From Myxococcus stipitatus DSM 14675 (GTDB lineage Bacteria; Myxococcota; Myxococcia; Myxococcales; Myxococcaceae): 64,000 nt of DNA. The stretch lies in assembly GCF_000331735.1 (NCBI RefSeq), contig NC_020126.1:4774001-4838000 (forward strand), written 5' to 3'. This document shows positions 1 through 64,000 of the stretch, piece after piece (the first letter of the stretch is position 1; every line of letters starts with the position of its first letter). Under the pieces are notes generated by a model. That model ran no database searches. It was not told the DNA's origin and saw only the letters and a list, made by a program, of their open reading frames with translations. The position numbers and the translations under genes were made by a program.

Positions 1-1
1 G

Positions 2-292
2 GTCCAGCGCTATCCGGACGTGAAGTGGTCGCTCATCATCGGCAGCGACATCCTGAAGGACCTGCCGCACTGGAAGGACTTCCACCGCATCGAGGAGATG
101 GCCCGCGTCATCGTGCTCTATCGCGCGGGCTATCCCGCGCCGGACACGGTGGGCCCGCCCCTGGCAGAGGTGTCCTCCACCGCGATTCGCGAGCAGTTCG
201 CGCGAGGCGCGGAGCCATCGGACCTGGTGCCCTCCGGTGTCCTGGCCCATGCCCGCGCGGCCGGGCTGTATGGCCTGGGCCGCGCGAAGTAG
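2..292 (+). CDS. nadD: Nicotinate-nucleotide adenylyltransferase, C-terminal part
   Basis: This is the 3' end of a gene that begins before the window; about 96 codons are present and end in TAG. NadD joins nicotinate mononucleotide to AMP from ATP in NAD synthesis. Family signatures seen are the W-S-L-I-I-G-S-D block, the following D-L-P-x-W-K-D-F segment, and the C-terminal S-S-T-A-I-R motif, which corresponds to the nucleotidyltransferase ISSTxIR signature. The N-terminal HxGH motif is outside the window. The gene converges on the large lipoprotein gene to its right with a gap of only 6 bases. Confidence 0.88.
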   Translation, partial: VQRYPDVKWSLIIGSDILKDLPHWKDFHRIEEMARVIVLYRAGYPAPDTVGPPLAEVSSTAIREQFARGAEPSDLVPSGVLAHARAAGLYGLGRAK

Positions 293-298
293 GACCCG

Positions 299-3200
299 CT
301 ACAGCCCGAGCCCCACGAGGTGCAGGTCTCCCAGCCCGTCCTTCGTCGGGTAGCGCCGGGCGAACTGGTAGAAGAGGGAGAGGGGCACGGACTGGCCCAT
401 GGTGAACTGGAGCGCGACGTTGGCGCCGAACGCACCGTGATTGTCGCGGTTGTCCGTGCGAGCCAGCGTCCCGAACACCTCGAGCTGCAGGTTGCTCACG
501 AAGAGCGAGGGGAGCAGCCACACGGTGGACGCCCAGCCGTGGTCCACGACGAAGCGATAGCGGTACGTGGCTCCGCCGATGAGCACGTTCCGGGCGCGAA
601 TCGTGTGGTCCTCGTAGCCGCGCAGGTACTCGCTGAAGGCGACGCCTGGCTGGAGCCGCAGCGGAAGTCCTTGGGTCTCCGTCGAGCGGCGGTTCGTGTA
701 CCAGACCTGTCCCGCATTGAGTCCACCCACCTCGAGGAGCTTCGCGGGCGCACCGGGCAGGTAGCGGCCGACGGCGGAGAGCTGGATGTGGTCCTCTCCG
801 AGCTTCCAGCCGCTGAAGAACCCATCCACGGCCAGGCGCACGTCGCCCATTGTCGAGTCGCTGGCGAACGCTCGCGGATAGATGGCCCCGCTCATCGAGA
901 GTCCGAGACCTCGCTGGAGCCCTCCGTACGACGTGGCGTCTCCCGCGAAGTACGACGCGGCGATCTCGGGTCCAATCAACCGCGTGATGAGCTTGGGGAA
1001 CGTGCCGACGGCGTCGTACTCGCGACGCAGGGCCAGCAGTCCGATGCTCACGGGCGTCGTCCAGAACGTGCGCGAGGCGATGGCCACGGCCTGGAGGTCC
1101 GTCCGGTCATTCTCCCGCACCCGCGAGAACGAGGCCTGCACGTACCACGGCGCGAGCTGCGCGTTGCCGTACGCGAGGGAGAGCGTGGGCTGTTCGTCCC
1201 GGGAGCTGTAGTCGAACGACAGGGCGTAGGAATGGAACCCCAGCCGGTCCTTCCCGGAGAGCACCACGCCGCCGTAGAGCAGCAAGTCGTCCTGGTCCTT
1301 GTCCTTGTCGGTGTCCTCCGTGTTCGCGGCCACCCAGAGATAGGGGACACGCAGCTCGGGGATGAGCAGCCCCTCCAGTGACGAGTACGGCTCGTCGGAG
1401 AGCACCTCCACGGCCTTGCCGGGGTCGGGCGGCGGAGCGACGACAGGGGCCTCGAGTCCACTCGTGATGGGGCTCGGCGGGGGGGCCTCCGCGAGTGACG
1501 GAGCGGACACCACCGGAGCGTCTGGCGGAGGCGCGGGGAAGGACTCGAACTCACCCGAGGGGGACTCCGCGGGTGCTCCGGGTGACGTGCCTGGTGCGGG
1601 TTGCGTGGACGGAGCTGCTGTCCCGGGGCTCGCGGAGGCGGGCGGTCCCGGGAAGGCCACGAGCTCTTCGGGCGTGAGCGTCGCGGGCACTGGCTCCGGG
1701 GGCGCAGGCGTCGAAGGTTCGGGGGCGGGGACCTCCGTGAGCGGGGGAGGGCTCATGGGCTCATCGAGCGCAGCCGGAGGGACGGGCTCTGGCGGCGCGG
1801 TCACGAGGGCCGGGGGCTCGGGGGGCTTCTTCTCGGGGATGGGAATCAGTGGCGCGCGGTCGATGGTGAACGACGCGCCATCCCGATTCAGGAACGCCAC
1901 CTCACCCGGGCCCATGGGACTCACGTCCATCACGAGGAAGGGCGCGTCGGTGATGCGCGCCGTCTCTCGCGTGGAGACGTTCATCGTGTGGACCTGGAGC
2001 CGCCCCAGGTGTTCGCGCAGGAACACGATGTGCTCCGCGTCCAGCCACCTCGGCGAGTAGTTGAACAATCCGTCGCGCGTCAGCCAGCGCAGGCCGCCAT
2101 CCGCCTCGCGCAGGGCCAGGTCCCAGCCGTCCGCTCCCTCCATGGGGAACACCATCCGCGCGCCATCGGGCGAGATCGCCGGAGGACCCACGGGGGCACT
2201 GGCATCGAACCGGGTGAGCTGCTCCTGCTTCCCCGACTCCAGCTCGAGCCGCATGAGGTTGGCGGTGTCTCCGTCGATGTGGACATAGACATACGCCGAG
2301 TCGTCCGGAGTGATGCTCCCGCCCATGCCCTTCACGTCGTCCCAGACACGCGCCACGTCGCCGGTGCCCGCGTCCACGCGCCACAGCTTCGCGTCGTAGG
2401 CACCCACGGCGTTCACATCCGCCATCACCAGGTACAGCCATCGCCCGTCGGTGCTGAAGGACATGCCGCTGACCAGCGTGGGAGAGCCCAGCACCCAGCG
2501 GCGGAAGGGCAGCAGCTCCACCAGCGGACGCTCGAAGCGCACCCGGCCATCCGCATCGCGCACCGTCAGCCGCGAGTACGTCTTGCGCCCGACGCTCACC
2601 AGCGCCGTCGCACCCGAGGCGGGATGCGAGGCGAGGCGCGAGAAGTACCCCGCGTCGCGCACCCAGACCTGCTGCGTCTCCGGACGCTCCCGCGGAATCA
2701 ACTGCTCACGCAGGTCCCGGGTGAAGTCGGCGAACAGCGAGCCGATGTCCTTCCCGTAGACGCTCTTGAAGCGCAGCGTGACGCCGAACGGGGAGAAGAT
2801 GCTGCTGCCCTGGTTGTCCACCAGCTTCCACAGCTTCGCCTCGCCGTACTTCGTGGCCAGGTACTCCACGAAGTGCATGCCCGTGAGGTAGTTCCCGCCG
2901 AACGGGTCCAGCTCCCGGTTCTCCGGAGACAGGAACCCCGGGTCCATCCGCCCTTCGCGCGCCTGCACCACCGAGTCGAACCAACCCCGCCACACGGGGC
3001 TGTGCGGACGTCCGGTGTCCTTGCCGAAGCGGCCCTCGTAGTACGTGGCCAGTCCCTCCAGGAACCAGGACTCGGTGAACATGTTGGGTTGGAACAGGCC
3101 CCCCGTGAAGGTGTTGAGGAACCCCCAGAGCCCGTTGGTCTGCTGGAGCTGGACGTAGTGCACGGCCTCGTGACAGGCCACGTCCCCGACGTCCACTTCG

Positions 3201-3619
3201 CCCAGGCCGAAGAAGTGGAACAGCTCCAGGGACATGTGCGAGGGCATCACCATCTGCTGCGGCGTGCTCGCGAGGTCCGGCACCACGTACGCGTTGTTGA
3301 AGTCCGCGCTCGTCAGGTACACGAGGAGCTTGTCCCGAGGTGTCTTGCGCCACGTGTCCTCACGCAGCCGCGCGACGCACCCCTCCAGTCGGGCCGCCAT
3401 CCTCAGCGCGGGGCCCTTGAGGTGCTCCGGGTAGTAGAGCTCCAGGGACTCCGTCGTCAGCTTCCGCATGGAGTCGCGGGCGAAGGACGTCTGGATGTCT
3501 TGGGGAAAACGGGGTGCGACGGAGGCGCACCCCCAGGTTGTCAGCAGAAGACAGGCGATCCAGGCATGCCGGAGAAGAAGCCGGCGGGAAGCAGGCATAC
3601 GCGCCATCCTACTGGCCAC
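299..3619 (-). CDS. Large exported metallopeptidase-like protein with TolB-type propeller and C-terminal barrel
   Basis: About 1106 residues. The N-terminus is basic and then hydrophobic, ending in T-T-W-G-C-A, a loose lipobox, so a surface or periplasmic lipoprotein is likely. Residues about 140-220 carry C-H-E-A-V-H-Y, an HExxH zinc-peptidase motif, with a downstream W-F-L-E-G-L-A-T-Y-Y segment like the Glu-bearing helix of gluzincins (peptidase MA type). A TolB/WD-like propeller follows at about 330-590 (repeated S-P-D-G / T-P-D-D turns), then a Pro-rich linker at about 600-740. The last 350 residues alternate aromatic and polar strands like an outer-membrane barrel. GTG at 3619 is used; ATGs at 3607 and 3598 are alternatives. 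The domain reading is by eye; function is inferred. Confidence 0.7.
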   Translation of the reverse strand: MASRMARMPASRRLLLRHAWIACLLLTTWGCASVAPRFPQDIQTSFARDSMRKLTTESLELYYPEHLKGPALRMAARLEGCVARLREDTWRKTPRDKLLVYLTSADFNNAYVVPDLASTPQQMVMPSHMSLELFHFFGLGEVDVGDVACHEAVHYVQLQQTNGLWGFLNTFTGGLFQPNMFTESWFLEGLATYYEGRFGKDTGRPHSPVWRGWFDSVVQAREGRMDPGFLSPENRELDPFGGNYLTGMHFVEYLATKYGEAKLWKLVDNQGSSIFSPFGVTLRFKSVYGKDIGSLFADFTRDLREQLIPRERPETQQVWVRDAGYFSRLASHPASGATALVSVGRKTYSRLTVRDADGRVRFERPLVELLPFRRWVLGSPTLVSGMSFSTDGRWLYLVMADVNAVGAYDAKLWRVDAGTGDVARVWDDVKGMGGSITPDDSAYVYVHIDGDTANLMRLELESGKQEQLTRFDASAPVGPPAISPDGARMVFPMEGADGWDLALREADGGLRWLTRDGLFNYSPRWLDAEHIVFLREHLGRLQVHTMNVSTRETARITDAPFLVMDVSPMGPGEVAFLNRDGASFTIDRAPLIPIPEKKPPEPPALVTAPPEPVPPAALDEPMSPPPLTEVPAPEPSTPAPPEPVPATLTPEELVAFPGPPASASPGTAAPSTQPAPGTSPGAPAESPSGEFESFPAPPPDAPVVSAPSLAEAPPPSPITSGLEAPVVAPPPDPGKAVEVLSDEPYSSLEGLLIPELRVPYLWVAANTEDTDKDKDQDDLLLYGGVVLSGKDRLGFHSYALSFDYSSRDEQPTLSLAYGNAQLAPWYVQASFSRVRENDRTDLQAVAIASRTFWTTPVSIGLLALRREYDAVGTFPKLITRLIGPEIAASYFAGDATSYGGLQRGLGLSMSGAIYPRAFASDSTMGDVRLAVDGFFSGWKLGEDHIQLSAVGRYLPGAPAKLLEVGGLNAGQVWYTNRRSTETQGLPLRLQPGVAFSEYLRGYEDHTIRARNVLIGGATYRYRFVVDHGWASTVWLLPSLFVSNLQLEVFGTLARTDNRDNHGAFGANVALQFTMGQSVPLSLFYQFARRYPTKDGLGDLHLVGLGL

Positions 3620-3692
3620 AATTCATAGCCACGAACGCGTTTTTCACGGTAAGGGGAGGGCCACCGCTTCCCCCTTGATTTTGGATTCCTTC

Positions 3693-5009
3693 ATGTCCCA
3701 ACCGGATCCCCAGGCACATCCTGTTCCCCAGCATGTCCACCAGGCGCAGCTCCAGGTCGCCGCGGCCATCGAGAAGGCCGAAGGCAAGCCCGTCGACCTG
3801 CTCAAGGCTCCGTGGGCGGACGTGGAGAAGTCCGTGGTCAAGGTGCTGGGGGGCCCCTTCCAGGTGAACAACCCCGAGCACCAGACGGTGGCCCTGGGGG
3901 TTGCGGGCGCGTTCGCCATGCGCCTCATCATGGAGCACCAGGCCTTCTGGTTCCCCAACCGGGACTCCCCCGAGGGCGCGACGCTGGGCTTCCCCGAGGC
4001 CATCATCATGCTGTCGCCCTTTGGCGCGGCCATGGATGCACTGAGTCAAGCCAAGCTGGGCCGCCTGGAGGACCTGGCGGCCGACATCCGCCGCTCGCTG
4101 GGGCAGGCGCGCTTCGGGACGAACCCGGCCCAGGCCCTGGGTGGGCAGGCGCAGAAGCTGACGCCGGTGGACTACCAGCGGCTGTTTGATCCGGGCTTCC
4201 TCCAGTTCGTCGTCGTGGACGCGAAGAAGGCGACCACCACGCTGGAGACCAAGCCGGACGTGCTGGCGCGCGACGTGCGCAACGCCCTGAACCGCGCGCA
4301 GGACCTCCCGGCGGAGGCCCGTCAGCAGTTCGAGGGGCAGATTGTGCAGTCCCTCCAGCGCCTGGACCCGAGCAAGTCGCTCATCGAGCAGGCCGAGCGC
4401 GCCCCGCGCCTGGCGGAGCTGATGGTGCACCTGTTCGCCACGGTGAACGGCACGGGCTCAGCGCCCGAGGACTTCTGGCACGACATCGTGCTGCCGCTGC
4501 TCTTCATCGGCACGCCGACGTCCTTCCCGCCGCTGGATGAGGAAGAGCTGGAGCTGTACCGCCAGGGCGCGGATCCGCTGCCCCTGTTCGTGGACGTGGT
4601 GCCGCACGCGCACCCGGCTCCGGACGAGGGCCTGCTGGGGGCGTTCGAGATGGGCGAGATTGGCCTGCTGCACCCGGGCTTCGCTCGGGTCGGCGCGCTG
4701 CGGCTCATCCGCATCGACGCCACGCGCATCAAGCCCATCCTCGCGGGCTTCGACGCGAACAAGCTCGGCGCGACCATCAAGGGCTTCGGCGACGCCGTCG
4801 CGAAGGCGGCGGGCAAGCCGGCCAACGACACGGCGCAGGGCAAGGAGATGCTGCACGCCTCGCTCACGCTGCTGTCGGACCTCCAGCGGGGCGTGGCGAC
4901 CGGTCAGGGCGAGCTGTGCCTGCGCCGGCTCACGGAGGCGGAGGCCGCTTCCGAGCGGGCCCTCGGCGCCGTGCGCAAGGGCCTCCAGGGCTCGCTCATC
5001 ATCACCTGA
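3693..5009 (+). CDS. Conserved protein of unknown function
   Basis: About 438 residues, no signal peptide or clear membrane segment, rich in Ala, Leu and charged residues, apparently soluble and largely helical. I do not recognise a domain. ATG at 3693 begins M-S-Q-P-D-P. An in-frame TTG at 3676 lies about 15 bases after an A/G-rich stretch (3651-3660) and is a possible alternative start. It diverges from the large lipoprotein gene on its left with a gap of about 70 bases, so the two probably have back-to-back promoters. Its 3' end overlaps the convergent DUF2520 gene by 8 bases. Confidence 0.6.
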   Translation: MSQPDPQAHPVPQHVHQAQLQVAAAIEKAEGKPVDLLKAPWADVEKSVVKVLGGPFQVNNPEHQTVALGVAGAFAMRLIMEHQAFWFPNRDSPEGATLGFPEAIIMLSPFGAAMDALSQAKLGRLEDLAADIRRSLGQARFGTNPAQALGGQAQKLTPVDYQRLFDPGFLQFVVVDAKKATTTLETKPDVLARDVRNALNRAQDLPAEARQQFEGQIVQSLQRLDPSKSLIEQAERAPRLAELMVHLFATVNGTGSAPEDFWHDIVLPLLFIGTPTSFPPLDEEELELYRQGADPLPLFVDVVPHAHPAPDEGLLGAFEMGEIGLLHPGFARVGALRLIRIDATRIKPILAGFDANKLGATIKGFGDAVAKAAGKPANDTAQGKEMLHASLTLLSDLQRGVATGQGELCLRRLTEAEAASERALGAVRKGLQGSLIIT

Positions 5010-5937
5010 GTCGGGCTTCCAGCGCGGCGCGCGCCTCGGGGCTCAACCGCTCCGAGGCCAGCTTCAGCGCACGCTGGGACAACAAGCGGTAGAGCGGGGC
5101 GACGTCGTCGGGGAGCGCATCCAGGTGGGCTCCCACGACGTCCCCGTCTCCTCGGACGATGGGCCCCGTGAGTCCTCCCGAGAGACCCCGGGCCTCCACG
5201 CCTCGCAACGCCGAGCGCATCAACGGCAGCAGCGCGGGGAGCGCCTCCTCTCGCACGACTCCCGCGGCCTCCAGCGCGGCCACGGCCGCATCCGCCAGCG
5301 CCACCATGAGTCCCGCGCTCATCACCGCACCCGCGTGGTAGGCAGCGCGGCGACCCTCGGGGACCTCCAGCACGTCGAGCCTCACGTCGGCCGCCATGTG
5401 ACGCAGCACGTCCCGCAGCGGGCGCGAGCGCGTGCTGATGGACACCGTGTGGCCCGCGAGCGAGTCCCGAGGCGAGGACACCGCGCAGAGCGGATGGAAT
5501 GAGCCCAGCGCGCGACCTCGCGGTGGCCCCAGCGCGGAGAGCGGCAGGGCTCCGGCGGTGTGCACGAGCGCGGTGGAGCGGGGCAGGGTGGCCGCGAGCT
5601 CCTCGGCGATGCGGGGCACCTCCGCGTCCGGGACACACAGCAGGACGACGTCCGCCTTCCACGGCTCGTCCGCCGTGAGGGCCTTGAGGCCCAGGTCCTT
5701 GGCGCGCCGCCGTCCTTCTTCGCCGCGCGAGACGAGCTTCACCGGCCAGCCCTTCATCTTCAGGGCCAGGCCCAGCGCGCCGCCGAGCCGGCCCGCGCCG
5801 ATGATGACCACCGAGGGCAGTCCCGTGACGGGCGTGCGGGGACGGAGCAGCGGCTTGTGGCGCGCCTTGCTCTCGCGCGCGGGAGGGGGCGTGCCCGCGC
5901 CCTCCGCCTCTTGCTTGCGTGGGGCCCGGGTGCTCAT
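5002..5937 (-). CDS. Rossmann-fold dehydrogenase-like protein, DUF2520 family
   Basis: 311 residues. After a basic, low-complexity tail of about 40 residues, a nucleotide-binding loop reads V-V-I-I-G-A-G-R-L-G-G-A-L (GxGxxG type), followed by V-V-L-L-C-V-P-D at the end of the Rossmann domain. The second half contains S-F-H-P-L and Y-H-A-G-A-V-M-S, typical of the all-helical DUF2520 domain that resembles 6-phosphogluconate dehydrogenase C-domains. An NAD(P)-linked oxidoreductase is implied; the substrate is unknown. The ATG overlaps the TGA of the upstream Clp-type gene by four bases (ATGA), so the two are probably translationally coupled. Confidence 0.75.
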   Translation of the reverse strand: MSTRAPRKQEAEGAGTPPPARESKARHKPLLRPRTPVTGLPSVVIIGAGRLGGALGLALKMKGWPVKLVSRGEEGRRRAKDLGLKALTADEPWKADVVLLCVPDAEVPRIAEELAATLPRSTALVHTAGALPLSALGPPRGRALGSFHPLCAVSSPRDSLAGHTVSISTRSRPLRDVLRHMAADVRLDVLEVPEGRRAAYHAGAVMSAGLMVALADAAVAALEAAGVVREEALPALLPLMRSALRGVEARGLSGGLTGPIVRGDGDVVGAHLDALPDDVAPLYRLLSQRALKLASERLSPEARAALEARLR

Positions 5938-8525
5938 CGCTCTCGTTGGAACGCGAGCTGACCGGCCTTGAGCGCGACCCGAACCCGGTCGCCCGCGCCA
6001 AACTCACCCGAGAGGATTCGCTCCGCGAGCGGTCCTTCCACCAATCGCTGCACCATCTGGCGCATGGGGCGCGCGCCGAGCTGCGGGTCGAAGCCGCCCG
6101 ACTTCAGCAGGTGGCCCACCACGTCCTCGCCCGCGATGTATTCGATGCCGCGCTCCGTGGAGAGCCGCTTGCTGCTTTCCTCCAGCAGCAGCGTCGCGAT
6201 GCGCGCGACCTCCTCCTCCTCCAGGGGACGGAAGGGGAGCCGCTCGTCGATGCGATTCCACAGCTCCGGCGGCAGGGCCTTGCGCGCGGCGGACGCGGCC
6301 AGCTCCAGCGCGTTGATGGTGGCGGAGCCCTCCGAGCCGAAGCCCATGGGCCGACCGGTGCGAGAGAACGCCTCCGCGCCCAGGTTGGTCGTCATCACGA
6401 TGACGGTGTTGGAGAAGTCGATGTGCCGACCCTTGCCGTCCGTCAGCCGCCCCTCTTCGAGCACCTGGAGCAGCAGCATCTGCACCTCGCGGTGCGCCTT
6501 CTCGATTTCATCCAGCACCACCACTGACGACGGGCGGCGGCGGACGGGCTCGGTGAGCTGGCCTCCCTCGCCGAAGCCCACATAGCCGGCGGGAGAGCCG
6601 ATGAGCCGGGAGACGCCATGCGCCTCCGACAGCTCGCTCATGTCCAGCCGCACCAGCGCGTCGCGGTTGCCGAACAGCACCTCCGCGAGTCCGCGTGCCA
6701 TCTCCGTCTTGCCCACGCCCGTGGGGCCCAGGAAGAGGAAGCTGCCCATGGGGCGCCGCGACGCGAAGCCCGCGTAGTTGCGGCGGATGACCCGGGCGAT
6801 GCGGGCAATCGCCTCTTCGTGTCCGATGACCCGCTCGCCCAGGTCCTGCTCCAGCCGCAAGAGGCGCGCCGAGTCGTTCATCAGCAGCCGCTCCTCGGGA
6901 ACCCCCGCGAGCTTCGCCACCACGCGCGCCACGTCCGAGGGCTCCACCACGTCGCGGCCCTCGCGATGGCAGCGGCTGCCCGCCAGGTCCACCACGGAGA
7001 TGGCCTTGTCCGGCATGAACCGGTCCGTCACGTAGCGGCTGGCCAGCGAGGCCGCGGCCTCAAGCGCCTCCGGGCGGTAGCGCAGGCCATGGTGCTCCTC
7101 GTACCGGCCGATGATGCCGCGGAGGATCTCCACCGTCTCCGCCACCGACGGCTCGTGCACCACCACCGCCGTGAAGCGCCGCTCCAGCGCGGGGTCGGCG
7201 CTGATGAACTTGCGGTACTCGTCATGCGTCGTCGCGCCGATGCAGGGGAACTCGCCCCGCGCCATCGCCGTCTTCAGCTCGTTGGCCGCGTCCTGCGGGC
7301 CGTCACCCGTGGAGCCCGCGCCCACCAGGGTGTGGATCTCGTCGATGAAGACCATGACGCGCCCGTCGGCGCGGCGGACTTCTTCCTTGAGCGCGTTGAG
7401 CTTCTCGGAGAACGAGCCGCGCAGCTGCGTGCCCGCGACCAGCGAGGCCATGTCCAGCTCCACCAGCACCTTCTCCGACAGACCTCCGCGGAGTCCGAGG
7501 AGCCGCTGGGCCACGCCCTCCACCACGGCCGTCTTCCCCACGCCCGCCTCACCCAACAGGCAGGGGTTGTTGGTGCGGCGCTTGCCGAGGACGTCGATGA
7601 CCTCCTCGATTTCGCGCGAGCGCCCCACCACCGGGTCGAGCCGGCCTTCACGCGCCGCCTGGCTCAGGTTGCGTCCCAGGGACGTCAGCAGCGGGAACAC
7701 CTTGGGGTCCAGCGCCAGCGAGGAGGCGCCGCGCGCCACGGTGCTGGAGGGCGCGGGGGCCGGGCGCGAGACAGGCGCCGGAGCCGGTGCCGCGCGAGCC
7801 ACGGGCGGCGGGGCGGCCTGGGGAGCGGGCGGCGGCGCGGCCTGGGCCACGGGGGGCGGAGCTGCTCGCGGCGCGGGGGCCGGCGGGGGCGTGGCGTGGT
7901 CCGGCTCGTCCACGTCGATGAGGTCCCGCGGCGACAGGGCGGGCGTCGTGGCGCGAGGCGGCGGCGAGGGGAGCGGCGGCGGCGTGGGCGGCGCGCCCGG
8001 CACCGAGCGCGGCAGGCTCACGGCCACGGCGGAGAAGGGGAGAGGGGACGGAGGAGCGCCCAGCGGCCGGCTGGGGGCGGAAGGACGCGAGCCCAGGGCG
8101 TGCGACCGGCTGGGCTGGAGCTTGCGGGGCATCCGCCCGCTCACGAAGTAGGACACCGCCGTGGTGCGCAGCGTCGCGAGGTCCAGCCCCGCGTGCACCA
8201 GCAGCTCCTGGGCGACGCACCGCACCCGCGTCACCGCGATGAGCAGGTGCAGGCAGTCGGCCTCCTGGGAGCCGCAGCTCGTGGCGATTTCGCGCGCCTT
8301 CTCCCGCAGCTCGCGGACCGGGCCGTCCTGCTCGGCGGGCGCCGCGGTGAGCAGCTGGAGGAGGGCATCCTCGTCCACGCCCCGATCCTTGAGCAGCAAC
8401 TGCGCGCGGTTCTCCACCGTGAAGAGCGCCAGCAGCACATGCGCCGAGGTGAGCCGCTGGGCCACGCTCCGGGCAATGTCGTTGGCTTCTTGGAGGACCT
8501 GGGCGAGATCCGTGCTTTCGACCAT
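5934..8525 (-). CDS. ClpA/ClpC-type AAA+ ATPase
   Basis: About 863 residues from ATG at 8525, chosen because GGAG lies 5 bases upstream; longer readings lack a site. Order of parts: Clp N-domain repeats (about 1-125), a Pro/Ala-rich linker of roughly 120 residues, then AAA module 1 with Walker A G-E-A-G-V-G-K-T and Walker B V-F-I-D-E-I-H. AAA module 2 has G-P-T-G-V-G-K-T and V-V-L-D-E-I-E, and a ClpB-type D2-small C-terminus follows. There is no long coiled-coil M-domain, unlike ClpB. An M-G-F tripeptide in module 2 sits where ClpA/ClpC carry the ClpP-docking loop, so partnership with a protease is possible. The very long linker is unusual. Confidence 0.85.
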   Translation of the reverse strand: MVESTDLAQVLQEANDIARSVAQRLTSAHVLLALFTVENRAQLLLKDRGVDEDALLQLLTAAPAEQDGPVRELREKAREIATSCGSQEADCLHLLIAVTRVRCVAQELLVHAGLDLATLRTTAVSYFVSGRMPRKLQPSRSHALGSRPSAPSRPLGAPPSPLPFSAVAVSLPRSVPGAPPTPPPLPSPPPRATTPALSPRDLIDVDEPDHATPPPAPAPRAAPPPVAQAAPPPAPQAAPPPVARAAPAPAPVSRPAPAPSSTVARGASSLALDPKVFPLLTSLGRNLSQAAREGRLDPVVGRSREIEEVIDVLGKRRTNNPCLLGEAGVGKTAVVEGVAQRLLGLRGGLSEKVLVELDMASLVAGTQLRGSFSEKLNALKEEVRRADGRVMVFIDEIHTLVGAGSTGDGPQDAANELKTAMARGEFPCIGATTHDEYRKFISADPALERRFTAVVVHEPSVAETVEILRGIIGRYEEHHGLRYRPEALEAAASLASRYVTDRFMPDKAISVVDLAGSRCHREGRDVVEPSDVARVVAKLAGVPEERLLMNDSARLLRLEQDLGERVIGHEEAIARIARVIRRNYAGFASRRPMGSFLFLGPTGVGKTEMARGLAEVLFGNRDALVRLDMSELSEAHGVSRLIGSPAGYVGFGEGGQLTEPVRRRPSSVVVLDEIEKAHREVQMLLLQVLEEGRLTDGKGRHIDFSNTVIVMTTNLGAEAFSRTGRPMGFGSEGSATINALELAASAARKALPPELWNRIDERLPFRPLEEEEVARIATLLLEESSKRLSTERGIEYIAGEDVVGHLLKSGGFDPQLGARPMRQMVQRLVEGPLAERILSGEFGAGDRVRVALKAGQLAFQRER

Positions 8526-8585
8526 TCGAGCTCCGGCAGGCGTGCAGCCGAGCGGAATACACCCTCTCGATCCCGACAGCAAAAT

Positions 8586-8616
8586 TTCCGCAACAGGCTG
8601 CTACAGGTCTGCGGAA
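8586..8616. promoter_or_regulatory. Inverted repeat in a divergent promoter region
   Basis: TTCCGCA (8586-8592) and TGCGGAA (8610-8616) form a perfect 7-bp inverted repeat with a 17-base spacer. It lies between the Clp-type gene (leftward) and the export operon (rightward), so it could be an operator. No clear -35/-10 pair was recognised in the gap (8526-8756). Confidence 0.25.
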
Positions 8617-8756
8617 TCCTTGGAGTAGAAGGGGGCCGGGCCTTCCACGAGGATTGGAATTCGGTTGGCCGGCTGCCCGTTCACCGCGTCAATTTCGACT
8701 GGCCGAGCAATTGCCTGAGGGGCTGTGCCGTACTTCCCTCCGAGACCAATCACCCT

Positions 8757-9470
8757 ATGACCTCTCTCGTCCAACCCGTGCGCGTCTTCATCGACCCTGT
8801 CGAGGGGACGCCCGCAGCAGTCGAAGCCCGCCGTTGGGTCTGGCCGCTTCTGATTCTCGCCCTCTGCGTGTCCGCCTCTGGGACGCTGTTTTCCCTTCGT
8901 TGGGACGCGGCCCCGGATGTCATCCGTGAGCTCCAGTCGTCCGGGGAGATGGCGACCATCTCCGAGGCCGACCTCACCGACAAGATCCAGACCACCACGC
9001 GCAAGGCGCTGGTGGGCGGCATCGCCAAGGGCGTCTTCGTGATGCCCATGACGGCGCTGCTCCTGGCCGCCCTCCTCTGGGTCGTGTCGTGGCTGTTTGA
9101 TCGCTCCACGAACTTCGAGAAGCTGATGTCCGTGGCCGCGCTGAGCCTGTTGCCCATCGCGCTGTACCACGGCGTCCTGGCTCTCTGTATCTCCGCGCAA
9201 CACACGCTGTCGGCGGCGCGCCTGGCGCAGTTGGTGCCGTCGAACCTGGGCGTGCTCATGACGGACCTGAGCCCGAAGATGGCGCGGGTCGCGTCCACCG
9301 TGGACTTCTTCAACCTCTGGAGCACTGTGATTCTGGGATTGGGCTTCTCCGCCGCCACCGGCATGAGCCGAGGGCGTGCGTTGCTGCTGGCGGTGGTGCT
9401 CTACGCGATGTTCGCGGGAGTGATGATGGTCGGTCTTCCCGGCGTGCAGATGGCGGGAGGTGGCCGATGA
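8757..9470 (+). CDS. Yip1-family multi-pass membrane protein
   Basis: 237 residues. One membrane helix lies near residues 28-45, and four more hydrophobic stretches fall in the second half, with a soluble loop rich in acidic residues between. The pattern (N-terminal helix, loop, then a tight four-helix bundle) fits bacterial Yip1-domain proteins. ATG at 8757 is the first sensible start. It is the first gene of a six-gene operon: its TGA overlaps the ATG of the TolC-like gene by four bases. Yip1 proteins have no settled enzymatic role; here it may help assemble or position the exporter, which is inference from context. Confidence 0.6.
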   Translation: MTSLVQPVRVFIDPVEGTPAAVEARRWVWPLLILALCVSASGTLFSLRWDAAPDVIRELQSSGEMATISEADLTDKIQTTTRKALVGGIAKGVFVMPMTALLLAALLWVVSWLFDRSTNFEKLMSVAALSLLPIALYHGVLALCISAQHTLSAARLAQLVPSNLGVLMTDLSPKMARVASTVDFFNLWSTVILGLGFSAATGMSRGRALLLAVVLYAMFAGVMMVGLPGVQMAGGGR

Positions 9471-10801
9471 ACGCCCTCGTCGTCGTCGCGCTGCTCGCCG
9501 CCGCGCCTTCGTCCCCCGTCACGCTGGAGGATGCCCGGAAGCAGGGGCGTCAGAGCACCACCGCGCTCCAGTCCATCCTCGACCTGGAGGTCGCCGAGGA
9601 GGACGTCCGCATCGCGCGCTCCTCGCTGCTGCCGCAGGTCGCCATCAACGCCTACGCGGGCAAGCGCTGGATTGGCCGCCGCAACTCCTTCAGCCTGGTG
9701 ACGGACCCCGTCACGGGGCAGCCCGTGCAGATCCCCGTGGAGACGGAGCCGACGTCCACCGAGGACTACGACCTGGGCGCCACGCTGAGCCAGAGCGTCT
9801 ACGACCGGAAGCTCTGGAAGCAGCTCGAGCAGAACGGCATCCTGAGGGATGCGCAGAAGAGCCAGACGAAGGAGGAGGCGGACACGGCGGAGCTGGAGGC
9901 CGTCCGTCGCTTCTTCACGCTCTTCCGCACCCAGGCCAGTCGCCAGGTGCTCGCGGCCAACGTGCAGCGCAGCGAGGAGCAGGTGGATCGCGCCCGCTCC
10001 ATGTTCGAGGCGGGCCGCGTGGGCAAGGTCGAGGAGATCACCGCGAAGGTGAACCTGGGCAATGACCGCATCACCCTGACCCAGTCCCTGAAGCAGCTGG
10101 CGACGGACCAGGCGCAGCTGGCGGTGTGGCTGACGCGCCCCGGCACCGAGGTGCTGGAGGCGGTGGACCCCGGCGTGCTCCAGCAGGAGCCCGCGCCCGC
10201 GCCCAGCATCGAAGAGGCGGTGAAGGTCGCCCGCGAGCAGCGCCCGCTGCTCAAGGCCCGCGAGCTCCAGGTCCGCTCGGCGGAGATTGCTCGCGCCATT
10301 GCCCGCGCGGACTACATCCCCACGCTGTCGCTGGTGGGCATCTACTCCCGCCAGGGCCCGGACGCGGAGGGCGTCTTCACCGAGCCCCGCATGCAGAACA
10401 ACTTCATCGGCCGGCTCAACCTGGAGTGGAACGTCTTCAACGGGTTCCGGACGCCGGCGCAGACGCGGCGCGCCGAGGCGAGCATCCGCAAGGCGCAGCT
10501 CGCGCTGGAGCAGTCGGCCCGGGAGATTGAGGCCGAGGTCCGCACCTCCCATCAGTCCCTGGAGGCGCAGATTGTCGCCGCGCAGCAGGCGGCCGAGAAC
10601 AAGGAAGCCGCCACGCAGGGACTCCACCTGGCGGAGGAGCGCTTCCGCGCGGGTGCGGGCTCCACGCTGGAAGTCCGCGACGCGCAGCTCAAGTTGACGC
10701 AGGCGGAGCTCAGCTTGTTGCAGAACAGAATCGATGTCGAAATCGCTCGCTTCAGCTTGATGCGAGCCATGGGCGCCCTGAGCCCGGGAGAGACGAAATG
10801 A
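9467..10801 (+). CDS. TolC-family outer-membrane channel protein
   Basis: 444 residues with a short N-terminal hydrophobic segment ending A-A-A-P (probable signal peptide), then two similar halves of long amphipathic helices. The pattern L-E-D-A ... L-P-Q-V near the start and A-D-Y-I-P-T-L-S near residue 285 marks the paired OEP repeats of TolC-type channels. It forms the outer-membrane conduit of tripartite exporters. It overlaps the preceding and following genes by four bases each, so production should be coupled to the adaptor and ABC parts next to it. Confidence 0.88.
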   Translation: MNALVVVALLAAAPSSPVTLEDARKQGRQSTTALQSILDLEVAEEDVRIARSSLLPQVAINAYAGKRWIGRRNSFSLVTDPVTGQPVQIPVETEPTSTEDYDLGATLSQSVYDRKLWKQLEQNGILRDAQKSQTKEEADTAELEAVRRFFTLFRTQASRQVLAANVQRSEEQVDRARSMFEAGRVGKVEEITAKVNLGNDRITLTQSLKQLATDQAQLAVWLTRPGTEVLEAVDPGVLQQEPAPAPSIEEAVKVAREQRPLLKARELQVRSAEIARAIARADYIPTLSLVGIYSRQGPDAEGVFTEPRMQNNFIGRLNLEWNVFNGFRTPAQTRRAEASIRKAQLALEQSAREIEAEVRTSHQSLEAQIVAAQQAAENKEAATQGLHLAEERFRAGAGSTLEVRDAQLKLTQAELSLLQNRIDVEIARFSLMRAMGALSPGETK

Positions 10802-12066
10802 AGTGGTGGAAGGGTGCGATCGCGGGTGCGTTGTTCCTCGGTGCTGCGGCCATCACGGTCGGGGGGCTGAAGGAGCGTCCTCCTCCGTCGCAGGAGGTGC
10901 AGATCTCCAAGGCACGCAAGGGCTCCATCACCCGCACCATCACCGGTGCGGGCAAGGTGCAGGCGGCGACGACGGTGAAGATCTCCTCCAGCCTCTCCGG
11001 AGACCTGGTGGAGCTGCTCGTCAAGGACGGCGACCCGGTGAAGAAGGGGCAGGTGCTGGGCCGCATCGACAAGCGCATCTACGAGGCCTCGCTGAAGCAG
11101 GCGGTGGCGTCGCAGAACGCGGCGCGCGCCGACTCCCAGGTGGCGGAGGTGGAGGTCAACCGCACCACGCAGGAGCTGGCGCGGGTGGAGGGCCTGTCGG
11201 CCAAGGGGCTCGCGTCCGCGTCCGAGGTGGACCTCGCGAAGGCCTCCAAGAACTCGGCGGAGGCGCGGCTGGCCTCCTCGCGTCAGTTGCTGGCGCGCAC
11301 CGTGGCCGTCGTGGAGCAGCAGCAGACGGACCTGTCCAAGACGACGCTCTTGTCGCCCATCGACGGCAACGTCATCGAGCTGTCGCGCGAGGTCGGTGAG
11401 CGCGTGCGTGGCTCGGAGCTCGCCGAGGACGTGGTGATGACCATCGCCGCGCTCTCCGCGATGGAGGTGAAGTTCGAGGTGGGTGAGCACGAGGTCGTCC
11501 ACCTCAAGCCGGGCCAGCCCGCGGACGTGACGCTGGACGCGCTCGAGGGCCAGACGTTCCAGGGCTCCGTGGTGGAGATCGCCCAGAAGGCGCTCATCAA
11601 GAACGCGGGGACGGAAGCCGAGGTGACCAGCTTCCCCGTCACGGTGGCGCTGGACATGCGTCCGCCGGGCGTGCTGCCGGGCATGAGCGCGGAGGCGCGC
11701 ATCTCCGCGGAGACGCGGGGCGACGTGGTCCTGGTGCCCATCCAGGCGGTGACGGTCCGGGCGGAGCGCACGCTGCCGGACTACAAGGAGCCGGTGGAGG
11801 GCGCGACGCTCAAGGCCAAGCGCACGGAGACGCTCGCCAAGGTGGTCTTCGTGGTGGACGCCGAGAACAAGGCGCAGGTGCGGCGGGTCCAGACGGGCAT
11901 CGCCTCCGACACGGAGCTGGAGATCCTCTCCGGCCTGGCCGACGGGGACCGCGTGGTGGAAGGGCCGTACCGCACGCTGTCGAAGGAACTCAACCACGGT
12001 GACAACGTGCAGGAGCCCCAGCAGGGTGAGGGTCCGGGCGCGTCGAAGGGCGGGCGGAAGTCGTGA
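10798..12066 (+). CDS. MacA-like periplasmic adaptor (membrane fusion) protein
   Basis: 422 residues. A single N-terminal membrane anchor (about 5-22) is followed by a half-lipoyl motif with [13 protein letters not shown], a coiled-coil hairpin, and the second half-lipoyl strand [11 protein letters not shown] beta-barrel and membrane-proximal domain complete it. This is the HlyD/MacA architecture that links an inner-membrane ABC transporter to a TolC channel. Gene order (channel, adaptor, ATPase, permeases) and four-base overlaps support a dedicated exporter. The substrate is not evident from sequence. Confidence 0.88.
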
Positions 12067-12818
12067 GTGACGGCAGCGGCGCCGGCACAGGCCGGCTCAT
12101 CCAGGTGGACGACATCACCCGCGTGTTCCATGTCGGTGGCGAGGAAGTGCGAGCGCTGCGCGGTGTCAGCTTCGGCATCAGCCGGGGAGAGTGGGTGGCC
12201 ATCATCGGCCAGTCCGGCTCTGGCAAGAGCACGATGATGAACGTGCTGGGCTGCCTGGATACGCCCACCAGCGGCCGCTACATGCTCAACGGCAAGGACG
12301 TGTCGCGCATGAGCGACGACGAGCTGGCCGTCATCCGCAACGTGGAGATCGGCTTCATCTTCCAGACGTTCCAGCTGCTGCCCAAGGAGACGGCGCTGGC
12401 CAACGTGGAGCTGCCCCTGGTGTACCGGGGCATGCCCGCGAAGGAGCGGCGGGAGAAGGCGAAGGCGGCCCTGGACAAGGTCCAGCTCACGCACCGCATG
12501 CACCACAGGCCCAACGAGCTGTCCGGTGGTCAGCGTCAGCGCGTGGCCATTGCCCGCGCGCTGGTGTCGGAGCCGTCCATGCTCCTGGCGGACGAGCCCA
12601 CGGGCAACCTGGACTCGGCCACGGGCGAGGAGATCGTCCGGCTCTTCGAGCAGCTCCACCAGGCGGGCCACACGCTGGTGCTCGTCACGCACGAGCCCAA
12701 GCTGGCGGCGCGCTGCCCGCGGGCCATCCGGTTGAGCGACGGTGAGATTGTCGCCGACGGTCCGGGGCGTGAGGTGGCGCTCGGCAACATCGCCGCGATG
12801 GCGGCGGGGGGCGCATGA
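12063..12818 (+). CDS. ABC transporter ATP-binding protein, MacB/LolD type
   Basis: 251 residues from a GTG that overlaps the adaptor stop. Walker A is G-Q-S-G-S-G-K-S-T, the Q-loop follows in I-F-Q-T-F, the signature is L-S-G-G-Q-R-Q-R, and Walker B is [10 protein letters not shown]. The D-E-P-T-G-N-L-D form and the R-M-S-D-D-E-L segment are typical of the MacB/LolD/FtsE mechanotransmission class. It energises the two permeases encoded next. Confidence 0.93.
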
Positions 12819-14053
12819 AGTCACGGACAGGCCTTCGGGTGGATGTCCTGGAGGGGGCGCGCATCGCGGTGTTCTCGCTGCGCGCCAACCGTCTGCGCAC
12901 GGTGCTGACCACGATGGGCATTGGCATCGGGGTGGCCACGCTGCTGGCCATCATCGGCATCATCCAGGGACTCAACACGTCCTTCCACCGGCAGCTGGCC
13001 ACGTTCGGCGCGAACACGCTCTACGTGTCCAAGTTCCCGTGGATCATCAAGGGCGACTGGTGGAAGTACCGCAACCGGAAGAACTTCACCCTGGAGCAGC
13101 TGCCGCGCCTGCGCGCCATGGCGCCCTTCATCACCGCGATGTCGCCTTCGGTGTCGCGCATGTCGGACGTGTCCTATGGCGGCGAGCAGGTCTCGACGGT
13201 GCGCATCCAGGGCGTCAACCACGAGTACCTGACCATCGCGGGCTACGACATCACCTCGGGCCGCTACATCACGGAGGCGGACGAGGAGGTGACGCGGCCG
13301 GTGGCGGTCATCGGCGCGGACGTCGCGGACCGGCTCTTTCCCGGCATCAGCCCGCTGGGTCGGAGCATCCGCGTGGACAACCGCTCCTTCCAGGTGGTGG
13401 GCACGCTGAGCAGGAAGGGGAAGATGGTCAACGAGAGCATGGACCTGCTCGTGCTCATCCCCTTCAAGACGTTCTACGCCAACTTCGGCAAGGGCCGTCC
13501 GTTCGAGATAGCGATGGCGGTGGGAGACGCGTCCCAGGTCGGGGCGGCGGAGGACCAGCTCATCGGCATCCTGCGGCGCCTGCGCGGGACGGAGCCGGGC
13601 GAGCCCGACGACTTCAACATCAACAAGCCGTCGATGATGGCACAGACCTACGCCCAGCTCACCGGCGCGCTGTATGGCGTGGCGGTGGGCGTGGGCCTCA
13701 TCACGTTGCTGGTGGGCGGCATCGGCATCATGAACATCATGCTGGTGTCGGTGCGCGAGCGGACGCGGGAGATAGGCGTCCGGCGTGCGCTGGGCGCGCG
13801 CAAGCGCACCATCGTCATCCAGTTCCTGATGGAGGCGGCCAGCGTGTCCGCGGTGGGAGGCCTGCTGGGAACGACGGTGGGCTTGGGCACGGCCAAGGTC
13901 GTGTCACTCATCACCCCGCTGGCGGCGGACGTGCAGGCGTCCACCATCTTCGGCGGCGTGTTCTTCGCGGCCATGGTGGGGCTGCTGTTCGGCATCTGGC
14001 CGGCGGCGCGCGCGGCGAACCTGGACCCGGTCGAAGCACTCCGGTACGAGTGA
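12815..14053 (+). CDS. ABC transporter permease, MacB/FtsX type (first copy)
   Basis: 412 residues. A membrane helix near the N-terminus (after R-A-N-R-L-R-T) is followed by a large periplasmic MacB-core-like domain (about 60-280), then three helices at the C-terminus. Between the latter lies [15 protein letters not shown], the hallmark coupling loop of MacB/FtsX permeases. The C-terminus ends D-P-V-E-A-L-R-Y-E, also typical. E. coli MacB fuses ATPase and permease; here they are separate genes overlapping by four bases. Confidence 0.9.
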
Positions 14054-14057
14054 GCCG

Positions 14058-15290
14058 ATGCGAGCCTTCCTGGACAATCTGCGGCTGGCGCTCGGCACGT
14101 TCCTGGGCAACCCGCTGCGCTCCCTCCTGACGCTGTTGGGCATCGTGATCGGCGTGGCCACCGTCATCACGATGATGGGGCTCATCGAGGGCCTGCGTAC
14201 GAAGGTCAACCGGGACCTGGGGCAGCTGGGGGCGCACACCTTCCAGCTGACCAAGTGGCCCTCGGGTGGGTTCGGGCGCTTCAACTGGGCGAAGTTCGCC
14301 AAGCGCCAGGACTTCGGCATGGAGGACGTGCGCGCCATCGAGGAGCTGTGTCCCTCGGTGGGCGTGGTGTCGCCGATGGATGACCAGGGCGGGCAGAAGG
14401 TGGGCTCGGCGAGCGCGGAGACGCGTCCGTCGGTGCGCATCATCGGCGCGTCCACGAAGTACCCCATCACCAGCGGCGTGTCGGTGCAGTCCGGCCGCTT
14501 CTTCAACGAGGTGGAGGGGCTGGATGGCCGCCACGTCGTGCTCCTGGGCGTGGATGTCGCGGACGCGCTGTTCCCCGGCATGGACCCGGTGGGCTTCGAG
14601 GTGCGGCTGAAGGGCCGGCCGTTCCGGGTGATTGGCGTGCTCCAGCGACGCGGCAGCTTCCTGGGCATGGTGAGCATGGACAACCAGGCCATCATCCCGC
14701 TGCGCGTGTTCCAGCAGCTCTACGGCAAGCAGCGCTCGCTGGATATCGACATCCAGGCGAAGGACCCGTCCCTGTTCCGCAAGGCGCAGGACGAGGTGAC
14801 CACGCTGATGCGCCGGCACCGCGGCGTCGAGGGCGACGCGCCCAACGACTTCGAGATCCACACCAACGAGTCGGTGACGGCGTCCTTCAACCAGCTCTCA
14901 CAGGTCATCACCATCGCCGGCATCGGTGTGTGCCTCCTGTCGCTGGTGGTGGGCGGCATCGGCATCCTCAACATCATGTTGGTGTCGGTGATGGAGCGCA
15001 CGCGCGAGATTGGCGTGCGCAAGGCGCTGGGGGCCAAGCGGCGGCGCATCCTGGGGCAGTTCGCCACGGAGGCCGTGCTGCTGGCGCTCCTGGGCGGCGC
15101 GCTGGGCGTGGGCCTGGGCTTCGGCCTGGTGTTCCTGGGGGACTGGATGGTGGGGTTCCCCATGTCCGTGCCGCCCTGGGCGGTGGCGCTGGCGCTGTCG
15201 ATGAGCTGCGGGGTGGGGCTGCTGTTCGGCATCTATCCAGCCGCTCGTGCGTCGAAGCTCGACCCCGTCGAGGCGATGCGCAACGAGTAG
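14058..15290 (+). CDS. ABC transporter permease, MacB/FtsX type (second copy)
   Basis: 410 residues with the same plan as the preceding gene: N-terminal helix after G-N-P-L-R-S-L-L, periplasmic core domain, and three C-terminal helices with [14 protein letters not shown]. It ends D-P-V-E-A-M-R-N-E. The two permeases are clearly related but diverged, suggesting a heterodimeric MacB-like transporter. It starts 4 bases after the previous stop and is the last gene of the operon, followed by a stem-loop at 15314. Confidence 0.9.
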   Translation: MRAFLDNLRLALGTFLGNPLRSLLTLLGIVIGVATVITMMGLIEGLRTKVNRDLGQLGAHTFQLTKWPSGGFGRFNWAKFAKRQDFGMEDVRAIEELCPSVGVVSPMDDQGGQKVGSASAETRPSVRIIGASTKYPITSGVSVQSGRFFNEVEGLDGRHVVLLGVDVADALFPGMDPVGFEVRLKGRPFRVIGVLQRRGSFLGMVSMDNQAIIPLRVFQQLYGKQRSLDIDIQAKDPSLFRKAQDEVTTLMRRHRGVEGDAPNDFEIHTNESVTASFNQLSQVITIAGIGVCLLSLVVGGIGILNIMLVSVMERTREIGVRKALGAKRRRILGQFATEAVLLALLGGALGVGLGFGLVFLGDWMVGFPMSVPPWAVALALSMSCGVGLLFGIYPAARASKLDPVEAMRNE

Positions 15291-15313
15291 TTCCATCCGG
15301 ACCCAGGTTGCCT

Positions 15314-15340
15314 CCCTCCCCGGACTCCATTAGGGGAGGG
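15314..15340 (+). terminator. Stem-loop after the exporter operon
   Basis: CCCTCCCC (15314-15321) pairs perfectly with GGGGAGGG (15333-15340) around an 11-base loop. It lies 24 bases after the last permease stop and before the cysteine synthase start. There is no T-run, so termination is inferred from position and stability. Confidence 0.5.
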
Positions 15341-15367
15341 GGCGCACGCGACGAGGGACGGAAACAC

Positions 15368-16372
15368 ATGGCGCCACGCATTGGCTCGCTCTGGGACTCG
15401 GTGGGCAACACGCCGTTGCTTCGCATCAGCTCACTCAGCCGGCTCACCGGCTGCGAGATCCTGGGCAAGGCGGAGTTCATGAACCCTGGCGGGAGCATCA
15501 AGGACCGCGCCGCCAAGGGGATGATTCAACGCGCGGAGGCGGAGGGGCTGCTCAAGCCGGGCGGCACCATCGTCGAGGGCACCGCGGGCAACACGGGCAT
15601 CGGCCTGGGCCTGCTGGGCCGTGAGCGGGGCTACCGCGTCGTGGTGACGATGCCGGACAACCAGGCGCGCGAGAAGTACGAGTACCTGGAGGCCATGGGC
15701 GTGGAGGTCCGCAAGGTGCCGCCCGTGCCGTTCTCCAACCCCGCCCACTTCTTCCACCAGGCGCGCGTGCTGTCCGAGCAGCACGGGTGGTTCTGGGCGA
15801 ACCAGTTCGAGAACACGGCCAACGGCGACTTCCACTACGAGACGACGGGGCCCGAAATCTGGGAGCAGTGCGAGGGGAAGGTGGACGTGCTCGTCGCCTC
15901 CGTCGGCAGTGGCGGGACGATGTCGGGCGTCAGCCGCTTCCTCAAGGAGAAGAACCCCTCGCTGCGCGTCGTGCTGGTGGACCCGCCGGGCTCGGGCCTC
16001 TACAGCTTCGTGCGGGAGGGCAAGCTGGAGTCGACGGGCTCCTCCATCACCGAGGGCATCGGCATCATGCGCCTCACGGCCAACTTCAAGGCGGCCCGGG
16101 TGGATGAGGCCATGCGCCTGGGCGACGGAGAGATGCTGGACATGCTCTATCACCTGGCGCGCGAGGACGCGCTGGTGGTGGGCACCTCCGCGGCGCTCAA
16201 CGCTCGCGCGGCCTATGAGCTGGCCCGACAGAACGTGGGCCGGGGCCTGCGCATCGTCACCTTCCTCTGCGACCACGGAAGCCGCTACGCCTCCAAGGTG
16301 TTCAACGCGGACTTCCTCGCCGCGAAGCAGCTCCAGGTGAAGCCGCTGCCCACGGGCCGCTTCGCTCGCTGA
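15368..16372 (+). CDS. PLP-dependent cysteine synthase family protein
   Basis: 334 residues, a normal length for O-acetylserine sulfhydrylase. It makes cysteine from O-acetylserine and sulfide. The PLP lysine is in N-P-G-G-S-I-K-D-R (about K45). The substrate loop E-G-T-A-G-N-T-G and the phosphate-binding loop G-S-G-G-T-M-S-G are intact. ATG at 15368 is the start; upstream reading is interrupted by the stem-loop region. A cystathionine beta-synthase-like specificity cannot be excluded from sequence alone. No other sulfur genes are adjacent. Confidence 0.85.
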   Translation: MAPRIGSLWDSVGNTPLLRISSLSRLTGCEILGKAEFMNPGGSIKDRAAKGMIQRAEAEGLLKPGGTIVEGTAGNTGIGLGLLGRERGYRVVVTMPDNQAREKYEYLEAMGVEVRKVPPVPFSNPAHFFHQARVLSEQHGWFWANQFENTANGDFHYETTGPEIWEQCEGKVDVLVASVGSGGTMSGVSRFLKEKNPSLRVVLVDPPGSGLYSFVREGKLESTGSSITEGIGIMRLTANFKAARVDEAMRLGDGEMLDMLYHLAREDALVVGTSAALNARAAYELARQNVGRGLRIVTFLCDHGSRYASKVFNADFLAAKQLQVKPLPTGRFAR

Positions 16373-16406
16373 GCCGCGACGGAAAGGGCGACCCAGCCGT
16401 GTCCCG

Positions 16407-17120
16407 TCAGTGCGGATGGGAGAAGCGGCTGGGCTCCTGGAGCGACGGGTCCGCGAACATCTTCCGGAAGACGTAGTAGTCGGCGGAGCGCGTCCACTCG
16501 GTGCGCTTGGGCAGCTCCACCGTCGCGGGCGCCCGCTCCTCCTTCGCGGGGACCAGGTAGGCGTCCAGCGACTGGTCGCTGAAGGTGAACGCGCCCTGCT
16601 CCTCGTTCACCACGGCGATGAGCTCCAGGGTCTCCTCGGTCGCGGCCTCGGCGGCGTCGCCGTGGTGGTCGTTCGTGACCAGGAGGCCGCCCACCTTCAG
16701 GTACTTGCCGCACGTGCGGGAGATGCCGCCGGCGTACAGCGCGAGGAGCAGGTCGAAGCTCTCGTCGAGCACGGGGATGGGCTGCGTGTAGTCCTGCGAG
16801 ACGAAGCGCACCTGCGGACGCTGCTCGTACTTCTGCCGCGAGCCAATCTTGCGCAGCACCCCGTCGCGGTTGGCGAAGAAGCCTCGCGCCAGGTCATTGC
16901 GGTCCACGTAGACGACGTCCTGGAAGAAGAACGACGGGGTGATGTGCACGAAGCACCCCGGATACAGCACGGTGTTCACCGAGATGAATCGCTCGCGGAG
17001 CAACTGGAAGAGACCCGCGCGCTCGAGCTGATGCTCCACCACGAAGCCTTGATAGATCTCCTCGACTCTCTCCATTTGCTCGATTTGAGCCGGTTTCTGG
17101 ACCGCCGTACAACTTTGCAT
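16407..17120 (-). CDS. SAM-methyltransferase-like protein of unknown role
   Basis: 237 residues. The order Y-P-G-C-F-V-H, then V-V-Y-V-D-R-N, then S-F-D-L-L-L-A-L-Y and a Y-L-K-V-G-G-L-L strand looks like the core of a class I SAM-dependent methyltransferase. The glycine-rich loop of motif I is reduced (P-G-C rather than GxGxG), so activity is uncertain. ATG at 17120 is used; an ATG at 17075 would remove 15 residues and is equally possible because neither has a clear ribosome site. The gene is convergent with the cysteine synthase and divergent from the CreD-like gene. Confidence 0.55.
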   Translation of the reverse strand: MQSCTAVQKPAQIEQMERVEEIYQGFVVEHQLERAGLFQLLRERFISVNTVLYPGCFVHITPSFFFQDVVYVDRNDLARGFFANRDGVLRKIGSRQKYEQRPQVRFVSQDYTQPIPVLDESFDLLLALYAGGISRTCGKYLKVGGLLVTNDHHGDAAEAATEETLELIAVVNEEQGAFTFSDQSLDAYLVPAKEERAPATVELPKRTEWTRSADYYVFRKMFADPSLQEPSRFSHPH

Positions 17121-17237
17121 CAGTGGAGTGAAACAGCGGGGCTCGTGGGCGGAAAGTCACAGCCAGGACGGCAGCCATTGCCTGGGTCAACTTTGTCGCC
17201 TCGAGAAGACATGGGGTGTGCGGAGCCCCACCTGTGT

Positions 17238-17298
17238 CTGCACCAAATCCGCACAAACATTCCTCGGGAGGTGCACGAGCGAGCCATTCGGGGTGCAC
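17238..17298 (+). promoter_or_regulatory. Phased GCAC repeats, cre-tag-like, upstream of creD-like gene
   Basis: GCAC occurs at 17240, 17251, 17273 and 17295, that is at spacings of 11, 22 and 22. The first two make TGCAC-N6-CGCAC (17239-17254). The known E. coli CreB box is TTCAC-N6-TTCAC, with the same 11-bp period. A CreB-like regulator is encoded nearby at 21449-22141. Binding is inference. Confidence 0.35.
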
Positions 17299-17320
17299 AC
17301 CGCGGGCGCAGTCTGAGGCC

Positions 17321-18649
17321 ATGAACACTCAGGTCTCCGTGCCCCGTGCACCTCGGACGTCCGAGAACCCCCTCCGCCGCGTCTTCGGCTGGCTGGTGGC
17401 TCACCATGTCTTTGGCGGTCTGCTCATCGTCGTCTTCGCGACGGCGGTGATTGCCGGTCAGGTGGCGGACCGGACGGACTTCGCGAACTCGGAGCTGGCC
17501 GCGGGGGTGGAGGACCGGTGGGGTGCGCCCGTCGTGCAGCCCGCGCCCTCGCTGCGCTACGTGCACAGCGGCACCCTCTTCACGGAGCTCAAGCCGCTGC
17601 CGTTCGACCGTCAGCACGTCGAGGTGCTGGCGAAGATGAACTACCGCAAGCGTGGCCTGCGCTACTTCTCGGGGTTCGATTTCAACCTCGGGGCCGAGTA
17701 CGCGGTGGTCAACCGCGAGGGCCGCGACATCGACGTGGCGTTCATCTTCCCCATGGAGATGAACAAGTCGCAGGTGCTGCTGTCGGAGCTCCAGTTCCTG
17801 GTGGATGGCCAGGAGGCCAGCCTGGACCTGGGCGAGTCCGGCAACCGGCTGGTGTGGACGGGCCGCATCGCGAAGGAGGCGACGGCGCGCTTCGTCATCC
17901 GCTATCGCGCGCGGGGCCTCGACTCCTTCGTGTATCGGTTGGACCCGGCGCTCTCCGCGCGTGACGTGCGTCTGCATTTCGCCGTGGAGGGAGGAGACAA
18001 CTACGACTATCCGGCGGGGGTGCTGTCCGCGTCGTCCGTGCAGGCGGGGAGCGACGCCGTCACGCTGGACTGGGCGTTTCAGTCGCTCGAGTCGGGCGTC
18101 AACCTGGGCGTCATCCTTCCCTCGGAGAAGACATTCGACTCGATGGTCTCGCGCATGGCGAAGCGCGCGTGGGTGCCGTTCCTGGTGCTGGTGGCGCTGC
18201 TGGCGGCGCTGGGGTTGAGGCACAAGCGGCGGCTCGCCCTGCATGAGTCCTATCTGCTGGCGGCGGTGTATGGCTTCTTCTTCGTGCTGCTGGCGTACCT
18301 GGCCGCGTTCATGAATTTCTATGCGGCGTATGTCATCAGCGCGCTGGGGTTGGGCGCGGCTGTGGTGGCGTATGCGCGGTGGTTGTTCCCCAAGGAGCGT
18401 GTCGCGGTGCTGGCGGGCCTGTGGGTGGCCACGCTGCTGGTGCCCACGGGCGCGGTCATCCTGGAGGGCTACACGGGCCTCATCTACACGCTGGAGATTC
18501 TCGCGGGCCTGCTCGGGCTGATGGTGCTCTCCACGCGGGCCGGAGTGCGGGCCTTCCTCTCGGACCTGTCTCAATCGAGTGCGACACCGCGCGCGGCCAC
18601 CGCGCCCGCCGTGTCCACCGTCAACCCTGTCACCCCGGAAGCGAGCTGA
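17321..18649 (+). CDS. creD: CreD-like inner membrane protein
   Basis: 442 residues from ATG at 17321. There is one membrane helix at about 26-45, then a long periplasmic beta-rich domain (about 50-285), then a cluster of about five helices. The cluster contains Y-L-L-A-A-V-Y-G-F-F-F and later L-I-Y-T-L-E-I-L-A-G-L-L-G-L, matching the layout of CreD (inner membrane protein of the CreBC regulon). A phased GCAC array lies 20-80 bases upstream. The next gene follows after 6 bases, and a histidine kinase / regulator pair converges on them, so a CreBCD-like module is likely. Specific function is unknown even in E. coli. Confidence 0.6.
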   Translation: MNTQVSVPRAPRTSENPLRRVFGWLVAHHVFGGLLIVVFATAVIAGQVADRTDFANSELAAGVEDRWGAPVVQPAPSLRYVHSGTLFTELKPLPFDRQHVEVLAKMNYRKRGLRYFSGFDFNLGAEYAVVNREGRDIDVAFIFPMEMNKSQVLLSELQFLVDGQEASLDLGESGNRLVWTGRIAKEATARFVIRYRARGLDSFVYRLDPALSARDVRLHFAVEGGDNYDYPAGVLSASSVQAGSDAVTLDWAFQSLESGVNLGVILPSEKTFDSMVSRMAKRAWVPFLVLVALLAALGLRHKRRLALHESYLLAAVYGFFFVLLAYLAAFMNFYAAYVISALGLGAAVVAYARWLFPKERVAVLAGLWVATLLVPTGAVILEGYTGLIYTLEILAGLLGLMVLSTRAGVRAFLSDLSQSSATPRAATAPAVSTVNPVTPEAS

Positions 18650-18655
18650 TCCCCC

Positions 18656-19852
18656 ATGCGGACCTTTTCCCTTGTTGTTGGATTGCTGCTGCTGGCTCCG
18701 AAGGCGCTGGCGACCGAAGACGCGACGACGACCAAGCCCGTGCGCTCCGGTACAGCCACCGTGCCGCTGGACGAGCTGATTCCCCTCTATGCGGGACGTG
18801 AGGCCCCTGTTCCCGCGCCGCCCACGGATGCGGTGGTGACGAGCACGCTGAAGGGGCGGCTGTCCGCCGATGCCCTCCAGGTCGAGGCGGGCTTCCAGGT
18901 GGAGGTGCTCGCCGACGGGCGATGGACACAGGTCCGGTTGCTCCAGCTCGACTCGGACACCTTCACGACGACGCTGCCGACCTTGGATGACGCGATGGTC
19001 GGCGTGGTGGATGGGTATCTGTGTCTGTTGACGCGCAAGGCGGGGCGCCATGTCTTCGATGTGGGGCTCACCGTGCGCTCTCAAGTCACGGGTCCGGAGC
19101 GGCGCGCGCAGCTTCGCTTCGGTCCCCATGCTTCACCCGTGCCGCTCGCGCTGGAGGCCGACACGTCTGTCTTCACGCTGACGGAGTCCTTGGCCACGTC
19201 TCGCGACGGCTACACCGTGTATCCCGCGCAGGGGGCGCTGCGTGTGGGGTGGCGAGCCCTGGCACCGGTGGCTCGCGAGGCGAAGCCCCAGGTGCGTCCA
19301 CCGTTGGAGCCGCGCATCTCGGAGGCCACCGCGTCCTGGGTGTCCACGCTGGAGGGGCGTGCGACGCTGCGCGTCCGCTATGACTTGAGCCTGGACCGCG
19401 AGCAGTCGCTGGAGCTCTCGGTGCCGGAAGGGCTCACGTTGGAGCGGGTCACGCTCAATGCCATCCCCGTGTCCGTGGAGAGCGTGGAGGCGGGCGTGTT
19501 GAAGCTCAAGGTGGCTCCGCCGCGCCTGGGCGAGACGGAGGGCGCGCTGGAGGTGGTGCTGACGCAGGAGCTGGGCGTGTTCCATCTCTCCGGGAAGCTG
19601 AAGCTGGCGCTGCCTCGCGTCTCGTGGCCGGTGGCCGAGCTGCGGGCCCGCGCGCACTTCCCCACGGTGTTCAACTACCGCCGCGAGGGTGGCAGCCTGG
19701 AGTTGCTCGAGGGCGAGGATGTCGCGGCGCTGGCCGTGGATGCGTCGCTGCCGGGCAAGGTGCTGCACTTCCGCCAGTACCTGGTGGCGGCGTCCGCGCC
19801 GACGCTGGAGCTGGGCTACTCCGTGGACATCTCCAGCAGCTACTTCCGCTGA
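18656..19852 (+). CDS. Exported protein of unknown function in the creD operon
   Basis: 398 residues with a clear signal peptide (hydrophobic core followed by A-L-A-T-E). The rest is beta-rich with no membrane segment and no domain I recognise. An L-D-E-L-I-P-L-Y segment near residue 39 and repeated V-T-L / L-E-L strands suggest a periplasmic beta-sandwich protein. It starts 6 bases after the CreD-like stop, so they are almost surely co-transcribed. Its 3' end overlaps the convergent histidine kinase gene by 13 bases. It may be a periplasmic partner of the membrane protein; this is context inference only. Confidence 0.55.
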   Translation: MRTFSLVVGLLLLAPKALATEDATTTKPVRSGTATVPLDELIPLYAGREAPVPAPPTDAVVTSTLKGRLSADALQVEAGFQVEVLADGRWTQVRLLQLDSDTFTTTLPTLDDAMVGVVDGYLCLLTRKAGRHVFDVGLTVRSQVTGPERRAQLRFGPHASPVPLALEADTSVFTLTESLATSRDGYTVYPAQGALRVGWRALAPVAREAKPQVRPPLEPRISEATASWVSTLEGRATLRVRYDLSLDREQSLELSVPEGLTLERVTLNAIPVSVESVEAGVLKLKVAPPRLGETEGALEVVLTQELGVFHLSGKLKLALPRVSWPVAELRARAHFPTVFNYRREGGSLELLEGEDVAALAVDASLPGKVLHFRQYLVAASAPTLELGYSVDISSSYFR

Positions 19853-21480
19853 GTCGAGGCAGGGGGCGCCGCCACTGCGAAGGCGGCGCCCGGGTTCGGC
19901 GGCTGGGCGGGGCGCAGCTCCAGGCTCGCGCCGAAGGCCCGCAGCATCGACTGGGAGATGGTGAGGCCCAGTCCCGTCCCGCCGCGTGCGCGCGCCGTGG
20001 TGAAGAAGGCGTCGAAGATGCGCGCCCGGTTCGCCTCGGAGATTCCGGGGCCGGTGTCGCGCACGACGACGTGTGTGGCGCCGGTGCTGGAGGTCTCCAC
20101 GGACAGCGAGACCTGGACGTCCGCGCCGCCGTGCTGACCCGCGTTGGTGATGAGCTGCCAGAGGACGTCGTCCATCACCTCGGCGGGCAGGGCGACGGTG
20201 AGGCCCTCGGGCACCGGGCCCAGGTCGACCTTCGCGAGCCCCGCCGCATCGCTCCGCGCGACGAGCGCCTTCAGCAGCGGCCCCAGCTCCACGCTCGCGG
20301 GGGTGGCGGTCATCGAGTCGGCGCGAGCCAGCTCGAGCAGCCGCTGCACCAGCCGCGTGAGCCGCTTCGCGTCGGCATCCACGTTGGACAGGAAGCGCGA
20401 GCGCTGCTCGGGTGTCATCGCGTCGGCGCTGTCTCGCAGCAGCTCCACCGCGCCCTGGATCGAGGCGAGCGGCGTCTTGAACTCATGCGAGACATTGGCG
20501 GCGAACGAGCGGATGTATTGATTCCGGTCTCTCAGCGCGGAGGCCATGCCCGCCAGGGATTCGGACAGCTCAGCCAGCTCCGCGACGACGGGGCGGGCCA
20601 TGGGCTCGAAGCCTTCGGGGGCGCTCGCGGCGATGGCGCGGGTCTGCCGCACGAGCGCGCGCACGGGACGGCCCAGCAACGTGGCGGCGGCGAGCGACAT
20701 CAACGCCAGCGCACTGAGCAGCACGAGCCCCGTGGCCGTCAGGTTCCACCGGTCCGAGTAGAGCGCCTTGGTGAAGGTCATCGGCGTGCGCGCCAGCACC
20801 ACGGCGCCCCAGACACGCTCCCCCTGGATGACGGGCAGCGCCACCGAGACGCGGATGCCCGTGTCCCGGCTCAGCGAGGCCAGGGGCGTGTCCTCCGGCT
20901 CGGAGTGACGGCGCCGCAGGACACTGGTGGGCAGGCCGTGGAGGGCCTGCTTCACTTCGGGCCGGTTGGCGAGCGACGCGCCCATCAGGTCCATGCCGCT
21001 GCCGGACACCACCACGCCGCCCGCGTCGACGACCCGGATGCCCGCGAGCGTGGCGGCTCGCACGTTCTCCAGCACGGGGCGCAGCCGTTGGCCCACGTCC
21101 AGCGCCAGGGGCTCGCCTGGCACGAGCGAGCGAGGCGGGGTGTCATCGGAAGGCAGCGGCTCATCCGAGGCTCTCAGCGACGGGAGGATGGGCCTCAAGC
21201 GCTGGTCATCGGGGATGGGGAAGGGCCACTTGGCGGTGCGCGGCTTGCCGTAGTCCCGGGAGCCCACCTGCTCGGCCAGCATGGCCCGGTAGACCTCGGT
21301 GATGACGGCGCCTTGCGTGAGCAGCTCCATCTCCGTCTGCCGGATGAGCTGGTTGTCATAGACACGCACGAAGGCCAGCCCACCCAACGTGAGCACGAAG
21401 CCCGCGAGCCCCACCGTGGCGAAGACCATCCACAGCCGAGGCCGAGGCCTACGGGAGGGCGAGCCGGTAGCCGAGGCCAT
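19840..21480 (-). CDS. Membrane sensor histidine kinase (CreC-like context)
   Basis: 546 residues from ATG at 21480, 32 bases inside the regulator gene. Two membrane helices (about 20-40 and 245-265) flank a periplasmic sensor region of roughly 200 residues. A HAMP-like segment, the H-box S-H-E-F-K-T-P-L, the N-box W-Q-L-I-T-N-A-G-Q-H, and the G1/G2 boxes D-T-G-P-G-I and G-G-T-G-L-G-L follow. It autophosphorylates on the H-box histidine and passes phosphate to the adjacent regulator. Neighbouring creD suggests a CreC-like role; the signal is not evident. Confidence 0.85.
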   Translation of the reverse strand: MASATGSPSRRPRPRLWMVFATVGLAGFVLTLGGLAFVRVYDNQLIRQTEMELLTQGAVITEVYRAMLAEQVGSRDYGKPRTAKWPFPIPDDQRLRPILPSLRASDEPLPSDDTPPRSLVPGEPLALDVGQRLRPVLENVRAATLAGIRVVDAGGVVVSGSGMDLMGASLANRPEVKQALHGLPTSVLRRRHSEPEDTPLASLSRDTGIRVSVALPVIQGERVWGAVVLARTPMTFTKALYSDRWNLTATGLVLLSALALMSLAAATLLGRPVRALVRQTRAIAASAPEGFEPMARPVVAELAELSESLAGMASALRDRNQYIRSFAANVSHEFKTPLASIQGAVELLRDSADAMTPEQRSRFLSNVDADAKRLTRLVQRLLELARADSMTATPASVELGPLLKALVARSDAAGLAKVDLGPVPEGLTVALPAEVMDDVLWQLITNAGQHGGADVQVSLSVETSSTGATHVVVRDTGPGISEANRARIFDAFFTTARARGGTGLGLTISQSMLRAFGASLELRPAQPPNPGAAFAVAAPPASTQRK

Positions 21481-22141
21481 GCACTGTCTCGATGACTTCG
21501 CCGCCCGCCGCGGCGAACTTCTGGCGCACCCGACGCACGTGGCTGTCGATGGTGCGCTCACTCACCACGCCGTCGTCGTAGACGCGCGTCATCATCTCGT
21601 CGCGGGTGAAGACCTTGCCCGGGACGCGCAGCAGCGCGGCGAGCAGGTGGAACTCCGTCACCGTGAGGACGACCTCCTTCTCCGACCACCAGGCCCGGAA
21701 GAGCTCTTCGTCCAGCTTCAGCGGGCCGCGCGAGAGCGGTGGCCGGGCGTCCGTGGGGGCCTTCGGTGTCGGACGCGCGCGGCGCAGGACGGCCTTCACG
21801 CGCGCCACCAGCTCGCGGGGGCTGAAGGGCTTGGTGAGGTAGTCGTCGCCGCCCAGCTCCAGGCCGAGGATGCGGTCCACCTCGTCGTCGCGCGAGGAGA
21901 GGAAGACGATGGGCAACTCGTGGGAGCGGCGGACCGCCCGGCACACCTCGAGCCCGTCCATCTCCGGCATCATGATGTCCAGGACGATGAGCGCGGGGGG
22001 CGCGCGTCGGACGTGGTCCACCGCGGCCTGTCCATCCGGGGCCTCCTCCACGCGGAAGCCCCCTTGCTCCAGCGCGAAGCGGACGATGTCCCGCAGGTGG
22101 GGATCATCATCGACGACGAGGATGGTGGGACGTTCAGCCAC
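21449..22141 (-). CDS. OmpR/PhoB-family response regulator (CreB-like context)
   Basis: 230 residues. The receiver has V-V-D-D-D-P near the N-terminus, the phosphoacceptor in L-I-V-L-D-I-M-M-P, and the conserved lysine in Y-L-T-K-P-F. The C-terminal winged helix ends V-R-G/V-H-G-L-G-Y-R-L, typical of DNA-binding OmpR-type regulators. It is first in an operon with the kinase and overlaps it by 32 bases. A candidate 11-bp-phased binding site lies upstream of the CreD-like gene. Confidence 0.88.
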   Translation of the reverse strand: MAERPTILVVDDDPHLRDIVRFALEQGGFRVEEAPDGQAAVDHVRRAPPALIVLDIMMPEMDGLEVCRAVRRSHELPIVFLSSRDDEVDRILGLELGGDDYLTKPFSPRELVARVKAVLRRARPTPKAPTDARPPLSRGPLKLDEELFRAWWSEKEVVLTVTEFHLLAALLRVPGKVFTRDEMMTRVYDDGVVSERTIDSHVRRVRQKFAAAGGEVIETVHGLGYRLALP

Positions 22142-22224
22142 GGTGGGCGGACTCTATCCCAGGGGCACGCGGTGGCGGGCTCCTCGAACAGGCACCAGGA
22201 CCGGGGTTTTCAGGGGGGAAGGGA

Positions 22225-22259
22225 CGGGACGAGCGACCTCTTGGGAGGCGCTCGTCCCG
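22225..22259 (-). terminator. Strong stem-loop between small ORF and regulator gene
   Basis: CGGGACGAGCG (22225-22235) pairs perfectly with CGCTCGTCCCG (22249-22259). Inside, CCTC and GAGG extend the stem around a TTGG tetraloop with one bulged A. It sits 25 bases after the stop of the 49-residue membrane protein and before the regulator gene, both leftward. There is no T-run after it. Confidence 0.6.
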
Positions 22260-22283
22260 GGGGCACCAGGACGTCGTCCTGGA

Positions 22284-22433
22284 TCAGCCCATCACTTGGG
22301 GCGAGGAGTACGGCGGATACTCCTCGCGAGCCTTGATACGTCGCGTCCGCCGACGCGGGCGCCGGATGGTCACTGCCGCGACGAGCGCGAGGACCACCGG
22401 CACGAACACCAACAACGATTGAGTCGTCACCAT
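22284..22433 (-). CDS. Small single-helix membrane protein (49 residues)
   Basis: This reading frame is short but convincing. It has a near-ideal Shine-Dalgarno (AAGGAGG) a few bases before ATG at 22433. A hydrophobic helix of about 18 residues follows (S-L-L-V-F-V-P-V-V-L-A-L-V-A-A-V), then a strongly basic stretch (R-R-P-R-R-R-T-R-R) and a short C-terminal tail. The basic block after the helix predicts N-out, C-in. A strong stem-loop follows the stop. It lies upstream of the two-component genes on the same strand, so it may be a small regulator or an independent membrane peptide; function unknown. Confidence 0.6.
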   Translation of the reverse strand: MVTTQSLLVFVPVVLALVAAVTIRRPRRRTRRIKAREEYPPYSSPQVMG

Positions 22434-22538
22434 CTCCCTCCTTCAGGAACTATGGCGGAGGGGTCTGACGTGCCGTCCCGGGAAAACCTGACTAGCCAGA
22501 CACCGGGAGTGTGGGTCCAGGTGTGACGCGGGGGCTGC

Positions 22539-23060
22539 TCAGTCCTTCACGACAGAGGTGATGCCGAGGGGGAACGGCGGGCCGATGAAGTTGTCGTCCG
22601 ACGTACAGGGGCGCTGGGCGATATCGCGCAGGTCCGCGGAGTAGTAGCCCCAGGCGGAGTCGTTGCCCTTCTCGTAGAACACGGAGCCGTCGGGCAGGAC
22701 GACCTTCCAGACGTACTGGAGCTGCTCGTACCACTTGGGCGAGCTGCGCGTGGAGGTGGTCTTCCGGAACGTCACCGCCCAGGTCCACGGTGCGGACGCG
22801 GGGACGGCGAGCGTCTGCGTGTCGTCCCAGTCGAAGGCGACGCCGTTGTTGAAGCCGCCCCAGCCGTGGACGAGGTAGACGGACGTGCCCCAGGGCAGCG
22901 TGAGGTTCCGGTAGGACATCCGGACCTCGGCCTCGTAGGAGCTGGCGTAGAGGCACGAGTGGAGCACCGCGCGTCCGTCCGCCCACTGCTCGATGGCGAA
23001 GGACGTCGATGAGGTGAGAAAGAGGGCGAGGGCAAGGAGTCTTCCAGCAGGCGCGGTCAT
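22539..23060 (-). CDS. Exported protein of unknown function
   Basis: 173 residues with a signal peptide (hydrophobic core ending S-F-A-I). The mature part is rich in Trp, Tyr and beta-strand patterns (W-T-W-A-V-T-F, Y-V-W-K-V-V-L) with two cysteines that could form one disulfide. The aromatic strands recall carbohydrate-binding beta-sandwiches, but no family motif is certain. The start ATG at 23060 has only a weak ribosome site. No operon partner is obvious: the neighbours on the same strand are separated by about 100 bases. Confidence 0.5.
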   Translation of the reverse strand: MTAPAGRLLALALFLTSSTSFAIEQWADGRAVLHSCLYASSYEAEVRMSYRNLTLPWGTSVYLVHGWGGFNNGVAFDWDDTQTLAVPASAPWTWAVTFRKTTSTRSSPKWYEQLQYVWKVVLPDGSVFYEKGNDSAWGYYSADLRDIAQRPCTSDDNFIGPPFPLGITSVVKD

Positions 23061-23165
23061 GTCGTTATCCCGGTCGCGAGGTCTGGAGGCTCTCTAGCAT
23101 GTGACGCGACAGTGTTCACTTCGTGTGTGTCTGTCTATTCGGCGTCGGAGGCGGTGTGCCGGGGG

Positions 23166-23990
23166 TCACCGGATGACCGTCGTCGAGCGCTCGGAGCCGG
23201 TCCTGGAGACGCGGCGGGAGTCGTGGCCGTTGAAGTCCTCGGCCTCGTCTTCGCCCACGAGGATGCGCAGGGTGACGCGGGTCACCCAGCGTCCCGCATC
23301 CAGGGTGTGCGCGACCTGGTAGCGAGGCACGCCCGTGGTGGGCTCGCCCAAGCGGAAGCGGAGCTCCCGGAGCGCGTCGACATACGCGGCCAGCGGCTCC
23401 ATGCGCGTCAGGGCCCGGCGCAGCACCTTGTCCGCGCGCTTGCTCATCACCCGGTCCCAGAACAGATACCCCGCGCCGAGCGTGGCGGAGCTGGTGAAGT
23501 AGATGACGAAGTTGAGCATGCCTCCCAGGTAGCGATTGCGCGTGAAGCCCTGCGCACCCGTCGCCTCGGTGAGGATGTCCTTGAGCGTCTCCGCCGCGCC
23601 CTGATGCGCCATCGTCAGCCACTCGCGTGACTCCTTGGGCACGCCGAGGAGCAGCCGGCACATCGCCACGTGCAGCACGAGCAGGGAGACGCGCGCGGCG
23701 TCTCGTTCAGCACTCAACGCTTGGGTGAAGCAGAGGCTCGCGGACTTGAGGTGCTCCAGCCGCTCGTCGCGCGAGCACTGGGGCTTCGCGGCGGCCTCCA
23801 GGTGATTGCGGCCTTCATGAAAGGCCCCCTGGCGCAGCAGGTGTGGCTCGCGCGGCAGGTGGCCCAGGAGCACCAACTGCTCACCCTCGGTCCCGAGCAG
23901 CGCCTCGAGGAGCGCCACGGGACCTTCATCCTGCAGCTTTCCGCCCACCTGCCGGGGCGTCGCGAGGATGAGGTCATTCCACGTCGCCAT
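23166..23990 (-). CDS. Protein of unknown function with a central hydrophobic segment
   Basis: 274 residues from ATG at 23990, which has GGGAG 8 bases upstream; the open frame extends further but without a good site. The first half is helical and rich in Leu, Ala and Glu. A hydrophobic stretch near residues 155-180 (M-L-N-F-V-I-Y-F-T-S-S) may be one or two membrane helices. The C-terminal third is soluble and charged. No domain recognised. A GTGGCA/TGCCAC inverted repeat lies 43 bases upstream of the start and could bind a regulator. Confidence 0.5.
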   Translation of the reverse strand: MATWNDLILATPRQVGGKLQDEGPVALLEALLGTEGEQLVLLGHLPREPHLLRQGAFHEGRNHLEAAAKPQCSRDERLEHLKSASLCFTQALSAERDAARVSLLVLHVAMCRLLLGVPKESREWLTMAHQGAAETLKDILTEATGAQGFTRNRYLGGMLNFVIYFTSSATLGAGYLFWDRVMSKRADKVLRRALTRMEPLAAYVDALRELRFRLGEPTTGVPRYQVAHTLDAGRWVTRVTLRILVGEDEAEDFNGHDSRRVSRTGSERSTTVIR

Positions 23991-24032
23991 GTGGGGACTC
24001 CCGTGCGCCGCGGCGCTCCTGCAACCCCCTGG

Positions 24033-24048
24033 GTGGCAAGTGTGCCAC
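24033..24048. promoter_or_regulatory. Inverted repeat upstream of an unknown gene
   Basis: GTGGCA (24033-24038) and TGCCAC (24043-24048) flank the 4-base centre AGTG. It lies 43 bases upstream of the leftward gene starting at 23990. An operator is possible; no promoter boxes were recognised around it. Confidence 0.25.
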
Positions 24049-24133
24049 AGCCTCACGGATTCACGAGCAGACGGCTCGGCTTCCGTCATCCGTCGCGTGC
24101 TCTCTCTTGTGGTGGAGTCACGCGCTTTCAGAG

Positions 24134-24153
24134 CCGGTAGAAAAAGATACCGG
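24134..24153. other. Short perfect stem-loop between two leftward genes
   Basis: CCGGTA (24134-24139) and TACCGG (24148-24153) enclose an A-rich 8-base loop. It lies about 75 bases past the stop of the acetyltransferase gene and may help end that transcript. The stem is only 6 bp. Confidence 0.25.
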
Positions 24154-24226
24154 GCCACGTGGAGTCTTTGCGTGGCGGGTCTTTTTTGCATCGCGGGTCC
24201 GGATGACTCCGCGAGCGTCGAAACGT

Positions 24227-25042
24227 TCAGCTCAGGCCCGGGGCGGGTGCGCTGTAGATGGTGAAGCGCGTCACGGGGCGGTAGCCCAGGCGGGTGTAGA
24301 GCGGGAAGCCGGCCTCGGTGGCGTGGAGCACGCTGCGCTCGATGCCCCAGCTCTCACGCGCTTCGCTCAGCGCGCGGCGCATGGCGGACTCCGCGGCGCC
24401 GATGCGGCGGTGCTCGGGGCGGGTGGCGACCAAGGCGATGTACGCGACACCGTCCACGCGCATCACCACCGAGCTGCTCGCGGCGGCGTCGCCCTGACAT
24501 GCGACGAAGCCGCGAGACTCCGTGCCGAAGAAGCTCTCCACGTCCATCGCCTCGCGGCCGAGCTCCCGAGGCATGTCGTACGAGAGCGCGTTGATGTCGG
24601 CCACGGCCTGACGCCCCCACGCGTTGACGACGGGGCGGACGTCCATGGGAGAGGGCGGACGGGTGGGCTCGGCGAGCCGGTCGCACACCATGCCGGTGAC
24701 GCTGGTGAGGGGCTTGAGCTTGTACCAGGCGAGGATGGACGCGGCCTGGGCTCTCACCTGGGGCGACAGCCAGTCCTCCGACACGATGAAGGACCAGGGG
24801 TGCTTGCCCATGGAGAAGTAGCGGGCCGCGGAGGCGGCGGCCGCGGCCAGGCCCTGCTCGGACTCCACGGGGGCACGGAGGAACGCCGTGTTCATCATGT
24901 CCCACGCGACATGACACGCGGCGAGATAGACCTCCGGGCGCTCCACCACTTCGCCCGCGCGACTCCCAAGGGCCATCCTCCGCCACGCGCCTCTGAATTG
25001 CGCATGGGACTCGTCGATCTCGGCCTGGGTGGCGGAGTGCAT
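24227..25042 (-). CDS. GNAT-family N-acetyltransferase
   Basis: 271 residues. The N-terminal half (about 1-125) is helical and unlike known domains. The C-terminal half is a GNAT fold: strand V-A-Y-I-A-L-V-A-T, acetyl-CoA loop R-P-E-H-R-R-I-G-A (R/Q-x-x-G-x-A type), then the Y-T-R-L-G-Y-R-P motif near the end. It transfers an acetyl group from acetyl-CoA to an unknown amine. It lies 91 bases downstream of the VWA lipoprotein gene on the same strand and may share its transcript. Confidence 0.8.
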   Translation of the reverse strand: MHSATQAEIDESHAQFRGAWRRMALGSRAGEVVERPEVYLAACHVAWDMMNTAFLRAPVESEQGLAAAAASAARYFSMGKHPWSFIVSEDWLSPQVRAQAASILAWYKLKPLTSVTGMVCDRLAEPTRPPSPMDVRPVVNAWGRQAVADINALSYDMPRELGREAMDVESFFGTESRGFVACQGDAAASSSVVMRVDGVAYIALVATRPEHRRIGAAESAMRRALSEARESWGIERSVLHATEAGFPLYTRLGYRPVTRFTIYSAPAPGLS

Positions 25043-25133
25043 CGGAGGGCTCCGGGGTAGGGGTGGAGGGCGGAGTGTACCTCAGGCTTTCCGATGCGAA
25101 GACGTGGAGCGGCAGGCGGGCGTGCGTTTCTGT

Positions 25134-27029
25134 TCAGCGCGCGGCCACGCTGCGCATCAAGGGCCGTGCTTGCGCCAACAGCGCGAGGAATTCTTCACGC
25201 TCCGCATTGCCCGCGGGGGTCGCGGCGCGAGCCATCTCCTGCACGGCCTCCAGGCTCCACGCTTCCGCGTGAGGACTGCGACGGAACAGCTCCGCCGCGC
25301 CCATCACCGCGGTCGCGAAGCGCAGGTCCGCGGGGGCCGCCTTGAACGTCTTCGCGAGTGCGCTCGCATGGAAGCGGTACGCACGCTCGGAGGCGGTCGT
25401 TCCGCGAGGCTTCTTCGCGCGCACGCGCACCGTGGCCAGGCCCTCGCCCGCGTCGGGCTCGAGCTCCAGCTCGTACAGCGCGGTGACGGTGTGACCGGAG
25501 CCCAGCTCGCCCGCGTCGACGCGGTCGTCGCGAAAGCTCTGGTCCGCGATGGCGCGGTTCTCGTAGCCGATGAGCCGATAGCGGGTGACCTGCTTGGGGT
25601 CGAACTCCACCTGAATCTTCACGTCCTGCGCGATGACTTCGAGGGTGCCGCCGAGCTGTTCCTGGAAGACACGGCGGGCGGCCATCAGGGAATCCACGTA
25701 GAAGTTGTTGCCGTTCCCCTGGTTCGCGAGCTGCTCCATCATCGTGTCCTTGTAGTTGCTCATGCCGAAGCCCACCGTGGTGAGGGTGATGCCCTCCTTC
25801 ACGAAGCCTCGGATGGCCTTGAGGATCTCCTCGTGTGAGGTCTTCCCCACGTTGGCGTCTCCATCCGAGAGGATGATGACGCGCGAGGTGGAGGTGCCAT
25901 CGAGGGTCTTCATCGCTTCCTCGTAGGCGAGCGCGATACCGGAGCCCATCGCGGTGGAGCCCGATGCGGTGAGGTCCTCGATGGCGGCGTGGATGAGCGC
26001 CTTGCGCTCCATGCCCGTGGGGGGCAGGACGCGTCGGACGGCGCCCGCATACGTGACGAGCGCGACAGTGTCTCCATCGCGGAGGTTGTCCACCAGCATC
26101 CTCAAGGCGCGCTTGGCCAGGGGCAGGCGGTCGGGTGACTGCATGGAGCCGGAGACGTCGACGAGGAAGGTGAGGTGCGCGGGCTTGCGCTCGGCGAGGC
26201 TGAGCCGCTTGCCCTGGACCCCCACGCGCAGCAGGTGGCGTCCTTGCGTGAAGGGGGACGGCGCGGCATCCAGGTGCACGGCGAACGGGCCGTCGCTGGG
26301 GGTGGGCTCGGGATAGGTGTAGCGGAAGTAGTTGAGCATCTCCTCCACCCGCACGGCCTCTCGAGGCGGGAGGCTGCCCGACATCAGGATGCGACGCGTG
26401 AGGGTGTAGGAGGCGGTGTCCACGTCCACCGCGAAGGTGGAGAGGCGATCCTCCTGTGCCGTCACGAAGGGATTCACGCCGTAGTCCTTGAAGGACGCGG
26501 CGCTGGGCTCGGAGGAGGATTCAGCATCACCGCTGGGTGCGCCGCGCTGGGCGGAGCGGCGGATGAGCTCGGCGGAAGTGGGCTCCGCGCGTTTCCCCCC
26601 GAGGATGATGGCTGCCTCGTTGGCGCTGACGCTCCCGCTGGAGGACCCTCTCATCCCAAGGCCTCCGCCTCCGCCTCCGGCCCCTGTGCCCACGGCGCCG
26701 AGCCCCGAGGCCGAAGGGGCCTTCCTCCCAGGCGCGAACATGCGCTTCATGCTCTGCTCCAAGGCTTGTCGGTCGGAGCCGGTCATCGCGCCGGATGGGG
26801 CAGGGGCGCTGGCCTCTCCCATGGGGGCGCGGGGCTTCTCCGGCGTCGAAGGTGCCTGGCTGGCTGTGCGCACGTCCGGAGGAAGGGGGGCTTCCGAGGG
26901 GGCCTTCGACGCCGTCATCGACGGAGGAGGCGGGGGGCTTGCGGGCTCGTTGGGTCGACAGGCGGAGAGCGTGCTGCCCACCGCGAATGCGCACACGACA
27001 CCCGTGACGGCCAAGGGGTTCCGTCTCAT
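25134..27029 (-). CDS. VWA-domain lipoprotein, YfbK type
   Basis: 631 residues. The signal ends G-S-T-L-S-A-C, a lipobox with the lipidated Cys about residue 24. A Pro/Ser-rich low-complexity stretch (25-140) is followed by a YfbK N-domain (V-N-P-F-V, D-V-D-T-A-S-Y). Next comes a von Willebrand A domain with an intact MIDAS motif D-V-S-G-S-M at about residue 289, and the C-terminal domain usual in these proteins (DUF3520). MIDAS domains bind a divalent metal and mediate protein contact. GGAGG lies 6 bases before ATG at 27029. The role is unknown; the C-terminus ends A-R-P-L-M-R-S-V-A-A-R. Confidence 0.82.
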   Translation of the reverse strand: MRRNPLAVTGVVCAFAVGSTLSACRPNEPASPPPPPSMTASKAPSEAPLPPDVRTASQAPSTPEKPRAPMGEASAPAPSGAMTGSDRQALEQSMKRMFAPGRKAPSASGLGAVGTGAGGGGGGLGMRGSSSGSVSANEAAIILGGKRAEPTSAELIRRSAQRGAPSGDAESSSEPSAASFKDYGVNPFVTAQEDRLSTFAVDVDTASYTLTRRILMSGSLPPREAVRVEEMLNYFRYTYPEPTPSDGPFAVHLDAAPSPFTQGRHLLRVGVQGKRLSLAERKPAHLTFLVDVSGSMQSPDRLPLAKRALRMLVDNLRDGDTVALVTYAGAVRRVLPPTGMERKALIHAAIEDLTASGSTAMGSGIALAYEEAMKTLDGTSTSRVIILSDGDANVGKTSHEEILKAIRGFVKEGITLTTVGFGMSNYKDTMMEQLANQGNGNNFYVDSLMAARRVFQEQLGGTLEVIAQDVKIQVEFDPKQVTRYRLIGYENRAIADQSFRDDRVDAGELGSGHTVTALYELELEPDAGEGLATVRVRAKKPRGTTASERAYRFHASALAKTFKAAPADLRFATAVMGAAELFRRSPHAEAWSLEAVQEMARAATPAGNAEREEFLALLAQARPLMRSVAAR

Positions 27030-27291
27030 CCACTGCCTCCAGGTTCAGGAAGGAATCGCTGGGGAGTCGGACAGCAACCCGTGGCGAAAGGTTCCCGAGA
27101 CTTCGCCGTGTCATGGGGGCGACGTGTGGAGGGGCGGCGTACCTCGAGGGTGCGTTGCGTCTGGCCTCCGCGGCCTGTGTGCTGGAGGGGCCTCGCTTGG
27201 GAAGAGGCAGGGTGCCGCTGGCGTGCTCCCCGAGTGTGTCGAGCCTATGGCGCGGCGCGAGCAGCTACAGTGAGGGGAGGGTGGACCGGCC

Positions 27292-28110
27292 ATGAGTGAT
27301 GACGAGAAGAAGGCAGCGCCCACGCCACCGCAGCAGGGGCCCCAGCGCCTGGCGGACCTGCTGCGCAAGGCGATGACGCAGGCCCGCGAGAAGCCCGCTG
27401 CGGGACTGGCCCAGCTCGAGGCCGACTGGAAGCAGCGGGAGGTGGAGCGGCGACAGGCCGAGGCGGCGGAGAGGGCCCGGCATGAGGCCTCCCAGGTTGC
27501 CGCGTGGCCAGAGCACCTGCGGCAGTGTCATGTGCCGGCGGAGACCGTGGCGGCTCTCTCTGGAGACAAGGTGCTCGATACCCCCGCGATCCGCGCGGCA
27601 CGGTACGTCCTGCAGGAGGGGCTGCGGACGCTGCTGCTCTCCGGTGGCACTGGGGTGGGGAAGACGACGGGGGCATGTCACCTCTTCCGCCTCGCGGTGC
27701 GCGACGAGATGAGCGCGGGGCAGCGGATGCCGAAGTGGGACGCCGATGCGGCGCTCTTCGTCCGCTGGTCGCAGTTGCTCCGCGCCAGCGAGACCGAGGG
27801 CGAGGACGGGCAGCTGCTCCATCGGGTCCACCGGGTGCGTGTCCTGGTGCTGGATGACGTGGGGGGAGTGCAAGGCGAGGAGCTGGGCCCTCGCCACCGG
27901 GAGTTTCTCGAGGCGCTGGTGGACAGGCGGGACACGCCCGGCTTCGTGACGGCGTACACCACCCAGCTCTCCGTGCAGCGGCGAGAGGGTGCGGCCTCGG
28001 ACTTCGCGAACTATGTTGGTGCTCGGGTCGTTTCGCGCATGAGCCGCCAGGGCACATTCCACCTGGCTGATTGTGGCACTCGAGATCTTCGCCGCGGGGG
28101 GATGTCTTGA
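27292..28110 (+). CDS. DnaC/IstB-type AAA+ ATPase
   Basis: 272 residues. After a charged helical N-terminus (about 1-70), Walker A reads G-G-T-G-V-G-K-T-T (118-126) and Walker B V-L-V-L-D-D-V-G (183-190), followed by a V-T-A-Y-T-T sensor-1-like strand. This is the DnaC/IstB helicase-loader class. No IstA transposase, integrase or phage gene lies nearby, so it is not part of a recognisable insertion sequence. A host replication or accessory role is possible. It diverges from the VWA lipoprotein gene; the 262-base gap shows no clear promoter boxes. Confidence 0.75.
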   Translation: MSDDEKKAAPTPPQQGPQRLADLLRKAMTQAREKPAAGLAQLEADWKQREVERRQAEAAERARHEASQVAAWPEHLRQCHVPAETVAALSGDKVLDTPAIRAARYVLQEGLRTLLLSGGTGVGKTTGACHLFRLAVRDEMSAGQRMPKWDADAALFVRWSQLLRASETEGEDGQLLHRVHRVRVLVLDDVGGVQGEELGPRHREFLEALVDRRDTPGFVTAYTTQLSVQRREGAASDFANYVGARVVSRMSRQGTFHLADCGTRDLRRGGMS

Positions 28111-28262
28111 GCCGCGTCCTGAAGTCCAGTTGCGGCTGCCGTGGGGGATGTTGGCGCTGCTGACTCCTCCCCCGGGCGTCGGGCCGGGCGTGGCTGAAGT
28201 TGCCCGTCCGGTCCGGCGCGGATGCTGGTGTGCGGGTGACGTCTGCCGTGCTGGGTCAGGCG

Positions 28263-28502
28263 TCAGATGCAGTTTCGGAAGCAGGGCGTGAACAGTCGCA
28301 GGCACCTGGCTTCACAGGTGGGGTCGTTCTCGCCACAACCCTCCAGACACCGGTCGTACCCATCGAGACAGGCATCGCAGGATGGAGCCAGATCTGCATC
28401 GCTCTCTTCCAGGATGTCGGTGTCATCGTGGGACTCCGCTGCGATGGATGCCCCTGCGCCCAGACACAGCCCGATGAACATCGTCAGTAGTGCGGTCTTC
28501 AT
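28263..28502 (-). CDS. Small exported Cys-rich peptide
   Basis: 79 residues. A signal peptide (hydrophobic segment ending S-I-A-A-E) is followed by an acidic stretch and then a compact cysteine-rich region: S-C-D-A-C, R-C-L-E-G-C, T-C-E-A-R-C, P-C-F-R-N-C. The eight cysteines in four pairs could make four disulfides or bind metal. ATG at 28502 has a G-rich site a few bases upstream. It is convergent with the DnaC-like gene. It is short but its composition and signal make it a credible gene. A DUF692-type enzyme gene lies 3 kb away and such enzymes modify Cys-rich peptides; linkage is speculative. Confidence 0.6.
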   Translation of the reverse strand: MKTALLTMFIGLCLGAGASIAAESHDDTDILEESDADLAPSCDACLDGYDRCLEGCGENDPTCEARCLRLFTPCFRNCI

Positions 28503-28757
28503 GTTTGCCCCCTACGTGGATTCCACTGTGTCTGGGTCTGCCGCTCACGGCGAAGCCCAGACAGGAGTGAAACGCAGTGGGCCGCAGCCCGTGCCTGGAC
28601 TCGTACCGGAGGGCAGGGGCCGGGGCTGCGTCTTGCCCGGACGCGGTTGCGTTGAGTTGGAACGCAGGGACTCAGGCTTCGGGCGGAAGCCCGCAGCTCA
28701 CGGGATTCGGTATGGGGCTTGCTCAGCGCATCTCGCTGGAAGGAGTGGCGCGACGAG

Positions 28758-30446
28758 ATGCTGATTTTCTTGAAGGCCCCGAGCGAGTCGAACGACGTCA
28801 TCACGACGCCTATCACTGACGTCATCTTCCTGGACAAGACCACGCGATACACGTCGAAGTTCAAGAAGCTGGCCGTCGACGCTCGAGAGATTGTTCCGTG
28901 GTACCGCCTGGATGCCGACCCCATGGACTTCGGGAAGCGCCTGCTTCGCGAAGCGGCGACGGACAAAATGTGTGCGGCGCTCATGGCCCGCGCCACCGAA
29001 GTGTGGGGTGTCGACTTCAAGATTCAAGGAGAGGAGTTCGTCACCAAAGAAGTCCAGGCTCACTATGTGAAGCTGCTCAAGGTCTGGCTCAGTCCGCTAT
29101 CCGGGAGCATTGGCATCAGTGACCGCAGGGCACATCGAGCCACCGTGGACGGGCCAGACGGACAGTATGAACAAGTCTGGAAGAAGCTCGCCCTCGACAA
29201 GAAGGCCCTGGGCGACCTGGAGGCGTTGGACTTCTTCAAGGGGATGAATGTCGCTGGCCGGCGAGACCGGAGCCAGATCTACCGCAATGTGACAGAGGCC
29301 GCGCGCGCCCTGGTGGGGGAGGTCACTTCCTGGCCATCACGGTCCATCGAGAAGCTCGCGGTGCTGTCCTTGCTGCGCAGCAAAGCACTGGTGGACTACC
29401 AGCAACAGATGCTCCAGGCCGCGGCACAGGCCTTGAGTGACAGTTCGCGCACCCCTGCGCCCAGGTTCAAGCAGTGGGAGTATCTGCCGTACTACCTGAG
29501 GGGCAAGCCGTTGGAGCGGACTGACGAAGATACCGCAAGGCCTCTCGTCCTGGGGGCGCTCTACGATGCCTTGGGCGAGGCAATGACCAAGGAAGGGAGT
29601 GACGAGCGCAAGCTCATCGATGACTTCAAGTTGTTCAATAAGGGGGACGAGTATCGCCGCTGGCGACTGCTCCCTCCGGTGGTGAGGAATCAGGTCCTCA
29701 TCAGTGATCTGCCGCGCATCATGTTCGATGGGAAGCTCGAGTCCGAGCACTGGCGGATCCAGTTCAAGGAGTCGGCACTGAAGACGCTGTCCGACAAGAG
29801 TGTGGGAATCGGTGGCTGGGATGTGAAGATGAAACAACACCCCGCGGCGGTGCCCCATGAGCCTGGACATGGGCCCAGGGACCTCTTTCCGTTCGCGTCT
29901 GGCTGGTCTCGCAACGAGTTGTGTCCCAACGTGATTTCATCCAGGTTGATGCTTGCGCCGCTGTATGCGGGGACTTCGGGTCACAACCAAGGGCGCATCC
30001 TGGCCTGGCTCGAGCTCGCGAAGCGCGAGAAGTCGCTTGATGCGATTCCCCTGGGGCTTGTCATCTCCGCAGGGTACTCGGTGCTCTGGCGCTTGTATTA
30101 CGACAAGCGGGTGAGTGGCTTTCACACCATGTTCGAGACCTTCCAGGGGACCTACGTCGACACGACGGTGCGAGACCTGCGCGGTCTTCCTCGTCCCGCT
30201 GAAGACCCCGTGTGGAGTGCGGTCCTCGACGCCTCGCCCGAGGGGCAGACGAATGTGTCTACCTTCTGGTCGACGTGCATCAAGCTCTTCGGGAAGACGG
30301 GGCAGCCCGTCCTCCATGCATTCAAGTCCGAGCTCGCCAAGTCTCGAGAGGCCGCACTGGTTGACTTCCCAGGCACGGTCATTCCGAGGTGGAGCACGAC
30401 GGATGACGTCGACGCCACCGCGCCAGAGGTGAATACGTGGGCCTGA
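28758..30446 (+). CDS. Unrecognised 562-residue protein, possibly acquired
   Basis: 562 residues from ATG at 28758 (AAGGAG 12 bases upstream; a TTG at 28719 is an alternative). No signal peptide or membrane helices and no domain I recognise. The C-terminal third has an aromatic, Gly-containing segment (A-G-T-S-G-H-N-Q-G and L-W-R-L-Y-Y-D-K) that may be a conserved core. Codons ending in A or T are much commoner than in neighbours, for example AAA, GAA, TGT, ATT and CAA within 28950-29060, suggesting transfer or low expression. A PTP-like phosphatase gene follows after 66 bases on the same strand. Confidence 0.5.
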   Translation: MLIFLKAPSESNDVITTPITDVIFLDKTTRYTSKFKKLAVDAREIVPWYRLDADPMDFGKRLLREAATDKMCAALMARATEVWGVDFKIQGEEFVTKEVQAHYVKLLKVWLSPLSGSIGISDRRAHRATVDGPDGQYEQVWKKLALDKKALGDLEALDFFKGMNVAGRRDRSQIYRNVTEAARALVGEVTSWPSRSIEKLAVLSLLRSKALVDYQQQMLQAAAQALSDSSRTPAPRFKQWEYLPYYLRGKPLERTDEDTARPLVLGALYDALGEAMTKEGSDERKLIDDFKLFNKGDEYRRWRLLPPVVRNQVLISDLPRIMFDGKLESEHWRIQFKESALKTLSDKSVGIGGWDVKMKQHPAAVPHEPGHGPRDLFPFASGWSRNELCPNVISSRLMLAPLYAGTSGHNQGRILAWLELAKREKSLDAIPLGLVISAGYSVLWRLYYDKRVSGFHTMFETFQGTYVDTTVRDLRGLPRPAEDPVWSAVLDASPEGQTNVSTFWSTCIKLFGKTGQPVLHAFKSELAKSREAALVDFPGTVIPRWSTTDDVDATAPEVNTWA

Positions 30447-30512
30447 GCATGAAGGCGTGGACTGTTCGGACGTAGGCGGAAGGGAAGCGGTGGAGCGATA
30501 GTCGAGGCACCC

Positions 30513-31415
30513 ATGCTCATCCCTCCACTCGCCGCAGATGCGTCCTCCGCCCCGCTCGTACTCGACGACGACGGCGCGGAGGCTCGCCAGTTCCGGTCGA
30601 CGACGCAGCCTCCGGACATGGGGGGCCTCGAGATGCGAGGGCTAGAGGTGCTGCGTTGCTCGGGGAGCGCGCAGCTCTCGGTCTCGGGATATCAAGACGT
30701 CGTGCGGCGGATCGCGGAGGTGCCTCGGGAGCTGCTCCATGTCGTGGACCTCCGTCAGGAGTCCCATGGCTTCCTGAACGGAGCGGCGGTGAGTTGGTAT
30801 GCCGAATCCAACTGGGGCGCCGCGGGGCTGTCCGACGCGGAGGCGCAGTCGCTCGAGCATCAGCGTCTGCTCCTGCTCTCGCGGTCACCTCGCGTGAGGG
30901 TGAATGACGTGGCGGGCGTGAAGGGACGCGCGCCTCCGTCCTCTCGTGATTGGGAGTGTCATTCGGTGATGGACGAAGCGCGGGCCTTCGACCTTCTCCC
31001 GGGTCGCTACGCCCGGTTCCCCGTCACCGACCACACCCGCCCTCGGGACACCACCGTGGACAGCTTCATCCAATGGGTGCGCGGGCTGGACGAGCGAGCC
31101 CATCTCCACCTGCATTGCCGAGGAGGCAAGGGGCGGACCGCCACGTTCATGTGTCTGCTCGACATGCTCCACAACGCCCGGCACGTCTCGCTGGACGCCT
31201 TGCTGGACCGCCAGGCACGTCTGGGGGGCTATGACGTGCGCAAGGCGGCCGACCCCGCCAGTCCCAAGGCACCGTTCATCGCCGAGCGGCGGGCCTTCCT
31301 GGCTCGATTCCACGAGTACGCCCGAGAGAATCCCAAGGGCGGGCCACTGGGGTGGGGGGAGTGGCTTGCTCGGCGGCTCACCAACTCCGAGCCAAATCCG
31401 GGAGCGGTGGATTAG
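30513..31415 (+). CDS. PTP-like (phytase-type) cysteine phosphatase
   Basis: 300 residues. The P-loop is H-C-R-G-G-K-G-R-T (H201, C202, R208), the HCx5R signature of cysteine phosphatases. The general acid is in V-T-D-H-T-R-P (D173). The segment D-L-R-Q-E-S-H-G-F near residue 79 is a hallmark of bacterial PTP-like phytases (PhyA of Selenomonas type), so inositol phosphates are likely substrates; phosphoprotein activity cannot be excluded. Unlike secreted phytases, it has no signal peptide, so a cytosolic role or delivery by another system is implied. GAGG lies 5 bases before ATG at 30513. The DUF692-type gene follows after 10 bases. Confidence 0.75.
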   Translation: MLIPPLAADASSAPLVLDDDGAEARQFRSTTQPPDMGGLEMRGLEVLRCSGSAQLSVSGYQDVVRRIAEVPRELLHVVDLRQESHGFLNGAAVSWYAESNWGAAGLSDAEAQSLEHQRLLLLSRSPRVRVNDVAGVKGRAPPSSRDWECHSVMDEARAFDLLPGRYARFPVTDHTRPRDTTVDSFIQWVRGLDERAHLHLHCRGGKGRTATFMCLLDMLHNARHVSLDALLDRQARLGGYDVRKAADPASPKAPFIAERRAFLARFHEYARENPKGGPLGWGEWLARRLTNSEPNPGAVD

Positions 31416-31425
31416 GTTCCGCCGC

Positions 31426-33123
31426 ATGACGCAGGCTGTTTCGGATGCATGGACGTTGCCCTGGCGCGGCCTGGGGCTGAGCAGCAACCTGAGCACCTCG
31501 GATGTGCCTCAGCCCTACCGGCTGCTGGACTCCGCTCCGGGCCTCTTCGACTTCGTCGAGTACAGCGCGCCGCTCTCCCTCGATGAGGCGCGCACCCAGG
31601 CGAGCCTGTTCTCCGAGATGTGGAGCCGGCGCGCCGAGGTCCCCGTGCTCTTCCACCCCGTGCACCTCAACCTGTGGGGGCCGGAGCTGGAGCCTGTCTC
31701 GGCGCTCCAGGCGCTGGATGCCCATGCCCGCACCGTGGGCAGCCCGTGGGTGGGCAACGACGTGGGGTGGTGGCACTCGCGAGGCCAGCCCTTCCCGGGC
31801 TACCTCTACCTCACACCTCCGTTCAGCGAGGCGGGTCTGGCCGACTGCGTGGCGCATGCGCTCCATGTCCAGTCGCAGCTCTCCATGCCCCTCGTGCTGG
31901 AGAATCCCGCGGTCATGGCACGGCGGGGCCAGTGGCACGTCCTCGACTTCATGGCGAAGCTGCATGCCCGCACGGGACTGCCGCTGCTGTTGGACCTGGG
32001 GCACCTCTTCAGCCACCAGCTCTCCTCGGGGCTGCCCTTGGACGCGGGACTCGATGGCTTCCCGCTCGAGCAGGTGGTCGAGATCCACATCGCCGGCGGC
32101 GTCGTGTCGCGGCGAGGCGCGCGCGCGTTCTACGTGGATGACCACTCGCAGCCCGTGCGCGAGGAGCTGTTCCAGCTCCTGGAATCCGTCTTGCCGCGGT
32201 GTGCCTCGCTCCGGGCCGTCACCTTCGAGGGCGATGGCCACCCGGCCGAGGTGGCCCAGCTCTCCCTGAAGAGGCTGCGCCGGCTCGTCCCCCAGGGCGC
32301 CCGTCCTCCGCTTCAGCTGCGCCCCCCGGAGTCCCTCGCCGTGCCTCCGCTCACCGGGGAGAGTCGCCCCTGGGAGCTCTTCGAGGCGGGCCACGCGGTC
32401 GTGCCCGCGGAGAAGGTCGAGGACCCCGAGGGGACCCTGGCGGACCAGGACTTCCGCCTGGCCGTGGTGGCCGAGACGCTGGATAAGGACTGGCCGCTAT
32501 CACGGCTGCTGCTCGCCGGGACCCGGGCGCAGCTGGCCGCCTTCACGGCCTCGCGAGAGTACCGGAACCTCTTCGAGGGGGGAGGGCGCTCGCTGACGCA
32601 GGTCTTCTCGGCCTGGGCGATGCGCCGGTTGCGGGAGCAACCCGATGACGGTGCCTCCGCCGCCCTGAGCCTGGAGATGCTTGTCCCCACCGCCTTCATG
32701 AAGGCCGCGCCCCCTCCGGCACCAGGGCAGGTGGGGCTGACGGAGGAGGCCCGTCCCGCCAGCTTCCCCGTGAATCTCTCCGAGCTGGTCTTCGCGGCGC
32801 GCACTGTACGCAGGCATCTCACCGCCCGTGCGTGGGCTTGCGGGGAGCTGGACCTGTCGGGACTGGAGGCGTTGGCCCAGGTGGCACGGCGCCCCGGTGC
32901 GGAGCCCTGGAGCTTCGCCGTCCGACGGAAGGCCCCCGGCCATGAGGTGCTGAACGTCTCGAGGGGGCTGGCGGAGCTGCTCCGGGAGCTGGGCTCACGG
33001 CCTCGGGCGGTGGAATCCGTGCCCCCGGAGGTGCTCGCCGAGGGCCTCTGGCACCGGCTGATCCGCCTGGGTGATACATCTGGAGTAGAGCGCCCCCTTG
33101 CACAGGCTCGTCCGGTAAGGTAG
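31426..33123 (+). CDS. DUF692/MNIO-type iron enzyme with C-terminal extension
   Basis: 565 residues. The N-terminal 280 match the TIM-barrel DUF692 (MNIO, MbnB-like) pattern, with candidate metal ligands F-H-P-V-H (77-80), L-E-N-P (E159), L-L-D-L-G-H (D190, H193), E-I-H-I-A-G (H221), V-D-D-H-S (D239, H240) and F-E-G-D (E268). MNIO enzymes are multinuclear iron oxidases that modify cysteine or other residues in precursor peptides, usually with a separate partner protein. Here about 285 further residues follow, perhaps a fused partner or a new domain. It starts 10 bases after the phosphatase gene and ends 11 bases before udk. Confidence 0.7.
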   Translation: MTQAVSDAWTLPWRGLGLSSNLSTSDVPQPYRLLDSAPGLFDFVEYSAPLSLDEARTQASLFSEMWSRRAEVPVLFHPVHLNLWGPELEPVSALQALDAHARTVGSPWVGNDVGWWHSRGQPFPGYLYLTPPFSEAGLADCVAHALHVQSQLSMPLVLENPAVMARRGQWHVLDFMAKLHARTGLPLLLDLGHLFSHQLSSGLPLDAGLDGFPLEQVVEIHIAGGVVSRRGARAFYVDDHSQPVREELFQLLESVLPRCASLRAVTFEGDGHPAEVAQLSLKRLRRLVPQGARPPLQLRPPESLAVPPLTGESRPWELFEAGHAVVPAEKVEDPEGTLADQDFRLAVVAETLDKDWPLSRLLLAGTRAQLAAFTASREYRNLFEGGGRSLTQVFSAWAMRRLREQPDDGASAALSLEMLVPTAFMKAAPPPAPGQVGLTEEARPASFPVNLSELVFAARTVRRHLTARAWACGELDLSGLEALAQVARRPGAEPWSFAVRRKAPGHEVLNVSRGLAELLRELGSRPRAVESVPPEVLAEGLWHRLIRLGDTSGVERPLAQARPVR

Positions 33124-33134
33124 GTCGCGCCGCA

Positions 33135-33773
33135 ATGACGTCGTCACCCCTCGTTATCGGAATCGCGGGTGGCACCGCGTCCGGCAAGACCACCGTCGCC
33201 CGAAAGGTCCGTGAGGCGCTTGCCGATTGCCGCGTGGCCTTCATTGATCAGGACTCGTACTACCGGGACCTGAAGGACCTCCCCATCGCCGACCGCCGGG
33301 AGGTCAACTTCGACCATCCCGATGCGTTCGACATTGAGTTGCTGGTGCGACACCTGCGGGAGTTGAAGGCGGGGCGTCCCATCCAGAAGCCGGTCTACGA
33401 CTTCGTCACCTCGTCGCGTCAGCCCCGCACCATGGGCGTGGACCCGGGGGACATCATCCTCATCGAGGGCATCCTCGTCCTTCACATGAAGGAAGTGCGC
33501 GATGAGATGGACGTGAAGATCTACGTCGACGCGGACGACGACCTGCGGATCCTCCGGCGCCTCACCCGTGACATCAAGGACCGGGGCCGCGACTTCGACC
33601 ACGTCGTCAGCCAGTACCTGCGCCACGTGCGCCCCATGCACATGGGCTTCGTGGAGCCGTCCAAGCACTTCGCGGACATCATCATTCCGCACGGCGGCAA
33701 CAACGAGATCGCCATCAGCATGCTGGTGGGCGCGCTGCGGGGGAAGCTCTCCGCGCCGCAGCCTCGCGAGTAG
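33135..33773 (+). CDS. udk: Uridine kinase
   Basis: 212 residues, the usual length. It phosphorylates uridine and cytidine in pyrimidine salvage. Walker A is G-G-T-A-S-G-K-T-T near the N-terminus; I-D-Q-D-S-Y-Y and F-D-H-P-D-A-F-D, both hallmarks of uridine kinase, follow, and the I-L-I-E-G-I-L-V strand is present. It lies 11 bases after the DUF692-type gene, so it may be co-transcribed, though its function is general. Confidence 0.92.
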   Translation: MTSSPLVIGIAGGTASGKTTVARKVREALADCRVAFIDQDSYYRDLKDLPIADRREVNFDHPDAFDIELLVRHLRELKAGRPIQKPVYDFVTSSRQPRTMGVDPGDIILIEGILVLHMKEVRDEMDVKIYVDADDDLRILRRLTRDIKDRGRDFDHVVSQYLRHVRPMHMGFVEPSKHFADIIIPHGGNNEIAISMLVGALRGKLSAPQPRE

Positions 33774-33780
33774 CGCTCGC

Positions 33781-34815
33781 TCAGCCCACGCGCCGCAGGA
33801 AGTCTCCCAGCGGCGCACGCAGTCGCTCCGGCTCGGACAGGAGCGCCCCGTGGTCGCCCGGACCCGGAAGCTCCACCATCCGAGCGCTCACGCCCGCGGC
33901 GCTGAGCAGGTGGTACGTGTCCCGCACCCGGTTCACCGGCGCCAGCACGTCCGAGTTCCCCGCCACCAGCAGCACCCGCGCGCGAATCTGCGCGAAGCAG
34001 TCCGCCACGTCGCAGCCCGCGTAGGCCGAGCAGAGCGTCGCCCACGAGGAGGCATCGAAGGTCTCCGAGAAGGACTCGGCCTCTGCCTCGAGCGCGGTGC
34101 GCACCGCCTCCGCGTCCGCGTGGCGCCGTGACAGGTACTCGCGCCCGAACAAGAGCTTCTGGAAGTCCAGCCGCAGCCGCCGCATCGTCTTGCGAGGCAT
34201 GGCGTCCGGCTCGTAGAGGCCCTCGCGAAAGTCCGGGTCGGCGCGCAGCAGCTGCCACGCCAGCCCCAGCTTCTCGCGCACGCCCTCCGGGAGCGCCCGC
34301 GCCGCGCCGATGGCCACCACCGCGTCCGACAAGTCGGGGAAGAGGGCCGCGAGCCGCAGCGCCACCTGCGCGCCCAGCCCCACGCCCACCAGCGCTCGCA
34401 CGTGGTTCAGCCCTCGGGCCCTCAAGAGCGCCGACACGCCTCTCGCCATGTCGAGCACCGTGAGCGGAGGCAGGCTCAGGCCCAGCCGCTCGCCCGTGGC
34501 CAGGTCCACCGTCGCCGGTGACGTGCTGCCGAACGGGCTGCCCAGCAAGCCGGGGACGATGACCGGCATGGTGTCGGGATCCAACGGCAACCCCGGCCCC
34601 ACCAGCTCACGGGCCCAGCCGGACGGCTGATACGCGGAGTCCTCCACGGGACCTACTGCCCGGTGCGAATGCGACAGGTCGTGCAGCAACACCACTGCTT
34701 TGCCGTCGCACGGTTCTCCGTAGGCCGCCCAGGCCACCTGGGGGTTGCGCAGGAGCTCGCCCTCCTCCAGAGGGAGGAGCGAGGTGAACAGGTGGGTGCC
34801 GGTGGCCTGGATCAC
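33781..34815 (-). CDS. MetX-like alpha/beta hydrolase lacking the nucleophile
   Basis: 344 residues. The overall order follows homoserine/serine O-acetyltransferases (MetX family): a V-V-L-L-H-D strand, G-S-P-F-G-S-T-S-P, the T-G-E-R-L-G-L segment, then V-G-V-G-L-G-A. In the family this elbow is GxSxG; here the middle residue (about 146) is Gly, so the catalytic serine is absent. Asp in G-N-S-D-V-L and His in G-D-H-G-A-L remain. A binding or altered catalytic role is likely. The gene converges with udk (7-base gap) and diverges from the membrane protein gene at 34868. Confidence 0.65.
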   Translation of the reverse strand: MIQATGTHLFTSLLPLEEGELLRNPQVAWAAYGEPCDGKAVVLLHDLSHSHRAVGPVEDSAYQPSGWARELVGPGLPLDPDTMPVIVPGLLGSPFGSTSPATVDLATGERLGLSLPPLTVLDMARGVSALLRARGLNHVRALVGVGLGAQVALRLAALFPDLSDAVVAIGAARALPEGVREKLGLAWQLLRADPDFREGLYEPDAMPRKTMRRLRLDFQKLLFGREYLSRRHADAEAVRTALEAEAESFSETFDASSWATLCSAYAGCDVADCFAQIRARVLLVAGNSDVLAPVNRVRDTYHLLSAAGVSARMVELPGPGDHGALLSEPERLRAPLGDFLRRVG

Positions 34816-34867
34816 GTTGGGGAATTTTCATATCACTGCCTGCTCCACCGCACAGGGAGACTGCCGC

Positions 34868-35782
34868 TTGAAGCGCTATTTCGGAGTCATTGTCCTCGTC
34901 GCTGGTGTGCTGCTGGGCGCCATCATGAGCTACCGCAGCGCCAGTGCCCGCACCAAGGAGGCGCAGCGCGAGGCGGACGTCCAACGCATCCACGCCGACT
35001 ATCTCGAGCGCGTGGGTTGGATGCGCGCCAATCCGGACGCGAACACGTACCGCGAGGAACTCAAGCCCTTCTTCAAGAACTACTTCGAGCAGGTGGACGA
35101 CCACCTGAAGGCGTTCAACGGCAACAAGAACTTCGACAACTATCTCCAGGAGCTGGAGAAGCGCGCGGAGACCGGCAAGGACGAGCGCGCCGGGGACCGC
35201 AAGGCGTTCTACGACTACGCGCGGAAGATCTTCGACAGCCTGCGCGAGGGCCGCTACAGCCCGATGTGGACGTCGACGGACAAGGGCATGCGCCTGGATA
35301 TCGTGTCCTCGGACGTCATCATGGTGATGGGCAAGCCGCAGGTCCGGTTGCAGCTGGTGGTGTGGGGCGCCCAGCGGCAGCTCAAGGACGAGGGCAAGGT
35401 CCGCAAGATGGTGACCAGCGCGACGTTCGACACGGTGTGGCGGCTGCTCGACGCGAAGGGGAAGCTGCTGGGGGAGATGCGCGGGAGTGACCCGTCGATG
35501 AGGATCGACCACCCGGAGCGCTTCATCGCCGAGTTCCCGCCGCAGATGGTGCTGGGCCACTACGACCTGGACCTGATGCCGAACGAAGTGGCGCGGATGG
35601 AGATGACGACCACCGTGTCGTCGCGTGCGGCCTCGGGCGGTGACGTCATGGCCACCTACGCGTGGAAGCTGGACATCCCCTCCGAGTGGAAGCTGGGGGC
35701 GGGTGAGACGTGGGAGGGCGCGACCCAGGAGGAGCGGCCCGAGGAGGAGATCGACCCGTCGAAGAAGGCCGCCGCGAACTGA
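34868..35782 (+). CDS. Membrane-anchored protein of unknown function
   Basis: 304 residues from a TTG at 34868, chosen because AGGGAGA lies exactly 7 bases upstream and no ATG fits. The N-terminus K-R-Y-F-G-V-I-V-L-V-A-G-V-L-L is a single membrane anchor; the rest is soluble and probably periplasmic. No family recognised. Both this gene and the next (convergent) end at a shared perfect stem-loop. Confidence 0.6.
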   Translation: MKRYFGVIVLVAGVLLGAIMSYRSASARTKEAQREADVQRIHADYLERVGWMRANPDANTYREELKPFFKNYFEQVDDHLKAFNGNKNFDNYLQELEKRAETGKDERAGDRKAFYDYARKIFDSLREGRYSPMWTSTDKGMRLDIVSSDVIMVMGKPQVRLQLVVWGAQRQLKDEGKVRKMVTSATFDTVWRLLDAKGKLLGEMRGSDPSMRIDHPERFIAEFPPQMVLGHYDLDLMPNEVARMEMTTTVSSRAASGGDVMATYAWKLDIPSEWKLGAGETWEGATQEERPEEEIDPSKKAAAN

Positions 35783-35792
35783 GTCGTGCGAC

Positions 35793-35821
35793 GTGAGGAG
35801 AGCCCGAAGCGCTCTCCTCAC
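35793..35821. terminator. Bidirectional terminator-like stem-loop
   Basis: GTGAGGAGAGC (35793-35803) pairs perfectly with GCTCTCCTCAC (35811-35821) around a 7-base loop. It lies between two convergent genes and covers the last 4 bases of the leftward one, so it can serve both transcripts. Confidence 0.7.
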
Positions 35822-38016
35822 TCCACGACGGTGAAGTGGGTGCCCAGCCGGTACGCGGACAGCGTGCCGGTGTCGTCCAGGAAGAAGAGGTTGAGGCGCA
35901 CGTCCGCCTGGAGCGCGACGAGCCCCACCCCCGCGCGCACCTCCGCCAGCACCTGGCCTCCTCGCGGGTCCACCGCGCGCACGCGCTCTCCGGGCACCAG
36001 CGTCACGCCCCGCGCGGTGCGTGCCGGAAGCGCGCCGATGAGCGGCTCTCCCGCGGCGCCCACGCGCCAGTCGATGGTGCCCGACGCGGCGACGCGTGCC
36101 GCGGCTCCGGAGGCGCTCGTCACCACGACGGCGCGAGGGAGCGGGGACAACGCATAGGGACCCGGGCCCAGGTTCAGCGGCCGCTCCCAGACGGGCTTCC
36201 CCTGCTTGTCCAGGCACAGCAGGACGCCCTCGCGTTCACGCTCACCCGCGAGGAACACGCGCGAGCCCACGGGCAGCGGCGCGGACGGGTGCGTGAGGTC
36301 CGGCTCGTGGGTCCACGCGGCTTCGCCGGTGTGCGCGTCGGCCAGGAGCAGGGCCCAGCGGGAGCCTCGGCCCAGCAGCGCGAGGAAGCGCCGGCCCCAG
36401 GGCACGGGGAGGCCATGGAAGGGCAGCGGCGCGCGCATGCGGAAGCGCACCTGTCCATCCTCGAGGTCCAGGCCGTAGACGTAGCCGGAGTCCGTGGTCA
36501 CCAGGGCGCGATGGCCTTGTGTCGCGAGCCAGCTGCGCTGGGTGCGCGGGGGGGCCAGTCGCCACACCTCGCGGCCCGTGGCTTCCGCGAAGGCGACGAC
36601 GGTGCGGTCCTCGGAGAGCGTGAGGAGCAGCCCGTCCTTGCGCATGAGCAGGGGCCCCAGGGGGATTCCGTCGTGGTCGTGCAACCAGCGCGCGCCCGTG
36701 CCTCGGCCCGTGAAGCCGTAGACGCGCGACAAGTCCGCCGCGATGGCGTGGCCATCCGCCGACGCGGCCACGCCCAAGGGGGCGGCTCGCTTCCAGAGCC
36801 TCGTGCCGTCCTTGCGCGAGAAGGCCACCGCGATTCGTGGCGCGCAGCAGACGGGGCCGTGGCGGCCGAGCAGGAGCCGGGACTCCTCCGCGTCGTCGAT
36901 TCCGCGCTGCTCCCACAGCTTCTCGAAGCGCAGCCTCCGCAGTCGGCCGGGCACCTTGAGCGGCTTCGAGGCGCTCCCCGTCGACCGTGAGCGCTTCTCC
37001 CGGGCCGCGCCCGTGCGCTCGGGAGGCTCCACGGGGCCGCGCAGGTGGGAGAGCCCCTCGCGGCAGCGGTCCGCCAGCTCCACCAGGTAGGGGTTGCCGA
37101 CCAGCGTGCGGTCTTCCTCCGCGAAGGCCGCGCCGAGCGCCTCGCCCAGGTGGAAGAGGGCGGCGGCCAGGTCCGTGCCCGTGAGCGCGAACGACGTCCC
37201 CGTGCGCCCCGCCTTGGCCTTGCCGTCCTTGAGGTCCAGCAGCAGCGGAGCCCGAGTCCCCGCCGGAGCCAGCTCGAAGCGCGCCTCCCCCAGCTCCACC
37301 GCGCGGGCGAGCTCCACGGCCTGGCGCGACAGCTCGAGCACCGTCAGGAACGGCGGGGCCTGCACCTTCCAGGCATCAGGTCGTCCCGGGAGTGAGAGCC
37401 AGACTTCACCGGCGGTCAGGAGTGGGGCGAGCATCCCGGCCGTGCCCCGCTTTCCTCCATCGCGGGTGACGCGGGGGCTGGTGCCTCGCAGCTCGAAGCC
37501 GAACCCGGTGAGGGCAGGGGGCTCCACCCGCTTCACGGAGGGCCGGTGGGGCTCTTCCTCCGGGGGCCGGGCGGGCCGGGCCAGCTGCTTGAGGGGCTCG
37601 GCGAGGGCCTGGGCCAGAGGGGAGGAGACTGACTTGGGGGCCAGCCGGGTGACGTCCGCCAGGAATCGCGCTCCGGTGGTGCGGACGGCCTCCACCAGCT
37701 CGTCCATGTCCACCTTCACGGGGGGGCGCATGAGCCGGGCGGGTCGGGCCAGGTTGGCCACGAGCAGCTCCACCTGGGGTCCCACCCGCCTCAGCACGAG
37801 CTCCAGGTGGGCTTCCGCGAGAGAAACCTGGGCCATTCCCTGGACTCCCGTGTACAGGGAGGTCACGGCGCGCACCAAAGCGGGCACTACTTCTGCTAAG
37901 GACTCCTCCACCGCTCCGGACAGAAGGTCCACTCCATCCAGTTCCAGTGCGATGGAATCCAGCGGGGAGGCCGAGGGTTCGCGTTTCCAGCGATGTCCGA
38001 TGCGTATGCGGGTCAT
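35818..38016 (-). CDS. PQQ-like beta-propeller protein of unknown function
   Basis: 732 residues without a signal peptide. The first 330 residues are helical and unrecognised. The second half carries repeated propeller blades with G-R-E-V-W-R-L, G-E-A-A-W-T-H, G-K-P-V-W-E-R and G-T-I-D-W-R-V, the W-containing strands of PQQ/BamB-like domains, and matching G-x-V-Y-G-L turns. Cytosolic location is implied by the missing signal, unlike BamB. ATG at 38016 follows GGAAG. It diverges from the HARE-HTH gene over about 100 bases that hold a good sigma-70-type promoter for the latter. Confidence 0.65.
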   Translation of the reverse strand: MTRIRIGHRWKREPSASPLDSIALELDGVDLLSGAVEESLAEVVPALVRAVTSLYTGVQGMAQVSLAEAHLELVLRRVGPQVELLVANLARPARLMRPPVKVDMDELVEAVRTTGARFLADVTRLAPKSVSSPLAQALAEPLKQLARPARPPEEEPHRPSVKRVEPPALTGFGFELRGTSPRVTRDGGKRGTAGMLAPLLTAGEVWLSLPGRPDAWKVQAPPFLTVLELSRQAVELARAVELGEARFELAPAGTRAPLLLDLKDGKAKAGRTGTSFALTGTDLAAALFHLGEALGAAFAEEDRTLVGNPYLVELADRCREGLSHLRGPVEPPERTGAAREKRSRSTGSASKPLKVPGRLRRLRFEKLWEQRGIDDAEESRLLLGRHGPVCCAPRIAVAFSRKDGTRLWKRAAPLGVAASADGHAIAADLSRVYGFTGRGTGARWLHDHDGIPLGPLLMRKDGLLLTLSEDRTVVAFAEATGREVWRLAPPRTQRSWLATQGHRALVTTDSGYVYGLDLEDGQVRFRMRAPLPFHGLPVPWGRRFLALLGRGSRWALLLADAHTGEAAWTHEPDLTHPSAPLPVGSRVFLAGEREREGVLLCLDKQGKPVWERPLNLGPGPYALSPLPRAVVVTSASGAAARVAASGTIDWRVGAAGEPLIGALPARTARGVTLVPGERVRAVDPRGGQVLAEVRAGVGLVALQADVRLNLFFLDDTGTLSAYRLGTHFTVVE

Positions 38017-38026
38017 CTTCCGTTCG

Positions 38027-38056
38027 TTGACAAGCCAGTTTAGCGATGGCTAGCAT
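38027..38056 (+). promoter_or_regulatory. Sigma-70-type promoter for the HARE-HTH gene
   Basis: TTGACA (38027-38032, perfect -35) and TAGCAT (38051-38056, four of six matches to the -10) are separated by 18 bases. Transcription would start near 38063, leaving a leader of about 52 bases before ATG at 38115. Confidence 0.5.
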
Positions 38057-38114
38057 CCGCCGCCCATACGGACCTACATTTTTGTAACCGTTCGGAATTC
38101 TTGGGGAATACTCG

Positions 38115-40247
38115 ATGACATTCTACGAGGCCGCGCTCCGAGTCCTGGAGAGCGAAGGTCGTCCCCTCCACTTCCTTGAAATCACAGAGAAGTCCATCCA
38201 ACAGAGCCTGCTCTCCCACGTCGGCAAGACGCCCGAAGTGACGATGCTCTCGCGCTTGGCCGCCATGGCGCGCCGCACGAGGGACCGCAAGGTGATTGTG
38301 ACCGCGAAGGACACCTTCGCGTTGGTGGATTGGTCGATTCCCGAGGATGTTGAGGCCCTGGCACAGACTGGCGTAATCGAGCCGAATCCGGAAGAGGACC
38401 TGCCGCCCTTGAGGCCGGCGGAGCGTCATCCGGAGCCACGCACGGACAACGTGCGGGCGGCGGGTCGCGGCAGTGAGCGCAAGCGCCGGAGGGACGAAGA
38501 CGAGGAGCGGGGTGGAAAGCGCAAGCGTTTCCCGCCGCTGCCAGAGGTGGTGTTCGAAATCCTCAGCGATGCCGACGCGGGGCTGCGCACCGAGGCCATC
38601 ATCGAGCGGGCTCGGAGCAAGGAGCTGTGCGCCGAGGACCTCACGGTGGAGGCGGTGCTCACGGCGCTCCTGGAGGACAACCAGCGCCGCATCGACGCGG
38701 GCCGCCGGCCGCAGTACGCGTTCAACAAGGACTCCGGAGAGGTGACGCTGGAGCGCGCGGGCTCGCCGAGCGAGGCCCCGTCGCTGGAGCTCCAGGCCGC
38801 GTTCGCGCAGGCGCTGGGGATTCCGCTGGAGGCGGGACGTCCGGTGTTGGCTCGGACGGGAGCCGCCGCGGCCGCGAGCGAGCCGGTGGTGGATGCCGCG
38901 CTGCTGACCACGCTGCGCACGTCGCTCAAGGACGCGCGTCGCGCGGTGGCGCGTGGGTTGCGCAAGCGCCTGGGCGACGCGGACGTGGGAACGTTCGAGA
39001 AGTCCGTCGTGAAGATGATGCACGCGCTGGGCTTCCGCGAGCTGAAGGTGGCCAAGCGTTCCAAGGAAGGCCCCTTGCTGACGGCGCGCAAGCGCGAGGG
39101 CAGCGTGGAGCTGCGCTACGCGGTGCGGATGCTGAAGGGCACTCCGGCCATCGACCGCAAGAGCGTGCAGGAGCTGCGTCGCGACCTGAGCCACTACTCG
39201 GCGCAGGTCGGCTTGCTGGTGACGGCGGGCGATGTGCGCGGGGACGCGCGCACCGAGGCGCAGGCCAGCGGCTCGCTGGTGATGCTGTGGTGCGGGGACG
39301 CGCTGGGGGAGAAGTTCCTGGAGGCCGAGACGGCCGTCACCGTCACGCGCGTCGAGCTGTACGAGGTGGACGAGCGGTTCTTCGAGGCCGCGAAGCTGGA
39401 TGCCGAGGAGGCCCAGAAGCGCCGCGAGGAGCGTCAGCGCGAGAAGCAGACGCGCGAGGACGAGGGAGGCGAGGTCGCCGCCACTCCGACGGAGCGTCCG
39501 CGCGAGAAGCGTCGTCGTGAGCGGGAGCGGCGTGAGGCGCGCTCGTCCGACGAGGTGGAGGTCTCCGTGGAGGGTGCGGAGGCTCGCGAGGGTGGTGGTG
39601 CCGCGGCCGAGCCCCGTGAGGGGATTCCCGCCGCGCCCGTTCCGGCGCCGCAGTCCACGGGTGCGGAGGACGACGAGGGCGACGACGGGGATGACGAGGG
39701 CGAGGACGATGACCTGGAGGCCGCGAGCGCCTTCGTGGGGGCTCGTCCGGACGGTTCCGCCGCCGACGGTGGGGCCGATGCCGCGCAGGGTGATCGCAAG
39801 CGCCGCCGCCGCCGTCGTCGTGGGCGCCGGGGTCGTGGCAACCGGGGCGCCGAGGCTGGCGCCACGCCGGCGGGGGCACCGCAAGGTGAGGGTGCCGTCG
39901 CGGGAGCCGAGGGTGCCGTGACGGCTCCCGAGGCTGGCGTCGCGCCGACGGAGGGAGCCGCCACTTCGGGTGCTGAGGTCCAGGGCACGGAGACCGCGAC
40001 GGGTGTCGAGTCGGGTGCTGTGGCTTCGACGGAGGAGTCCGCGCCTGTGGCAACCCAGCCGGAGGTCGTCGCGCAGCCGGCTGAGGTTGTGGCCCCTGCT
40101 GTGACGGAAGGCGCTACGGAGGTTGCCGCGGTGGAACAGGCTCCTTCGGAAGAGACCGTCAAGGCGGCGACGGAGGGTGTTGCTTCCGAGACTCCGCAGG
40201 ATGCGTCGACTCCGCCCAAGCTTCCCTCCGAGGGGAGCGAAGGCTGA
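38115..40247 (+). CDS. HARE-HTH protein with degenerate Mrr-like domain and low-complexity tail
   Basis: 710 residues. Residues about 1-75 (Y-E-A-A-L-R-V-L and P-L-H-F-L-E-I) match the HARE-HTH winged helix found in RNA polymerase delta, ASXL proteins and some restriction systems; a second similar segment lies near 140-210. Residues about 280-410 look like an Mrr nuclease fold (V-V-K-M-M-H-A-L-G-F, then V-G-L-L-V-T-A-G-D). The catalytic D and ExK positions are replaced (G-P-L-L-T-A-R and L-R-Y-A-V-R-M), so cleavage is unlikely. The tail is acidic, then Arg-rich (R-R-R-R-R-G-R-R-G), then Ala/Glu-rich. A nucleic-acid-binding regulator is likely. Confidence 0.65.
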   Translation: MTFYEAALRVLESEGRPLHFLEITEKSIQQSLLSHVGKTPEVTMLSRLAAMARRTRDRKVIVTAKDTFALVDWSIPEDVEALAQTGVIEPNPEEDLPPLRPAERHPEPRTDNVRAAGRGSERKRRRDEDEERGGKRKRFPPLPEVVFEILSDADAGLRTEAIIERARSKELCAEDLTVEAVLTALLEDNQRRIDAGRRPQYAFNKDSGEVTLERAGSPSEAPSLELQAAFAQALGIPLEAGRPVLARTGAAAAASEPVVDAALLTTLRTSLKDARRAVARGLRKRLGDADVGTFEKSVVKMMHALGFRELKVAKRSKEGPLLTARKREGSVELRYAVRMLKGTPAIDRKSVQELRRDLSHYSAQVGLLVTAGDVRGDARTEAQASGSLVMLWCGDALGEKFLEAETAVTVTRVELYEVDERFFEAAKLDAEEAQKRREERQREKQTREDEGGEVAATPTERPREKRRRERERREARSSDEVEVSVEGAEAREGGGAAAEPREGIPAAPVPAPQSTGAEDDEGDDGDDEGEDDDLEAASAFVGARPDGSAADGGADAAQGDRKRRRRRRRGRRGRGNRGAEAGATPAGAPQGEGAVAGAEGAVTAPEAGVAPTEGAATSGAEVQGTETATGVESGAVASTEESAPVATQPEVVAQPAEVVAPAVTEGATEVAAVEQAPSEETVKAATEGVASETPQDASTPPKLPSEGSEG

Positions 40248-40284
40248 CGCTTCCGCGTCGTCGGTCGTTGTGAAGAGTGGGCGC

Positions 40285-40612
40285 GGTGGCTCGCACATGT
40301 TGCGAGAGGCCGCGTCCACTCCGTGGCATCCAGCATCGGGGACCGGGGCCATGCTCCCTGAGTCGAGGGCCGCAGGGCGTGGGTGTCGTTGCTCGCGCGA
40401 GATGCTGCGTGCACTCGGTGGCATCCATCGCCAGGTCTTCCATCGGGGACCGGGGCCATGCTCCCTGAGTCGAGGGCCGCAGGGCGTGGGTGTCGTTGCT
40501 CGCGCGAGATGCCGCGTGCACTCCGTGGCATCCACTGCCAGGTCTTTCATCGGGGACTGGGGCATGCTCCCCGCGTCGAGGGCCGTCGAGCGTGGGTGAC
40601 GCTGCTCGGGCG
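40285..40612 (+). repeat. 107-bp tandem repeat, noncoding
   Basis: Two full 107-bp units (40334-40440 and 40441-40547) differ at only about five positions. A third copy (40548 to about 40612) is diverged and truncated, and a partial copy with an internal deletion precedes them (about 40285-40333). The unit length is not a multiple of three, so it is not coding. Each full unit has the palindrome CTCGCGCGAG (40392-40401 and 40499-40508). It occupies most of the 551-base gap between the HARE-HTH gene and the next lipoprotein gene; nothing else was recognised there. Confidence 0.85.
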
Positions 40613-40798
40613 GGATTCGAGCCGCCACCTCCACTCATGGCTTGGCTCCCTGCCAAAGAAGGGGCCAGGTCGCACGAGGTGCGAGGGGCCGTGCTCCTTC
40701 GTCCGCGGCCCGAAAAGTGGGCTTGAGGTCACACCCTTCGTCCCGATGGGCGGGAATGACCGGCACAGGTCTGATTCGGGTGTTACCCTGAGGGGGCG

Positions 40799-41713
40799 AT
40801 GAAGCCGGCCCTGATGCTCGCCTTCTGCGTCGTCCTCCTTGGTGCCTGCCGCTCGCAGGCGCCACGCCATCTCGTGGCGCCCGTGGAGGTGTCCGGTGCC
40901 ACGGTGCGGGACAACGCCCTGCTGGGGATTGCTCCCGAGGGCGTCGCGACCTTGTTCTCCCACGCGCTGAAGTCCTCCGGCCGCTTCGAGCTGAAAAGCG
41001 AAGAGACCCCTCGCGACGCGCGCCCCTGGCGCCTCACGCTCGAGATTCCGTTCACCCGCGAGGTCCTGAAGGACGGAGACCCACGCAGCTTCGCGGAGGT
41101 CGGCGCCAACCTCATCCTGGAGCGCTTCGGCGGAGACCTGCCGCAACGCTACGAGGTCGTCGGACTCGGCGAGGCCCCCGTCCTCGAGGACACTCCCGAG
41201 GGGCGACAGTCCGCCATGCGCACCGCGCTGGAGGCCGTGCTCCGTCAGGTGACCGACTCCTCGGTGCTACAGCTCGCCGCCCTGGAGCGCACCGACGAGG
41301 CCCTGGTCCAGGAGCTCCGTGCCGATGACGCGCGCATCCGCGAGTTCGCCCTGCGCACCCTGGCCGAGCGCCAGCACCCCGCCGCGGCTCCGCTGCTCAT
41401 CGAGCGTCTGAAGGAGTCCTCCGATGGGGACGCCCTGCGAAGGACGATCGGCGCCCTGGTCGAGATGAAGGCCCGCGTCGCCGTGCCGGCGCTCATCGAC
41501 CTGGGGCGGGGCCGGGACAACGGCTTCGTGCAGGAGCTGGTCTTCGCCGTGGGCGAGATTGGTGGCCCGGAGGCGGAGGCATACTTGTATACCGTGGCCC
41601 AGGGGCATGACGCGCCAGCCGTGCAGGCCGCGGCGCAGCAGGCCCTGGAAACGCTCTACGCTTCACGCAAGCACATCACCGCGGAGGCGCGTGGCCGGGA
41701 CCACGCGGACTGA
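40799..41713 (+). CDS. HEAT-repeat lipoprotein
   Basis: 304 residues. The signal ends V-V-L-L-G-A-C, a good lipobox with lipidated Cys about residue 17. The middle (25-150) is an unrecognised alpha/beta part. From about 160 to 290, repeated helix pairs with R-E-F-A-L-R-T-L-A, A-L-R-R-T-I-G-A-L and V-P-A-L-I-D-L-G-R patterns are HEAT-like, implying a scaffold role at the membrane. It follows the tandem-repeat region and precedes another lipoprotein gene by 7 bases, so the two are probably one operon. Confidence 0.65.
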   Translation: MKPALMLAFCVVLLGACRSQAPRHLVAPVEVSGATVRDNALLGIAPEGVATLFSHALKSSGRFELKSEETPRDARPWRLTLEIPFTREVLKDGDPRSFAEVGANLILERFGGDLPQRYEVVGLGEAPVLEDTPEGRQSAMRTALEAVLRQVTDSSVLQLAALERTDEALVQELRADDARIREFALRTLAERQHPAAAPLLIERLKESSDGDALRRTIGALVEMKARVAVPALIDLGRGRDNGFVQELVFAVGEIGGPEAEAYLYTVAQGHDAPAVQAAAQQALETLYASRKHITAEARGRDHAD

Positions 41714-41720
41714 CATCGAG

Positions 41721-42344
41721 ATGACGCGTTCGTTCGGACTGGGTGGGGCTGCCCTGCTGGCCGCCATGGTGCTGGGAAGCGGCTGCGCCAAGCGCGTGGA
41801 GGCGGAGCCCGAGGCTCGGTCCGCCACGGGAGATGTGGCGGACTACTACCCGCTCGCCATCGGCAACAAGTGGACGTACCAGCTCAACGGACGGGCCGAC
41901 CGCTCCGTCACCGTGGAGATCCTCAAGCAGGAGGAGGGTTACTTTCACGACAATCAGGGCGGCCAGTTCTCCGTGGACGCCTATGGGCTGCGCGACCCCA
42001 AGCGCTACCTGCTCCGCGCCCCCCTGCGCACCGGCCAGGCGTGGACGAACGTGGTGTCCGTGTCCTCCACGGAGCGCTACCAGATTGTCCAGGCCGGCGG
42101 CTCCTGTGAGACGCCCGCGGGCACCTTCCCGTCGTGCATCGAGGTCGAAGGGCGCAACCGCGTCGACGCCAAGGCCACGCTCATCAACACGATGACGTTC
42201 GCCCCGGGCGTGGGCATGGTCCGCCTGGAGACCGCCGTGGAGACCGCCAACCAGCAGCGCATCCCCCAGACTCGCCTGGAGCTGGTGTCCTACGAGTTGA
42301 AGGGCGGCGCCTCCTCGAACGGGAGCCCTCCGGCGGCCCGCTGA
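41721..42344 (+). CDS. Small lipoprotein of unknown function
   Basis: 207 residues from ATG at 41721. The signal ends V-L-G-S-G-C, a clear lipobox (Cys about 22). The mature part begins Y-Y-P-L-A-I-G-N-K-W-T-Y, a motif common in short bacterial lipoproteins with a beta-rich domain, and contains two cysteines (C-E-T-P ... C-I-E-V) likely to pair. It starts 7 bases after the HEAT lipoprotein stop. Confidence 0.6.
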   Translation: MTRSFGLGGAALLAAMVLGSGCAKRVEAEPEARSATGDVADYYPLAIGNKWTYQLNGRADRSVTVEILKQEEGYFHDNQGGQFSVDAYGLRDPKRYLLRAPLRTGQAWTNVVSVSSTERYQIVQAGGSCETPAGTFPSCIEVEGRNRVDAKATLINTMTFAPGVGMVRLETAVETANQQRIPQTRLELVSYELKGGASSNGSPPAAR

Positions 42345-42442
42345 GTGCCGGGGCGGTGAACAAGGAGCCTCGGGTCGAGAACCCGGTGGGTTGAAAGCCT
42401 CGGCGCCGCTCCATACCCTTGCGCCTCTCGCGAGGTGTCGCC

Positions 42443-43462
42443 GTGGCCGTGGAAACAACAGAGCAGACGCAAGAGGAGCTCATCCTGGGGTTCCTCTCGG
42501 AGAGCGGTGACGACTACACCTCGGGCGAGGCCCTGTCGGGCAAGCTGGGGCTCTCCCGCACGGCTGTCTGGAAGCGGGTGGAGGCGCTGCGCACCAAGGG
42601 CTACCGCATCGAGGCCATCCCCGCACGGGGCTACCGGCTGGTGGAGGTGCCCGACCGCCTCACGTCGCTGGAAGTCGCCCCGCTCCTGGGGACGCGCGAC
42701 CTGGGCCGCACCCTCCACCACCACGCCGTGGTGGGCTCCACCAACGAGGTCGCCTTCCGCCTGGCGCAGGACGGCGCCGAGCACGGCGAGGTCGTGGTGG
42801 CCGAGCAGCAGACCTCCGGCAAGGGACGCCGGGGTCGCGCCTGGGTGTCTCCCCCGGGGCTGAATCTGTACTTCTCCGCCATCCTCCGCCCGGAGCTGCC
42901 GCCGCAGCGCGCTCCCGAGCTGACCCTCGTGGCGGCCGTGGCGCTGGCGGAGAACCTGCGCGAGTTCGGCGCGGACGCGGCCATCAAGTGGCCCAACGAC
43001 GTGCAGATCTCCGGTCGCAAGGTGGCGGGCATCCTCACGGAGCTCTCCGCGGAGCCCGAGCGCGTCCACTTCGTCATCGTCGGCGTGGGGGTCAACCTGA
43101 ACTGCCAGGTGGAGCACTTCCCGGAGGAGCTGCGGGAGACGGCCACGTCGGTGTCGCTGGCCCGAGGCGAGAAGGTGCACCGGGCCCAGTTCGCCGCGGG
43201 CCTCTGGACGCGGATGGAGGAGTGGCTGGACCTGTATCTGGAGACGGGCTTCGACGCGGTGCGTGCCCGCTGGAAGGAGCTGTCCTCCACCCTGGGTCAG
43301 GACGTCCTGGTCCGCACGGACCGCAGCGAGCTGCGAGGGTACGCGGTGGACATCGACCCGTCGGGGGCGCTGCTGGTGCGCACCGAGGCGGGGCAGGTGG
43401 AGCGGGTGCTCGCGGGAGACGTGGAGCAGCTGCGCCCCCGGCAGCCGCAGCGCCCGCTGTAG
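42443..43462 (+). CDS. birA: Biotin-protein ligase with repressor domain
   Basis: 339 residues from GTG at 42443, chosen because GAGG lies 7 bases upstream. It attaches biotin to carrier proteins through biotinyl-AMP. An N-terminal winged HTH (S-R-T-A-V-W-K-R-V) suggests it also represses biotin genes, as in E. coli BirA. The ligase domain has S-T-N-E, the biotinyl-AMP loop [10 protein letters not shown], and K-W-P-N-D. The small C-terminal SH3-like domain follows. coaX starts about 50 bases later, an order common in many bacteria. Confidence 0.92.
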
Positions 43463-43514
43463 GCCCGGCAAGTCGGCCCGCGGAGAGGCCCTTCGGAGTA
43501 GAGTGCGCGGCGTG

Positions 43515-44281
<767 letters not shown>

Positions 44282-44285
<4 letters not shown>

Positions 44286-45424
44286 CGACCGCCGCCCCCG
44301 GCAACATCCCGGCGCCGCCTCCCGGCTGCCCCTTCAACGCGGAGTTCCTGCCGCCCAACCTGCGCAAGCACGTGGACCCCGCGGCGCCCGTTCCGCTGCG
44401 GATGATGGCCGCCAAGTCGCTGGTGCCCCTCAGCCCGTCGGACATGCTCGGCGCGCTCTTCATGCTGACGTTCGACGCGGACACGGCGGTGCGCGAGACG
44501 GCGGCGAAGACGTCCTCGGGGCTCCCGGAGAAGATCCTCGGCTCCGCGCTGCGCGACGAGGAAGTGCAGCCCCAAGTGCTGGGCTACTTCCTGGGCCTGT
44601 TGAAGGAGAAGGACGCCTACGCGGAGATGCTCGTCCTCAACGCCAGCACGCCCGACGAGGCCGTCGCGGCGGTGGCTCGGGACTGCGGCGCGAAGCTGGC
44701 GGAAATCATCGGGCAGAACCAGCTCCGCCTGCTGCGCCACGAAGACATCCTGCGCAACCTCTGCTCCAACGCGCAGGCGCCGGTGTCGCTCATCGACGGT
44801 GTCTGTGACTTCGCGGTGCGCAGCGGGATGCAGCTGACGGACGTGCCGCAGATGAAGGCGGCGCGCGTGCGCCTGTTCGGCCCCGAGGCCGCGGAGGCGC
44901 CGCCAGACCCGGGTCCCACGGCCGAGCAGGTCCTCCAGGAGATGGGGGGCGAGGTGTCGGACGAGAACGCCGCGCCGCTCGAGGAGGGCAAGCGCCTGAC
45001 GCTGGCTCAGCGGCTGATGAAGATGTCCATCTCGGAGAAGATCAAGCTGGCGACGCTGGGCAACAAGGAGGCCCGCGGCGCACTCATCCGGGACACGAAC
45101 AAGCTGGTGGCCGTGGCCGTCATCCGCAGCCCGCGCATCACCGACGGCGAGGTGCTGTCGTGCGCGGCGAACCGCGCCATCATGGAAGACGTCCTCCGCG
45201 TCATCTACAACAACCGCGAGTGGACGAAGAACATGAAGGTGAAGCTGGCCCTGGTGAAGAACCCCAAGGTGCCGCTCACCGTCACGATGAAGTTCCTGAA
45301 CGTGCTGCGCGACAACGAGCTCAAGGACCTGAGCCGCGACAAGAACGTGCCCGCCGCCGTGCAGCAGTTCGCCAAGAAGATGCTGGAGAAGAAGACCACG
45401 CCCAAGCGGACCGACGACAAGTAG
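44282..45424 (+). CDS. Conserved helical protein of unknown function
   Basis: 380 residues, no signal or membrane segment. Repeating helix pairs through residues 30-180 and 240-370 (for example [18 protein letters not shown]) suggest an ARM/HEAT-like solenoid. A Pro/acidic linker (about 205-240) separates two halves. The Lys-rich C-terminus is probably disordered. It overlaps coaX by four bases and so is translated with it; a link to coenzyme A metabolism is not supported by any motif. Two stem-loops follow. Confidence 0.55.
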
Positions 45425-45437
45425 GCGCGGGGCAGGG

Positions 45438-45485
45438 GAGCCTCCGAGGAGGCTCTTCCCACCCCGGCGGGATGACTCGCCGGGG
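45438..45485. terminator. Two tandem stem-loops between convergent genes
   Basis: First: GAGCCTCC (45438-45445) with GGAGGCTC (45448-45455). Second: CCCCGGCG (45462-45469) with CGCCGGGG (45478-45485). Both are perfect 8-bp inverted repeats. They lie between the coaX-operon end and the frzS stop and can serve both directions. Confidence 0.65.
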
Positions 45486-45496
45486 CGGGGTGAAGC

Positions 45497-47275
45497 TCAG
45501 GCGGCGGCTTCGTCGCTGTCCGCCACGGCGGAGGCCGGCTCTTCCAGGAGCTGCTGGGCGATGACGAGCGCCTTCTTCGTCTTCTCGCGCAGCTTCTCCT
45601 CGCTCTTGATGCGCGCGTAGAGCTTCGTCACGCGCTCGTCGTTGCGCACGGCGGTGGCCTCCAGCTCGGAGATGCGCTTGCGCAGCTCCTCGGCCTCGTC
45701 GGCCGCGCGAGTGGCCTGCTCGGACAGCTCCGCCTGCGTCTGCTCGAGCTGACCGCGCAGCTCCTCGGTCTCGCTCTGCGCGGTCTCCACCTGGGCGCGC
45801 AGGGCGTCCGACTCCTCACGCGCGGTCTGCACCTCCATCTCGAGCTGACCGGTGCGGTTGCGCAGCTCCTCCAGCTCGGCGTGGAGGCCGGCCGTCTGCG
45901 CATTCACCTGGTCCAGCTCCTCCTGGAGGGTGGAGAGCCGGGCGGTGGCGCCGCGAGCCTCTTCCTTGGAGGTGGCGAGCTGCTGGTCCACGCGCTTGCG
46001 CTCGGCCGTCAGCGTGTCCGCGCGGGTCGTGAGCGTCTTGATCTGCGCGTCGCGCCGGGCAATCTCCGACTCGCTCGAGCTGGCCTTCTGCTCCAGCTCC
46101 AGGTGCTGGTCCTTCAGCTCGACGATCTCCTGGTCCTTCTGGTTCAGCTCCGACTTGAGGCGCAGGATCTCCTTGTCGCGCTTGTTGACGGCATCGCGCA
46201 GGGCGAAGGTGTCCTTGTCGTTCTTCCCCGACGAGGCCCGCGCCGTCTCCAGCTCGGTGGACTTGGACTCGAGCTCGACCTCGAGCTCCCGCACGCGGTC
46301 CTCGGCCTGGGCGGAGGTGCCGCGCGAGTCCTCGAGGGTCGCCTGGAGCTCCGCGACCTTCGCGCGCAGGTTGCGCAGCTCGGCCGCGTCGGCGGCGGAG
46401 GTGACAGGGGCGGCCGGAGCGGTGGCCACGGGCGCGCTGACGGGGGCCCGCGCGGGCGTCGGCGGAGGTGTGCGCGCCGGAGGCGGCGCGGAGGGCTTCG
46501 CCGGCTCGATGACCTTCAGCGCGGGCGGAGGCGCGGCGGGCACGGGAACGAAGCCCACCACCGTCTTCTCGGAGTCATCCAGCGCGTCGAGCGCGTCGTC
46601 CGCATCCGAGCCGAGCGCGTCCAGGGTGGAGAAGTCCTCCTCCACGCCCAGGCCTTCCACCACCGCGTCGGGCGGTGCCTCGACGGGCTCTTCGACCAGG
46701 GAGACGGGCTCGGAGTCCAGCTCCGGCTCCGGCGAGGCCATGTCGTTGAAGGCCGCGTCCAGGTCCAGCTCTTCCCCGGCGACGGCGGGCTCCTCGCCCG
46801 TGTCCACGGAGATCTCCTCGCCGAAGTCCGCGGTCATCGGCTCATCGCCGAGCGCGTCCAGGGTGAGGCTCTCGTCCACCACGTCCTCGGAGACGGGCGG
46901 CTCCGGGAAGCCGATCAACGCCCCCACGCGCTCGGTCAACAGCTGCGCGTCCACGGGCATGGCCACGTACTCGTCGGCGTGGGCCTTCAGCTTGCGGTGC
47001 TGCGCGAAGCCATCCGGGTTGCCGACGATGACGATGGGGACATTCTTGAGGTCGTCGTCCTTCTTCAGCTTGCCGCAGATGAGGTAGCCGTTCTGCCCCG
47101 CGGACAGCTCCACCGCGAGCACGACGAGCTGCGGCCGGTCCCGGCGAATCTGCTCCACGCTGCCCTTGCCGTCCGCGGTGTCTTCAACCGTGAAGCCCCG
47201 TCCCTCCAGGACGGGACGCAGGGTGGCGGCGAGGGCGGTGTCGCTCTTTTCGACGATCAGGATTTTCTTGGACAT
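45497..47275 (-). CDS. frzS: FrzS, pole-targeted motility protein with pseudo-receiver and coiled coil
   Basis: 592 residues from ATG at 47275. The first 125 residues form a receiver-like domain (M-S-K-K-I-L-I-V-E, N-G-Y-L-I-C-G-K-L-K, N-P-D-G-F-A-Q-H-R), which I recognise as FrzS of Myxococcus. At the usual phosphoacceptor position the motif reads L-V-V-L-A-V-E-L-S, with Ala in place of Asp, so normal phosphorylation is unlikely. A Pro/acidic linker (about 130-300) and a long coiled coil (about 310-575) follow. FrzS acts at the cell pole in pilus-driven social motility. An upstream TTGACG / TAGCCT pair with 17-base spacing (47354-47382, leftward) is a weak promoter candidate. Confidence 0.9.
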   Translation of the reverse strand: MSKKILIVEKSDTALAATLRPVLEGRGFTVEDTADGKGSVEQIRRDRPQLVVLAVELSAGQNGYLICGKLKKDDDLKNVPIVIVGNPDGFAQHRKLKAHADEYVAMPVDAQLLTERVGALIGFPEPPVSEDVVDESLTLDALGDEPMTADFGEEISVDTGEEPAVAGEELDLDAAFNDMASPEPELDSEPVSLVEEPVEAPPDAVVEGLGVEEDFSTLDALGSDADDALDALDDSEKTVVGFVPVPAAPPPALKVIEPAKPSAPPPARTPPPTPARAPVSAPVATAPAAPVTSAADAAELRNLRAKVAELQATLEDSRGTSAQAEDRVRELEVELESKSTELETARASSGKNDKDTFALRDAVNKRDKEILRLKSELNQKDQEIVELKDQHLELEQKASSSESEIARRDAQIKTLTTRADTLTAERKRVDQQLATSKEEARGATARLSTLQEELDQVNAQTAGLHAELEELRNRTGQLEMEVQTAREESDALRAQVETAQSETEELRGQLEQTQAELSEQATRAADEAEELRKRISELEATAVRNDERVTKLYARIKSEEKLREKTKKALVIAQQLLEEPASAVADSDEAAA

Positions 47276-47575
47276 GTAGGAACGGCCCGACCTGGGTGCG
47301 GCGCGCGCGGGCGCCACGAGTGACGGTGGCGCGCGAGGAAAGAAGCATCGTCGAGGCTATCGGCCATGTCAGGGACCGTCAAATGTTCGGGCCGTACCGA
47401 ACTCCCCTGGCGGATGCGCTGCCCGGCACTCGCGGAACGACCTGCTACAGCTTCCGGAAGCAGCGCCGAGCATGTTCGCGCGCTCCAGTCCCAGGGAGTG
47501 TCCGGTACGCGTCACGCGTGTCCGCGAGCGCGCCTGGCTGGAGAGCAGCCTGGCGGCACGCCGCGAGCGAAGCGC
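47276..47575. other. Noncoding gap between frzS and the anti-sigma gene
   Basis: This 300-base stretch holds no convincing gene. It should contain the frzS promoter (candidate -35 TTGACG reading leftward at 47382-47377) and the end of the anti-sigma transcript. No strong stem-loop was recognised. Confidence 0.4.
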
Positions 47576-48457
47576 TCAGGGGTACGAAGCCGGCTCGGCG
47601 GAGACCGCGGGGCGGACGCGCTGAGGGCGGGGGAGCGTCTGATACGAGTACTCGCCGTCGGCGGACTCCATCGGCAGCGGGTTGCTGGCCACCGCGGCCC
47701 CGCGCTCGCGCTCATCGAGCATGCGGAGGATGTCGCGCTCATCCATGTCGGTGACCATCTCGTAGATGACTTCCTGGTCCCGCCACGTGACGATGTTGAA
47801 GCCCTGCGCGGAGTCCACCTCCACCGCGGGGAGTGCCTGGGGCTTGAGGCCCTCTTCATCCGGGACGACGAAGACCCCGAGCCTGCGGCTGGGCTCACCG
47901 TCGTTGGGGAGCGTCTCGTAGCTGATGTACGCGACCTCGCGGCCATTGAGGATGGAGATGCGGCCGCCCAGGGGCTTGGCCTTGGGGAGCTGGGGCAGGG
48001 CGACGCGAGGGTCCACCTTGCCCTTGAACCACGTCTCCAGTTGCTCCGGCGCGGAGGACGCGATTTCGAAGGGGAGCCCGCGCGAGTGCCGTTTGACGAT
48101 TTCGTCCCGCGCCATCCGCTGCCGCTGGGACTCGCGGAGCATCAACCAACCGCTGCCCACCGTCATCACCACCAGGGCAACGGCACCCGCGCGCAGCCAG
48201 ACACCGTACTGCGCGCGGCGGTGCTCCTTGTGGAGCCCCTGGGCGATGCCCGCGCGCAAGGCCGCTGGCGCGCGCATCTGCTGCACCGAGTGTCGAGCCG
48301 CCCGGCGCAGGGCTGAGCGCATGTTCCGCTCGTCCTCCACGCGGCGCCGGCAAGGCGTGCACGCGGCGAGGTGGGATTCGAGGTCGACCCGCTCCTCCGG
48401 CTGAAATTCGCCGTCGAGGTACGGATACAGAAGCCGTTCGAGTTCCTGGCAGGTCAT
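47576..48457 (-). CDS. Anti-sigma factor with zinc-finger N-terminus
   Basis: 293 residues. The N-terminal ZAS-type motif has H29, C33 and C36 (H-L-A-A-C-T-P-C), with C3 a possible fourth ligand. One membrane helix lies near 88-107 (V-A-L-V-V-M-T-V-G-S), and the remaining part would be periplasmic. Such proteins hold an ECF sigma factor inactive at the membrane until a signal arrives. It lies 23 bases after the ECF sigma gene on the same strand, the normal operon order. The C-terminus is Pro/Ser-rich. Confidence 0.85.
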   Translation of the reverse strand: MTCQELERLLYPYLDGEFQPEERVDLESHLAACTPCRRRVEDERNMRSALRRAARHSVQQMRAPAALRAGIAQGLHKEHRRAQYGVWLRAGAVALVVMTVGSGWLMLRESQRQRMARDEIVKRHSRGLPFEIASSAPEQLETWFKGKVDPRVALPQLPKAKPLGGRISILNGREVAYISYETLPNDGEPSRRLGVFVVPDEEGLKPQALPAVEVDSAQGFNIVTWRDQEVIYEMVTDMDERDILRMLDERERGAAVASNPLPMESADGEYSYQTLPRPQRVRPAVSAEPASYP

Positions 48458-48480
48458 GGGCGCGCGGTAGGAACCTGTTT

Positions 48481-49122
48481 CTAGCCCGTCTTCTTCCTTT
48501 GACGATACTCTTCCAGGTTCGAAGGCGCATCCGCCGACTCACCCTCGTGCCGGAAGACGCCCTGGCCCACCGCGTACTCGCGCAGCGTCTTCTGCAGGAG
48601 CTTGCGGCCGCGGAACAGCCGGCTCATCACCGTGCCGACGGGGCACTCGAGGATCTCGGCGATCTCCTTGTAGGAGAACTCCTGGAGGTCCGCGAGGATG
48701 ACCACCAGCCGGAAGTCGATGGGCAACGAGTCGATGGCGCGCAGCACGTCGTCCGACAGGAGCCGGTCGAAGAAGTACTGCTCCGGGTTGGCCGCGAAGT
48801 CCGTCGCGTCCCGGCTCACGAAGCGCTCGTGTACCGCCTCGCGCTCCACGCCCTCCACCACCGTGCGCTCCTTCACCTTCCGCCGGTAGCGGTTGATGAA
48901 GGTGTTGGTGAGGATCTTGAAGAGCCAGGCCTTGATGTTGGTGCCCCGCTCGAACTTGTCGAAGAAGCGGTAGGCCCTCATGCAGGTGTCCTGCACCAGG
49001 TCCTCGGCGTCCCGCTCGTTCTTCGTCAGCCGCAAGGCCGCCGAATACAGCGGGTCGAGGTGGGCCAGCGCCAGCTCTTCGAATTCCTGCTTCGTCCGGT
49101 TGGGTTGTCTGAAATCCAACAT
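48481..49122 (-). CDS. rpoE1: ECF sigma factor, likely RpoE1
   Basis: 213 residues from ATG at 49122, chosen because GGAAGG lies 6 bases upstream; longer frames lack this. Region 2 reads [17 protein letters not shown] and [11 protein letters not shown]; region 4 has [11 protein letters not shown] and [11 protein letters not shown]. It directs RNA polymerase to a stress or envelope regulon under control of the downstream anti-sigma factor. In Myxococcus xanthus an ECF gene linked to motility, rpoE1, is known; the name here rests on similarity and on the nearby frz genes, and is less certain than the family. Confidence 0.85.
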
Positions 49123-49299
49123 GTCCCGCCTTCCAAAGGCCCGAAACAAAAGGGGAATGAGTTGTCGCTTGCCCATCAATGTATGCATGGGAACAGACCC
49201 AGCAACAACCACTTCCCTGTCATACCCGCCCGTACGCTTGCTTCGGGTACGCCCTACACCGGGCCGGGTTGATTATTCCCGGCCCCTTTCAATAACGAA

Positions 49300-49333
49300 G
49301 GGGAGGCCGGATGTCCGTCATCCGAGCCTCCCC
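49300..49333 (-). terminator. Terminator-like stem-loop after ald
   Basis: GGGGAGGC (49300-49307) pairs with GCCTCCCC (49326-49333), extended inside by CGGATG/CATCCG with one bulged base, about 14 bp in all around a 5-base loop. Leftward, T-rich sequence follows. It lies 38 bases past the ald stop and separates it from the sigma gene. Confidence 0.7.
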
Positions 49334-49370
49334 TCCAGGTAGGGCCTGGGCTGTCAGCCCGGTGGGCGGC

Positions 49371-50495
49371 CTACTTGCGGCTCATGGCCTCGGAGATGGG
49401 CACGTAGGGGTAGCCCATGTCCTTGGCGACGGCCTCGTAGGTGACGTGGCCGTTGTAGGTGTTCATCGCACGCGCCAGCGCCGGGTCCGACTTCACGGCC
49501 TCCACCAGGCCCATGTCGGCGATCTTCCGCGAATAGGGACGGGTGGTGTTGGTGAGGGCGTAGGTGGACGTCTGGGGGACGGCGCCCGGCATGTTGGCCA
49601 CGCAGTAGTGGACCACGCCGTGGACGACGAACGTCGGGTTGTCGTGGGTGGTGGGCTTGCAGGTCTCGATGCAGCCACCCTGGTCCACGGCCACGTCGAC
49701 GACGACGGAGCCGGGGGACATCTCCGCGATGAGCGCCTCGGAGACGAGCTTGGGCGCCTTGCCGCCGGGGATGAGCACCGCGCCGACGACCAGGTCCGCC
49801 TCGCGCACCGACTTCGAGATGTTCTCGGAGTCGGAGGCCAGCACGGTGACGCGGCCGAGGAACACGTCGTCCAGGTAGGTGAGGCGCTCCAGGTTGACGT
49901 CGAGGATGGTGACCTCGGCGCCCATGCCCACCGCCACCTTGGCGGCGCAGAGGCCGACGACACCACCGCCGATGATGACCACGCGGCCGCGGCGCACGCC
50001 GGGCACGCCGCCCAGCAGGATGCCCTTGCCACCGTGGGCCTTCTCCAGGCTCGCGGCGCCCACCTGGATGGCCATCTTGCCGGCCACCTCGCTCATGGGC
50101 TTGAGCAGGGGGAGGCTGCCGTCATCCAGCTGCAGCGTCTCGTACGCGACGGCCGCCGCCTTCTTCTTCACCAGCGTCTTCGTCAACTCGGGGTCGACGC
50201 CGGCCAGGTGGAAGTACGTGTAGATGATCTGGTTGGGCTGGATGCGCTCGTACTCGGGCGCAATGGGCTCCTTCACCTTGACGATCATCTCCGCGCGCTT
50301 CCAGACCTCGTCCGCGCTGGCGACAATCTGTGCACCGACACGCTGGTATTCAGAGTCGGGGATGCCGGAGCCGACACCAGCGTTCGTCTCGACCAGCACC
50401 GTGTGGCCAGCGCTCGTGAGCGCGCGCACGCCCGCGGGCACCATGCCGACGCGGTACTCACGGGTTTTGATCTCCTTGGGAACTCCGACGATCAC
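49371..50495 (-). CDS. ald: Alanine dehydrogenase
   Basis: 374 residues, the usual length. It interconverts L-alanine with pyruvate and ammonia using NAD. The N-terminal V-P-K-E-I-K and R-V-G-M-V-P motifs, K-V-K-E-P, and the NAD loop I-G-G-G-V-V-G are intact, as is the [10 protein letters not shown] segment. GTG at 50495 is the start, with TGGAGG 5 bases upstream. In Myxococcus xanthus an alanine dehydrogenase gene (aldA) affects development. Divergent from the radical SAM gene over about 200 bases. Confidence 0.93.
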
Positions 50496-50699
50496 GACTG
50501 CCTCCAGAGAGGGGACTCAAAAAAGCGCGCGGACCCTAACGAGGGGCCCCGAGGGAATCAAGGCATCCGCCATAGCGCGACACATGTCTCCGGTGAGCCT
50601 GGGTTACCCCTGAGGGTTGACGCGCGGCGTTCAACGCAATGCGTCTCATGGCGCTTCGACGTCGAAAGAAACAAGGGGCTGGTGGTAGTTAGCGTCCGC

Positions 50700-52004
50700 A
50701 TGACGTCCTCGCTGAAGCTGCTGTTCGCCGACCCCAAGGGGCGGGTGATGGAGCATCCCTACCTGCTGGCCACGCTGCGCAGCGGGGAGGAGCTCGTTCC
50801 GCCGCAGGACAAGCCCATCCCGCTGCCGTCCGCGGGGAAGCTGGTCCACCTGCCGGGCAGGCTCCCGGTCGGCATCCACCCCAAGACGGGGGAGATGGAG
50901 CTGGTGCGGGAGATGAACGTGGGCGGCAAGTCGTTCATCCCCAACGCCGTCGGGGCGCTGCTGCCGCCGGGCTACACGCGGACCTTCCTGCCGGGCGAGG
51001 TGAAGGGCGACGGGCCGGTGCTGCCGCAGTGGGCGTACACGGCGGCGGCGTGGGGCAAGGACGGGCCCGTGGCGTGGGCCATCCACACGGACCGCCGCTC
51101 GCATTGGGATCCGGAGCGCTACTCCACGCCGGACATGAAGGCGCTGGTGACCGAGCACATGGCGCGCTTCCCGGACAACCGGGTGCTCAAGCAGCTGAAG
51201 ACGTGCGCGCTGCTGTACCGCTGCTTCACGTCGCAGAACACCTTCTACGTCCGCGACGAGGCGGCCATCCCCGCGTCGGTGATGTGCAACGCGCGCTGCG
51301 TGGGCTGCATCTCCGACCAGCCCGCGGATGGGCCTCCGGCGTCACATGAGCGCATGGATGACGGGCCCACCGGCGAGGAGATGGGCGCCATCGGCCTGTT
51401 CCACCTGGAGAACGCGCCGGGCCGCACCATGGTGAGCTTCGGCCAGGGCTGCGAGGGCGAGCCGCTCACGCGCTGGAAGCAGATCGCGGAGGCCATCCGC
51501 TTCATGCGCGAGCGCACGCAGAAGGGCTCCATCAACATCAACACCAACGCGAGCCTCACGCGCGGGCTGGAGGCGCTGCTCGACGCGGGCCTGGACGCGG
51601 TGCGGGTGTCGCTCAACGCCGCATCGAAGGGGCTCTACGAGGCGTACTACAAGCCGGTGAAGTACGGCTGGGAGGACGTCGAGGCGTCCATCGCGCTCGC
51701 GCGGGAGCGGGGCGCGTACCTGGCGCTCAACCTGCTCCTGTTCCCGGGCGTCACGGACCGCGAGGGCGAGGTGAAGGCGCTGGAGCGGCTGGTGAAGAAG
51801 TACAAGGTGGACCAGGTGCAGACGCGCTCGCTGGCCATCGACCCGCTCCAGTACCTGGAGGCGGCGCGGGACGTGGGCGCGGGGGGCGAGGCCGTGGGCG
51901 TGCGCACGCTGCTCAACCGCCTCAAGGCCGCGCGGCCCGGACTCATCATCGGCAACTTCGCGCGGGGCCTGGAGGAGCGGGAGAACGCGGCCGGGGTCCG
52001 GTAG
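50700..52004 (+). CDS. Radical SAM protein of unknown substrate
   Basis: 434 residues. The iron-sulfur motif is M-C-N-A-R-C-V-G-C (C196, C200, C203), the CxxxCxxC signature that cleaves S-adenosylmethionine to a radical. An S-I-N-I-N-T-N-A-S strand and V-R-V-S-L-N-A follow within the barrel. The first 190 residues are an N-terminal extension rich in Pro and Gly with no domain I recognise; a second cysteine pair (C169, C175) is just before the motif. ATG at 50700 is used; a GTG at 50682 is possible. No obvious substrate gene is adjacent. It is convergent with frzZ. Confidence 0.78.
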   Translation: MTSSLKLLFADPKGRVMEHPYLLATLRSGEELVPPQDKPIPLPSAGKLVHLPGRLPVGIHPKTGEMELVREMNVGGKSFIPNAVGALLPPGYTRTFLPGEVKGDGPVLPQWAYTAAAWGKDGPVAWAIHTDRRSHWDPERYSTPDMKALVTEHMARFPDNRVLKQLKTCALLYRCFTSQNTFYVRDEAAIPASVMCNARCVGCISDQPADGPPASHERMDDGPTGEEMGAIGLFHLENAPGRTMVSFGQGCEGEPLTRWKQIAEAIRFMRERTQKGSININTNASLTRGLEALLDAGLDAVRVSLNAASKGLYEAYYKPVKYGWEDVEASIALARERGAYLALNLLLFPGVTDREGEVKALERLVKKYKVDQVQTRSLAIDPLQYLEAARDVGAGGEAVGVRTLLNRLKAARPGLIIGNFARGLEERENAAGVR

Positions 52005-52007
52005 GGC

Positions 52008-52031
52008 AGGGGGGCGGGGCTCAGCCCCCCT
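52008..52031. terminator. Stem-loop between radical SAM gene and frzZ
   Basis: AGGGGGGC (52008-52015) pairs with GCCCCCCT (52024-52031) around an 8-base loop. It lies between convergent stops and can end both transcripts. Confidence 0.6.
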
Positions 52032-52055
52032 CGTGCGGCCCGAAGGGGACGAGGA

Positions 52056-52910
52056 CTACTCGTTCCCCGTGGGCAGCAGCTCCTTGGCCACCAGGTTGCC
52101 CATCACGGCGTCCTTGGGGATGTAGCCGTCGGCGCCCGCCTCGCGGCAGATGCGCTGGAGCTCCTCGACATTCTCTCCCGAGCACAAGAGCACCTTGATG
52201 CCCTTGAAGAGGCTGTTGCTCTTGATGAAGCGGCAGAACTGCTCGCCGTTCACGTTGGGCATCCGCACGTCCAGCAGCACCAGGTCCGGACGCGTCTGCT
52301 TCTTGAGGATGATCTTCGTGGCCTTGTCGGCGGTGTCCGCGACGTGGACCTCGAAGCCCTTGGCCACCAGGTCCGCTTCGATGATCCTCGCGGTCATCTC
52401 GCTGTCGTCCACGATGAGGATGCGCGGCTTGCGTCCCCCCGTCGTCGGCGCCGGCTTGAGCCCCCCCGAGGCGGCGGGAGCAGCGGGGGCCGGTGCGGGC
52501 GCGGCGGCGGCCGGAGGAGGCGGGACCGCGGCGGGGACACCCAGGGCCGGGGCCCCGATGAGGCCCATCACCCCGCCGAGCACGGCCTCCAGGCCTCCGC
52601 TCTTGAGGATGTAGCCATCCGCGCCGGACGCCTTCGTCTTGCCGGCCAGCTCCGCCTCCGGGATGTCGGAGTAGAGGACCAGCTTCGCGGTGACCTTCTT
52701 CTGGCGCCGCAGGTATTCGACGACATCGTCGCCGAACATCTCCGGCATGTTCACGTCCATGAGGATGAGCGCGAACGGACCCTCGGAGAGCTTCTGGTCG
52801 AGGCTCGCCAGGTCCTGAGCCCCGCTCGCCTGGTAACCGGCGGCGGTGAGGGCCCGAACCGTGAGCTCCACCAGCATCGGGCTGTCGTCAATGACCAGTA
52901 CGCGCGACAT
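52056..52910 (-). CDS. frzZ: FrzZ, dual-receiver response regulator
   Basis: 284 residues from ATG at 52910 (GGAGG three bases upstream). Two receiver domains are joined by an Ala/Pro-rich linker (about 125-160). Receiver 1 has I-D-D-S, the acceptor in L-M-D-V-N-M-P, and Y-I-L-K-S; receiver 2 has V-D-D-S, L-L-D-V-R-M-P and Y-I-P-K-D. In Myxococcus xanthus FrzZ is the output of the Frz pathway: FrzE phosphorylates it and it drives cell reversals. The gene is divergent from frzA, as in M. xanthus. Confidence 0.93.
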   Translation of the reverse strand: MSRVLVIDDSPMLVELTVRALTAAGYQASGAQDLASLDQKLSEGPFALILMDVNMPEMFGDDVVEYLRRQKKVTAKLVLYSDIPEAELAGKTKASGADGYILKSGGLEAVLGGVMGLIGAPALGVPAAVPPPPAAAAPAPAPAAPAASGGLKPAPTTGGRKPRILIVDDSEMTARIIEADLVAKGFEVHVADTADKATKIILKKQTRPDLVLLDVRMPNVNGEQFCRFIKSNSLFKGIKVLLCSGENVEELQRICREAGADGYIPKDAVMGNLVAKELLPTGNE

Positions 52911-53003
52911 CGTCCTCCTCAAGGATACAGGGTGCAACCCTACACCTTTGGTGCAGCGCGGACCATCGAAACGGCGAGCGGCCGGCCTGTATGCGGCCTC
53001 CAC

Positions 53004-53032
53004 TTGACCGGTTTTCGTCCCCTCCGGATACT
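53004..53032 (+). promoter_or_regulatory. Sigma-70-type promoter for the frz operon
   Basis: TTGACC (53004-53009) and GATACT (53027-53032) are separated by exactly 17 bases. Predicted transcription start is near 53039. This makes a TTG start at 53041 unlikely (it would be leaderless) and favours ATG at 53080 for frzA. A small inverted repeat, AGGGT-GCA-ACCCT (52929-52941), lies between this and frzZ. Confidence 0.55.
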
Positions 53033-53079
53033 CCGTCGCCTTGACCACGACCTCGACTCCCCTCCAGCGAGCACTCCGG

Positions 53080-53562
53080 ATGGCTCCGGACCGCGCCGTG
53101 GCCGCGCAGGCCCGGCCGGAGCAGGAGTTCTTCTGCTTCCGGGTGGGAGACCTGCGGCTCGGGGTGCCCAGCGAGAACGTCCTCGAGGTGTTCCGCGCGG
53201 GACTGCTCACCCCCCTGCCGAGGACTCCCTCCTTCATCATGGGCGTCACCGGCCACCGAGGTGAGGTGCTCCCGGTCGTCGACCTCCTGCGCTTCCTCTC
53301 CAAGGGAGAAGCGCGCATCGGCCCCCGCACACGCCTGTTCGTCGGCGTCACCGGCAGCATCGTCGCCGGGGTCGTGGCGGACACGGTGCTGGGGCTGCGG
53401 CGCATCCCCGTCGCGGACATCCTCCCGCCGCCCTTGGGGGGAGATGCCGCCGCGGAACACCTGCTCGGCGTGGTCCAGGGCGCCACCCCCCTGGACAGCA
53501 TCAACCTGCTGAACTTCTCCAAGCTGCTGCAGACGGCGCGGCAGCGGGCGGTGGCTCGATGA
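53080..53562 (+). CDS. frzA: FrzA, CheW-like coupling protein
   Basis: 160 residues from ATG at 53080 (an open frame to TTG 53041 would add 13). The CheW domain begins F-F-C-F-R-V-G-D-L-R-L-G-V and includes V-T-G-H-R-G-E-V-L-P-V-V-D-L, the canonical CheW signature. It couples the receptor FrzCD to the kinase FrzE. The stop overlaps frzB by four bases. Confidence 0.93.
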   Translation: MAPDRAVAAQARPEQEFFCFRVGDLRLGVPSENVLEVFRAGLLTPLPRTPSFIMGVTGHRGEVLPVVDLLRFLSKGEARIGPRTRLFVGVTGSIVAGVVADTVLGLRRIPVADILPPPLGGDAAAEHLLGVVQGATPLDSINLLNFSKLLQTARQRAVAR

Positions 53563-53948
53563 ACGACGAGTCGCTGGGCCTCGAGGAGAAGTCGGGGGAC
53601 GTGGACATCCTCTTCTTCGAGATTGGTGGCGGCCTGTTCGGCGCGGACGCGTCGCAGGTGCTGAGGATCGACCGTTCGTTGCCGGAGGACATCACCCTGC
53701 CGGAGCTGGGGCGGCTGCACCGAGGCAACCGCGCGCTCGTCTTCGATACGCCCGAGGGCGAAGGGCACCTCAAGGTGGACGCCGTCAATGGCGTGCGCTC
53801 CATCCCCGTCACGCAGCTTCGCCGGATGCCGCCCACCGCGGGCGCGGCCCCGTATGCCGTCGGGGTGTGTCTGGAAGAAGCCCGCACCGTTTTGCTGATT
53901 GACCTGGTGGAGACCGCCAGGACCCAAGAAACTCAAGGAAGGCACTGA
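53559..53948 (+). CDS. frzB: FrzB, divergent CheW-like protein
   Basis: 129 residues, shorter than FrzA. It starts I-L-F-F-E-I-G-G-G-L-F-G-A and keeps the beta-barrel strand pattern of CheW. The central CheW signature (V-x-x-x-R-G) is absent, being replaced by R-L-H-R-G-N-R-A, so kinase contact may be reduced. Frz studies in M. xanthus place FrzB with FrzCD. Four-base overlap with frzA and a 5-base gap to frzCD show tight co-expression. Confidence 0.88.
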   Translation: MNDESLGLEEKSGDVDILFFEIGGGLFGADASQVLRIDRSLPEDITLPELGRLHRGNRALVFDTPEGEGHLKVDAVNGVRSIPVTQLRRMPPTAGAAPYAVGVCLEEARTVLLIDLVETARTQETQGRH

Positions 53949-53953
53949 CCGCA

Positions 53954-55204
53954 ATGTCCCTGGACACCCCGAACGAGAAGCCCGCGTCCAAGGCCCGTTC
54001 CGCCCGGAAGGCCCCGGCCTCCAAGGCGGCGGCTGCCGCCGCGCCCGCGGCCCCCCTCAAGGCCTTCACCGACACGCTGCTGACGGTGCTGGCCGGCAAC
54101 CTCCAGGCCCGCGTCCCCAAGGAGCTGGTCGGCGCCGGGGGCGAGGAGATGGCCCACCTGCTCAACCAGGTGCTGGACAACTTCGCCAGCTCCGAGCACC
54201 GCAAGCACGTGGCGGCGCAGGAGATCGACCAGGCCCTGGACGCGCTCATCAGCCTGGTGCGCGAGGGCGACCTGTCGCGCTGGAACACCACCACCGAGGA
54301 CCCCCAGCTGGGGCCCTTGCTGGAGGGCTTCGGCAAGGTCATCGAGACGCTGCGCACCTTCGTGCGGGAGATCAACGAGGCGGCGCTGCGGCTGTCCTCG
54401 TCCGCCAACCAGGTGCTGGCGGCGTCCACCCAGCACGAGACGTCCTCCACCGAGCAGGCCGCCGCCATCCACGAGACGACGGCGACCATGGAGGAGCTGA
54501 AGCACGCCTCCGCGCAGATCGCCGAGAACGCGGGCAGCGTGGCGCGCGTGGCCGAGGAGACGCTCGGCGCGGCGCGCGCGGGCCGGGGCGCCATCGGTGA
54601 GTTCATCCAGGCCATGCAGCAGATCCGCAGCGACGGCGTCGCGGTGGCGGACTCCATCGCCAAGCTGTCCAAGCGCGTGGAGCGCATCGGCACGGTGGTG
54701 GAGGTCATCGACGAGATCGCCGACCGCTCCGACCTGCTCGCGCTGAACGCGGCGCTGGAAGGCAGCCGCGCGGGCGAGGCGGGCAAGGGCTTCTCCATCG
54801 TCGCGGCGGAGATGCGCCGCCTGGCGGAGAACGTCCTGGACTCCACCAAGGAGATCAAGAACCTCATCACCGAGATTCGCGAGGCCACGGCCGCCGCCGC
54901 GGGCGCCGCCGAGGCGTCCAAGTCCGCCACCGAGTCCGGTGAGAAGCTGGGCGCCGTCGCCGCACAGGCCGTCGAGGGCATCCTCGCCGGCGTGCAGGAG
55001 ACGAGCGACGCGGCTCGCGTCATCAACCTCGCCACGCAGCAGCAGCGCACGGCCACCGAGCAGGTCGTGGCGTCCATGGCGGAGATCGAGGACGTGACGC
55101 GCCAGACGACGCAGGCGTCGAAGCAGGCGACGGGAGCGGCCGCGGAGCTCACGCAGCTGGCCGCTCGACTCGCGGAGCTCATCAAGCGCTTCAAGGCCGA
55201 CTAG
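53954..55204 (+). CDS. frzCD: FrzCD, soluble methyl-accepting chemoreceptor
   Basis: 416 residues with no membrane helix. The N-terminus is basic and Ala-rich, then there is a unique helical domain (about 35-135). From about 140, a long MCP signalling region follows, with the hairpin tip I-A-D-R-S-D-L-L-A-L-N-A-A-L-E-G-S-R-A-G-E. Glu/Gln-rich heptads flank the tip and should hold methylation sites used by FrzF and FrzG. It is the receptor of the Frz system and lies in the cytoplasm rather than the membrane. Confidence 0.95.
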   Translation: MSLDTPNEKPASKARSARKAPASKAAAAAAPAAPLKAFTDTLLTVLAGNLQARVPKELVGAGGEEMAHLLNQVLDNFASSEHRKHVAAQEIDQALDALISLVREGDLSRWNTTTEDPQLGPLLEGFGKVIETLRTFVREINEAALRLSSSANQVLAASTQHETSSTEQAAAIHETTATMEELKHASAQIAENAGSVARVAEETLGAARAGRGAIGEFIQAMQQIRSDGVAVADSIAKLSKRVERIGTVVEVIDEIADRSDLLALNAALEGSRAGEAGKGFSIVAAEMRRLAENVLDSTKEIKNLITEIREATAAAAGAAEASKSATESGEKLGAVAAQAVEGILAGVQETSDAARVINLATQQQRTATEQVVASMAEIEDVTRQTTQASKQATGAAAELTQLAARLAELIKRFKAD

Positions 55205-55243
55205 CTCTTCCGGGAAGGGGAGGGTGCGCAGCACTCACCGCCC

Positions 55244-57541
55244 ATGGACACCGAGGCACTCAAGAAATCCCTCCTGAAGAAGTTCCAGGAGGTCACGGCC
55301 GACCGCCTCCAGAAGATCCAACTGGGCGTGTTGGACCTGGAGAAGGAAACCGCGGAGCAAGCCGCGGACGACGTCGCGCGCGAGCTGCACACGATGAAGG
55401 GCGAGGCCCGCATGTTGGGCCTGGCCGCCATCGGGCAGCTGGCGCACGCCGCCGAGGACGTCCTGCGCGCCGAGCGCGAGGGACGCACCGCCACGGAGAT
55501 CGCCACGGACGTCATGCTCCGTGCCTGCGACGTGCTCTCCGACCTCATCGAGGACCTGTCGGGCGCCAACCTGGGCACGTCCGCCAGCGAGGAGATGGTG
55601 CGCGCGATGGAGGGCGTCTCGGGCCAGTCCGCGCCCCCGCTCCCCGGCGCGCGCCCCGCGCCGACGCCGCCTCCCCTGCCGGTGGCCGCGCCGCCTCCCG
55701 TGGTGGCGGCCCCCGTCGCGCCGGTGGCTCACGCGCCAGCGCCCGTGGCGGCCCCTCCCGTGGCGCCGCCCGCCGCCCACGCTCCCGCGCATGCGTCGGG
55801 CAAGGGGGAGGAAGAGGCCCCCAGCGCGGCGAAGTCGGCCATCGCGGACCGCACCATCCGGGTGAACGTGGAGGTGCTGGACTCGCTGGGGCTGCTCGCG
55901 GGTGACCTGCTCGTGGAGAGCGCCCGGGGACGGCTGCGCAGCTCGGAGACGGAGGCGCTGTTCGAGCGCTTCAGCCGGCTGGGCGACCGCTTCATGCGGC
56001 TGGCGGAGCACCTGGAGCTTCCGACCGACGTCCGGACGCTGTTGGACCGCGTGGAGAGCGACCTCCACATGCTGCGCGACGACGCGTTCCGCTTCGTGCG
56101 CCGCAACGACGACGGCATCAACACGCTGCACGGCAACCTGTCGAAGATGGCGGACCACGTGGCCGAGGCCCGGCTGGTGCCGCTGTCCACCGTGTTCGAC
56201 GCCTTCCCTCGCGCCGTGCGCGACATGGCGCGCACGCAGTCGAAGGAAGTGGACCTGCTCATCGAGAACGCCGACATCGGCGTGGACCGGTCCATGCTGG
56301 GCGACGTGCGCGACGCGCTGGTGCACCTGCTGCGCAACGCGGTGGACCACGGCCTGGAGTCTCCCGACACGCGCCAGCAGCTCGGCAAGCCGCTCACGGG
56401 GCGCATCCGCATCCGCGTCCGCGTGGACGGCGACATGCTCCACATCGAGGTGGAGGACGACGGGCGCGGCATCGACCCGGAGCGCCTGCGCCAGGTCGCC
56501 GTCAACAAGCGCCTCATCAACGCCGTGCAGGCCGCGGCGCTGTCGGAGCGCGAGGCCATCGAGCTCATCTTCCGTCCCGGCTTCTCCACCCGCGAGCAGG
56601 TCAGCGAGCTGTCCGGCCGCGGCGTGGGCATGGACGTCGTGAAGCGCAAGGTGGAGACGCTCGGCGGTTCCGTGGGGGTCAACAGCCGCATCGGCCGGGG
56701 CACCACCATCACCCTGCGGCTGCCGCAGTCGCTCGCGTTGATGAAGGTGCTGCTGGTGCGCCTGGGTGACGACGTCTACGGCATGCCCGCCGCGGACGTG
56801 GAAGCCGTGATGCGCGTCAAGCCGGAGGACCGGCTCGAGATTTTCGGCACCCTGGCGGTGCGGCACCGGGGCAAGCCCACGGCGCTCGTGGCGCTGGGGC
56901 CGCTGCTGGGGCTCAACGGCGGCAACCGGTTCGACCGTCCCCCCGCGGTGGTCGTCCGCCACGGCGAGGACCACGCGGCGCTCGTCGTCGACGGCTTCGT
57001 CGATGAGCGCGAAGTCGCCGTGAAGCCGTGTGGCGGTGAGTTCCTCAAGGGCGCGCCCTTCATCGCGGGCACCGCCGCGCTGGAGGACGGCCGCATCGCC
57101 GTGCTGCTGCACGTCCCGGACATCATGACGGAGGTGCGGCGCATGGCGCGTCCCGTCACCCAGGCGCCCACGGCCAAGCGGCTGCGGGTGCTGCTGGTGG
57201 ACGACTCGCCCATCGCGCGCGCCACGGAAGGCGCGCTCGTCAAGGCGCTGGGCCACATGGTGGAGGAGGCCCAGGACGGCGAGGAGGCCTACGGCAAGGT
57301 GCAGAACAACAGCTACGACCTCATCCTCACCGACGTGCAGATGCCGAAGATGGATGGCTTCTCGCTCGCGCGCAGGCTGAAGTCGACGCCGGCCGTGGCG
57401 CGCATCCCCGTCATCATCCTGTCCTCGCTCGCCTCTCCCGAGGACAAGCGACGCGGGTTGGACGCGGGCGCGGATGCCTATCTCGTCAAGGGAGAGCTGG
57501 GCGTGGAAGTGCTCGCGCAGGCCATTGATCGGCTGACCTGA
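55244..57541 (+). CDS. frzE: FrzE, CheA-CheY fusion kinase
   Basis: 765 residues. The HPt domain carries H49 in E-L-H-T-M-K-G-E-A. A Pro/Ala-rich linker (about 125-190) leads to the dimer and ATP domains (N-box H-L-L-R-N-A-V-D-H-G, G1 D-D-G-R-G-I-D, G2 G-R-G-V-G-M-D), a CheW-like domain, and a C-terminal receiver with V-D-D-S and L-T-D-V-Q-M-P (D about 697). It autophosphorylates and passes phosphate to FrzZ, with its own receiver modulating it. Confidence 0.95.
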   Translation: MDTEALKKSLLKKFQEVTADRLQKIQLGVLDLEKETAEQAADDVARELHTMKGEARMLGLAAIGQLAHAAEDVLRAEREGRTATEIATDVMLRACDVLSDLIEDLSGANLGTSASEEMVRAMEGVSGQSAPPLPGARPAPTPPPLPVAAPPPVVAAPVAPVAHAPAPVAAPPVAPPAAHAPAHASGKGEEEAPSAAKSAIADRTIRVNVEVLDSLGLLAGDLLVESARGRLRSSETEALFERFSRLGDRFMRLAEHLELPTDVRTLLDRVESDLHMLRDDAFRFVRRNDDGINTLHGNLSKMADHVAEARLVPLSTVFDAFPRAVRDMARTQSKEVDLLIENADIGVDRSMLGDVRDALVHLLRNAVDHGLESPDTRQQLGKPLTGRIRIRVRVDGDMLHIEVEDDGRGIDPERLRQVAVNKRLINAVQAAALSEREAIELIFRPGFSTREQVSELSGRGVGMDVVKRKVETLGGSVGVNSRIGRGTTITLRLPQSLALMKVLLVRLGDDVYGMPAADVEAVMRVKPEDRLEIFGTLAVRHRGKPTALVALGPLLGLNGGNRFDRPPAVVVRHGEDHAALVVDGFVDEREVAVKPCGGEFLKGAPFIAGTAALEDGRIAVLLHVPDIMTEVRRMARPVTQAPTAKRLRVLLVDDSPIARATEGALVKALGHMVEEAQDGEEAYGKVQNNSYDLILTDVQMPKMDGFSLARRLKSTPAVARIPVIILSSLASPEDKRRGLDAGADAYLVKGELGVEVLAQAIDRLT

Positions 57542-57551
57542 GGAGCGACAC

Positions 57552-58568
57552 TTGGGCGGCACGGCGGTGATGGCATTCAGGGTGCTCATGGTGGGCAAGG
57601 GGCTGCGCGCGCTCGCGGCCCGAGGCCTGTTCGACGGCGAGTCGCTGGTCCCGGTCGGTCCCGTGGAGGTGGACTTCCCGGGCGCGCTCGTCGCCGTGCA
57701 GCGTCACTTCCCGGACGTGCTGCTGGTGGACCTCACGGGCCTGGAGGCCCTGGAGGCCATCGAGCAGGTCATGGCGGAGCGGCCCGTGCCGGTGCTCGCG
57801 CTGCACCCGGGGGTCCTCTCGGGACAGGAGGCCTTCCAGGCGGTGGCGCTGGGCGCGCTGGACGTGGCGGAGCGCCCGGCGATTCCGGGCCCCGAGTTCT
57901 GGGCCCACATCTCACGCAAGCTGGTGCTCCTGGCGCAGGTGAAGGCCGTGCGCCAGACGCGCTCGTCCTCGAAGCTGCCCCGGGAGGAGCTGCCCGCGCC
58001 TCCGTTCCCCCTGGTGGCCATCGCCGCGTCCCTGGGCGGACCCAAGGCCGTCGCCCAGGTCCTGCGGAAGATTCCACGAGACTTTCCCGCGCCCATCGCC
58101 TACTGCCAGCACATCAGCGAGGGTTTCACGGAGGGCCTCGCGCACTGGCTGACCATGGAGACGGCGCTCGGAGTGAGGGAGGCGGAGCACGGCATGTCGA
58201 TGGCGCCGGGGACGGTGTACATCGCACCGTCGGGCAGTCACCTGTTGGTGAGACCCGAGGGCAGGCTGGAGTTGGACTCGGGGCCCGCGCTCCGGGGATT
58301 CCGGCCTTCGTGTGACATGCTGCTCACTTCGGCCGCGGAGTCCTTCGGCTCGCGCTGTGTCGGCGTCATCCTCACGGGAATGGGGCGTGATGGCGCGCGG
58401 GGAATGAAGGAGATCCGTGAGCGGGGAGGGCGGACCATCGCTCAGGATGAGGGGACGTCCGCGGTGTGGGGCATGCCTCGCGAGGCGGTGTTGCTCGGGG
58501 CGGCGCAGGAAGTCCTGCCGCTGGAGCGCATCGGCCCCACGTTGTTGCAGTGGGTGGATGCGTGCTGA
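57552..58568 (+). CDS. frzG: FrzG, CheB-like methylesterase
   Basis: 338 residues from TTG at 57552, chosen because AGGAG lies 6 bases upstream; an in-frame ATG is at 57570. The C-terminal esterase has Ser in A-A-S-L-G-G-P, His in Y-C-Q-H-I-S-E-G, and Asp in L-T-G-M-G-R-D-G-A, a full catalytic triad. The N-terminal receiver is degenerate (V-L-M-V-G-K in place of the acidic pocket), so regulation by phosphorylation is doubtful. It removes methyl groups from FrzCD. Confidence 0.92.
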
Positions 58569-60331
58569 ACGTGAGCAACAAAGTGCTTCAACAGCTCGCC
58601 GCGCTCCTCTTGGAGCGTGCGGGGTTGAAGATCACTCCGGATGGCTTCCACAGCCTGCGGCTGGCCTTGTCCACGCGCATGCCGGTGCTCGGCGTGGAGG
58701 AGCCGGAGCGCTACCTCCAGCGACTGAACGGGCCCGGAGGCGAGGAGGAGCTGCGCTCGCTGCTGCCCCTGGTGACGGTGGGGCACACGGAGTTCTTCCG
58801 GGACGCCAAGCAGTTCCGCGCGCTGGAGAAGAGCGTGCTGCCGGACCTGCTCGCGCGGGCGCGGAGGGAGATGCGCAAGGTCTCCGTCTGGTCCGCGGGC
58901 TGCGCGACGGGCGAGGAGCCCTACAGCGTGGCCATGGTGCTGGCGGAGCTGGGCGCGCTCTCGGTCGAGGTGGACCTGTGGGCCACGGACCTGAACCTGG
59001 CGGCCGTCGAGGCCGCGCGTCAGGGCCGCTTCTCGCAGCGGCGCGCCATCAGCATCAACCCGGAGCGGCTCAGCCGGTTCTTCCGCCCCGTCGAGGACGG
59101 CTACGAGGCGCTGACCACCCTGCGTGAGTACATCCGCTTCGACGGTCAGAACCTGGCGGTCCCCGTCTTCGACAAGGTGGCGCTCGGCTCGCTGGACCTC
59201 ATCCTCTGCCGCAACGTCATCATCTACTTCGACCTGCCCACCATCCGCGGGTTGATGGACCGGTTCCTCGCGGCGCTGCGGCCCGGGGGCCTGCTCTTCC
59301 TGGGGTACTCGGAGAGCCTCTTCAAGGTCTATGACCGCTTCGAGATGATCGAAGTGGATGGCGCCTTCGTCTATCGCCGTCCCCCCAGCGACCGGGGTGT
59401 GCGGCCGCCGCCGCTGCGCATCCATCCGTACCCTGGAACAGGGACGCAGGAGCCGCGCGCGCCGGAGCCGGAGCCGTTCTCTCCCGCCGTGTACGCGCGT
59501 CCGCCGGTGGATGGGGCGGCGCAAGGGGTTCGGCCTCGCACGGCTCCGGTGGACACCAGCGTCCGGGGGCCGGGGGCGATGTCCGGGACGTTCTCCACCG
59601 TGGGGACTCCGCCCGCGGCGTCCGCGACGGTGCCCGTCGGCACGCGGAGCAACGACCTGGGCCGGCCTCGCATCACCGTCGAGATTCCCGCCGTGGGCGC
59701 CGTGGACACGGGCCGCACGCGGCCGACGGTGGAGCTGCCCTCGGTGCAGGTGTCTCCTCGCGCCGCTTCCCCTGGCGAGCCGTCCGCGCTCGCGGCCTGG
59801 CCGAAGCTGCTGCCTCCGGCGGAGCGGTTGGCCATGGCGGTGCGGAAGATGACGCAGGGCGATTTCCCTGGGGCCATCGCGGGTGTGGAGCGGCTGCTGG
59901 TGGATGAGCCCAGTGACTTGGATGCGCTCCTGACGCTGGGGAACCTCTACTCGCTCACGGGCCGCATCCCGGAGGCGCGGGAGGCGTTCGCCCAGGCCAT
60001 CCTGCGCGAGCCGCTGTGCGTGGAGGCGCGGGTGTTCGGAGGCGTGGCGGCGCTGCAGGCGGGGGAGTTGAAGGAGGCGCGCTCGGAGCTGGGCAAGGCG
60101 CTGTTCCTGGAGCCCACGCTGGCCATCGGCCACTACCTGCTGGCGCAGGTGCAGGAGCGCAGCCACGAGTCGGACTCGGCGCGCCGGAGCTATCGCAACG
60201 CGATTGCGCAGCTTCGCTTCCCCCAGCGCACCCTGGCCGGGCACTACCCGGAGATGCCCGACTCGGCGGAGGCCATCTCCCGCGCGGCGCGCTATGCACT
60301 CGCCGCGCTGGAAGAACAGCCTCCGCACTGA
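58562..60331 (+). CDS. frzF: FrzF, CheR-like methyltransferase with TPR tail
   Basis: 589 residues from GTG at 58562, which overlaps the frzG stop by 7 bases; a GTG at 58571 is an alternative. The CheR N-domain (about 1-80) precedes a SAM-binding core with [14 protein letters not shown] and [11 protein letters not shown] Pro-rich linker (about 285-430) is followed by TPR repeats (about 440-560). It methylates FrzCD, and the TPR part likely modulates substrate access. Confidence 0.93.
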
Positions 60332-60344
60332 CGGCTTGCGCCCT

Positions 60345-60665
60345 TCAGCTCAGGGCGCCCTTCACCTGGTCCAGCGACTTGCTCGGGTCCAGCACCGAGC
60401 TGAACTTCTCCTTCAGGTACTTCGTCGCCTGGCCACGCAGCAGCATGCCGGGGTCCGTGCCTTCACCCTCGACGGCCTTGTCGGTGATGACGAAGGACGC
60501 ATCCAGCTTGATGCCCATCACCTTGCCGACAATCTTGGCGCCCTCGCCCTGCCAGTCCGCCTTCACTCCGTACTTGCCTCCCCAGTACTGAAGCAGCTGC
60601 TCGACGCGCTTCTTGACCTCCTCCTTCGGGAGGGAGTGGGGAATATCGAACTTCATCATGCCCAT
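60345..60665 (-). CDS. Polyhydroxyalkanoate-system family protein
   Basis: 106 residues. Length and pattern (F-D-I-P-H-S-L near the start, Y-G-V-K-A-D-W, G-K-V-M-G-I-K-L-D-A, and a charged C-terminal helix) fit the PHA granule region family (PF09650 type). These small proteins are found near polyhydroxyalkanoate genes, but no such genes are visible here. ATG at 60665 or 60659 may be the start. It converges with frzF. Confidence 0.65.
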   Translation of the reverse strand: MGMMKFDIPHSLPKEEVKKRVEQLLQYWGGKYGVKADWQGEGAKIVGKVMGIKLDASFVITDKAVEGEGTDPGMLLRGQATKYLKEKFSSVLDPSKSLDQVKGALS

Positions 60666-60769
60666 GGCACGGCTCCTGAGGTCGGTGTCCTGCCCAAGCG
60701 TTTACCGACGCCCGGGCCGGAAGGGAATTGCCATGTCACTTCGGGCCGAGCCGTTGTCAACAGCCTTGC

Positions 60770-62230
60770 TCACCGGCTCGTGCCTCCGCGCACGCGCTTG
60801 AGCTTCACGGGAGGGTCCTCCGGGCGTCCCCAACGTGCCATGTAGGGCGCCAGGTCGTACTTCTCCGCCGTGCGCGGCGAGCTCATGGGGCGCACCTTCC
60901 CCAGCACCTTGCGCTCCTGGAAGGGTCGGTCGTGCAGCCCCAGGACCCACATGAAGTTGGCGACGCTGGCCGGGTCTCTTCCATCCACCGCGTACTTGTC
61001 ATTGAGGTGCGCGATGCGGCGCAGCCCTTCCTCCGGCGTCGGGCTCCACTCGAGAATCTTCTTGCCCCAGAGCATGCGCAGGTAGTTGTGGATGCGGCCG
61101 CGCTCCCGCAGCTCGCGCTGGGCCGCGTTCCACAGTCCGTCCGCCGTGTGCGCGTGCTCCATCTGCTCCAGTGAGTACAGGTGCTCACGCGCGTCTTTCT
61201 GATGCGTGCGCAGCGTCTCGCGGGCCCAGCCGGGAAGCGACTCCGTGGAGAGCTGCCGGGCCTCGGGCGTGTGGAAGCAGTAGTTGAAGCCCAGCTCGCG
61301 GCGCACCAGCAGCTCCTCCAGGAAGCTGCGCACCGCGGGGTCATCCGTGCCGCGTGCACGCAGCGCCGCCCGGGCCGCCTCGCCCGCGAAGAGGTTGCCC
61401 CAGTGGAAGAACGGCGACAGGCCGGACTGGTGCGAGCGACCCGGGTCATTGCGCTCGACGTCGTATCCCTCGAGCTTCTGGTGGAGGAAGGTGTCCAGCG
61501 CCTTCAATGCCGCCTTGCGTCCGCCGCGCTCCTCGAGCGGTGGAACCGAGTGGTCGATGTGGAAGCCCGACAGGGTTCGACGGGCCTCGCGCGCATCGGC
61601 CAGCTCGAAGCCCGGGGCCAGCGTGTGCGCGCGCACCTTGAGCGGGCGAGGGCGCAGCATGCGGCCCAGGTACTCCGGCCACAGCTTCTGGAGCTTCGGC
61701 CGCAGCGTGTACGCGCCCGCCTGGAGGGTGGCGATGCGCTGCATGGGCACGACGCAGGACGCGTCCACCGCGAACAACGGAACCTCCAGCGTCCTGGCCG
61801 CACCGCGGAGGTGCCCTGGGATGATGTACGTGGGGAAGAAGTCGGACACGACGGCGGCGGCGCGCCGGCCCAGCTCCGCGATGCGCGCCACGTGCTCGCG
61901 GGGATGGCGGGGCAGCTCCAGCCAGTAGGGAATCCCTCGGGAGGCGAGGGCCTGCGCCAGGTCCGCCATGCCCTCCAGGGCCCAGGCATGAAGCCGGTCC
62001 GAGGCATGGGGATGGTCCGGCCTCAGCGCCTGGTACACCACCACGGGAAGACCCAGGAGGTTGCCCAGGGCGATGGCCGTGTCGAGCGCGTGGTTCTCCT
62101 CGGCGCGATGGTTGACCATGCACCAATACAGGACGAAGTCTCTCCCCGAGGCGGGGAGGGGCACGTCCTTGACGACGATGACTCGAGCGGAATCGACGGC
62201 GAGCTCGGACCACGAGAACCCGTTGGGCAT
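60770..62230 (-). CDS. phr: Class II CPD photolyase
   Basis: 486 residues, the right length for the class. It repairs cyclobutane pyrimidine dimers with light, using FAD. Hallmarks seen are W-C-M-V-N-H-R near the N-terminus, R-R-E-L-G-F-N-Y-C-F, and Y-L-R-M-L-W-G-K-K-I-L-E-W near the flavin site, which separates class II from class I enzymes. The N-terminal alpha/beta domain may hold an antenna cofactor. No operon partner is obvious. Confidence 0.88.
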   Translation of the reverse strand: MPNGFSWSELAVDSARVIVVKDVPLPASGRDFVLYWCMVNHRAEENHALDTAIALGNLLGLPVVVYQALRPDHPHASDRLHAWALEGMADLAQALASRGIPYWLELPRHPREHVARIAELGRRAAAVVSDFFPTYIIPGHLRGAARTLEVPLFAVDASCVVPMQRIATLQAGAYTLRPKLQKLWPEYLGRMLRPRPLKVRAHTLAPGFELADAREARRTLSGFHIDHSVPPLEERGGRKAALKALDTFLHQKLEGYDVERNDPGRSHQSGLSPFFHWGNLFAGEAARAALRARGTDDPAVRSFLEELLVRRELGFNYCFHTPEARQLSTESLPGWARETLRTHQKDAREHLYSLEQMEHAHTADGLWNAAQRELRERGRIHNYLRMLWGKKILEWSPTPEEGLRRIAHLNDKYAVDGRDPASVANFMWVLGLHDRPFQERKVLGKVRPMSSPRTAEKYDLAPYMARWGRPEDPPVKLKRVRGGTSR

Positions 62231-62411
62231 GATGAGCAGGGATGCGCGGAGCAGTCAGGCGTCGCGGAAGAATTGAAGCACGTGTGCAGGAATGCCGTGC
62301 TTGTGACGGTTGGCTTGCATGGAGCGAGGTGGGAGTGACAAGACGCGTCCAAAAAACACCATGGAGACAAGGGTTATGGTCTTCTGGCGGGCGGACCCAA
62401 GGAGTCCTTGC

Positions 62412-63689
62412 GTGTCATCTCTGAGAAACTGGCTCTGCATCCCCACCGTCCTCACGCTCGTGCTCTCACTCCCCGAGGCGGCGCGTGCGCAGGCCGGCAC
62501 GTCGTACCCCATCACGGAACCCTCCCAGGCGCAGCCCGCGTATCCGCCCCAGGACGCCGCGCCCTCGCGAACCGACGAGTCGCAGCCGCTCCCACCAGAG
62601 GAAGGTTTGCCCAGGGTTCCCACCTCGGCGGAGCCCCACTTCGAGGACCCGCCGCAGCAGGGCTTCGAGCGCCCCATCTCCGCGCAGCCGGACCCGCACG
62701 CTTCCTCCGACCCGGCGATGGATGGCGCGCCGCCCCCGCGAGACGGGCCCCTGCCGATGGATGCGCCCAAGGCCGAGCCCCTCCCCACCGTGATGCAGGA
62801 GTCGACGCGTCCGGTCCTGACGCCGAACTCGGCCCTGCCGCCGCCGCACGTGGACAGCGGCATCCTGTTGGACGGTCAGCCGCGCATCGGCCCCTTCCTG
62901 TCCGGACCGGGCAGCTTCCGCTTCATCGCCCACCACACCACGCTCGGTGCGCTGGGCGGCTTCTTCACCCAGGCGTTCGCCAATGACTTCAGCTTCGACA
63001 AGAGCTCTCGCGAGGCGATGCTCGCCGGCACGCTGATTGGCGCGGGCCTGGGCTTCGGCGCCTCGGCGTGGTGGCAGTTCAACAACTGGGTGGACCGCCC
63101 GATGGCGAACTTCAGCATGCACAACTCCTTGGTGGGAGGCATGTTCATGGCGGGCTTCATGGACCTGTTCACCCAGGACCCGGGCGTGCTGACGTGGTCC
63201 GCGTTCCTGGGCGCGGAGCTGGGCGCGTGGCTCACCGCGGGGCTGGGCACGGGGCAGTTGCCGCTGAATGACGGCCTCCTGATGGCGTCCGGCGCGGGCT
63301 GGGGCGCGGCCTATACGGCGCTGCTGCTGGCGGTCGTCCACTTCTCCGGCTCGGACATCTCCGGCAAGACGTGGCGAGACGCGTTGCTGCTCGCGCCGGG
63401 AATCGGAGCGGGGGCGCTGGCGCTGGCCACGATGCGCTACAACCCGACGCCGTCGCAGATTCTCCGCGCGGACCTCTTCGGCTCCGGGGTGGGCGCGGCG
63501 GTGCTGCTCATCTCCGGCCTGGTGCTGGGTGGGTTCGACCAGTCCACGCCGTACGTGCTGTCGTTCCTGGGCTCCGCGGGCGCCATCACCACGGTGAGCC
63601 TCCTGTGGGAGGAGAGCGTGGACCCTTCGTCGTTGAGGTCGACGAGGGGCTCGGCGAAGGACCGGCCGTACCGCAACGTCTGGTGGTAG
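62412..63689 (+). CDS. Exported multi-pass membrane protein of unknown function
   Basis: 425 residues from GTG at 62412, chosen because AAGGAG lies exactly 7 bases upstream and because it gives a clean signal peptide ending A-R-A-Q. A Pro-rich region (about 30-150) follows. The C-terminal 275 residues hold about seven Gly/Ala-rich hydrophobic helices (G-A-L-G-G-F-F-T and L-I-G-A-G-L-G-F-G-A). No family recognised. Longer in-frame ATGs (62310, 62376) exist but lack sites and would bury the signal. Confidence 0.6.
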   Translation: MSSLRNWLCIPTVLTLVLSLPEAARAQAGTSYPITEPSQAQPAYPPQDAAPSRTDESQPLPPEEGLPRVPTSAEPHFEDPPQQGFERPISAQPDPHASSDPAMDGAPPPRDGPLPMDAPKAEPLPTVMQESTRPVLTPNSALPPPHVDSGILLDGQPRIGPFLSGPGSFRFIAHHTTLGALGGFFTQAFANDFSFDKSSREAMLAGTLIGAGLGFGASAWWQFNNWVDRPMANFSMHNSLVGGMFMAGFMDLFTQDPGVLTWSAFLGAELGAWLTAGLGTGQLPLNDGLLMASGAGWGAAYTALLLAVVHFSGSDISGKTWRDALLLAPGIGAGALALATMRYNPTPSQILRADLFGSGVGAAVLLISGLVLGGFDQSTPYVLSFLGSAGAITTVSLLWEESVDPSSLRSTRGSAKDRPYRNVWW

Positions 63690-63723
63690 ACGAGGCGTAG
63701 GGCGGACGAGCGAGCGTCCTGGC

Positions 63724-63748
63724 AAGGTGGCGGAGACGACACCACCTT
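63724..63748 (+). terminator. Stem-loop after the membrane protein gene
   Basis: AAGGTGG (63724-63730) pairs with CCACCTT (63742-63748) around an 11-base loop. It lies 34 bases after the stop and 9 bases before the next ATG. No T-run. Confidence 0.4.
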
Positions 63749-63757
63749 CCCGGCGAC

Positions 63758-64000
63758 ATGGCGCGCGTCCATCCCTTCCCGGCCTTGCTGCCCTCTCTGG
63801 CTCGGACTCTCGAGCCCTCTGGTGTCGTGCCGCGTGGAAACGCGGCGCCCCAACCGGCTCATGTCCGGCCTCTGCTGGAGGCGGCGAATCCCTCGGCGGA
63901 GCTTCGCCGTCAGCGGGAGTCGGGGGTGTTGCTGATAGACGCCCGGCCCTCGCTGTACGTGGTGGAGGTCCACAGTCAGGCGGGCAAGCTGGGAGGCCCG
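63758..64000 (+). CDS. Possible DUF1015-family protein, N-terminal part
   Basis: 81 codons are open from ATG at 63758 to the window end. The start M-A-R-V-H-P-F-P-A-L-L-P and a later D-A-R-P-S-L-Y-V-V-E-V strand resemble the opening of DUF1015 proteins (unknown function, often soluble). The identification rests on these two segments only. The gene continues beyond the window. Confidence 0.45.
   Translation, partial: MARVHPFPALLPSLARTLEPSGVVPRGNAAPQPAHVRPLLEAANPSAELRRQRESGVLLIDARPSLYVVEVHSQAGKLGGP

What the first reader, a model, noticed from the sequence alone, without database searches (positions are those of the whole stretch)
28263..33123. Possible MNIO (DUF692) peptide-modifying locus with a Cys-rich peptide nearby
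The gene at 31426-33123 keeps the metal-ligand pattern of DUF692/MNIO enzymes (H77, H80, E159, D190, H193, H221, D239, H240, E268). Established members modify Cys-rich or other precursor peptides and usually need a separate partner protein. Here about 285 extra residues follow the barrel, perhaps a fused partner. A 79-residue exported peptide with eight cysteines lies 3 kb away on the other strand. The pairing is inference: the genes are not one operon and unrelated genes lie between.
Basis: partly seen in the sequence, partly recalled or inferred. Interest (0 to 1): 0.7.

Follow-up and report, generated by a model that had tools for sequence, protein, structure and literature searches.

The report
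Iron peptide-oxidase fused to its partner
Most fruiting myxobacteria of this family carry one protein in which an iron-dependent peptide-modifying enzyme is fused to the helper protein it normally needs as a separate subunit; its iron site looks rearranged and its substrate is not encoded next to it, so what it modifies is unknown.

Summary
The gene at 31426-33123 is a real MNIO (DUF692) enzyme (Pfam PF05114, E 2.3e-29). Its ~250-residue C-terminal half has no sequence match. Folded alone, its best PDB matches are the known MNIO partner proteins: TglI (Z 10.4), NGO1945 (Z 8.0) and MbnC (Z 5.8), against 4.4 for the best unrelated chain.

It is single-copy in 75 of 96 genomes of its family (Myxococcaceae); the partner half was never found unfused in 195 Myxococcota genomes. 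It belongs to a distinct MNIO clade in which a site-1 histidine is Asp (D112) and the site-3 asparagine is His (H193).

The Cys-rich peptide pairing fails: the peptide is syntenic only in one near-identical sister species, its homologues occur in 17 of 96 genomes elsewhere, and no conserved small ORF lies near the enzyme across genera. The constant neighbour is udk; in deep branches the enzyme ends a MacAB-TolC-type exporter operon.

Best reading: a self-contained peptide/protein oxidase acting in trans, probably a C-H hydroxylase. Substrate unknown. New variant of a known kind.

The parts
31426..33123 (+). MNIO-partner fusion protein, 565 aa (orthologues usually end near residue 549)
31426..32295 (+). 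MNIO TIM-barrel domain, residues 1-290
   Evidence: PF05114 E 2.3e-29; model matches TglH 8hi7_B, Z 26.1, 271 aligned
31654..31656 (+). codon of H77, site-1 ligand (TglH His71)
   Evidence: invariant in A2
31759..31761 (+). codon of D112, at the position of the second site-1 histidine (TglH His107)
   Evidence: invariant; ligand role from PMC10880893
32002..32004 (+). codon of H193, at the position of the site-3 asparagine (TglH Asn187)
   Evidence: invariant; ligand role from PMC10880893
32368..32886 (+). fused partner, helical docking domain (residues 315-487), TglI/DUF2063-like fold
   Evidence: model mf2511eb390cd, top hits 8hi7_A, 3dee, 7dz9_C
32908..33069 (+). winged-helix / RRE-like end (residues 495-548: strand-strand-helix-helix-strand); shortened or missing in deep branches
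   Evidence: VIA alignment to TglI runs to model residue 239
33135..33773 (+). udk (uridine kinase), 11 bp downstream; most constant neighbour, not thought part of the system
   Evidence: PRK05480 E 3.8e-83; synteny

Best explanation
The gene encodes a one-chain version of the MNIO holoenzyme: an iron-binding TIM barrel (residues 1-290) joined by a short linker to its own partner protein (a helical docking domain plus a winged-helix, RRE-like end). The partner half should dock on the barrel, as TglI does on TglH, hold the substrate and help bring the iron cluster to its active state; the barrel then uses O2 to oxidise a residue of a peptide or protein. The iron site is rearranged relative to MbnB/TglH/BufB: the second site-1 His is Asp, and the site-3 Asn is His, which would give site 3 a His-Asp-His set. 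I infer that the reaction is more likely a C-H hydroxylation or related oxidation than the Cys-to-heterocycle chemistry of the bufferin and methanobactin enzymes. The substrate is encoded elsewhere in the genome. Shown here: MNIO barrel, partner-like fold, conservation, ligand substitutions, absence of a conserved neighbouring precursor. Inferred: docking, substrate class, chemistry. Rough step probabilities: active MNIO 0.9; C-terminal half is a partner 0.9; acts in trans on a ribosomally made peptide or protein 0.65; non-Cys chemistry 0.55.
For: PF05114 E 2.3e-29. Full-length model pLDDT 89.8, pTM 0.85; barrel matches TglH at Z 26.1. C-terminal half folded alone: pLDDT 89.3; Foldseek ranks 1-3 of 350,542 chains are TglI, TglI, NGO1945 (E 1.7e-4, 3.0e-4, 4.4e-3); VIA Z 10.4, 9.9, 8.0 and MbnC 5.8, next unrelated 4.4. 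All ligand positions invariant in 32 orthologues. Same His-to-Asp and Asn-to-His changes in unfused MNIOs of other Myxococcota (L222-L225), each followed by a separate 247-283-aa gene that overlaps by 4 bp or nearly abuts. This clade separates from canonical MNIOs with support 100/98. A clade member on a Piscinibacter plasmid sits in an std-type cluster (carbamoyltransferase, TfuA, peptide ending SNKARQKPW); the std MNIO hydroxylates homocitrulline, not Cys (PMC13174530). An engineered HvfB-HvfC fusion in the same order is active and more productive than the co-expressed subunits (PMC13419390).
Against: No sequence-level proof that the C-terminal half is a DUF2063-type partner: no Pfam hit above noise in 30 members, no PDB sequence hit, and the profile match to DUF2063 partners (score 20.0) is no better than the best control. 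The match to TglI has a high rmsd (6.8 A over 206 residues). The RRE-like end is poorly conserved and is truncated in deep branches. No precursor, protease or maturation gene is conserved next to it. Some tree branches are very long. The StdE sequence itself was not available, so its ligand set is inferred from one Piscinibacter relative.
Confidence: 0.7

Rival explanations
1. One reading: the fused MNIO modifies the 79-aa exported Cys-rich peptide encoded 3 kb away.
For: Both are in this genome and in sister genome G009, and all 17 genomes with a peptide homologue also have the enzyme.
Against: 58 of 75 enzyme-bearing genomes have no detectable peptide homologue; 14 of the 17 are in the same genus, so the overlap is explained by descent; only G009 has it at this locus; the upstream region carrying it is variable while the enzyme and udk are constant. 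Sequence search with such short proteins is not fully sensitive.
Confidence: 0.03
2. A Cys-oxidising MNIO of bufferin/methanobactin type working in trans on a copper- or metal-binding peptide.
For: Most characterised MNIOs act on Cys, and sizeable proportions of precursors are not next to an MNIO gene (PMC12452194). The genome has two other MNIOs, one with a DUF2063 partner and one beside a TIGR04222 gene.
Against: The site-1 iron that binds the substrate thiolate has two His in MbnB (PMC13419390); one of them is Asp here. The clade is separate from bufferin MNIOs. TIGR04222 is patchy (31/92 genomes) and sits beside the other MNIO.
Confidence: 0.15
3. Not a RiPP enzyme: the fusion oxidises a conserved cellular protein or a small molecule, perhaps linked to the MacAB-TolC exporter next to which it sits in deep branches.
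For: Near-universal, single-copy, vertically kept gene with no conserved precursor or cluster. In L046, L047 and L048 it starts 4-14 bp after the last exporter permease gene. The RRE-like end is variable or missing in deep branches.
Against: The characterised MNIOs that I read about act on peptides; keeping the partner fold argues for peptide/protein binding. Exporter linkage is absent in Myxococcus and others.
Confidence: 0.2

Closest known systems
TglHI (3-thiaglutamate, Pseudomonas syringae)
   Same: MNIO barrel (Z 26.1) and helical-plus-RRE partner (Z 10.4) match chain by chain
   Different: Two separate proteins in TglHI; site-1 His107 and site-3 Asn187 are Asp112 and His193 here; no other known MNIO pathway genes nearby
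HvfBC / BufBC (oxazolin and bufferin maturases, DUF2063 partner)
   Same: MNIO plus partner in the same order; an artificial HvfBC fusion is active (PMC13419390)
   Different: Natural fusion here; canonical ligands in bufferin-type MNIOs; no signal-peptide precursor, DoxX, sigma or NrsF genes conserved here; partner not recognised by the DUF2063 model
StdDE (homocitrulline bis-hydroxylase)
   Same: A clade member with the same ligand changes sits in an std-type cluster
   Different: StdD and StdE are separate; no YcaO, TfuA, carbamoyltransferase or SNK-type peptide near the window gene
MovX and ChrH (MNIOs with extra domains)
   Same: Single-chain MNIOs with an added domain (PMC12452194, PMC13419390)
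   Different: MovX adds only an RRE/winged helix; ChrH adds a domain of unknown function; here a full two-domain partner is fused
MNIO-nitroreductase fusion (PflD)
   Same: Natural MNIO fusion; acts as a hydroxylase (PMC13060819)
   Different: Fused to another enzyme, not to the partner protein; PflD lacks the HxD site-3 motif, whereas D238-x-H240 is kept here

Membership tests
MNIO superfamily (PF05114, MbnB/TglH/ChrH) | Significant match to the family profile | tested here: met
   102.9 bits against a cut-off of 25, E 2.3e-29
MNIO superfamily (PF05114, MbnB/TglH/ChrH) | TIM barrel like TglH/MbnB | tested here: met
   Z 26.1 to 8hi7_B, 24.2 to 7dz9_A
Canonical MNIO iron site (as in TglH/MbnB/BufB) | Ligand set H,H,E,D,N,H,D,H,E | tested here: not met
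   Seven of nine kept; second His is D112, Asn is H193. E268 assigned allowing a one-residue insertion. A variant site inside the superfamily, not loss of the site
MNIO superfamily (PF05114, MbnB/TglH/ChrH) | Binds two or three irons and oxidises a peptide with O2 | not testable with these tools
   needs purified protein
MNIO partner protein, PME-type 1 | DUF2063 profile match | tested here: not met
   no PF09836 hit in P0001 or in 30 C-terminal regions
MNIO partner protein, PME-type 2 | Structural similarity to NGO1945/TglI without a DUF2063 match (PMC12452194) | tested here: met
   8hi7_A Z 10.4, 3dee Z 8.0, 7dz9_C Z 5.8; next 4.4
MNIO partner protein, PME-type 2 | RRE-fold winged helix | tested here: inconclusive
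   predicted strand-strand-helix-helix-strand at 495-548, aligned within the TglI match, but not searched alone and truncated in deep branches
Bufferin / known MNIO gene clusters | Precursor and partner genes adjacent | tested here: not met
   no conserved small ORF near the gene across genera; neighbours are udk and others
NCBIfam equivalogs ApyH, BufB, HvfB, ChrH, MbnB | Score above curated cut-off | tested here: not met
   88.6 vs 400, 86.4 vs 310, 42.4 vs 360, 34.3 vs 600, 19.2 vs 325

The most novel reading that the evidence does not exclude
A clade of MNIOs across several phyla has a repartitioned iron site (site 1 His to Asp, site 3 Asn to His, with position 80 changed from Ser/Gly to His or Asp) that makes site 3 a true His-Asp-His iron site and steers the enzyme to C-H oxidation. 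In Myxococcaceae it became a self-contained, vertically inherited enzyme that oxidises a conserved protein in trans rather than a dedicated RiPP precursor.
Probability: 0.2. Interest if true: 0.82.

Novelty: new variant of a known kind. Interest (0 to 1): 0.57.

Why it matters
Most MNIOs need a separate partner for activity, and the only full enzyme-partner fusion I found described is an artificial one. A natural, single-chain version would be a convenient object for structure and spectroscopy, since subunit loss is not a problem. The invariant Asp/His changes give a direct test of what iron sites 1 and 3 do, an open question in the field. A near-universal single-copy MNIO without a local precursor also suggests that these enzymes can serve a conserved function in trans in myxobacteria.

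Tried and rejected
Peptide as substrate: rejected on synteny and distribution. TIGR04222 protein as substrate: present in 31 of 92 family genomes and sitting next to another MNIO of the genome, so rejected. Local precursor search: small ORFs of 25-150 aa around the gene in 16 loci gave mostly shadows of larger genes and nothing constant beside the enzyme. The 9-Cys lipoprotein-like gene overlapping the MNIO stop in outgroup locus L045, the 13-Cys gene in L061/L062/L070, and the DoxX-like gene in L049/L051/L052 are each confined to one lineage. Sequence profile comparison of the C-terminal half with DUF2063 partners was no better than controls; against the separate genes following sister-clade MNIOs it gave score 24.8, P 0.01, 173 columns in register, against a control maximum of 20.0, suggestive only. 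The Streptomyces C-terminal extension did not align by profile. SNK-type std peptides near the myxobacterial genes: none convincing. Coordinates of the models were not available, so docking geometry was not compared with TglHI.
Full report
What is there. The ORF at 31426-33123 (+) encodes 565 residues. Pfam PF05114 (MbnB/TglH/ChrH) matches residues 36-279 at E 2.3e-29; the rest has no Pfam match. NCBIfam equivalogs for ApyH, BufB, HvfB, ChrH and MbnB all match far below cut-off, so it is an MNIO but none of the named ones. The 79-aa exported peptide at 28263-28502 (-) is as described, with eight Cys after the signal peptide and one inside it.

Conservation. The window lies in a 10.35-Mb genome; named relatives with the gene are Myxococcus, Pyxidicoccus, Corallococcus, Archangium, Hyalangium and Citreicoccus. 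Full-length orthologues, 46-96% identical and mostly 545-565 aa (465-510 in deep branches), occur once per genome. By my count of the list, 75 of 96 family genomes have it, plus one genome of a neighbouring family (G087). A profile of the C-terminal half found it only fused to this MNIO; no separate copy above noise appeared among 195 Myxococcota genomes. Barrel, helical C-terminal part and tail are all under purifying selection, the tail more weakly at distance.

The C-terminal half. Thirty members gave no Pfam hit above noise and no PDB sequence hit. The full model is confident (pLDDT 89.8, pTM 0.85). The barrel matches TglH at Z 26.1. Folded alone from 30 homologues (pLDDT 89.3), the C-terminal half has as its best matches among 350,542 PDB chains TglI (8hi7_A, 8hci_A) and NGO1945 (3dee); by VIA-align 2 the order is TglI 10.4, 9.9, NGO1945 8.0, MbnC 5.8, then 4.4 for an unrelated chain. 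These are the known partners of MNIO enzymes (PMC12452194; PMC10880893). The rmsd to TglI is 6.8 A over 206 residues, which I take as a difference in domain angle. The last ~55 residues are predicted as a winged helix, fitting an RRE, but deep-branch orthologues (L046, L049-L052) stop before or within it, as many PME-type 2 partners do. TglI too docks only through its N-terminal helical part.

Fusion in context. Sister MNIOs in other Myxococcota (L222-L225) are unfused and are followed by a separate 247-283-aa gene overlapping the enzyme gene by 4 bp or nearly abutting it. The profile match between these genes and the fused half runs in register over 173 columns, score 24.8 against a control maximum of 20.0: suggestive, not proof. 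An engineered fusion of HvfB to HvfC in the same order is active and gives more product than the co-expressed subunits (PMC13419390). That paper names MovX and ChrH as the MNIOs with extra domains; I found no description of a natural fusion to a full partner in the papers read.

Iron ligands. In TglH, Fe1 and Fe2 use His71, His107, Glu151, Asp184, His216 and Glu258; Fe3 uses Asp184, Asn187, Asp229 and His231. Aligned with TglH and canonical MNIOs the fused protein has H77, D112, E159, D190, H193, H221, D238, H240 and E268. So the second site-1 His is Asp and the site-3 Asn is His. Both are invariant in 32 orthologues, and the same pair occurs in the unfused sister genes, in a Streptomyces plasmid MNIO (P0002) and in a Piscinibacter plasmid MNIO (P0004). 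E268 lines up with TglH Glu258 only if a one-residue insertion is allowed; it ends the predicted last barrel strand. A tree of 45 barrels separates the Asp/His clade from canonical MNIOs with support 100/98 and makes the myxobacterial fusions one clade (96/98), with warnings on long branches.

Chemistry. In MbnB the site-1 iron carries two His and binds the substrate thiolate (PMC13419390). Loss of one His here, and the presence of a clade member in an std-type cluster (carbamoyltransferase, TfuA, peptide ending SNKARQKPW), whose MNIO bis-hydroxylates homocitrulline (PMC13174530), make a C-H hydroxylation more likely than Cys heterocycle formation.

Neighbours and substrate. Downstream udk is the most constant neighbour, 11 bp away in the window. 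Upstream is variable: the peptide is syntenic only in G009; the 28719-30446 gene and the phytase-like gene only in part of the genus. In L046, L047 and L048 the enzyme starts 4-14 bp after the second MacB-type permease of a Yip1-TolC-MacA-ATPase-permease-permease operon; in L041 42 bp. Peptide homologues occur in 17 of 96 family genomes, elsewhere in the genome except in G009 and the window; all 17 have the enzyme, but 14 are in the same genus and 58 enzyme-bearing genomes have none. No conserved small ORF lies beside the enzyme. The other two MNIOs of the genome are a bufferin-type one with a DUF2063 partner and one next to a TIGR04222 gene.

Verdict. A natural MNIO-partner fusion with a variant iron site, kept as a single-copy gene of Myxococcaceae, acting on an unknown substrate encoded elsewhere. 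Architecture is well supported; substrate and chemistry are open.

Noticed in passing
30513-31415: PTP-like phytase 10 bp upstream of the MNIO, best NCBIfam match the type III effector XopH (E 1e-57, below cut-off); present only in part of the genus at this place.
   Followed up: partly
28719-30446: Unknown 575-aa protein, 58-63% identical in species where neighbouring genes are 84% or more identical; fast-evolving family, sometimes in two tandem copies (L054).
   Followed up: partly
L261:2974-4575 (NZ_CP109155.1, Streptomyces europaeiscabiei plasmid): A 533-aa MNIO with its own C-terminal extension and the same Asp/His ligand changes, near a YcaO gene and a short peptide; perhaps an independent enzyme-partner fusion.
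   Followed up: partly
L264 (NZ_CP136338.1, Piscinibacter gummiphilus plasmid): std-type cluster: MNIO, 1112-aa carbamoyltransferase, TfuA, and a 57-aa peptide ending SNKARQKPW.
   Followed up: partly
L226:2239-3825: A 201-aa protein with six Cys encoded 6 bp upstream of an unfused sister MNIO; possible precursor.
   Followed up: no
L049, L051, L052 (upstream of the MNIO): Divergent 134-aa DoxX-like membrane protein gene in one genus; no Pfam hit at E 0.001.
   Followed up: partly
L134 (BNCN01000004.1): Record titled Comamonas sp. KCTC 72670 carries the gene at 70% identity like a Myxococcus; probably mislabelled.
   Followed up: no
G000:C1:5848599-5850277: TIGR04222 gene directly upstream of a second MNIO in the same genome.
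   Followed up: partly
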